DNA from: a virus
Strand: one strand, 5' to 3'
Length of the DNA: 29,796 bases
Virus record (IMG/VR): IMGVR_UViG_3300025083_000154
Coordinates: 1-29,796 of that record
The translations under genes and the position numbers were made by a program. Shown in pieces: positions 1 to 29,796 of this stretch. Position 1 is the stretch's first letter; each line of letters begins with the position of its first letter. The notes below the pieces were generated by a model. The model saw only the letters and a program-made list of their open reading frames with translations. It had not been told where the DNA came from and did no database searches.

Positions 1-3000
1 AGAGTTGTTAATACCATCTTTAGTTACAAATATACCAGAATATATTAAACCTGTTTTTAAATGTTCTTGTTTATATGTTCCAGAAAAAGTTGAAGAAACT
101 TTAGGTCCTTTATCCATAATAGGAGCATTAAAGTCATCTTTTATTCTATTAGACTCTACACCATTACCAAAAGCAAAACAATTAGACCAGTCCAACTGTA
201 CTTGTCTTAATTTAACAGTGTTTGTTCCAGATGGCATGTCTTCTGCTAAAACAAAGTCTTGTGCAAAATTATACCCAACCAAGTTTGATGTATACACAGG
301 GCCATCGTGTATTTTAACGATTGTTCCAGCGGGCACTAACCCTGTAGTGTTACTATTCTTTGTCAACGTTAGAGTATCTTCTGTTATAGAAGTTATAGTT
401 GAGTTGTTGAAATTACCACCAACTAGCGGGCCTAGCTGTGGGCACGATATATAATAACCAACTTTTGGAATTAATATAGATCTTGAGGTTTCATAAAACA
501 AGTTTAAATCTACAGGATTTTCTTTTGGTTCAACTTCAAATACAGCTGGGTTTTCAGTAAAGAAAGACTCGTCGTTTGGTAAAGTTTCTATTATTTCAAA
601 AACCTTAGTGTTATCTGAGCTGTTATTTGTAGAATTATTACTTAAAACATTCATTTTAACAGTGTTTGCTTGTGTAATACCATCTGCAACAACACCTGTT
701 GCAACCTGCTTGTTCAATTTAAATTTAAAAACAACACCGTTTACAGCTTCAAGACCACTTGCATTTGTATTATCTGCGCTGTTAAAGTTTTTAATAGGTA
801 TTATTGTTGACTCTATAACCTCGTATATAACGCCTGGATCGTGATACCATCTAAATTTTAAACCAATACCTTTGGCCATTTTTTGGAAAAAGCTATATGT
901 GTTTGGGTTAAAATCACTTTGATCTAAAGCATCATAAAACTTATAATTATCATATGTCCAGCCAATACCTTTGCTTAAAAAAGATGGTATTCTTCCGCAA
1001 AACCTAAAAGCAACCATTTGATTACCTACTTTAAAACCACCTTCAGAGTTTGAAACCCCATGAGACTGTGCGGATGGTGAGCCTTCCTCGTAATAACGAC
1101 CTTCGTCCACAGCCCAATACTGCATTTTATTTTTATCGCTACTTATTGGTGGGTCAAAATCTGTAAGTGTTGAAGGCCAGTCAGTGTAATCTTTATCGTA
1201 ATCGCGATTGTCTATAGTTGTGTTTGCTGCGCCAGGTGAATTACCACCATGTCTAATATACCTCATGTTTTGAGCCATAGAAACATAATTAGCTCCAATA
1301 GTAGAGTTTTGCGTGTTTAATACGTAGTTTTTTAAATTGTTATCACTTTTGACTTTAATAAAAAATCTACCTTTAAATTCAGAGGCTGTTTCTTTATTAA
1401 CGTTTTCAAAGTATTCAAATGAAAAACGTTTATTAGCGTTATCACTGTTCTGAGCACCATCTATGTAATATGTTCTTGCAAAGCTAATATCATCGCCAAA
1501 AGGCGTTTTTAAAGTAAATTCATAATACTCATAATCAACACTACTAACAGTCTCTGTTTTCAAAACAACATTAGAAACTTCATAAAAGTTAGACTCTACA
1601 TTGCCACTTGTTGCTAAAGATATTTTTAAAAACTTTTCATTACTAGCTGTTGTCCACGTGTTAACATCTTCAAGTTCAGTGTCTGAGAAAGCGCTTTTTT
1701 GTATTTTCAAAGTGTTAAAACCTTTTTCAGGATAACCGTCGGTTAGGTTGCCAGGTACTTGCTTTGAAAACTTTATACCATTTACCTTACCAAGTGATTC
1801 TTTTTTGTATTTTATAGATTCAGGAGCCATGCTTTCTTTGGCTAAAACCTTGTATTTTACAGTATCACCACCACCATCGTAAACAGGGTTGTTAGACCCG
1901 TGAGCTTTTTTAAGTATTATGTAGTCGTCAACTTCAACTTTATTAGTCTCGTTAGAAGAAAAAGACAACCACACGTTTCCATCTATCTCGTCGTTGTAGT
2001 ACCTGTCTAAAGCCATGTTATAGTACTCGTTGGAGTTCTCTTTTATATAGTACTTTAAATGCTTTGCCCAAGAAGGTTTAAATGATTTTAAGTTTGTTGT
2101 TAAATAGTTTTGAGTGCTAGAGCTTATTTGCCCTAGCTTTACAGTAGAATTATCTGATGAGAAAACTGGTGTTTGCCTACCTAGATCGTCTAAAAAAGAA
2201 ACACCAACTTGATATGTTCTTAATGATTTTACAGACTTAGCAAACTTGCTGGTTATGTCATTTGATCTTACACTAAAATTAAAAGAAACTCTTTTTTCAA
2301 AAAACTGTGGTAAATTTCTTTGCTGATAATAATTACCATATATAAGTCTATTAGCAGATACTTCTTGTGCTCTTGCTTTTAGAGGTACGTTGTCAAAATG
2401 TCTTAATAATTGATTCGAAGGTAGTAAAGAAGAAATATTTTCTTGTGTTATTTCAACAGCGCCAATATCTGTAGCGTTTGTCTGTATAGTGTCAGCAACA
2501 TAAACATTATTACTATTAGAGTTTTTTACTAATATATCAACCTCATCAACATCTACAAGTTTTCCTTGGAAATTAGAAAGAGTAATTTTTCTAACGTCGT
2601 TTTGCATTGCAATATTATTACCTTCTTTTGAATCATATTCATAACCACTAGCTTTCGGTAAAAATGCAACTTCAGTAAAAGGAGACATTGCTGAATAAGC
2701 ACCGTCTGCATACTTCCACCTGTAAGCAAATCTTGGAAAAACGTTTTGGTAAATACCTTCAGCTTGCTCAAGATCTACGCTCCACCTAATTTTACCACCA
2801 CCGTTTTTATTAAATGATTCTTGGTCTAATAAACTGTCGCTTATGCTTAATATAGTAATTTCAAAGTTTTGTGGTGTAGTGTTATTTTCTTCGCCGAGTA
2901 ATAACCTTATTTTTAAAGGGTCTGTAAATTGATCTGCTAAAACATTTGAGTTGTTAGGTGCTGTCAAGACAACTATATCATCTTCTTTGAAGTCACTGTT

Positions 3001-4080
3001 GTTAGGAAATTGTATTCTAAGCAAAATAACAGGGTCACCATTAATATCTACCAACATATTTGATGGCGGGTTTGTGTCTTGATTTTGGTAAAAAGGACCT
3101 TTACTATTAACACCTGGCGGTTTTTTTCTTGTTATATTATTATCATCTATATAAAGCCACCAATGCTCGTTTCCATTTGCAAAAGTAGATGGTGTGTAGG
3201 CAGAAGCGTTTGTAACGTTACCATCTCTAGCAGAGCTAGAAAGCTGCATGTCAGGCGCTGTTAAAGGAAAACGCCTTGCAACAAAAATATTTTTTTTCCT
3301 AGGGTATTCTCTGTTATAACCATTTACAATATAAAATGTTCTTTGAGTAAATATAGCTCGTGTAGAAATTAATTCAACTGATATGTAATCACCATCTGAT
3401 GGTGTATTGGTTAAAGTTATACCAGAAGCGCCTAAAGTAAAACTTGTATCTTCAGCTGCGTTTACAATAACTTTAAGATCACTAGGTGTTAGACCAACCG
3501 TAGTTATAGGTGGTACCGAAAAAGTTCCACCTAAAGGTATTTCGGGTGGTACAGAGGTATCGCCCCATACATTGGCATCATCAAACGCAATAGCTTTATA
3601 ATCTTTGGTTGTACCTTCTATTTTAAAAACCAAACCAGATTTCATTTGCTCAATATCTATTTTTTTAGGCTGTCCAACATTATCTGTCCAGAATAAAGTA
3701 CCATTAAGTATGTTTATACCAGTTATATAAACTTTTTTTCTAAAACCTAATAAAGTTTTTGTAGTGTCTACAAGTATAGGTGATATATCACTAGATAACA
3801 AGCTATATTCTACAATAGCATTTGTAGTATCACCACATATAAACCATATAATTCTATCGTTTTCAGTGTCTACTATAGAACCTACACAAGTAGCTCCGGC
3901 AATACCAGTACTATTCATTGCCACGTTACCTTTAGAATTAGTTAAAGCGCCTACAGTATCACTATCAGACGATGCAACTTCTACGTTCATTGCATCTCTA
4001 TACTGACCATTAGGCACTAATCTCTCGTCAAGGTCTTTGTTCATTTTCCCTGACGTAAAAGTATTCTTAATTTCCGGCAT
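1..4080 (-). CDS. giant tail nozzle/muzzle-like structural protein (partial, C-terminus beyond left edge)
   Basis: The frame is open without a stop from the ATG at 4080 to the window edge, giving at least 1360 residues; the protein continues to the left. It begins MPEIKNTFTSGKMNKDLDER, followed by a segment around residues 21-60 reading VPNGQYRDAMNVEV. I associate this N-terminus with large tail structural proteins of marine phages. The rest is rich in beta-strand-like stretches, Asn, Ser, Asp and aromatic residues, with no signal peptide or membrane segment. It is the last visible gene of the late region, 3 nt after the 294-aa adaptor-like gene, which is where podoviruses place the tail nozzle (P22 gp10 / T7 gp12 type) or the muzzle protein of crAss-like phages. 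The structural role is well supported by context; the exact tail position is inferred. Confidence 0.75.
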   Translation of the reverse strand, partial: MPEIKNTFTSGKMNKDLDERLVPNGQYRDAMNVEVASSDSDTVGALTNSKGNVAMNSTGIAGATCVGSIVDTENDRIIWFICGDTTNAIVEYSLLSSDISPILVDTTKTLLGFRKKVYITGINILNGTLFWTDNVGQPKKIDIEQMKSGLVFKIEGTTKDYKAIAFDDANVWGDTSVPPEIPLGGTFSVPPITTVGLTPSDLKVIVNAAEDTSFTLGASGITLTNTPSDGDYISVELISTRAIFTQRTFYIVNGYNREYPRKKNIFVARRFPLTAPDMQLSSSARDGNVTNASAYTPSTFANGNEHWWLYIDDNNITRKKPPGVNSKGPFYQNQDTNPPSNMLVDINGDPVILLRIQFPNNSDFKEDDIVVLTAPNNSNVLADQFTDPLKIRLLLGEENNTTPQNFEITILSISDSLLDQESFNKNGGGKIRWSVDLEQAEGIYQNVFPRFAYRWKYADGAYSAMSPFTEVAFLPKASGYEYDSKEGNNIAMQNDVRKITLSNFQGKLVDVDEVDILVKNSNSNNVYVADTIQTNATDIGAVEITQENISSLLPSNQLLRHFDNVPLKARAQEVSANRLIYGNYYQQRNLPQFFEKRVSFNFSVRSNDITSKFAKSVKSLRTYQVGVSFLDDLGRQTPVFSSDNSTVKLGQISSSTQNYLTTNLKSFKPSWAKHLKYYIKENSNEYYNMALDRYYNDEIDGNVWLSFSSNETNKVEVDDYIILKKAHGSNNPVYDGGGDTVKYKVLAKESMAPESIKYKKESLGKVNGIKFSKQVPGNLTDGYPEKGFNTLKIQKSAFSDTELEDVNTWTTASNEKFLKISLATSGNVESNFYEVSNVVLKTETVSSVDYEYYEFTLKTPFGDDISFARTYYIDGAQNSDNANKRFSFEYFENVNKETASEFKGRFFIKVKSDNNLKNYVLNTQNSTIGANYVSMAQNMRYIRHGGNSPGAANTTIDNRDYDKDYTDWPSTLTDFDPPISSDKNKMQYWAVDEGRYYEEGSPSAQSHGVSNSEGGFKVGNQMVAFRFCGRIPSFLSKGIGWTYDNYKFYDALDQSDFNPNTYSFFQKMAKGIGLKFRWYHDPGVIYEVIESTIIPIKNFNSADNTNASGLEAVNGVVFKFKLNKQVATGVVADGITQANTVKMNVLSNNSTNNSSDNTKVFEIIETLPNDESFFTENPAVFEVEPKENPVDLNLFYETSRSILIPKVGYYISCPQLGPLVGGNFNNSTITSITEDTLTLTKNSNTTGLVPAGTIVKIHDGPVYTSNLVGYNFAQDFVLAEDMPSGTNTVKLRQVQLDWSNCFAFGNGVESNRIKDDFNAPIMDKGPKVSSTFSGTYKQEHLKTGLIYSGIFVTKDGINNS

Positions 4081-4083
4081 ATA

Positions 4084-4968
4084 CTAGTGTTTTATTTGTT
4101 TGGATTTACCCCTTAGTATTTGGCTTATCTCTTCTAATTTTATATTTGAAAGTCTTAGTTTAGCAGTTCTTATTGCTGCAAACCTTTCTTTTTTAAATCT
4201 TCTAACTATGTACTCTTGTACATTAGCGCTTGTAGATAAAATAGCATATGCTATAGATTTGTACATGGCTTCTTCAGCAAATTTATGTACTTGCATTTCA
4301 TCGTCTGTGCCTAAACTATCACTTATGTATTTTAAAGTTACAGTTACTCCAGAGAAACTAGAGCTAAAGTGTATCTTACCTTTTAACTCATCTATATAAA
4401 AAGAACCATTAGTCTGTGCATACTGTGGATCAAGACCATATCTTTGACCAACATTTAAATCATATAAACCATCGTCATATTGGTCGCTACTATTATTAGT
4501 TTCGTTAGTTGTATGTGTCTTGTATTTATCCCAAGTTCTAGAGTCATCTGAAGTCTCTAGATTATCTCCAGTAAATTGGTAAGCACCATTAGCATCTTGA
4601 ACTATTTTAAAAGGATTAGATGTTTTAGAAACTGGATATACAACATGTTCTATACCAGCGTTATCAGTATATGTTACTTTTACATAGTTAACATAGTCTT
4701 GTGGTAAAACCATTGTTAGCGATGGTGGTATTATAATTTCTTGGGATTTTGTAGATTTAAAAGTATCAAAACTTAATTCTTGTAAAGCTCTTTGAGCATG
4801 AAAAGCAACATCAGTTCTAGATATTTTAGATATTATTTTTTGCTCACCAACGTAAGCTATTATAAATTGATCAATAATATTTTCTAAAGATGTAAATTGA
4901 TATTCTCCAAAAACATCTGGAGATGCCGTGCTGTAGTATTGTTTTTGAGTTTGATTTAATAATCCCAT
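4084..4968 (-). CDS. tail adaptor/tubular-like protein (294 aa)
   Basis: A 294-residue soluble protein starting MGLLNQTQKQYYS. Residues ~25-75 look alpha-helical (a segment with DQFIIAYVGEQKIISKI, then HAQRALQELSFDTF), the middle holds polar beta-type sequence with a Asn/Asp/Thr-rich loop, and the C-terminal ~60 residues are helical again (KFAEEAMYKSIAYAIL). This helix-beta-helix plan and the size are typical of head-tail adaptor or tail tubular A-like proteins (T7 gp11, P22 gp4, crAss-like ring proteins). It ends in TAG, 3 nt before the start of the giant tail protein, and begins 3 nt after the 332-aa gene, so the three are probably co-translated. It could equally be a different ring protein of the connector. 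Confidence 0.65.
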   Translation of the reverse strand: MGLLNQTQKQYYSTASPDVFGEYQFTSLENIIDQFIIAYVGEQKIISKISRTDVAFHAQRALQELSFDTFKSTKSQEIIIPPSLTMVLPQDYVNYVKVTYTDNAGIEHVVYPVSKTSNPFKIVQDANGAYQFTGDNLETSDDSRTWDKYKTHTTNETNNSSDQYDDGLYDLNVGQRYGLDPQYAQTNGSFYIDELKGKIHFSSSFSGVTVTLKYISDSLGTDDEMQVHKFAEEAMYKSIAYAILSTSANVQEYIVRRFKKERFAAIRTAKLRLSNIKLEEISQILRGKSKQIKH

Positions 4969-4971
4969 TTA

Positions 4972-5970
4972 TTATATTTTTTCTTGTTGAATATTTCTTA
5001 CTTCTTCCTGTGCTGCAACTTGATATAGGTCCATACTTTCTATAGCTATACCAGCTAGTTGTAGTATTTTAAAAACTAATTCCGTTTCCTCAGAAGCATG
5101 TAATTCAAAATCTACTGAGTTTGCAGAGTTGTACATTGCAACGCCATTTATCTCTGTGTAGTTCCAAGAAACACTAGTAGGTTTTTTTACGTAATTACAT
5201 TTAACATCATCAGAGACAAATGTAACTTGCACTGGGCCAGAGCTGTTGTTAGCATTAACAGCGCTACCACTACTATCTACAAGTCCTATTGTAATACTAT
5301 TTGTACTAGTAGTTATTGATCCAACAAAAGTGTTGCCAGGTATGTTTGATTGTATAATTTCTTGACCTACTTCTATAAAAGTGTAGTCAGTAGAATTGGG
5401 ATTAGTCAAATCAAGAACAATATTAGGAGATCCACCTGTAGTATCAAATCCTCCAACCTCAAAATATGGAGCAGCTGACTTAGAAGGGTCCGTACTGCTA
5501 GGTCTTATTTTAACACCAGTACTAGATGTTCTTGTGTAGATAGGCCTTTTTATAGTTGGCTTTGCCAAAGGGCTTCTGTTAAATCTTATAATATCGTCTT
5601 CTGTAACAAGTTCTATTATAGCTTGAACAGATCCTTCTACGTTAGTTAATGCTAGTCTTGATAAAGTACCTAACCTATAAATATTTGAAGGTAAAGTTCC
5701 ATCACCAAACTGGTTTATAATTGTAACAGGTTGGTTTAATTTTTTAAATATATTTATTTTTTCTTCTAATATAGTTACCATATCAGCATACTCGTTGTTG
5801 TTACCCTTAAGTCTACTAAATTGGTTTAAGTCATAAAAATATTGCTCAAATATATCCATCTGAGCTTGGTTAGCAAATAAGTTAAATTCCTGAGGAGTTA
5901 CATAACCCCTTTGCTCTTTGTTAGCAACCGATAAAACTCTTTGATATACTGTATCTATACTTACTGCCAT
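4972..5970 (-). CDS. head-tail connector ring / tail stabilization-like protein (332 aa)
   Basis: 332 residues, starting MAVSIDTVYQRVLSVANKEQ. The N-terminal ~90 residues are helical and include a GYVTPQEFNLFANQAQMDIF segment, which I associate with connector proteins of marine and crAss-like phages. Residues ~130-260 are beta-rich with many Ser/Thr/Asn, and the C-terminal ~60 are helical (ETELVFKILQLAGIAIESMD). There are no membrane segments. It sits between the 269-aa gene and the 294-aa adaptor-like gene in the tail-assembly block. The leader A-rich stretch before ATG has no Shine-Dalgarno. A perfect hairpin at 5998-6013 lies just upstream. The role as a connector ring is inferred from position and fold character; no enzymatic motif is visible. 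Confidence 0.6.
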   Translation of the reverse strand: MAVSIDTVYQRVLSVANKEQRGYVTPQEFNLFANQAQMDIFEQYFYDLNQFSRLKGNNNEYADMVTILEEKINIFKKLNQPVTIINQFGDGTLPSNIYRLGTLSRLALTNVEGSVQAIIELVTEDDIIRFNRSPLAKPTIKRPIYTRTSSTGVKIRPSSTDPSKSAAPYFEVGGFDTTGGSPNIVLDLTNPNSTDYTFIEVGQEIIQSNIPGNTFVGSITTSTNSITIGLVDSSGSAVNANNSSGPVQVTFVSDDVKCNYVKKPTSVSWNYTEINGVAMYNSANSVDFELHASEETELVFKILQLAGIAIESMDLYQVAAQEEVRNIQQEKI

Positions 5971-5993
5971 AATTTCTTTTTAATTTGTAGTTT

Positions 5994-6017
5994 GCAATCG
6001 CTCCGTAGAGCGACTGC
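5994..6017 (-). other. intergenic mRNA hairpin between the 269-aa and 332-aa genes
   Basis: TCGCTC-CGTA-GAGCGA (5998-6013) is a perfect 6-bp stem with a four-base loop, extended after one mismatch by GCA/TGC. On the transcribed (minus) strand it is followed by A-rich sequence and not by a T-run, so it is unlikely to be a standard intrinsic terminator. It may be a processing or mRNA-stability element that separates expression of the two genes. Confidence 0.5.
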
Positions 6018-6031
6018 TTCTACAAAGGTTT

Positions 6032-6841
6032 TTACTTCAATTGTTTTTCAATAGTTTTGTAAATGTCCATACCCTCATCAGTTTTAAACCATGAGGCTAA
6101 AGCTGAATATGGATGTTCATCAAAAGGAACGTTCATTAGTTTTCTACCATTAGAACCCCAACTAAATGTTCTTTGATCTTGAGATAATACTAATAACCCC
6201 ATTTCTGTTGCTCTAATACCAAAGTTTCTAAGTACAACATTGTCGTCATTAAGAAGTTCTAGGAATACAGCTGGATTTTTCTTAGCATATAATAGTAAAT
6301 CTCTTTTAAGTTCCTTAGAACTCATCTCTGTCACCTTAGAACCTAATTCTACGCGCATAATTGCTTCAGCCATATCTATATCTATAGTTTTAGCTGCCAT
6401 TAACGCTTCGATTTCTAATTCTAAAATCTCTACCTCGTCAGTAGCATCTTGAACCGCGTTGTATTCAAAATAAACTCTGTCTTTGTCTGGGTGATATAAA
6501 GATAAAAGTTTTTGTAATGTTTGTTTTTGTTTTGGCACAATTAAAATACCGTCCATAAACATTATGTGAGAAACTTTTGCATCGCCTTTAAATTCATCTA
6601 CAAAAGGTGTTTTTTGATTATCAGTTATTTTAAGCTCTCTTTCGTAACCTTTTTCTTCATCAAACCAGTATATACCACTACCTCGTAAAACAAAGCATAG
6701 TGGAGAACCTCCTTTTAATAAATACTTTCTTTCTTTTACTTCCCAAGTATTAGTTGGTTTTACTTCTTTTTTTACTTTTGGTTGTTCTACAACCGGTGGT
6801 GTTTCAACAACAACCTTTTTGATTTTTTCTTTTTTTGCCAT
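6032..6841 (-). CDS. conserved virion-module protein of unknown function (269 aa)
   Basis: A 269-residue protein with a Lys/Val/Pro-rich, probably disordered N-terminus (residues 1-30), a central beta-like domain (~32-110; YLLKGGSPLCFVLRGSGIYW), then a charged helical region (~115-195) containing EVEILELEIEALMA, and a C-terminal part with FSWGSNGRKLMNVPFDEHPY. It is the first gene after the terminator that follows the major capsid gene, and lies before the connector genes. A role in capsid completion or head-tail joining is plausible by position only. I do not recognise the family. The ATG is preceded by a repeated TAATA tract and no Shine-Dalgarno. Confidence 0.6.
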   Translation of the reverse strand: MAKKEKIKKVVVETPPVVEQPKVKKEVKPTNTWEVKERKYLLKGGSPLCFVLRGSGIYWFDEEKGYERELKITDNQKTPFVDEFKGDAKVSHIMFMDGILIVPKQKQTLQKLLSLYHPDKDRVYFEYNAVQDATDEVEILELEIEALMAAKTIDIDMAEAIMRVELGSKVTEMSSKELKRDLLLYAKKNPAVFLELLNDDNVVLRNFGIRATEMGLLVLSQDQRTFSWGSNGRKLMNVPFDEHPYSALASWFKTDEGMDIYKTIEKQLK

Positions 6842-6870
6842 AATATAATATAATATAAGTTAATAAAATA

Positions 6871-6899
6871 AAGGGTCGAGGCCGAAGCCTCGATCCCTT
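6871..6899 (-). terminator. intrinsic terminator after the major capsid gene
   Basis: On the minus strand the hairpin has a GAGGC-TTCG-GCCTC core, with TCGAGGC/GCCTCGA extended by AAGGG/CCCTT across a single bulged base: about 12 bp and a stable TTCG tetraloop. It is followed on the transcribed strand by TTTATTTTATT. It starts 14 nt after the capsid stop codon. A strong but partly readable stop here would make capsid protein more abundant than the tail proteins downstream. Confidence 0.85.
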
Positions 6900-6912
6900 A
6901 AGTAATAAATGC

Positions 6913-8298
6913 TTACTTCATTAAGAAGAAGTTATTAGCACCTTGAGTTACTAAACATCTTTCAGATAAATAGTTAACTTCCATCGCGTCTAACTGTGAA
7001 GTTGCAGCTCCAACAGATCCAGTGATCCAAGTTTTCATTTTTCTGCTTTCAGTTTGTGAAGCTCTGTATCTAACGTGTAAGAATGGTCTTTTCATGTTTT
7101 TACCCATTATTTGGTCATAAACATTAGAAGTTCCAGCTGGTACTACAACACCGTTAATATCTGCAAACGCACCTCTAAGAGTAGCATCATTTAGATATTT
7201 CCAGTCAGACTTGTAAAAGTCATAAGTACCTCTTCTAAATCCAGTGAAGCCTAAGTTTAATGCCATATCAGCTGAGTTATCGAATAAACCATAACCAACA
7301 CCAACATTAGGAGCTAAACCAGCTAACATGTCGTCAATAGCTAGAGAGTGACCTCTATTTAAAAACATCATGTTTTCTTCAATAGCACCTTGAGAATCAA
7401 ATCTCTTTAGCATTAAATCCATAGAACCTAAAGAATCTCCCGAATTAGCGTAACCACCAGTCATAACGTTACCTCTTTTTTCGATAGCCGCAAATAAACC
7501 TTCAGTACCAGATACAGAGCCTAAATCACCAGCAGTACCAGCGCCTGAAGCTGTTAATTCACCTTCAATACAAGTCATTTCACAGTAATCTGTAAATCTA
7601 GCCATTGTATCTCCGTTAGCTTTTAAGTACCACATGTAACCGTTTTGTCCTTCTTCACCAGAAACCTCAATCCAACCAATAGCTGAAGCGTCAGATCCTG
7701 AAACTTCGTATAGGTCTTTAATGATAACTGGTTTATTTTCTAAAGATTTGAACGATGGTTCTAAAGCTTTATCATGTGCTCCAGTTCCTTTTTTATACTC
7801 AGATCCAAATACGAATCCAGTTACAGCACCGTCTACAAAAGTAGTTCCAGTTACCATATCTGCTTGAGTATAAGGTACTACAGTAAAAGTAGCCACAGGT
7901 GGAGTTGAACTGTCGACTCCAACAGCTGTTACTAAACATTTTAAAGTACCAGCAGCTTGGTTTAATACTACAGTATCATTAACTCTAACAGCATGGTTAG
8001 CTGCTGTAACAACACCACCAGATGCGTCTATTGTACCTGATGCTGATACGTGTAAACGACCTTGCTCAGACCAAACTACTTGGTCAGCTGCCATCGCTTC
8101 TTCAGCTCCTACTTGCGCAAGAAATCCTGAAATAGTTCTGTTTCCAAAAACTTCAGCTTCTTTTTCCATAAGATCTGGTAAATATTGTTGCGCCCATCCA
8201 GAGTCACGTAAGTCTACGTAAGCACTTGCAACCGTTTGTTTTATTGCCGAGGGAGTAGCTGGTAAGCTGCCTACCGCTGGCGTAATTGTTCCTGCCAT
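6913..8298 (-). CDS. major capsid protein (461 aa)
   Basis: A 461-residue soluble protein starting MAGTITPAVGSLPATPSAIK. The N-terminal ~60 residues (a helical AYVDLRDSGWAQQYLPDLMEKE stretch with FGNRTISGFLAQ) resemble the N-arm region of HK97-fold capsid proteins of marine and crAss-like phages. The rest alternates beta-type and helical sequence and ends with FLHVRYRASQTESRKMKTW and CLVTQGANNFFLMK. Size, Gly/Ala-rich composition and place after the acidic scaffold-like gene fit a major capsid protein. It is followed by the strongest terminator in the window, consistent with the most highly expressed late gene. Start choice is fixed by an A/T-rich leader and the lack of an upstream in-frame ATG. 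The HK97 fold is inferred, not demonstrated. Confidence 0.85.
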   Translation of the reverse strand: MAGTITPAVGSLPATPSAIKQTVASAYVDLRDSGWAQQYLPDLMEKEAEVFGNRTISGFLAQVGAEEAMAADQVVWSEQGRLHVSASGTIDASGGVVTAANHAVRVNDTVVLNQAAGTLKCLVTAVGVDSSTPPVATFTVVPYTQADMVTGTTFVDGAVTGFVFGSEYKKGTGAHDKALEPSFKSLENKPVIIKDLYEVSGSDASAIGWIEVSGEEGQNGYMWYLKANGDTMARFTDYCEMTCIEGELTASGAGTAGDLGSVSGTEGLFAAIEKRGNVMTGGYANSGDSLGSMDLMLKRFDSQGAIEENMMFLNRGHSLAIDDMLAGLAPNVGVGYGLFDNSADMALNLGFTGFRRGTYDFYKSDWKYLNDATLRGAFADINGVVVPAGTSNVYDQIMGKNMKRPFLHVRYRASQTESRKMKTWITGSVGAATSQLDAMEVNYLSERCLVTQGANNFFLMK

Positions 8299-8330
8299 AA
8301 TTTTTTATTTTTTAATTTTTAAATTTATTA

Positions 8331-9500
8331 TTATTTGTTTTTAATTTTAAACTTAAAGTTAGGAGAATCATCGCTAAGCGCTCTGAACTTAGTACCACCA
8401 CTAGTATTTTCATTACTAAATGATTGTCTTGGGTCCATACTTACGTTTTTAGATTTAGCAACACTTTCTTTTAAAGCATCAGCCTTACCTTGTTCGTAAA
8501 AGTGATTAGCAACAGCATCAGCGTTCATTGCAGTATAAAGAGATTTGTGATAACCCTTAGCATCTGACATTTCATTATTTTCATTCAAGAACTTCTTGAC
8601 AAAATTATTAATATCACTTTGGGTGGTCTTAACCTCGTTAGCATTGTTCACATTAAACCTATATCTTTTATCCCCGACATTATATTCAAAACCTTTGAAT
8701 TTATCGTTAAAAACTTGATTAGTTTTATTTAAAAAATTTTTTGTTTGTTTATCAGCTATTTTTTGAGTTTCTTCCGACTCCTTGTTGTATCTATTAAAGA
8801 AATCCATAGCTTTTTTAGCTTCAGGCGTTAACCTGCTTCCAGCTTTGATCTCTTCATAGTATTTGGACTTTTGCCCGTCCAAGTGGCTTTTAGCGTTGGC
8901 AACTTGCTCTTTTAACGCTATTTTTTTCTTTTTAATATCTCTTTCTTCATCTACCTCCTCGTCATACGAGAATGAATCTTCAATTAAAAATTCTATTTCA
9001 TCAGATGATAAATGAGATTTAGTTTGTTTATAGTACTCTCTAAGCACTGTCATATCGTCATAACTAGAGTAATCTTGGTTAAGGCGAACGTAATCTTCTA
9101 GTGTACCACCGGTCTCTTCCATAAAGTCCATTAACTTTTGAACATTTTCAGGTAAAGCTTTTCCAGTTTCTTGAGCTTCGGCTACAGCTTCTTCAACTTG
9201 TTCAGTTAATTCTTCTGTTTGCTCTTGAACTTCTTCTTCAGTGATTTCTTCTAATACTGGAGCTTCTTGTGCTTCAACTTCCGGTTGTACTTCTTCTTGT
9301 TTTTCTGTGGCATCGGCATTTTCATCGACTCCAACCACTCCCTCGTTGTCAGGGTTATCTTCTTTAACTTCATTTTCCTCTGGTGTTTCTGGTTTATTTA
9401 AATCTAATTTTGTAACACTATCATCAACTGGTTGTTCTACAGTTTGAGACATGTCTAACTTTGTAACGTCATCCGTTACGTTTTCTACATTTTCTTCCAT
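8331..9500 (-). CDS. acidic scaffold-like capsid assembly protein (389 aa)
   Basis: 389 residues. The first ~120 are extremely acidic and low-complexity (Glu, Asp, Val, Gln), with two copies of a VTKLD motif near residues 13 and 29. Residues ~120-260 are highly charged and helical, with a SYDEEVDEERDIKKKKIALK segment suggestive of coiled coil. The C-terminal ~50 residues are basic and Ser/Lys-rich (FKFKIKNK at the end). An acidic, coiled-coil protein with a basic tail directly between portal and capsid genes is the classical layout of a scaffolding protein, whose basic end binds capsid subunits. No protease motif is apparent. Assignment rests on composition and position. Confidence 0.7.
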   Translation of the reverse strand: MEENVENVTDDVTKLDMSQTVEQPVDDSVTKLDLNKPETPEENEVKEDNPDNEGVVGVDENADATEKQEEVQPEVEAQEAPVLEEITEEEVQEQTEELTEQVEEAVAEAQETGKALPENVQKLMDFMEETGGTLEDYVRLNQDYSSYDDMTVLREYYKQTKSHLSSDEIEFLIEDSFSYDEEVDEERDIKKKKIALKEQVANAKSHLDGQKSKYYEEIKAGSRLTPEAKKAMDFFNRYNKESEETQKIADKQTKNFLNKTNQVFNDKFKGFEYNVGDKRYRFNVNNANEVKTTQSDINNFVKKFLNENNEMSDAKGYHKSLYTAMNADAVANHFYEQGKADALKESVAKSKNVSMDPRQSFSNENTSGGTKFRALSDDSPNFKFKIKNK

Positions 9501-9528
9501 AATATAATATAATAATAATTAATAATTG

Positions 9529-11952
9529 TTATCTAGGGTCGAAACTACCTAAATCAAATCCGCTACCTAATATATCATTACCTGCGGACTCAAAGTTTTT
9601 AGGTGGTTTTGCACCTTTTCTTTGATCTATAAGCTCACTTTGTTGTGATGCTTGTATTCTTGTTCTTTCATCTTTACGATCTTCCTTCATTTCGTCTTTG
9701 CCTTTTATAGCTTGTACCTCCATGGATTTAAGCTGCATATTCATTTGAAACTCTAACTGCATAAGTTGTTTTTTGTATTCAACTTCTTGTGCTTGCTTCT
9801 GAGCTTCAAGCTGTGCTTTCATTTGCTCAAGCTGTGCTTCACTCTGCGTTTTAGCTTGTTCTTTTTGAACTTCTAACTGTGCAGATGCTTGCTGCGTTTG
9901 CATATTTGCTTGTGCTTGCGCTTGGATATTTTGTTGTTTTATCAACTGATCTTGCGCTTGCTTTTTAACTCTACGTATTTTTAATAGTTGATTAGCTAGT
10001 TTAATATTCTTAATCTCTCTAAGGTCAATAGCATCTTCTAAGTTTATACTTTGTTGTGCTAAAGCTACTTGAATATTATTTTCAAGCATTGCTTTTTCTT
10101 CTTCATCAGGAGTTAACTCTATAAATATACCAAAGTCATATAGGTGTAACTCTTTCATTTCTTCAAGCGTAGCTACGTTGTGAGTACCTATAGCTTGTAT
10201 AAAAGCTTCTTTTGTTGGTGAGTACTCTATAATATCAGAAACCCTTAGCGATAATGACTCGGCAACTTCTTGTGTTAAGTGTAAACCTGCTTGTAGTATA
10301 TGTCTTGTTGCTGTATTACTATTTGCTGCAGCTAATTTCTGAACACCTACTAAAGCATTTTTATCTGGTGCACTACCATCTCTAGCTTCGTTAAGTCCGG
10401 TTACATCTCTTATCATTTGTAAGTAGTAATTGTAATTACCGATTAGCGCTTGCATCTTATTACCACCACTACCACTTGTTATTTCTTGTATCGGTACTTT
10501 ACCTGGATTCATATCACCATCAGAAGTAAATGATCTACCAATAATCGAACCTGTTTGGAAGAACATATTTAAAGCTTCTTGCGGGTTATAGTTTGTACCA
10601 TTACCTAAATCTATTTCAGCCAAACCATCTGCATCTAAGTATATTCCATCTGGAACCATTCTAGACATCACCTGTTGTAGTTTTAAGTGTGTAAGCTGTA
10701 TCATATCAGCAAAACCAGTAATACGTCTTACGAGTGATTCTATTCTACCTTTGTAAGATCTAGGTGCTACGATGCTATAGTTCATTTTAACTTTAGTATA
10801 GTCGCTCTTAGGTCTAACCATATTTTTAGCAAGCTCCCATTTAAGTAATTTATCTGTACCTAAAATTACAGCTCCTTCGTATAGTACTTCAACTGATCTT
10901 GATAGTTTGTCAAAGTTAGTTGATTCATCTATAACTGGATTAAACTTATCTGTTTTAGGTATTGCTTTAGAAGCTCCACTACCAGTAGTTTTTACTTTGT
11001 AAACTTCGTTCATATATGTTTTATAATTAAAATATAAAACTTGAACTTTATTAGGGTCTATACCACCTCTGTTTGCAAAGTTACCATCGTAGTTAGAGTT
11101 GTTGTATGCAGGGTTTTTAACTATATCTTCAAGCTCTTCAACAGTCATGTTTGGAAACTGCTTAACAAGCTCGTTAACTGGTATTGACTTAACTTCACCA
11201 ACATAGTATATATCTTCGAAATAAGGTGACTCAGTATAAGAATATATAAGGTTAGCTGGGTCAACATATTTTACAGTAACACCTTCTGATGTATTGAAGT
11301 TTGTTTTTACAGCACCAATACCTAAAACTGTTAAATCGTAGTAAAACCTTTTCTTAGTCAACTCATACTTATTACCTTCTAGCAAAACATTTAGCGCTTG
11401 CTCTTCTGCCATTTCTACAGCTTGCTTATAATTAAGCTGCATATGTAGTTGTAACTCTTCCTCTGTATCTGGTAAAGTTTCTTTTTTATTATCGTATAAA
11501 TCAACGCCAAAAGCTTCCGCAGCAAAATCATTTAATTCTTTAGCTCTCATATCAGCAAGAATAGAATCCATGTATTTAGTACGTTTACTAACACCGTATG
11601 GATCTTGTGAATAAGCTTTTATATCGTATGTTCTCTCTGCAATACCATTTACAACAATATCTACAAACTTAGATATAATAGGTACTGGTTTCCAGTCTAA
11701 ATTAAGATAAGACAAATCACCATTAATAGATAACTCATCTTTGTATTTTTGTATTGATTGCTCTCCTCTAGCATATAATCTTAATCTATGAAAATCATTT
11801 CTTAGTGAGTCAAACTTATTAGTACCTCTATCATAAACGAACCATTCGTTCTCAATAGCCTTAGCAACCTTGAGCCCATACTCAAAACTTCTTTTTTCAT
11901 CGTCACTAACTACTTGACTAGGGAAATAACTTCTTATAACTGATTCAGCCAT
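9529..11952 (-). CDS. portal protein (807 aa)
   Basis: An 807-residue protein directly after terL (2 nt gap) and before the scaffold-like gene. The N-terminal ~620 residues look like a portal body: a helical start (SYFPSQVVSDDEKRSF), then a clip/stem-like central part with GAVKTNFNTSEGVTVKYVDP and PDGIYLDADGLAEIDLGNGT, then DVTGLNEARDGSAPDKNALV near residue 525, an arrangement seen in portals of large podoviruses. Residues ~665-770 form a long Gln/Ala/Glu/Lys-rich coiled coil, and the tail ends DILGSGFDLGSFDPR. The long coiled coil could build the portal barrel reaching into the capsid. Length matches portals of crAss-like phages. Dodecameric DNA-channel function is known of the family. Confidence 0.85.
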   Translation of the reverse strand: MAESVIRSYFPSQVVSDDEKRSFEYGLKVAKAIENEWFVYDRGTNKFDSLRNDFHRLRLYARGEQSIQKYKDELSINGDLSYLNLDWKPVPIISKFVDIVVNGIAERTYDIKAYSQDPYGVSKRTKYMDSILADMRAKELNDFAAEAFGVDLYDNKKETLPDTEEELQLHMQLNYKQAVEMAEEQALNVLLEGNKYELTKKRFYYDLTVLGIGAVKTNFNTSEGVTVKYVDPANLIYSYTESPYFEDIYYVGEVKSIPVNELVKQFPNMTVEELEDIVKNPAYNNSNYDGNFANRGGIDPNKVQVLYFNYKTYMNEVYKVKTTGSGASKAIPKTDKFNPVIDESTNFDKLSRSVEVLYEGAVILGTDKLLKWELAKNMVRPKSDYTKVKMNYSIVAPRSYKGRIESLVRRITGFADMIQLTHLKLQQVMSRMVPDGIYLDADGLAEIDLGNGTNYNPQEALNMFFQTGSIIGRSFTSDGDMNPGKVPIQEITSGSGGNKMQALIGNYNYYLQMIRDVTGLNEARDGSAPDKNALVGVQKLAAANSNTATRHILQAGLHLTQEVAESLSLRVSDIIEYSPTKEAFIQAIGTHNVATLEEMKELHLYDFGIFIELTPDEEEKAMLENNIQVALAQQSINLEDAIDLREIKNIKLANQLLKIRRVKKQAQDQLIKQQNIQAQAQANMQTQQASAQLEVQKEQAKTQSEAQLEQMKAQLEAQKQAQEVEYKKQLMQLEFQMNMQLKSMEVQAIKGKDEMKEDRKDERTRIQASQQSELIDQRKGAKPPKNFESAGNDILGSGFDLGSFDPR

Positions 11953-11954
11953 AT

Positions 11955-14165
11955 TTATTTTATTAATTTAGATGTACTACCTGTGTTTGTATACCTAGCA
12001 ATACTTATGTTTAATTTTTGTTTTTCTATTTTTACGTTTGGTGCGTATAAATGTCTATTATTAGCCATTATAGCTAAGCCAGAACTTATAGATGCATCAA
12101 ACTTTGTTCTTTTGTTTATATCAAATTTAGCCCAGTCGTTTAGCAGTTCATTAAAATAGCAATCACCAAACGATCCGTCTTTTTTCATACCTATGTGATC
12201 TTGTATGTACATTTCAATTGCAGCTGCGTGAGCTTGTTTTATATCTTCACTTGAGTTAGGTATTCCACCAACTTCTTTTTCTGCAGTAGATAATTTATTC
12301 CAAACTTTATCAGGTCTGTTCATACTAAAACCTCTGTAACCACGTCTTCGTAAATAATACAATAGACGAGGTTTATTGTTCTCTGCAAGTAAAGGCATCC
12401 CGTAAAATACTAACGCCATTAGAACGTCTTCAAAGAATATCTCTGCGGTCTGAGGTCTTGCTAAGTACTCTAAGAAAAAGCTATTAGCAGGTGCATCTTC
12501 CATTGAAAACCTTGTTAAGCCGTGTAAAGCACCTTTTGATCCTTTACCATCTACTGTTCCTGATATATCGTAGCTATCACAACCAAAAGCACCCATATGT
12601 TCATTACCTGGATGTTTAACACCGTTTTTTATTATAACGTTGTTTTGCAGTTGTGATGGTGGTGTCCAGCTTAATTTAAATCTACCTTTATTATCTGGGT
12701 AGAATATTACTGTTGAATCTTTAACACCATTAACCCATTGGAAATTACCTCTTGTCAAAGGTAGTGTTGATGATAGCTCTTCGTTATAATCTATTTGTTC
12801 GTATAGTTTAACTAAGTTAAATATACTGTTTTTAGTCTCATCTCTAAATGCATGCTCTTCTGTTCTTGGAAACTGTCTGTAAAATTCATTTAAAGCATCT
12901 TGATCATTTTTAAGACCATCAGCTTCGTTCTGCCAGTTTTCTACAACACCTACATCTATTAACTCCCCATGGGGATCGAAGACTTCATGATCCGGAGTAT
13001 CGAAGACTGGGCGTCCATGCTCATCAATAAATCCTTCGTAGTTCCACTCCATTGGGATAAAAAGAGAATATAAACCAGACGCTGTCTGTCCATTTCTGTT
13101 TCGCTTAGTAACGTTTGATGCTCCATATAATTTTTTAAAGTTGTCTCCACCTTTGTCTAGTGAGTTTGAAGTTGAGCCCATCATACATTTACCTATAATC
13201 CTACTACCTAATCGTAAACATGTTTTTGTAACTCTCCAGTTATTTAATATGTTATCGGGTCTTTCCCACTTACCACTTTCATCATGTACTAACAGCTGAA
13301 GCTTTTCTCCGTCATAACTGTTATCACCTGTATTTTTCCAATCAATAGTAGTATCAAGTCCAGCCAAGTCTTCCTGCTTTTCATTAGCAGTAATTTTTTT
13401 ACGCGTGAACTTACTTGCAGGAACCCTATAAGCAAGCTCAGACTTAGGTCTGTCCATACCGTCTTGAATCGGTTTAAAAAAGAACGGGTAGTTAATTGAT
13501 ATTGGAACCACCTTGTCTGTAAACATTTTCTTTGCATCACTACCTGTTTTAGATAATATACCAAACCTTGCATCACTTGATATTGTAGCTTGGTTAACTG
13601 TTTCAGCCGACGACATAAAAGAAAAACCAGATCGTCTGTTTTTAAGGTAACACATACCATAACATCTTTTATCTGCTTTGCAAGCTTCCCAAAATATATA
13701 GAATAATCTATTAGCTTCTCTAAAATCAGGTGCACCTACGTCAATCTTACTCCATTGCAGATACATATAATGTGTACCTGTTATGTATGTTGGTGTTCCG
13801 TCGTTATCAAACCAAAACCCTTCGTCTCTGCGTTTAAACTCTTCGTCTATATAATCAAACCAACTAGACTTTTTTTCTTCAGGATATGCTCTCCAATCAA
13901 ATATATTTTTAAGCCTTGCTAATTCTTTAGGATAATCAAACTGCTCCCACTTTTTCTTTTTATTACTGTAAACGTTTCTAGCTTTTGGTAATGCTATTTG
14001 AAGATTTTGTATTTCGTATATTTCACCTATTTCACCAGTCTTAGATATAACAATAATATCATGGTCTTTGTCATAACCGTATTTCCACTTTCTTTTTTTA
14101 TTAAGCCTACTTATAGTGGTTTTTTTTATAGGTTCTACTATGTTAACTAAATTTTGCTTGTACAT
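11955..14165 (-). CDS. terL: terminase large subunit (736 aa)
   Basis: The packaging motor ATPase/nuclease. Around residues 165-200, CYLKNRRSGFSFMSSAE fits the degenerate Walker A (RRxGFS) used by terminases of crAss-like and marine phages. QLLVHDESGKW near residue 290 is a Walker B with the DE pair, followed by CMMGSTSNS as the coupling motif. The C-terminal nuclease part carries FGCDSYDISG near residue 530 as a likely metal-binding aspartate block, and a late acidic segment near 690 (DWAKFDINKRTKFDASI). At 736 aa it is long for a terminase but usual for the crAss-like group. Its ATG overlaps the TAA of the 91-aa gene by one base (TAATG), so translation is probably coupled. Confidence 0.9.
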   Translation of the reverse strand: MYKQNLVNIVEPIKKTTISRLNKKRKWKYGYDKDHDIIVISKTGEIGEIYEIQNLQIALPKARNVYSNKKKKWEQFDYPKELARLKNIFDWRAYPEEKKSSWFDYIDEEFKRRDEGFWFDNDGTPTYITGTHYMYLQWSKIDVGAPDFREANRLFYIFWEACKADKRCYGMCYLKNRRSGFSFMSSAETVNQATISSDARFGILSKTGSDAKKMFTDKVVPISINYPFFFKPIQDGMDRPKSELAYRVPASKFTRKKITANEKQEDLAGLDTTIDWKNTGDNSYDGEKLQLLVHDESGKWERPDNILNNWRVTKTCLRLGSRIIGKCMMGSTSNSLDKGGDNFKKLYGASNVTKRNRNGQTASGLYSLFIPMEWNYEGFIDEHGRPVFDTPDHEVFDPHGELIDVGVVENWQNEADGLKNDQDALNEFYRQFPRTEEHAFRDETKNSIFNLVKLYEQIDYNEELSSTLPLTRGNFQWVNGVKDSTVIFYPDNKGRFKLSWTPPSQLQNNVIIKNGVKHPGNEHMGAFGCDSYDISGTVDGKGSKGALHGLTRFSMEDAPANSFFLEYLARPQTAEIFFEDVLMALVFYGMPLLAENNKPRLLYYLRRRGYRGFSMNRPDKVWNKLSTAEKEVGGIPNSSEDIKQAHAAAIEMYIQDHIGMKKDGSFGDCYFNELLNDWAKFDINKRTKFDASISSGLAIMANNRHLYAPNVKIEKQKLNISIARYTNTGSTSKLIK

Positions 14166-14440
14166 TACTTAGATCTACCCTCTGCGAATCCTTTAAAGAC
14201 TTTTTCCTTTTTCTCTTCAGGTGTTTTTCCCTCAAGCAAGTTTTCTTCTTCTTGTATTCTGTTAAGTATTTCAAATGCGTCAAATATAGCTAGTTTTTTT
14301 GTAGCTGCAGCGTTCTTCAATCTATCAGCTGATATGTCATCGTCAGAATCTACAATAGCCTCTTTAGCGACTTTAATCAGTTCTTCAACTGCCCTGTGCC
14401 CAGCTTGGATTATATTCTTCTTCGTTTCCTTGATATTCAT
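14165..14440 (-). CDS. small helical protein upstream of terL, possible small terminase subunit (91 aa)
   Basis: 91 residues, nearly all predicted helical by composition (Lys/Glu/Ala/Ile), with HRAVEELIKVAKEAI early, an acidic DSDDDISADRLKNAAATKK middle and a basic end FKGFAEGRSK. Its stop overlaps the terL start (TAATG), and its first 56 bases overlap the 3' end of the preceding GroES-like gene in another frame. Direct coupling to terL and the small helical build suggest a small terminase subunit or other packaging accessory. No helix-turn-helix is obvious, so this is a positional inference. Confidence 0.55.
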   Translation of the reverse strand: MNIKETKKNIIQAGHRAVEELIKVAKEAIVDSDDDISADRLKNAAATKKLAIFDAFEILNRIQEEENLLEGKTPEEKKEKVFKGFAEGRSK

Positions 14441-14993
14441 ATTTAATTGTAATAAATTGTGTCATAACCCTATATAGTCTTTGACCATCTATAACGAATT
14501 CATATTCATCATCTGGACTAAAGCCTACTAAATCGTCTTTCTGTAAACCAGTGGCTTCTAAACCATCATCTAGGTATTTTAAAACACCTATTAAAGGTTC
14601 TTCAATATTAGTGTCTAAATTATTTTTAGAAACTATTGGTTTTACAAAACAATATCCTTTTGAAGCTCTCCAATCAGTATCTTCTGATTTGTATAGAAAT
14701 ATTTGCTCCTCAGATATGAAATAAGTTTCTTCATCGAAAAAACTTCTACTATTCTTTTCCTCACCACGCATGTTGTGCCATCTTCTAAACACATTATGGT
14801 GGAGTATAACCTTATCACCAACCTTTATGTTTGTCTCACCTATTAATGGTACAGACTTTACAACAGCTTCCCTGCTTACAAACTGGTGGTTGAATATTTC
14901 AGTATTAACTACTAGTTCTTTATCACCTATTTTTTTTGTGTTGTTGTATCTTGATTTTATAGGTGAAACTACGAAATCATAAACACTTTTCAT
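14385..14993 (-). CDS. tandem GroES-like beta-barrel protein (202 aa)
   Basis: 202 residues that read as two GroES-like barrels in a row. Barrel one (~1-105): MKSVYDFVVSPIKSRY, then VNTEIFNHQ, KVGDKVILHHNVFRRWHN and ETYFISEEQIFLYK. Barrel two (~110-195): KGYCFVKPI, PLIGVLKYLDDGLEAT, KDDLVGFSPDDEYEFVIDGQ and LYRVMTQFITIKYEY. The order VxP, VGDKV/DDLVGF, then (E/D)xxYxIxxxxI is that of co-chaperonins. It is clearly not a standard ~95-aa GroES, and no mobile loop is evident. It sits in the packaging/small-gene block, about 9 kb downstream of the GroEL/GroES pair. It may be a second cap for the chaperonin, or a structural barrel with another job. Confidence 0.6.
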   Translation of the reverse strand: MKSVYDFVVSPIKSRYNNTKKIGDKELVVNTEIFNHQFVSREAVVKSVPLIGETNIKVGDKVILHHNVFRRWHNMRGEEKNSRSFFDEETYFISEEQIFLYKSEDTDWRASKGYCFVKPIVSKNNLDTNIEEPLIGVLKYLDDGLEATGLQKDDLVGFSPDDEYEFVIDGQRLYRVMTQFITIKYEYQGNEEEYNPSWAQGS

Positions 14994-15214
14994 TAATACT
15001 GTAAATTATACTCGACTGATACAGCCATGTTTTTATTAAAATCTTTCCAAGGCAAAACATCATTACCTTTTTTAATGTACACGCTGTACTTATCGTCTTC
15101 TTCTATAATATCACATATAGTATGACCACCATATACATCTTGTCCAACAGCATAGTGCATAGCGTCATTTTTATAATCTTTACCGATACTAATCTTTCTT
15201 ATCAGCTTGCTCAT
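14993..15214 (-). CDS. conserved small protein of unknown function (73 aa)
   Basis: 73 residues starting MSKLIRKISIGKDYKNDAMH, with a central GQDVYGGHTICDIIEEDDKY and a C-terminus NMAVSVEYNLQY. The repeated short beta-type stretches suggest a small barrel. The gene starts inside the 3' end of the 94-aa gene (26-nt overlap), and its last base is the first of the GroES-like gene (a one-base TAATG overlap), so it belongs to the same coupled block. Family not recognised. Confidence 0.55.
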   Translation of the reverse strand: MSKLIRKISIGKDYKNDAMHYAVGQDVYGGHTICDIIEEDDKYSVYIKKGNDVLPWKDFNKNMAVSVEYNLQY

Positions 15215-15473
15215 TGTCTTGGTATTTTATAGATCCATCTTCGATGCTAATATCTACAGTTCCATATTCTCTCTCTAACTCTTCTTGCACTTCTTTTAAT
15301 AACATTTGAAGTTGGGTGATGTCGTGAAGTAGTATATGCTTTTGAGTTTCTAACCTACCAACTTCCATTTGAGCCCTGTTAATATCACTAACAACCTTTT
15401 GAACTTTTTCAAGTTGTGCTGTTGTTATTTTTTCTGGTTTTGGATTTAAATCCACTATTTTACTTTTTGCCAT
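15189..15473 (-). CDS. coiled-coil small protein (94 aa)
   Basis: 94 residues. Residues ~18-70 form a strong coiled coil, with heptad-like Leu/Val/Ile spacing in QLEKVQKVVSDINRAQMEV and LHDITQLQMLLKEVQEELER. The C-terminus is acidic to mixed-charge (DGSIKYQDNEQADKKD). It overlaps the next gene by 26 nt. A role in virion assembly is likely from location only. Confidence 0.6.
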   Translation of the reverse strand: MAKSKIVDLNPKPEKITTAQLEKVQKVVSDINRAQMEVGRLETQKHILLHDITQLQMLLKEVQEELEREYGTVDISIEDGSIKYQDNEQADKKD

Positions 15474-15526
15474 TTTATTTAATTTAATTGTTTGTTAATA
15501 GTATTATTACACGTTTACTCGATAGT

Positions 15527-15775
15527 CTAAATATCAGAGTTGTCTGTCCAGTCTGATCCTCTAACTATTGCTAGTATCTCTTCGTGAGTATACTGATCTA
15601 AGCCTTCTAAGAAAGATGGAGTTTCTCCGTAAAACTTAGCAATAAACTTTGTTCCATCTAAAGAACGCCTAACAGTTGCTGCAGAGTTTTCTACTATTTT
15701 TGAAAAGTCAACTACTGGGTTTCCCTCTTCGTCAACCTCTTCTAATAAACTTGTAAGTGGTGTTGTATATATCAT
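15527..15775 (-). CDS. small acidic protein downstream of the fibre gene (82 aa)
   Basis: 82 residues starting MIYTTPLTSLLEEVDEEGNP, with EILAIVRGSDWTDNSDI at the end; acidic and soluble. It lies 18 nt downstream of the giant fibre gene, so it could be a fibre assembly chaperone or accessory, but no family is recognised. Confidence 0.55.
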   Translation of the reverse strand: MIYTTPLTSLLEEVDEEGNPVVDFSKIVENSAATVRRSLDGTKFIAKFYGETPSFLEGLDQYTHEEILAIVRGSDWTDNSDI

Positions 15776-15793
15776 TTGTTTTTATTTTTAATT

Positions 15794-18700
15794 TTATGAA
15801 TTTCTAGGTACGTCCTTTTGTATTACACCTCCTTGTGTATGTCCGTAATTATTTTCTTTGAATAAATCTATTGTTACAGGTATACCTTTTGTTGGTGCAT
15901 ACGTTTCTGCTTGTGTTTGTTCTTCTAGTTGCGCTCCGTAAACATAATAACCATTAGCTCCGTTTCCTGTTGATGCAGATGCCCTTGAAGATGTAGCGGA
16001 ATCAATAGACCATAAATAAACCTCAGATGTTCCAGCACTTACATTTGAAGTTAAAGATATTCTATACCAATCATTTCCATAATCTTCTATATTTCCGTTA
16101 CCTGATGTAACAGTATGATTAATTAAATCAAAGTTAGCAAAATCAAAAGATACATTACTTCCAAATAATAATTGTACGTATTGTCTACCATTATATTTAA
16201 TAAAAAAAGATAAAGTATAATGAGAAGCGTTAAAAGTAGCTTCATTGTAAATAAAAATATTTGCTGTTGTATTGTTTGGTATAAATTCATCTGCATTTAA
16301 AGTGCCATCAAGAGAAACACTTGTGTTAGGATCTACTGTTGAATTTAATTTAAGCCAACTTGCATTACTAAAATCTTCACTATATTCTATTAAATTAGTA
16401 GTAGATGATTTTCTCACTGCTGCTACACCATCTGACTTTATATATGCAGTAGCTTGTGATTGTTCTTCAAATTGACAACCCCAAACTAAAACTTCATCCC
16501 CTGCTACTGCAACACTAGGTGCATCTATCCTAAAAATAACAAATGATGATGGTGTTCCTGTCAAAGTTAAAGTAGCTTCATATCTAACCCAATCATCTGT
16601 TAAAACAAATGAATCTGATATTTTTGCTTCTAAATAACTATCTCTTACTAAAATAAACTGAATGTCTTTGCCAACACTACTTCCAACTCCTTTAGCATAT
16701 ACACTTAAAGTAAAAGTTTTATTAGTAGTATTAACTACATTGCTTAAAAAAGGGTCATTTGTAGTTGCAGTTAATTTAGTAGCATTATTATCTCCAATAG
16801 GACTTATGCCTTGATTACTTGAAATTGTAGCATTATTAACTGAATAACCATTAGATAAAGTTATGTCTTCTGAATATGTTATAAGATTAGTAGTAGGAAT
16901 ATGAGCAAGATTAGGACTTGTTTGGTCTTGGAATATGTAAGGAGCGTCTGTATTAGGATTTGTTGGATAACTAAGGAATTTAGAATCTAATATACCATCA
17001 CCCATTCTGTAATAATTTCTAAGCTTTGTTAGTGGATATTGGTTAGTGATATTACCCTCTACCATAGAGGTCATATAAGCAGGATTGCCTTGTACTTCTT
17101 TAACTGATACATTATCAACATAACCTATAAAACTTGAATTTGCAGTAAAACCTGTATTTCCATTATGTCCTGAATGAACATTTACATAAAAAGTATAATC
17201 TCCATTTGCAGTTACTTCAAACACAGTAGTACCTGATGCACCAAAAAAAGATGTTTCTAATTCCCCACCACCAAAGTTACTAATGGTAAAAGTAAATTTT
17301 ACTGTCTTATTAGATAAATCTCCTAAATTTTGGTAAAAAATAGAATTACCTGTTTGTGTTCCGTTACATTTAGCAAAACCATCTTCAATATTCCAACCAT
17401 CTCCATAAATCCAATCTGAATCAGTTGCAAAATCTCCATTAGTAACAAGTTCAGAACTAAGTGTAGGATTAGTTTGGTCATAGATAACAGGGTACTCATC
17501 ATTAGTACCATCTCCCATCTTCCAATATCCTTGTAATCCTGTGTTTGGTTCTTGAGAATTAGCACCCCATATTATAAGTTCACTTAATGTAGTTGAATTA
17601 TCTCTAAAATCTATAGCATAAAAATTTGCACCACCTGTTGCAATAGAACCTGTTAATTCAAATCTTTGCCATTCTTCTGTAATTGTAAAAGTGTTATTTG
17701 TGTTTGAATGATAACTCATTAAACTTGCAGTACCTGTACCACTTACTGTTCTTGCATATATACTTCTAGTAGCAGTTACAGAAGATTCTGCACTTGTATA
17801 TAAACTTGAACTACCAATAACCCCACTTACTTTTGTTGCAGTTAAAGTTCCATCAGGTGCTAATTGACCTGTTGTTAAAGTTGGTGGAGTACTACCACCT
17901 GTTGAATATTGACTAAAATCATTTGGGTATTGTAATGTATTAGCATAAGGACTACCATTTTGAATACCTCTTGCGAAGTTATCACCACCACCTAGGTTAA
18001 CCATTTCAGCGTAGTTATTTTCTTTGTAAAACTCCACTGTAACAGGTGAACCATTTGTTTTTATATAAGGTGTTGCTTGTGTTTGTTGTTCTAACTGTGC
18101 ACCCCAAATGTAAAGACCATCAGAATCATTACCTGAAAAAGTTTGCAACCTTGTAGATGTAGAACTTTCAGCAATAGATATTCTAAAAGCTATAATGTCA
18201 AAAGCAGAATTATATGTAGCCGAACATCTATACCAATCATTACCTAAATTTTCAATTTTTCCAATCATAACATTAGAAGAACCTAAAGAGCCATTTTCTA
18301 AATCAAAATTAATAAAAACAGAACCACTTCGTGCATCTGTTAATTGTATTACTGAATACTCTCCTTTTTTTGCAAAAACACTAACTGTTAAATCTCCTAC
18401 TGATGCATTGTTTAATTTTATTGCTTGTCTACCACTACTTGAACCTGCTATTAATTTTGTAGCATTAGAAGTTCCTGTAGGAGATGTTGTTGCATTAGAT
18501 GTAATACTTGAATTACCATCTATAGTCCACTCATTAAAATCTTCACTATATGTTAAGGTGTTAGTAGTAGATGATTTTCTTTGCCCAGGAATACCATTTG
18601 ATTTTACGTATGGAGTAGCTATTGGGTGTTCTTCTAGTTGTGCGCCCCATATATTGTATTGTGTTGCGGTTGCACCATTGTCATCAAGTGTAGCCGATAA

Positions 18701-21700
18701 AGTACCTGATGTTGAATTAAAAGTACCTGTAACTATATGTCTTTTCCAATCGCTTGTTAGTGTAACATTTAGACCTATTCCTTGGTTTACATTATTTGAA
18801 ATTTGCAATCTTAATGTTCCTGAGCCTTTTAAATAAACTGAAAAAGAGTATGATTTACTCGCAGGATTTCCTCCTGTTATAAGATATAAATCGTTACTAC
18901 CACTACCTGTTAATCCACTTACTGTACTTGCGTTTTGTGTACCATCAGGAGAAATATTATCATTTGGAGAGACATCTGTAGTACCTGTTTTACTCCATTG
19001 AGTAAAATCTTCACTATAAGTTACAAGATTAGTAGTAGATATATGATCAAGGCTAGGACTTAATTGATCTGATATTACAGGAAAACCATCATTAGTTCCA
19101 CTACCCATTCTCCAATAACCTACTAAGTTAGATGAAGATTCATAAGCTGCTTGATCTGTCATTAAGTCAATAGGTAATCCGTGATTGTATAAAGAAGATA
19201 CTTCATCAGCAGTTAGTGTAGTGTTCCATAAACCTACTTGACTCATTTTACCATCAAAACAATGGTCAGTTGTATCATTGCCAGAACCAAAAACTATTGA
19301 TTCAGTTATGTCTAAAGTAATACCTGTTACTACAACGTGATGCCAATTACCATCAGTAGGTGCTGAATTGTCTAATATACCATCAACATATATAGTTCCA
19401 TCTGAAGAAGCTAAAACATTAGAACCAATTGCAAAATATATCCAACCTGTTCCTGAATTAGACCTTGCATCAATTATAAATTGATACCCACTATTACTAT
19501 CTCTATTTACCCAAGCAGATATAGAACCTGTAAAATCACCTACATAATTAGCCACTAACTTATCATCAACACCATCAAAATTAACTTGCTTAGTGTTAAA
19601 TAATACAGGATTTCCAGATTGATAATTGTTTCTATTTACAAGTAAATCAGTTGGGACACCTTGATTATATAGTGATGCTACTTCTAATGATGTTAATGCT
19701 CTGTTATAAGCACCTACTTCTGTTATTTTACCATCAAAAAGGGCAGATTCTGCATAAGAAACACTTCCTATTCTTGCGTTTGTTGTTGTAGATATTGTTT
19801 CTGATGTTGTTGCATTAGCTAATTCTACTCCATCAATATACAACCTTGCAGTTGTACCATCATAAGTTCCACACACAAAATACCATCTATTTGCTTCTCT
19901 AGTATCAGCAGCAGTATCAATATTTACACCATTTACTTCGTATCTAAAATTAGATGAACTTCTATAAACTAATCTAATACCATCAGATGAAGTATCAGAT
20001 GCTGAAAAAATCATATTATTTGCGTTAGTAACACCTGAATATGCCCAACCACATATTGTATGATTAGTGTAGCTAATAGGTTCGCTTAGTTGTAAATAAT
20101 CATCTATACCATCAAAGTTCATACTCTTAGTAGAAGTAAGTAATGGATTTGCACTTTGGTAATCACCAGAGTTAACTAATAAGTTTGTGGCTTGGTGTTT
20201 TAGTTCTTGTAATGTTACGCTATTTAATGTTATATCTACATCTGCACTTGCTCTATAAAAAGACACAGAAGATGTGGTTGATGTAGGAGTTACTATTCTA
20301 GTTGTTACACCTGATGTATCAAAAATTTCTGATATACCTGCTACATCTATTTTTATAGAACCACTTGTTACACTTGCTACATCTACAATTAATTTATAAG
20401 TTGTACCTGAAGTTAGTGTAAGACCTTGTGCAATTAATTGAGTTACAGGACTTGTATTTAAAAATTTTAATCTTGCAGTAGAACCATCAAGCACAACATA
20501 ATTATTTGCATCTGAACCAACAACTGTCCAATTCTGCCCTACTTCTTGGACTACTATGTTGTCTACTTCAAAAGTATCTCCTATTGTAAGACCCCCAAAA
20601 GTTAATGCGTTTTCCCAACCATTTGAAGTGGTAGTAAAATATATACAATAATCTACAAAACTACTTGTAATAACCTCATCTAATATATAACCCCAAGAAT
20701 AACCAACATTAAAATTACCACTACCATTTGTTTGTCTTGCTCTAAATTTTATTCTATAACTTTTAGAAGGACTAAAAACATTTGATTGATACAAACCCCA
20801 ATTAGTTGCTGTAGAACTTATCGCACCATTTGCAACAACAGTTGCTAAATCAGTATTTATTGAACTACCATTCAGTAAACTCCAATCTTGCCCTACTTCT
20901 TTGACTGTTATGTTGTCTACTGAACCTGAAAAACTACCACCTGTTTTTGCACCTGCAAAAGTTTGATTAGAACCTAAAGTTAAATAATAGGTATAAGTCG
21001 CGCTTCCTGTGGTTGTAATAAAATCTGATAAAACACTATTAAAACCTAATCTTACACTACCTGATGTCAAGTTTACATCAGCAGAAATTTTATAGGTTTT
21101 ACCTGATAAATATGATTTAGATTGATATAACCAAGAATTTGCACCTGTACCACTATTAATAGCTAAACCATCTGATATACTCCAACCTGTACCAAATGTC
21201 CAATGCTGCCCAACCTCTTTTACTGATATGTTACTTATACTAGCATTTAAAGAATGACCACTATTTCCTGTACCCATTTGCAAGTAACCTGTGGTAGTAG
21301 ATGTTATTTTAAAGTATTTAGTATATGTACCACTTGCACTTACTTGTTCTATATTACTTATACTTGCACCTGCACCTGTTGCAACACTACTAATTAAAAC
21401 TCTTAAATCATCTCCACTATTTTTTGTATAATCAAAAGTAACTTTATAAATTTCCCCTGATGTTACACTTATAGCATTTGACACTGCACCTGCAAAACCA
21501 GAAGATACTATAGCGCTTGTAATATTGTTGTCTGAAGTTGTAAAAGTTGTAAAAGGATAAGTAGTACCATTAGTAAAACCTGTTACTTCTTCATTACCTA
21601 TCTCACTAAAACTACCATTATCTACTTCTTCGCCACCTATTTGTTCAAACTTACCATTTTGTACAACATCACCACCGATTTCTTCGAAGCTACCGTTTTT

Positions 21701-22303
21701 AACTAGGTTATTTGTATAGTATGTATTATACATGCGAGTGATCTCAGCTTGGGTTAGCTCTCTGTCAAATAAAGCTAGTTCATCAATGCTTCCTGTAAAA
21801 AAATCACTTTTTGCAAGACCATCCCATTCTTGACCTATAGAATATTGTTTAGCACTATTCCAAAGAGAATTAGTTTGTGCGATAGTTCCTATTGAAGCAC
21901 CATCTACATAAAAAGTTGTTAAAGAAGCACCTGTAGATTTCGTTACTACTAAGTGATGCCACTTATTATCATTGTAAACTGTAGAGCCAACAGTAGTATT
22001 TGACACAATTGTATCAGCACCATAAAATATACCACCTGAATTAGTAGGGGAAACACCTAAACGATATACATTATTACCACTATTAGTGTGAGCAGAAAAC
22101 AAAATATTCTCCCCAGCGCTTGTTGCGTTTGAATTAGATTTAAACCAAACACTAATAGAAAGTGCTTGTCCTGTAGATATTTTACCTACTAAAGTATCAA
22201 CATTAATATAATCATCCACTCCATCAAAGTACATGGAATATTGATTCTGGAAATATATTAAACCTTTTGGTTTATTAAGACCTAACCCTAATCCTAAACC
22301 CAT
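15794..22303 (-). CDS. giant modular adhesin / receptor-binding fibre with LamG-like and carbohydrate-binding-like modules (2169 aa)
   Basis: 2169 residues starting with a Gly/Leu run (MGLGLGLGLNKPKG). Module order: LamG-like domain at ~15-195 (YSMYFDGVDDYINV ... WHHLVVTK ... GSIDELALFDRELTQAEI); three 13-residue repeats from 203; four beta-sandwich units between ~245 and 700 with recurring VKEVGQxW linkers; second and third LamG-like domains at ~724-884 (MNFDGIDDY) and ~908-1044 (VNFDGVDDK); then five copies of a YSEDF-type module, starting near 1101, 1254, 1461, 1808 and 1974, most ending with a WGAQLEEQxxATPY-like signature. LamG and these beta-sandwich units bind glycans in known proteins, so host-surface polysaccharide recognition is the likely role. 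It could be a tail or a head fibre. Low-complexity Ser/Thr/Asn content and internal duplication suggest growth by module copying. Confidence 0.8.
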   Translation of the reverse strand: MGLGLGLGLNKPKGLIYFQNQYSMYFDGVDDYINVDTLVGKISTGQALSISVWFKSNSNATSAGENILFSAHTNSGNNVYRLGVSPTNSGGIFYGADTIVSNTTVGSTVYNDNKWHHLVVTKSTGASLTTFYVDGASIGTIAQTNSLWNSAKQYSIGQEWDGLAKSDFFTGSIDELALFDRELTQAEITRMYNTYYTNNLVKNGSFEEIGGDVVQNGKFEQIGGEEVDNGSFSEIGNEEVTGFTNGTTYPFTTFTTSDNNITSAIVSSGFAGAVSNAISVTSGEIYKVTFDYTKNSGDDLRVLISSVATGAGASISNIEQVSASGTYTKYFKITSTTTGYLQMGTGNSGHSLNASISNISVKEVGQHWTFGTGWSISDGLAINSGTGANSWLYQSKSYLSGKTYKISADVNLTSGSVRLGFNSVLSDFITTTGSATYTYYLTLGSNQTFAGAKTGGSFSGSVDNITVKEVGQDWSLLNGSSINTDLATVVANGAISSTATNWGLYQSNVFSPSKSYRIKFRARQTNGSGNFNVGYSWGYILDEVITSSFVDYCIYFTTTSNGWENALTFGGLTIGDTFEVDNIVVQEVGQNWTVVGSDANNYVVLDGSTARLKFLNTSPVTQLIAQGLTLTSGTTYKLIVDVASVTSGSIKIDVAGISEIFDTSGVTTRIVTPTSTTSSVSFYRASADVDITLNSVTLQELKHQATNLLVNSGDYQSANPLLTSTKSMNFDGIDDYLQLSEPISYTNHTICGWAYSGVTNANNMIFSASDTSSDGIRLVYRSSSNFRYEVNGVNIDTAADTREANRWYFVCGTYDGTTARLYIDGVELANATTSETISTTTNARIGSVSYAESALFDGKITEVGAYNRALTSLEVASLYNQGVPTDLLVNRNNYQSGNPVLFNTKQVNFDGVDDKLVANYVGDFTGSISAWVNRDSNSGYQFIIDARSNSGTGWIYFAIGSNVLASSDGTIYVDGILDNSAPTDGNWHHVVVTGITLDITESIVFGSGNDTTDHCFDGKMSQVGLWNTTLTADEVSSLYNHGLPIDLMTDQAAYESSSNLVGYWRMGSGTNDGFPVISDQLSPSLDHISTTNLVTYSEDFTQWSKTGTTDVSPNDNISPDGTQNASTVSGLTGSGSNDLYLITGGNPASKSYSFSVYLKGSGTLRLQISNNVNQGIGLNVTLTSDWKRHIVTGTFNSTSGTLSATLDDNGATATQYNIWGAQLEEHPIATPYVKSNGIPGQRKSSTTNTLTYSEDFNEWTIDGNSSITSNATTSPTGTSNATKLIAGSSSGRQAIKLNNASVGDLTVSVFAKKGEYSVIQLTDARSGSVFINFDLENGSLGSSNVMIGKIENLGNDWYRCSATYNSAFDIIAFRISIAESSTSTRLQTFSGNDSDGLYIWGAQLEQQTQATPYIKTNGSPVTVEFYKENNYAEMVNLGGGDNFARGIQNGSPYANTLQYPNDFSQYSTGGSTPPTLTTGQLAPDGTLTATKVSGVIGSSSLYTSAESSVTATRSIYARTVSGTGTASLMSYHSNTNNTFTITEEWQRFELTGSIATGGANFYAIDFRDNSTTLSELIIWGANSQEPNTGLQGYWKMGDGTNDEYPVIYDQTNPTLSSELVTNGDFATDSDWIYGDGWNIEDGFAKCNGTQTGNSIFYQNLGDLSNKTVKFTFTISNFGGGELETSFFGASGTTVFEVTANGDYTFYVNVHSGHNGNTGFTANSSFIGYVDNVSVKEVQGNPAYMTSMVEGNITNQYPLTKLRNYYRMGDGILDSKFLSYPTNPNTDAPYIFQDQTSPNLAHIPTTNLITYSEDITLSNGYSVNNATISSNQGISPIGDNNATKLTATTNDPFLSNVVNTTNKTFTLSVYAKGVGSSVGKDIQFILVRDSYLEAKISDSFVLTDDWVRYEATLTLTGTPSSFVIFRIDAPSVAVAGDEVLVWGCQFEEQSQATAYIKSDGVAAVRKSSTTNLIEYSEDFSNASWLKLNSTVDPNTSVSLDGTLNADEFIPNNTTANIFIYNEATFNASHYTLSFFIKYNGRQYVQLLFGSNVSFDFANFDLINHTVTSGNGNIEDYGNDWYRISLTSNVSAGTSEVYLWSIDSATSSRASASTGNGANGYYVYGAQLEEQTQAETYAPTKGIPVTIDLFKENNYGHTQGGVIQKDVPRNS
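21581..21697 (-). repeat. three tandem 39-bp (13-residue) repeats in the fibre gene
   Basis: Residues 203-241 of the fibre are three consecutive 13-residue units: NGSFEEIGGDVVQ, NGKFEQIGGEEVD and NGSFSEIGNEEVT. The related NG(S/D)F start also opens later modules. The set joins the first LamG-like domain to the first beta-sandwich unit and may be a truncated series of module beginnings. Confidence 0.85.
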
Positions 22304-22304
22304 A

Positions 22305-22622
22305 CTAGTTACCTATATAAGCAATTACACTTCCAGACGTCAAGTTTATTGAAGTCCAACGACCGTAAATAATTGTACCAGCTGGGAATATAACGCTATC
22401 AACATTTTGACCACCTGCACCAGCACCAATACCTGCACTGTTTATTGATCCAGTAGCTGACTCAGCAACTAAACCAGTTGTGTTATCAAACGTAGTATCT
22501 GTAAGCATATATATTGCTACATAAACATTATTCGCTGGAGGCGTTATAGCTGCTGAACTTGAAGCTGTATAAGTACTACCTTGAGCACCGAAGGCTATGT
22601 CTTCTATAAAATTTTTTGCCAT
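22305..22622 (-). CDS. small Ala/Gly/Thr-rich virion-type protein (105 aa)
   Basis: 105 residues; an initial MAKNFIEDIAFGAQGSTYTA, then YVAIYMLTDTTFDN and a Gly/Ala-rich stretch, ending FPAGTIIYGRWTSINLTSGS plus VIAYIGN. This beta-rich, Gly-rich pattern is common in small decoration or fibre-attachment proteins of marine phages. It abuts the fibre gene, with one base between its stop and the fibre ATG, so the two are likely coupled. No catalytic motif. Confidence 0.6.
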   Translation of the reverse strand: MAKNFIEDIAFGAQGSTYTASSSAAITPPANNVYVAIYMLTDTTFDNTTGLVAESATGSINSAGIGAGAGGQNVDSVIFPAGTIIYGRWTSINLTSGSVIAYIGN

Positions 22623-23008
22623 TATTTTTTTACTTTTTCTAGTGATCTACCACCAAAATAGGCACCGATCACAGTTATTAATACTAATTGTAATAAATCT
22701 GTCCACTTGTCTTCTACCTTAAAAGTTATAGTACCAGCATCGATAAATATCAACAATACTGTTGCTACAACTAAAAACACTAGAACTAGTGGTCTTATGT
22801 TTTTACTTAGCCATGAATCTGAGTTCATGTCTACTTTCCATCTTTCAGTCACTTGCTTTTGCATCTCAGCTTCGTAACCCATTATCATATCTTTAATCTT
22901 TCTTTCTGCTTCTAGCTTTTCTTCTGTAGATGTAGTTAGATTATCTAAAACTCCACCTACGCTTTTAACTAGATTTGCAGCACCAGCAGATAATATTTTG
23001 TTTATCAT
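22622..23008 (-). CDS. holin-like membrane protein (128 aa)
   Basis: 128 residues. The first ~65 are amphipathic and charged (LEAERKIKDMIMGYEAEMQKQ). They are followed by SWLSKNIRPLVLVFLVVATV beginning a first membrane segment at ~72-92, and by a second at ~104-118 (LLQLVLITVIGAYFGGRS). The WLSKNIRPLVL and GAYFGGRSLEK signatures match the 'holin of 3TMs' family used by phages and gene-transfer agents to release particles. Only two segments are clear, so it may be a two-pass member. Its ATG overlaps the stop of the 32-aa gene (TAATG). No endolysin lies next to it. Confidence 0.75.
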   Translation of the reverse strand: MINKILSAGAANLVKSVGGVLDNLTTSTEEKLEAERKIKDMIMGYEAEMQKQVTERWKVDMNSDSWLSKNIRPLVLVFLVVATVLLIFIDAGTITFKVEDKWTDLLQLVLITVIGAYFGGRSLEKVKK

Positions 23009-23106
23009 TATTTCTTACATTTTTTGCACCTACAACCTCTGCTGCATTTCTTCTTGTTCATACCTCCTGATTTAGTGCTTTTTCTTTTTCCTTTTGCGTA
23101 TGGCAT
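23008..23106 (-). CDS. 32-aa Cys/Lys-rich mini-protein
   Basis: A 32-residue reading frame (MPYAKGKRKSTKSGGMNKKK, then CSRGCRCKKCKK) with 4 cysteines in a C-x3-C-x-C-x2-C cluster at the C-terminus and 13 Lys plus 3 Arg. Its stop overlaps the holin ATG by one base (TAATG), and it starts 4 nt after the stop of the 146-aa gene. Such tight packing with no spare space supports a real gene. A metal knuckle binding DNA or RNA is plausible. I see no close family. Confidence 0.6.
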   Translation of the reverse strand: MPYAKGKRKSTKSGGMNKKKCSRGCRCKKCKK

Positions 23107-23110
23107 AATA

Positions 23111-23551
23111 TTATCTGTTTTTGTCTTTAATCATATCATCTATAGCTTTATTATAAACTTTATCTGTATATGACTTGTTATTGTAAAATACACTTCTCTC
23201 TGAAGTGGGTAAATCCTCTTCTCCTAGCAAGATCCTATATATCCTACTTATAAGCTGTGAGCATTTAAATGATGTTTTAAACACGCTGTACTTTATAGTG
23301 GTTCTATTCCTGTGTCTCCAAGTGTCTATCCACCCTTGCTGTCTAAGCCTATCCCATCTTGCTTTGTCCCAGGAATACGTATACACACCGTCCATAAAAT
23401 CTTTACGCGTAAACCTTCCTTCACAGTCTAAGTAAAATAAAAGTTCTAGATCTGCATCTAATATATTATAAGTCTTACAGGCCCATTTTCTAACGAGCCT
23501 GTAGTACTTAAATAAATTCATTTCTCTTATATCTTGAGCAGTTAGTCTCAT
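23111..23551 (-). CDS. possible winged-helix protein (146 aa)
   Basis: 146 residues: MRLTAQDIREMNLFKYYRLV start, then NILDADLELLFYLDCEGRF followed by RKDFMDGVYTYSWDKARWDRL, QQGWIDTW and HRNRTTIKYSVFK. The order helix-helix-helix with a small basic strand pair resembles MarR-like winged helices; the C-terminal ~40 residues are basic. It lies between GroES and the holin genes. It could be a late regulator or a packaging accessory. The fold is inferred from pattern, with no close relative named. Confidence 0.5.
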   Translation of the reverse strand: MRLTAQDIREMNLFKYYRLVRKWACKTYNILDADLELLFYLDCEGRFTRKDFMDGVYTYSWDKARWDRLRQQGWIDTWRHRNRTTIKYSVFKTSFKCSQLISRIYRILLGEEDLPTSERSVFYNNKSYTDKVYNKAIDDMIKDKNR

Positions 23552-23574
23552 AGTATAGGTTACACGCTTTTTTG

Positions 23575-23832
23575 TTATTCTACTAAAACAACATCACGAC
23601 TTGTAATAACATGGTATAACTTATCATTATACGTTATCCCGTGCCCTGCGTGTTTGTCATAAAAAACAACGTCTTCGTTTTTTAAACCTTCTACTAGATT
23701 ACCTGTAGATATAATTTTAGCCTTTATATACCTATTGTCCAGGTCTGTATTGTCTGTCATAATAAGTCCAGCAATTTTCTTTTGCTCAGTCTTAATCTTT
23801 TCTACCACTAAATAGTAATTAATTGCTTTCAT
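23575..23832 (-). CDS. groS: co-chaperonin GroES (85 aa)
   Basis: 85 residues, slightly short of the usual ~95. It reads MKAINYYLVVEKIKTEQKK, then the mobile loop IAGLIMTDNT, whose hydrophobic GLIM tripod replaces the usual G-(I/V)-(V/I)-L and contacts the apical domain of GroEL. YIKAKIISTGNLVEGLKNED, VVFYDKHAGHGITYNDKLYH and ITSRDVVLVE follow, matching the barrel strands and the VGDxV/YxxY patterns of the family. Its start overlaps the end of groL by 14 bases, so the two are translated together. A cap for the adjacent chaperonin is the likely role. Confidence 0.88.
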   Translation of the reverse strand: MKAINYYLVVEKIKTEQKKIAGLIMTDNTDLDNRYIKAKIISTGNLVEGLKNEDVVFYDKHAGHGITYNDKLYHVITSRDVVLVE

Positions 23833-25384
23833 CTGCTCTTATATTTGAAATTATACAATCTGCAGATATAATAGTAGATACAACACTCACTGCATTTTTA
23901 AGTGCTGACTTAGTAACTAACACTGGATCTATAATACCATTGGCTATCATCTCGCATATCTCGCCAGTTACTACATCTATACCTTGGCCAAGCATTGGTT
24001 CATCTTGGTTTTCAATACCAGCATTGTCCAATATTGTGTGAAAAGGTGCTTTAATAGCTTTTAATAGTATTTCCTCGCCAACACCTTCAGCTGTTATTTC
24101 CTGCGACGCGTTTAAAAGCGCAATACCACCACCTGGAACTATCCCTTCTTTCAATGCTGCTTTTGTAGCATATATCGCATCCTCCACTCTATCTTTCTTT
24201 TCCTTTAATTCTACCTTAGAATCAGCACCAACCCTTATAATACCTACAGAACCTGATAGCATTGCTAGTCTTTGTTCTATTTTCTTCTTTAAATAAGGGT
24301 TTTTTTCGCTTTTTATAGCTTTTTTAACATTTTCGATGCGTTCATTAAGATCGATGTCTAAATCAAGGGTTGTAATAACCGTGTTTTTATCATCTGTAAC
24401 CGCTTTTTCAGCTTTTCCAAGGCAATCAATAGTAATAAGGTCCATATCATCACCAAGTTCTTCGTTAATAACTGTAGCGCCTGTTAAAAACGCCAAATCT
24501 TGCACTGTATCTTGCTTAGTAGGACCAAAGCCTGGTAAGTCAATGATATTGACTTTAATATTACCCTTTACTTTATTCATCATAAGGGCTGATTTTAGCT
24601 GTTGTTCAACCTCTGCAACAATAAGTAACTCTTTTTTGTTCTTTATAACGTGCTCTAGTATAGGTTGTATCTTACGTACATTAGGTATTTTACTACCTAC
24701 GATCAAAACTAGTGGTTCTTCAAGCACACAGCGGTGTTTATCAGTATCGGTGATAAAATGCGGTGATGTAATACCACAATCAAACTGTACACCGTCAACA
24801 ACATCTACGTATGTTTTCTCTGTTTCAGACTCTTCCATTAAAACAACACCATCTCTACCAACTTTAGTGTATGCCTCTGAGATAATCTTACCTAAAACCC
24901 TGTCATTATTACAGCTAATACTACTAACATCTTCTAGCATGTCATCTTTTACCTCTATAGCTTTATCTTGCAAGTGTTTGTTTACTTTATCCAAAGCACT
25001 ACCAACACCTTCTTTGATTGTTCTTATAGATAAGTCTTTGTATATGTCTTTATTTACTTCTTTTATAAGTGATTCAGCAAGGACGGTAGCTGTTGTAGTA
25101 CCGTCACCTGCTTCTTTCACTGTATTTCTAGCAGCTTCCTTAATTAAGGTAGCACCTAGGTTTTCAACCGGGTCATATAAGACAACAGATTCTGCTACTG
25201 TTACACCGTCTTTTGTGATGACCGGGTTGCCTCTTGCGTCTTCGTATATCACGCATTTACCCGAGGCTCCTAGAGTAGACTTAACAGCTTTCGCCAACTT
25301 GTCTACGCCTGTAATGATTTTATTTTTAGCATTGTCACCAAAGTTTAACTCTTTGATCAACAAGCTAGGTTGATTGTATTCCAT
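23819..25384 (-). CDS. groL: chaperonin GroEL (521 aa)
   Basis: A full-length group I chaperonin, shorter than the bacterial ~545 by loss of the C-terminal GGM tail (it ends ISNIRADESN). Near residues 35-90 it has VKSTLGASGKCVIYED, ITKDGVTVAESV and DGTTTATVLAESLI; the DGTTT motif carries the ATP-binding Asp. RVEDAIYATKAALKEGIVPG and GGIALL near residue 395 hold the catalytic Asp of the intermediate domain. The apical region (KELLIVAEVEQQLKSALM, PGFGPTKQDTVQDLAFLTG) is recognisable but diverged. It folds proteins inside a double ring with the overlapping groS product. Leader is A/T-rich without a Shine-Dalgarno. Probable clients are the capsid and giant fibre proteins, by inference. Confidence 0.93.
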   Translation of the reverse strand: MEYNQPSLLIKELNFGDNAKNKIITGVDKLAKAVKSTLGASGKCVIYEDARGNPVITKDGVTVAESVVLYDPVENLGATLIKEAARNTVKEAGDGTTTATVLAESLIKEVNKDIYKDLSIRTIKEGVGSALDKVNKHLQDKAIEVKDDMLEDVSSISCNNDRVLGKIISEAYTKVGRDGVVLMEESETEKTYVDVVDGVQFDCGITSPHFITDTDKHRCVLEEPLVLIVGSKIPNVRKIQPILEHVIKNKKELLIVAEVEQQLKSALMMNKVKGNIKVNIIDLPGFGPTKQDTVQDLAFLTGATVINEELGDDMDLITIDCLGKAEKAVTDDKNTVITTLDLDIDLNERIENVKKAIKSEKNPYLKKKIEQRLAMLSGSVGIIRVGADSKVELKEKKDRVEDAIYATKAALKEGIVPGGGIALLNASQEITAEGVGEEILLKAIKAPFHTILDNAGIENQDEPMLGQGIDVVTGEICEMIANGIIDPVLVTKSALKNAVSVVSTIISADCIISNIRADESN

Positions 25385-25414
25385 ATGATTTAATTAAATT
25401 TAATTTGATTGATA

Positions 25415-25702
25415 CTATTTAAACGTCTTAACTACTTTAGGACCTTTCGATGCCTCAACTTTCTTACCGAAGTGATCAACACTTCCGTCTATTGCAGCCT
25501 CTGCTCCCTCTATAGTTTCACGCCTTGTAACATCCTGCCATTTATCTTGATCGATGTATTTGCATTCTGTTTGGAAAAATCCATTAGGTAGTTGGGTAAT
25601 CCTCCAGTTACTTTTGTCTGCGAGGTGTCTCCACTGGTTAACTTGTTCTTCACTAGGTTTCTGGTTGTACGTTGTCGTACTATTGTAATATAAATAAGTC
25701 AT
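25415..25702 (-). CDS. conserved small phage protein of unknown function (95 aa)
   Basis: 95 residues, starting MTYLYYNSTTTYNQKPSEEQ, with WRHLADKSNWRITQLPNGFF and CKYIDQDKWQDVTRRETIEG in the middle and a basic end KGPKVVKTFK. Mixed charge, no membrane segment, one domain. It is the gene just upstream of groL, about 30 nt away, so it may be expressed with the chaperonins. I do not recognise its function. Confidence 0.6.
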   Translation of the reverse strand: MTYLYYNSTTTYNQKPSEEQVNQWRHLADKSNWRITQLPNGFFQTECKYIDQDKWQDVTRRETIEGAEAAIDGSVDHFGKKVEASKGPKVVKTFK

Positions 25703-25738
25703 TGGTTTAATTTGTTTTTGGTTATTATTGACTTGGTC

Positions 25739-25753
25739 TAGGGTGTCTCCCTA
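25739..25753 (-). other. short hairpin upstream of the 95-aa gene
   Basis: TAGGG and CCCTA flank a five-base spacer between the 77-aa and 95-aa genes. On the transcribed minus strand no T-run follows, so this is more likely a processing element than a terminator. Confidence 0.35.
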
Positions 25754-25768
25754 TCTTTTTAAATATCT

Positions 25769-26002
25769 TTAGCTAACTTCACCTCTAGTGTGAGTTGCTC
25801 TATTGTAAGCGATCGATGTTCTTCTTACTGCTCCTGACTTGGTGTGGTGTAAGTCTGAATCTGATCTCTGGCCTATTCTCTGGTTCTCCGCCTTACGAGC
25901 TTTACGCTTAGGTGACATTGCAGCAGCCTTGTCCCTAGCTCTCTTGTCTCGCAGTGCCTGTGGGCTTAACCCCTGTGAATTACCTTTTCTCTTATTTGCC
26001 AT
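25769..26002 (-). CDS. highly basic small protein, first gene of the late region (77 aa)
   Basis: 77 residues, dominated by Arg, Lys, Ala and Gln: MANKRKGNSQGLSPQALRDK, RARDKAAAMSPKRKARKAEN, QRIGQRSDSDLHHTKSGAVR, RTSIAYNRATHTRGEVS. The end, DLHHTKSGAVRRTSIAYNR, suggests a nucleic-acid-binding surface, but there is no clear HNH. It is the first leftward gene at the divergent region and has no Shine-Dalgarno. It might be a packaged DNA-binding or small regulatory protein; the family is not recognised. Confidence 0.6.
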   Translation of the reverse strand: MANKRKGNSQGLSPQALRDKRARDKAAAMSPKRKARKAENQRIGQRSDSDLHHTKSGAVRRTSIAYNRATHTRGEVS

Positions 26003-26121
26003 ACCATTATAATTACATAGTAAATAGATTATTTAAAAAGTGGACAATAGCCTGTTACTAGTATACTATAACTACCTAATGTCCTAGTTTTTGATGTTGT
26101 AAATATTGGGGTATTGTGTAG

Positions 26122-26146
26122 CCCCTACTCCCCACCGTACCCACCC
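26122..26146 (-). other. G-quadruplex-capable tract in the divergent region
   Basis: On the plus strand, C4-TACT-C4-ACCGTA-C3-A-C3; on the minus strand this is four runs of at least three G separated by 1, 6 and 4 bases, matching the canonical quadruplex rule. More C-runs follow at ~26171-26184. It is conspicuous in AT-rich DNA. Confidence 0.6.
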
Positions 26147-26242
26147 TGTAACTAAAACTCATTTCTATTTACCCAGCCCCCACTTGATTTTATCATTTCA
26201 TTTCAAAATTTTTAGATATTACTATTTTTTTATATTACTATA

Positions 26243-26281
26243 TTGACATGCCATTTTGTCATAACATTTGACAATTTGTCA
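26243..26281. promoter_or_regulatory. cluster of TTGACA/TTGTCA half-sites, operator-like
   Basis: Four half-sites: TTGACA at 26243, TTGTCA at 26256, TTGACA at 26268 and TTGTCA at 26276. Pairs form inverted repeats (TTGTCA with TGACAA, spacing 7; TGACAA with TTGTCA, spacing 1). They end ~20 bases before the first promoter copy. A repressor or activator binding array, or host-type -35 boxes, are both possible. Confidence 0.45.
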
Positions 26282-26300
26282 CACACACTCATATCTTTTT

Positions 26301-26335
26301 TTACAAATCTATTACGACTATATATGGATAATATA
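26301..26335 (+). promoter_or_regulatory. early promoter-like element, copy 1
   Basis: TTACAAA, then TACGA at 26313, then GGATAATATA at 26326-26335, with spacers of 5 and 8 bases. One base separates it from the ATG of the first early gene. It is one of seven copies with identical spacing. Confidence 0.75.
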
Positions 26336-26336
26336 T

Positions 26337-26471
26337 ATGACAAAAGAAATTAATAATAATAAAACTAATAACACACTCAGAGACTTCGCGCAATATCTAC
26401 TCACTAAAACTAATACTAAAATAATACTATTACTTTTACAATGTAACTACGAAGTCAAATGGATAATATAA
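26337..26471 (+). CDS. small early protein 1 (44 aa)
   Basis: 44 residues, starting MTKEINNNKTNNTLRDFAQY, with a hydrophobic part TKIILLLLQC and the end NYEVKWII. I choose the ATG at 26337, immediately after promoter copy 1. An in-frame ATG at 26268 would place the start upstream of the promoter and give a weak leader of unlikely composition. The last residues are encoded by the start of promoter copy 2. A single hydrophobic stretch is possible. Function unknown. Confidence 0.5.
   Translation: MTKEINNNKTNNTLRDFAQYLLTKTNTKIILLLLQCNYEVKWII
26436..26470 (+). promoter_or_regulatory. early promoter-like element, copy 2
   Basis: TTACAAT at 26436, TACGA at 26448, GGATAATATA at 26461-26470; same spacing as the other copies. 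It overlaps the 3' end of the 44-aa gene and lies 22 nt before the ATG at 26493. Confidence 0.75.
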
Positions 26472-26492
26472 ATAGATAATAAATAAATAAAT

Positions 26493-26714
26493 ATGAATAT
26501 AAATAGCAAAAGATTTGTAATAAGAAAATCACTAATAGGAAAAAATGCAGTAATAACAGTTAACTTCAAAAATGGTAAGTCAGCAAAGTATAATCACGAC
26601 AAAGTATATGAAGTAATGAAAGATAAATTAGAAAGTATGAATTGCTTTATAAAGTACAAAAGTTACACTGCAAGTAATAACGTTCCACTCGTTGCTAGAG
26701 AAATCTGCGAGTAG
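26493..26714 (+). CDS. small early protein 2 (73 aa)
   Basis: 73 residues: MNINSKRFVIRKSLIGKNAV, ITVNFKNGKSAKYNHDKVYE, VMKDKLESMNCFIKYKSYTA, then SNNVPLVAREICE. Basic, with a beta-hairpin-like start and a helix in the middle; a small compact fold. The A/T-rich leader after promoter copy 2 contains three AAAT units and no Shine-Dalgarno. It ends in TAG. Family not recognised. Confidence 0.6.
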   Translation: MNINSKRFVIRKSLIGKNAVITVNFKNGKSAKYNHDKVYEVMKDKLESMNCFIKYKSYTASNNVPLVAREICE

Positions 26715-26764
26715 TAATATAAAGTCGAGTTAGTTCACTATTCCCTCGTATAATCAAATATGAA

Positions 26765-26814
26765 TAGTATCAGTAGTCATGGTGCAGAGGTGCGTTCGAT
26801 TCGCAAGCTACTAC
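26765..26814 (+). ncRNA. tRNA-like acceptor/T-arm minihelix
   Basis: TGCG-TTCGATT-CGCA is a T-arm stem with a canonical seven-base loop (TTCGATT). It is followed by GCTACTA, which pairs with TAGTATC at 26765-26771 (6 of 7 pairs), with an 18-nt linker between. The whole is about 50 nt, lacking a D-arm or anticodon arm, so it is not a normal tRNA. It may be a tRNA remnant or a tRNA-like leader of the gene at 26828. The fold was drawn by hand. Confidence 0.35.
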
Positions 26815-26827
26815 TAAAATATATAAT

Positions 26828-27067
26828 ATGACTAGAGAAGAATTAAAACACTTATGGTTTAATCTACCACATCCTACTCCAAAGAAAGAAGTAAGAGTAA
26901 TCAAAGTAAGTAAATTAGGTGAAAATCACTATGAATGTAAGAAAGTGAGAGATGACAAGAATGGTTACTCGACGTATAGTAGTAATTGGAAAACGTTTGA
27001 TGAAGCGTTAGAGTTTGCTCGTAAACTAATGAAAGACACTCCTGAATTTAGTATAATTATAAACTAA
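26828..27067 (+). CDS. small early protein 3 (79 aa)
   Basis: 79 residues: MTREELKHLWFNLPHPTPKK, EVRVIKVSKLGENHYECKKV, RDDKNGYSTYSSNWKTFDEA, LEFARKLMKDTPEFSIIIN. An amphipathic helix, then a beta-like middle, then a helix. It has no promoter element of its own and follows the tRNA-like hairpin, so it is probably expressed from copy 2. Family not recognised. Confidence 0.55.
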   Translation: MTREELKHLWFNLPHPTPKKEVRVIKVSKLGENHYECKKVRDDKNGYSTYSSNWKTFDEALEFARKLMKDTPEFSIIIN

Positions 27068-27102
27068 ATACAAACAAAATACGATAAGTGTTGGATAATA
27101 TA
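27068..27102 (+). promoter_or_regulatory. early promoter-like element, copy 3
   Basis: ATACAAA at 27068, TACGA at 27080, GGATAATATA at 27093-27102, spacing as in the other copies. It starts on the base after the stop of the 79-aa gene and precedes the ATG at 27123 by 20 nt. Confidence 0.75.
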
Positions 27103-27122
27103 GATGAATAAATAATAATAAT

Positions 27123-27248
27123 ATGATAGTAAGAAAAGTAAAAGACTTGTGGATAGTGCAAGCAAGACACTCACAGCAAATAGTGTTTTCACATACAAAT
27201 AGAATGACTTGTTATGAGTGGATGTTTAAAGGTATGCACTATGCATAA
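27123..27248 (+). CDS. small early protein 4 (41 aa)
   Basis: A 41-residue frame after promoter copy 3: MIVRKVKDLWIVQARHSQQI, VFSHTNRMTCYEWMFKGMHY, A. Rich in Trp, His and Cys for its size. Its stop overlaps the next gene (ATGCATAA, 8 nt), so the pair is coupled. Function unknown. Shorter than usual gene-finding thresholds, but placed exactly after a promoter copy. Confidence 0.5.
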   Translation: MIVRKVKDLWIVQARHSQQIVFSHTNRMTCYEWMFKGMHYA

Positions 27249-27333
27249 GATAGCAGAGATATTGCTCGATGTAGCAACAATAGGTTGGATAGTGTTTGTA
27301 GTAATAGCAATAATTGCAGTTTTACAAACGTAA
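27241..27333 (+). CDS. single-pass membrane mini-protein (30 aa)
   Basis: MHKIAEILLDVATIGWIVFV, VIAIIAVLQT: nearly all hydrophobic after residue 7, so one membrane helix. It overlaps the previous gene by 8 nt, and its last codons overlap promoter copy 4. A small membrane effector, for instance of superinfection exclusion or host takeover, is possible. Confidence 0.5.
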   Translation: MHKIAEILLDVATIGWIVFVVIAIIAVLQT

Positions 27334-27356
27334 CACGAATAGTAACGGATAATATA
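27322..27356 (+). promoter_or_regulatory. early promoter-like element, copy 4
   Basis: TTACAAA at 27322, CACGA at 27334, GGATAATATA at 27347-27356. It overlaps the 3' end of the membrane mini-protein gene and lies 14 nt before the ATG at 27371. Confidence 0.75.
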
Positions 27357-27370
27357 TACAAATAATAAAT

Positions 27371-27559
27371 ATGAAATTAACTCACAGTAACTCAAGAAAG
27401 TCCATTATACTAAATGGCAGAACGTACAAAGCGTACAATATTTGCGAACTACCTAACAACTTCGGTTTCCATGACAAAGAACCAGTGTTAGCACTACGCG
27501 AGAAAGAAGCAATAACAGAATGGTTTAACTATAAAGGATTAACTTATGTCGCACAATAA
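27371..27559 (+). CDS. small early protein 5 (62 aa)
   Basis: 62 residues, starting MKLTHSNSRKSIILNGRTYK, with AYNICELPNNFGFHDKEPVL and REKEAITEWFNYKGLTYVAQ. Beta-rich, with no membrane segment. It overlaps the next gene by 14 nt. Function not recognised. Confidence 0.55.
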   Translation: MKLTHSNSRKSIILNGRTYKAYNICELPNNFGFHDKEPVLALREKEAITEWFNYKGLTYVAQ

Positions 27560-27806
27560 ATATAAAATACTAATAGAATACTCACACTCTGACTTCTACA
27601 AAGTATCACTAACCGATCATAATGGTGCAAGAACTGTAGTGTACGAACAAAGTGTTGACAGAGCGTTTGACTACGCAATCAACTGGTGTCGCGAGTCAGA
27701 TACACGTGAAGAAGCGAGACAAACTCACGCAAAAGCAGTGATGGAAATGATGAAGCTTGACAGACAAGCAGGAATAACAACTAATACTAGTGACGGACTA
27801 GACTAA
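27546..27806 (+). CDS. small early protein 6 (86 aa)
   Basis: 86 residues: MSHNKYKILIEYSHSDFYKV, SLTDHNGARTVVYEQSVDRA, FDYAINWCRESDTREEARQT, HAKAVMEMMKLDRQAGITTN, then TSDGLD. A beta-type start, then a long helix. It starts inside the previous gene (14-nt overlap) and is followed by the next gene after one base, so the three form a coupled unit from promoter copy 4. Function not recognised. Confidence 0.6.
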   Translation: MSHNKYKILIEYSHSDFYKVSLTDHNGARTVVYEQSVDRAFDYAINWCRESDTREEARQTHAKAVMEMMKLDRQAGITTNTSDGLD

Positions 27807-27807
27807 T

Positions 27808-27996
27808 ATGGAAGAATTAAAAGAATTTTTAAAACAAGAAATAGCAGATGCAAGAGTATACTTTAAAGATACTGAGCATTTCGAACAAGTATTTGATGAA
27901 GCAGGTTGGACACCAGAAAGTATGAGAGTATTTGATGTTGGTTACATCAAAGCGTTTGAAGCAGTGCTAAGAGAAATACAAAATAAACACGAATAA
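27808..27996 (+). CDS. small acidic early protein 7 (62 aa)
   Basis: 62 residues: MEELKEFLKQEIADARVYFK, DTEHFEQVFDEAGWTPESMR, VFDVGYIKAFEAVLREIQNK, HE. Mostly helical and acidic. Its 3' end carries the first part of promoter copy 5. An acidic helical early protein may be a DNA mimic or a binding partner of a host protein, by analogy only. Confidence 0.55.
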   Translation: MEELKEFLKQEIADARVYFKDTEHFEQVFDEAGWTPESMRVFDVGYIKAFEAVLREIQNKHE

Positions 27997-28010
27997 AGTA
28001 AGATAATATA
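27976..28010 (+). promoter_or_regulatory. early promoter-like element, copy 5
   Basis: ATACAAA at 27976, CACGA at 27988, AGATAATATA at 28001-28010; the only copy with AG in place of GG. Three nt separate it from the ATG at 28014. It lies over the end of the 62-aa gene. Confidence 0.75.
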
Positions 28011-28013
28011 AAT

Positions 28014-28601
28014 ATGAAAACAATATACAAAGGCGACTCACGCTATGAGAAAATATATGAGCAGATGCAACTACTTGGTATTCAAGATGTTAGCTCAAGA
28101 ACACAAGCAAAAAACGGTACAATAGTATGGCGATTACCAATACTATCAGATGCAAGAGGTAAGTACCTCGAGTACGCTTCATTCGCAAGCGGTTACGTAA
28201 GAAATCAAGGCGTAGACTGTCATAGTAATTGGCAGTGTAACAAAAGAATACCATCAGATGAGTATTATGCAGAGCAAGAGTGGTGTGATAAAAGAAATAA
28301 GAACGTTAAAACAGGTAAGTTTTTAAGATTTAAAACACGTACTTGCGAACTAATACCAAATGAAATCGATAGACTCGAGTATATGCTGAAGTATGTAATC
28401 AAAAATGAGTTTATAAAGCGTGCGAACTACGTACAAGAAGGTAAGTTTGTACCAAAGTGGAAGTATGATATGGCAAAAGAAAGCGAGCAGTTTAGCAAGA
28501 AAAGAGCAACTGAGTACATGGATAAGTTTGCTAATGTAGCGCCTGAAATGCCTGATGAGGTAACAATAATAATTAATGGCCAAAAATATAAAGTAATATG
28601 A
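28014..28601 (+). CDS. early protein of unknown function, largest of the early module (195 aa)
   Basis: 195 residues: basic and soluble, with VWRLPILSDARGKYLEYASF, CHSNWQCNKRIPSDEYYAEQ, WCDKRNKNVKTGKFLRFKTR and an EVTIIINGQKYKVI end. The three Cys between residues 70 and 92 (one CHSNWQC pair) might bind metal, but no known ribbon is clear. It lies first after promoter copy 5 and overlaps the next gene by four bases (ATGA). I do not recognise the family. Confidence 0.65.
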   Translation: MKTIYKGDSRYEKIYEQMQLLGIQDVSSRTQAKNGTIVWRLPILSDARGKYLEYASFASGYVRNQGVDCHSNWQCNKRIPSDEYYAEQEWCDKRNKNVKTGKFLRFKTRTCELIPNEIDRLEYMLKYVIKNEFIKRANYVQEGKFVPKWKYDMAKESEQFSKKRATEYMDKFANVAPEMPDEVTIIINGQKYKVI

Positions 28602-28735
28602 TAAAGAAATATAAAGGAATTATAATGGTAACAACAGGCGCTACAATACTAGTATTAGATTTACTAGGTATAAAAGGAGCAGTTACATTAGCAATAGGAA
28701 TAATACTAATAATTGAAGGAATAGATAGAATATGA
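28598..28735 (+). CDS. two-segment membrane mini-protein (45 aa)
   Basis: 45 residues: MIKKYKGIIMVTTGATILVL, DLLGIKGAVTLAIGIILIIE, then GIDRI. Two hydrophobic segments separated by DLLGIKG. It starts with an ATGA overlap on the 195-aa gene and ends with another ATGA overlap on the next gene, so it is strongly coupled. A membrane effector is a plausible role. Confidence 0.55.
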   Translation: MIKKYKGIIMVTTGATILVLDLLGIKGAVTLAIGIILIIEGIDRI

Positions 28736-28875
28736 GAGAAAGACTTGACCCGTGGGCTTTAGTATATAACTTATACAAAGAACACTATACAAAAGAGCAA
28801 ATCGACGAGATGCTCATGTGTGAACTAACAGAATTAATAAATAACTACTATGAAGAAGAAAAAGCTCAACAGTAA
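28732..28875 (+). CDS. small acidic early protein 8 (47 aa)
   Basis: 47 residues: MRERLDPWALVYNLYKEHYT, KEQIDEMLMCELTELINNYY, EEEKAQQ. Amphipathic helices with an acidic end. It starts in an ATGA overlap and its end overlaps the following gene by 26 nt in another frame. Function unknown. Confidence 0.5.
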   Translation: MRERLDPWALVYNLYKEHYTKEQIDEMLMCELTELINNYYEEEKAQQ

Positions 28876-28981
28876 AAATCCTAAGTACATGGACAAAAGC
28901 CATATAACTGAGGTAAAGACAGAGAAAAAATTAATAAGAGAAGTAAAAGGTTGTAAAATATATACGGTAAATTATTTATAA
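28850..28981 (+). CDS. small basic early protein 9 (43 aa)
   Basis: 43 residues: MKKKKLNSKNPKYMDKSHIT, EVKTEKKLIREVKGCKIYTV, NYL. Very Lys-rich. It overlaps the previous gene by 26 nt and stops exactly one base before promoter copy 6. Function unknown. Confidence 0.45.
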   Translation: MKKKKLNSKNPKYMDKSHITEVKTEKKLIREVKGCKIYTVNYL

Positions 28982-29016
28982 TTACAAAACAAATACGACA
29001 AAAGCTGGATAATATA
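28982..29016 (+). promoter_or_regulatory. early promoter-like element, copy 6
   Basis: TTACAAA at 28982, TACGA at 28994, GGATAATATA at 29007-29016; same spacing as the other copies. It precedes the ATG at 29033 by 16 nt. Confidence 0.75.
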
Positions 29017-29032
29017 TATAAATAATAACAAT

Positions 29033-29242
29033 ATGAAATGTAAATGCAATAATATAATACCACCTGGCAGAGTTAATCTTGGTTTCAGTGTGTGTGTCAG
29101 CTGCTCAACAGTAGAATCATACGGCTGTGCTCCACTGATAAATCACAAAACTGGCAACTCTATTCAGATAATGTCAAGCAGTGACGCTGCAAAGATAGCC
29201 AAGATGACTCAACGCAGGGGTTATGGTACAATGTTATGTTAG
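29033..29242 (+). CDS. small Cys-rich zinc-binding-like protein (69 aa)
   Basis: 69 residues, starting MKCKCNNIIPPGRVNLGFSV, then CVSCSTVESYGCAPLINHKT, GNSIQIMSSSDAAKIAKMTQ, RRGYGTMLC. The CKC near residue 3 and the CVSC at residue 21 form a likely zinc ribbon; the C-GCxP and NHKTGN segments are shared, as I recall, with small zinc-binding proteins of marine phages. A transcription-factor or DksA/TraR-like role is possible. It follows promoter copy 6 directly. Confidence 0.6.
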   Translation: MKCKCNNIIPPGRVNLGFSVCVSCSTVESYGCAPLINHKTGNSIQIMSSSDAAKIAKMTQRRGYGTMLC

Positions 29243-29255
29243 TTGCTATATACAA

Positions 29256-29487
29256 GCGGGTGTGCAAGTGAAGAGTAGGCTTATGGTAATGTGGGAACGT
29301 ACCGCTAAGTATGGAAGTACAAAGATCGATTTAGTCGAGCCATACTTATCCGGAAAACGACAATAGGTCCTTGCAGGCGACAAATCGACAACGGCAGTTA
29401 GTGTATGAGGTTCTTAGTCCTCCACTGTGCTTAGTAATCTGATGCCAATGGTGGTTAAAATTGTAGGTTCGACTCCTACCATCCGCA
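29256..29487 (+). ncRNA. folded RNA of ~230 nt with a tRNA-like T-arm and a closing stem
   Basis: GTAGG-TTCGACT-CCTAC (29463-29479) is an exact T-arm. It is followed by CATCCGC (29480-29486), which can pair with GCGGGTG at 29256-29262 (7 pairs, one wobble). Inside lie further helices: TAAGTATGG/CCATACTTA (29306-29314 with 29340-29348, 9 perfect pairs), AGTG-tat-GAGG/CCTCCACT (29400-29426) and a competing CTTA-GGTA/TACC-TAAG (29280-29309). The architecture recalls tmRNA or an intron-split tRNA, but the typical tmRNA 5' sequence and tag frame are absent, and the ~155-nt insert is too small for a usual group I intron. The fold was hand-drawn; alternatives compete. Confidence 0.4.
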
Positions 29488-29536
29488 CAATAAATGAATC
29501 CGAAGTGGTCGTGAGTAAACACGTAAAATCAAATAT

Positions 29537-29599
29537 ATGAGGCAGGGCGTGGGACGGGTAACCGAGGGCCTAGGTATCTTACCCACTTGCCTGTCTCAT
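29537..29599 (+). ncRNA. G-rich hairpin ahead of promoter copy 7
   Basis: ATGAGGCAGG (29537-29546) pairs with CCTGTCTCAT (29590-29599), 10 pairs with one G-T; inside, GTGGG (29549) pairs with CCCAC (29582), with GGGTAA/TTACCC as an alternative. The left arm also contains four GGG runs with loops 3, 2 and 7 (29545-29568), a quadruplex rule match. Only a weak TTTT follows. It could be a terminator between early units or a structured RNA. Confidence 0.5.
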
Positions 29600-29600
29600 T

Positions 29601-29635
29601 TTACAAACTAAATACGATAATAGACGGATAATATA
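29601..29635 (+). promoter_or_regulatory. early promoter-like element, copy 7
   Basis: TTACAAA at 29601, TACGA at 29613, GGATAATATA at 29626-29635; three nt before the ATG at 29639. Closest to consensus together with copy 6. Confidence 0.75.
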
Positions 29636-29638
29636 AAT

Positions 29639-29796
29639 ATGAAAAAACTGACAACTGAAAAACTAATAAGCTATATGAAAGATCGTAGCAACCAAGAACT
29701 AAGACACGACCCTGATAAACTATGTCATGCTTGTAACCAAGCTGCTATTGAGTTTGAACACGGTAGTGGTCTTGATATGCTAAAACTATTATGCTT
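29639..29796 (+). CDS. early protein, partial at the right edge (>52 aa)
   Basis: At least 52 residues: MKKLTTEKLISYMKDRSNQE, LRHDPDKLCHACNQAAIEFE, HGSGLDMLKLLC. A CHAC motif near residue 29 could be half of a zinc site. It starts 3 nt after promoter copy 7, which fixes the start. The rest lies beyond the window, so no function is assigned. Confidence 0.55.
   Translation, partial: MKKLTTEKLISYMKDRSNQELRHDPDKLCHACNQAAIEFEHGSGLDMLKLLC

Follow-up and report, generated by a model that had tools for sequence, protein, structure and literature searches.

A candidate family of tRNA-like RNAs carrying exchangeable hairpins in flavobacteriophage-like viruses

Several described systems resemble the RNA reported here, a 232-nt tRNA-like structure from a phage. 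The tRNA-like domain of tmRNA (RF00023) likewise consists of an acceptor stem and T-arm set around long extra structure, with no anticodon. GOLLD and ROOL are large structured phage non-coding RNAs of unknown function, often situated near tRNA genes and 659 to more than 800 nt long in the members described; both can be ordered, and ROOL is also abundant (PMC12286853). For neither have we found it described that unrelated scaffolds exchange hairpin modules, and our RNA matches no such Rfam family. Racrs (RNA anti-CRISPRs) are small phage non-coding RNAs that use mimicry to inhibit host defence (PMC10651486): they are solitary CRISPR repeats, which would set them apart from our RNA, and they offer a precedent for the role that we guess at below. 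Finally, the 3′ tRNA-like structures of plant viruses and the mascRNA of MALAT1 are cases of tRNA mimicry serving end processing and stability (PMC5723415, PMC11693755); these are unrelated in sequence and host, and they cap long RNAs, whereas the phage RNA encloses inserts of its own. A full-text literature search, largely outside subscription journals and preprints, returned no description of such an RNA or of a shared hairpin library.

The window – the whole stretch of DNA that we analysed – is a complete virus record of 29,796 bases, linear in form and likely to be a fragment. Judged by its terminase, portal and structural proteins, it stands near the Flavobacterium elemo phages, the Cellulophaga phages and Maribacter phage Panino, the nearest terminase (MW202828) being 63% identical. 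The RNA lies on the plus strand, close behind a small gene that has 67 homologous loci and whose product matches nothing in Pfam or PHROGs. Three copies of a promoter-like motif, AATACGA-N9-GATAATA, occur in the window (27078-27100, 28992-29014 and one downstream of the RNA) with none expected by chance, and they precede plus-strand genes. The phage also carries GroEL (23819-25384) and two GroES-like genes (23575-23832 and 14385-14993), and a long intergenic stretch at 26003-26336, with TATTGGGGTA...GCCCC, recurs in many relatives and is possibly a control region or origin.

Within 29256-29487 the earlier note had picked out two acceptor strands, an exact T-arm, a 9-bp helix and a bulged hairpin, and all of these are present as it described them; its list omitted a D-stem-like helix, the helix P3, the exchangeability of the hairpins and a second RNA further downstream (Table 1). 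Interpreted as a structure, the RNA follows the order of the cloverleaf: a 7-bp acceptor, U8-R9, a 4-bp D-stem-like helix, a second arm, a linker and a T-arm with the UUCRANU loop of tRNA (RF00005). It departs from tRNA in its length and, on this interpretation, in a D-arm expanded to about 110 nt (P3, the GGYA motif and a hairpin) and in the replacement of the anticodon arm by another long arm: the 7-nt loop on a 5-bp stem is absent, and the long arm that occupies 29376-29462 instead has module B or A as its cap. Acceptor-like stem and T-arm are 207 nt apart. As comparison of the five members demonstrates at the level of sequence, they enclose two long arms, one at the D-arm and one at the anticodon-arm position.

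Table 1. Features of the RNA and its surroundings, in window coordinates
Feature	Position	Strand	Remarks
Gene for a 69-aa protein	29033-29242	+	Ends 13 nt 5′ of the 232-nt RNA
232-nt RNA	29256-29487	+	
5′ acceptor strand GCGGGTG	29256-29262	+	7/7 pairs with 29480-29486, one of them G-U
U8-R9-like TG, then D-stem-like CAAG	29263-29268	+	Pairing UGCAAG/CUUGCA in the window; T[AG]CAAG in 5/5 members
D-stem-like helix	29265-29268/29370-29373	+	
P3 5′ strand CUUAU	29280-29284	+	Pairs with AUAGG at 29363-29367; UCUAU/AUAGA in L065/L094, a two-sided change
Conserved GGUAAUGUGGGAAC	29285-29298	+	GGYAAUGUGGGAAC in 5/5 members
Slot 1: hairpin closed by CCG/CGG, carrying module C (AAGUACAAAGAUC...GAG)	29302-29354	+	
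Perfect 9-bp helix of slot 1, TAAGTATGG/CCATACTTA	29306-29314/29340-29348	+	
P3 3′ strand AUAGG and D-stem-like 3′ strand CUUGCA	29363-29375	+	
Slot 2: the other long arm, at the site of the anticodon arm, with module B as its cap	29388-29437	+	Limits of the arm approximate
Bulged hairpin around GAGGTTCTTAGTCCTC	29400-29426	+	
Module B, UAU-GAGG-UUCUUAGY-CCUC-C	29404-29423	+	
T-arm GTAGG-TTCGACT-CCTAC	29463-29479	+	Two-sided changes in L013 and L065/L094
3′ acceptor strand CATCCGC and discriminator-like A	29480-29487	+	Strand itself 29480-29486
Conserved 3′ extension AATAAATGAATCCGAAGTGGTCGTGAGTAAACACG	29489-29523	+	Kept 3′ of the same RNA in L013 and L044
Second structured RNA, with a closing stem and UUUU at its end	29538-29602	+	Junction stem GUGGG/CCCAC
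Promoter-like motif AATACGA-N9-GATAATA	29611-29633	+	Belongs to the next gene

The T-arm is not readily explained by chance. A strict T-arm (all pairs Watson-Crick, with G53-C61) occurs once in the window against a mean of 0.02 in dinucleotide shuffles, and not one of 100 shuffles produced such an arm together with a 7-bp partner lying upstream at a distance of up to 300 nt. The minimum free energy of the whole RNA is no better than that of shuffles (z = +0.63), and the same holds for its relative at locus L044 (z +0.5); two shorter relatives, L065 (z -3.5) and L094 (z -3.3), do surpass their shuffles. With its folding energy unremarkable, the case made from the window alone is weak, and it is four relatives that provide the decisive support.

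These relatives came from loci gathered through two neighbouring genes and a number of DNA patterns: L013 (9427-9702), L044 (1266-1494, minus strand), L065 (6650-6845) and L094 (5576-5772). All five members, the window RNA included, have T[AG]CAAG after the acceptor, an invariant GGYAAUGUGGGAAC, AAUAG..CUUG closing the first arm, and an acceptor that covaries. The earlier note had made covariation in the closing stem a test of its proposal, and such covariation is what we find. Acceptor strands take the forms GCGGGTG/CATCCGC, GGGTGTG/CACACCC and GCCCAAG/CTTGGGC; since the window and L013 have a common acceptor, as do L065 and L094, these amount to three independent versions among the five members. 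Matched to its own partner, each strand forms 7/7 pairs, against 2-5/7 when the partner comes from another version, the 5′ strand of the window making just 4-5/7 with the 3′ strands of the diverged relatives. T-stem and inner helices, too, change on both strands with pairing kept, so that two-sided changes back the acceptor, the T-stem and P3 of the predicted fold. The D-stem-like CAAG/CUUG is invariant, the pair outside it changing from G-C to A-U in L065. CCA is not encoded, and L044 and L094 have G as discriminator. Searching 50 whole records for the core brought no additional true members, and when cultured phages were searched at the nucleotide level, the window RNA and two relatives found short matches only. 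One locus (L133) that matches the core with a single mismatch reads as coding sequence and was discarded. In L065 (6577-6845) and L094 (5485-5772) tRNA-like RNAs stand in tandem, a second T-arm RNA lying directly upstream of the window-type RNA.

What fills the two long arms differs between scaffolds that are themselves nearly identical. In slot 1 the window and L013 have module C, L044 has module G, L094 has module B and L065 has another hairpin; in slot 2 the window and L044 have module B and L013 has module A. Comparison of the loci thus shows both arms to be slots whose hairpins, as far as sequence tells, are exchanged between phages. The same modules cap other RNAs of these phages: a further site, the E-slot between GGATAAAG and AACCACACCTG, accepts 26 distinct inserts, modules A, B, C, F, G, H, I, J, K and M among them, and is nearly empty (5 nt) in L095. 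Modules also nest, as at L018 (9171-9300), where A lies inside C and C inside D. Module C, recognised by GGAAGWACAAAGAUC...GAGCC, is kept on several different stems in 7 distinct RNAs.

The list of modules was drawn up by eye from recurring sequences, with formal controls for module B. Its pattern gave 27 matches in IMG/VR, and the alignment leaves out L033, L034, L036, L042, L049, L051, L054, L056 and L057, where the sequence is apparently unrelated; there are 19 copies in related phage contigs, 15 of them distinct. Two-sided changes affect 6/7 pairs of the flanking stem, and the covariation score of the flanks (0.261, against 0.132 in shuffles) was reached in none of 500 shuffles and exceeds all slid controls. 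Across 84,980 bacterial and archaeal genomes the module had two exact matches, both archaeal, which is about the number that chance would give for a pattern of 20 bases.

The second RNA, downstream of the first, is another member of this repertoire and has its own relatives, a junction family that is a further scaffold for the modules. The segment 29490-29620 folds with z = -2.2, and its junction stem appears in four versions, GTGAG/CTCAC, GCGAG/CTCGC, GTGGG/CCCAC and GTAAG/CTTAC, all fully paired, among 26 distinct members. This count leans towards pairing, because the search pattern prescribed part of each strand and, of 31 cases, just the 26 with near-complete pairing were retained.

That the RNA belongs to no recognised class, as the earlier note had it, is borne out by ARAGORN and Rfam. 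ARAGORN reports no tRNA or tmRNA gene in the window. Rfam 15 yields no match at its gathering thresholds in the window, GOLLD and ROOL included, and none where the modular RNAs lie in L028, L030, L044, L065 and L094. The tRNA model RF00005 scores the RNA at 16.3 bits, below its cutoff of 29, and this also disposes of a short tRNA lying wholly within the 3′ part, which the earlier note had named as a finding that would refute its proposal.

The earlier note offered, besides a new phage RNA class, a split or intron-containing tRNA, and remarked on a likeness to tmRNA. Evidence favours the first of these: we think it fairly probable that the five RNAs represent a new structured phage RNA family with tRNA-like maturation of the ends. 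In all probability the window RNA is neither an intron-bearing or split tRNA nor a tmRNA. An interrupted tRNA-Val, or another interrupted or split tRNA, might be suspected from the last 27 nt, where, as in GCGGGTGT, the sequence agrees with that of a normal tRNA-Val(TAC) from a large phage (L026), the 27-nt 3′ end being identical. Yet cmscan to E 10 places no group I or group II intron family in the region, no D-arm exon follows the acceptor, the acceptor of relatives can be wholly different (GCCCAAG/CTTGGGC) while the core is unchanged, and the interior is conserved structure with exchangeable parts; we regard this explanation as extremely improbable. An identity of this kind is also what one meets at attP, since such sites are typically identical to the 3′ end of a tRNA, and the end of the RNA might in principle serve for integration into a host tRNA gene. 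A matching 5′ acceptor strand is not needed for that purpose, however, and here it is maintained by two-sided changes, while no integrase was recognised among the scanned proteins of the window: the attP explanation strikes us as hardly tenable. The likeness to tmRNA holds for the phage group rather than for the window RNA itself. Related phages do contain tRNA-like domains of tmRNA without an mRNA part, 71-84 nt long and detected as positive controls with RF00023 (cutoff 47 bits) in L040 (8368-8448, minus strand, 69 bits) and in L085 (4822-4892) and L105 (2886-2969) at 49 bits each, and tmRNAs are predicted in the cultured relatives phi38:1 and Panino, which could suggest that the window RNA is a diverged tmRNA, or derives from one, and still takes part in ribosome rescue or SmpB binding. 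But RF00023 finds nothing in the window; the acceptor has G3-C70 in place of the G3-U70 that is the alanine identity element of tmRNA and that L040, L085, L105, L046, L050 and L124 all retain; it is followed by UGCAAGUGAAGAGUAGG and not by the 5′ GG..UUGAC D-loop consensus, whose absence the earlier note had seen; a tag reading frame was not found, a result that reflects ARAGORN prediction only; and, instead of following a long D-loop, a helix starts right at the D-stem position, with modules that are exchangeable. We judge descent from tmRNA with retained function to be very improbable.

Two further explanations concern the inserts and the position of the RNA. The structure might be a 3′-UTR element for stability or termination, its tRNA-like cap blocking 3′ exonucleases and protecting the upstream mRNA with the modules as neutral filler. 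It begins 13 nt past a gene and has a promoter-like motif downstream, and both the second RNA and many junction-family relatives end in a stem and U-run resembling an intrinsic terminator. Against this, neutral filler would not be expected to hold module sequences near-identical on varying flanking stems, or to hold an invariant core; moreover, in the window an element with a U-run already lies 50 nt downstream. On balance we consider the 3′-UTR explanation rather unlikely. Alternatively the hairpins could be small mobile DNA elements, REP- or MITE-like, that insert into hairpin loops and are carried passively by the RNAs, as the nested modules of L018 and the nearly empty E-slot of L095 might indicate. 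Module B, however, never exceeds one copy per record in 50 records, and copies are seen in structured RNAs, in register and with compensating stems; passive mobility therefore appears improbable to us.

The family that we favour, with its tRNA-like ends, invites a scheme of four parts, given here in falling order of likelihood, the first three of which seem moderately likely. The RNA would form the 3′ portion of the upstream gene's transcript and be freed by host enzymes that act on tRNA ends: RNase P would cut at 29256, a 3′ tRNase and the CCA-adding enzyme would act at 29487, and the T-loop would dock on the conserved GG of GGUAAUGUGGGAAC, a candidate for the GG of the D-loop. It would not decode, because neither an anticodon arm nor a tag frame was found. 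Acceptor and elbow would confer defined, stable ends, leaving the modules as a working surface that binds proteins or RNAs of host or phage. Beyond this we tentatively guess at a decoy or inhibitor in counter-defence, since the quick replacement of modules between close relatives points to a host target that varies. Our best guess, then, is a stable decoy or scaffold matured by tRNA enzymes, whose exchangeable modules may bind varying host targets.

A wider proposal is possible, if no stronger than tentative: flavobacteriophage-like viruses may possess a combinatorial RNA system in which tRNA-like and terminator-like scaffolds carry interchangeable, nestable modules, providing phage-specific binding surfaces against varying host targets. 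Exchange of working modules is familiar in phage proteins, and tail fibres are reshuffled against varying targets much as we propose for the RNA modules. We know of no described phage RNA system whose hairpins form one library common to tRNA-like and terminator-like scaffolds, nest in one another and are swapped among close relatives; it is this shared nestable set across unrelated scaffolds, more than the tRNA-like domain alone, that we rate as the new part. If the RNAs are expressed, the modules would be natural aptamer candidates whose partners could be recovered singly.

The five RNAs are not the only tRNA-like structures in these phages. A scan for T-arms returned many outside ARAGORN tRNAs, an entire group of RNAs with T-arms that escapes tRNA finders and Rfam. 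In Cellulophaga phage phi38:1 (NC_021796, our locus L129) ARAGORN predicts a full tmRNA at 26805-27164 on the minus strand that is absent from the annotation. The same genome has, at about 20678-20817 (minus strand), an unannotated 140-nt tRNA-like candidate with a TCCTTAG/CTAAGGA acceptor, a D-arm and a long extra arm; it sits between a tRNA splicing ligase gene and gp031, where ARAGORN reports nothing. At the other extreme, L018 contains at 6159-6198 a very short T-arm RNA that resembles an acceptor-T minihelix, composed of the acceptor AGTGTG, AATGGTTAAT, a T-arm and CCACACT, and similar T-arms occur at the corresponding place in most relatives.
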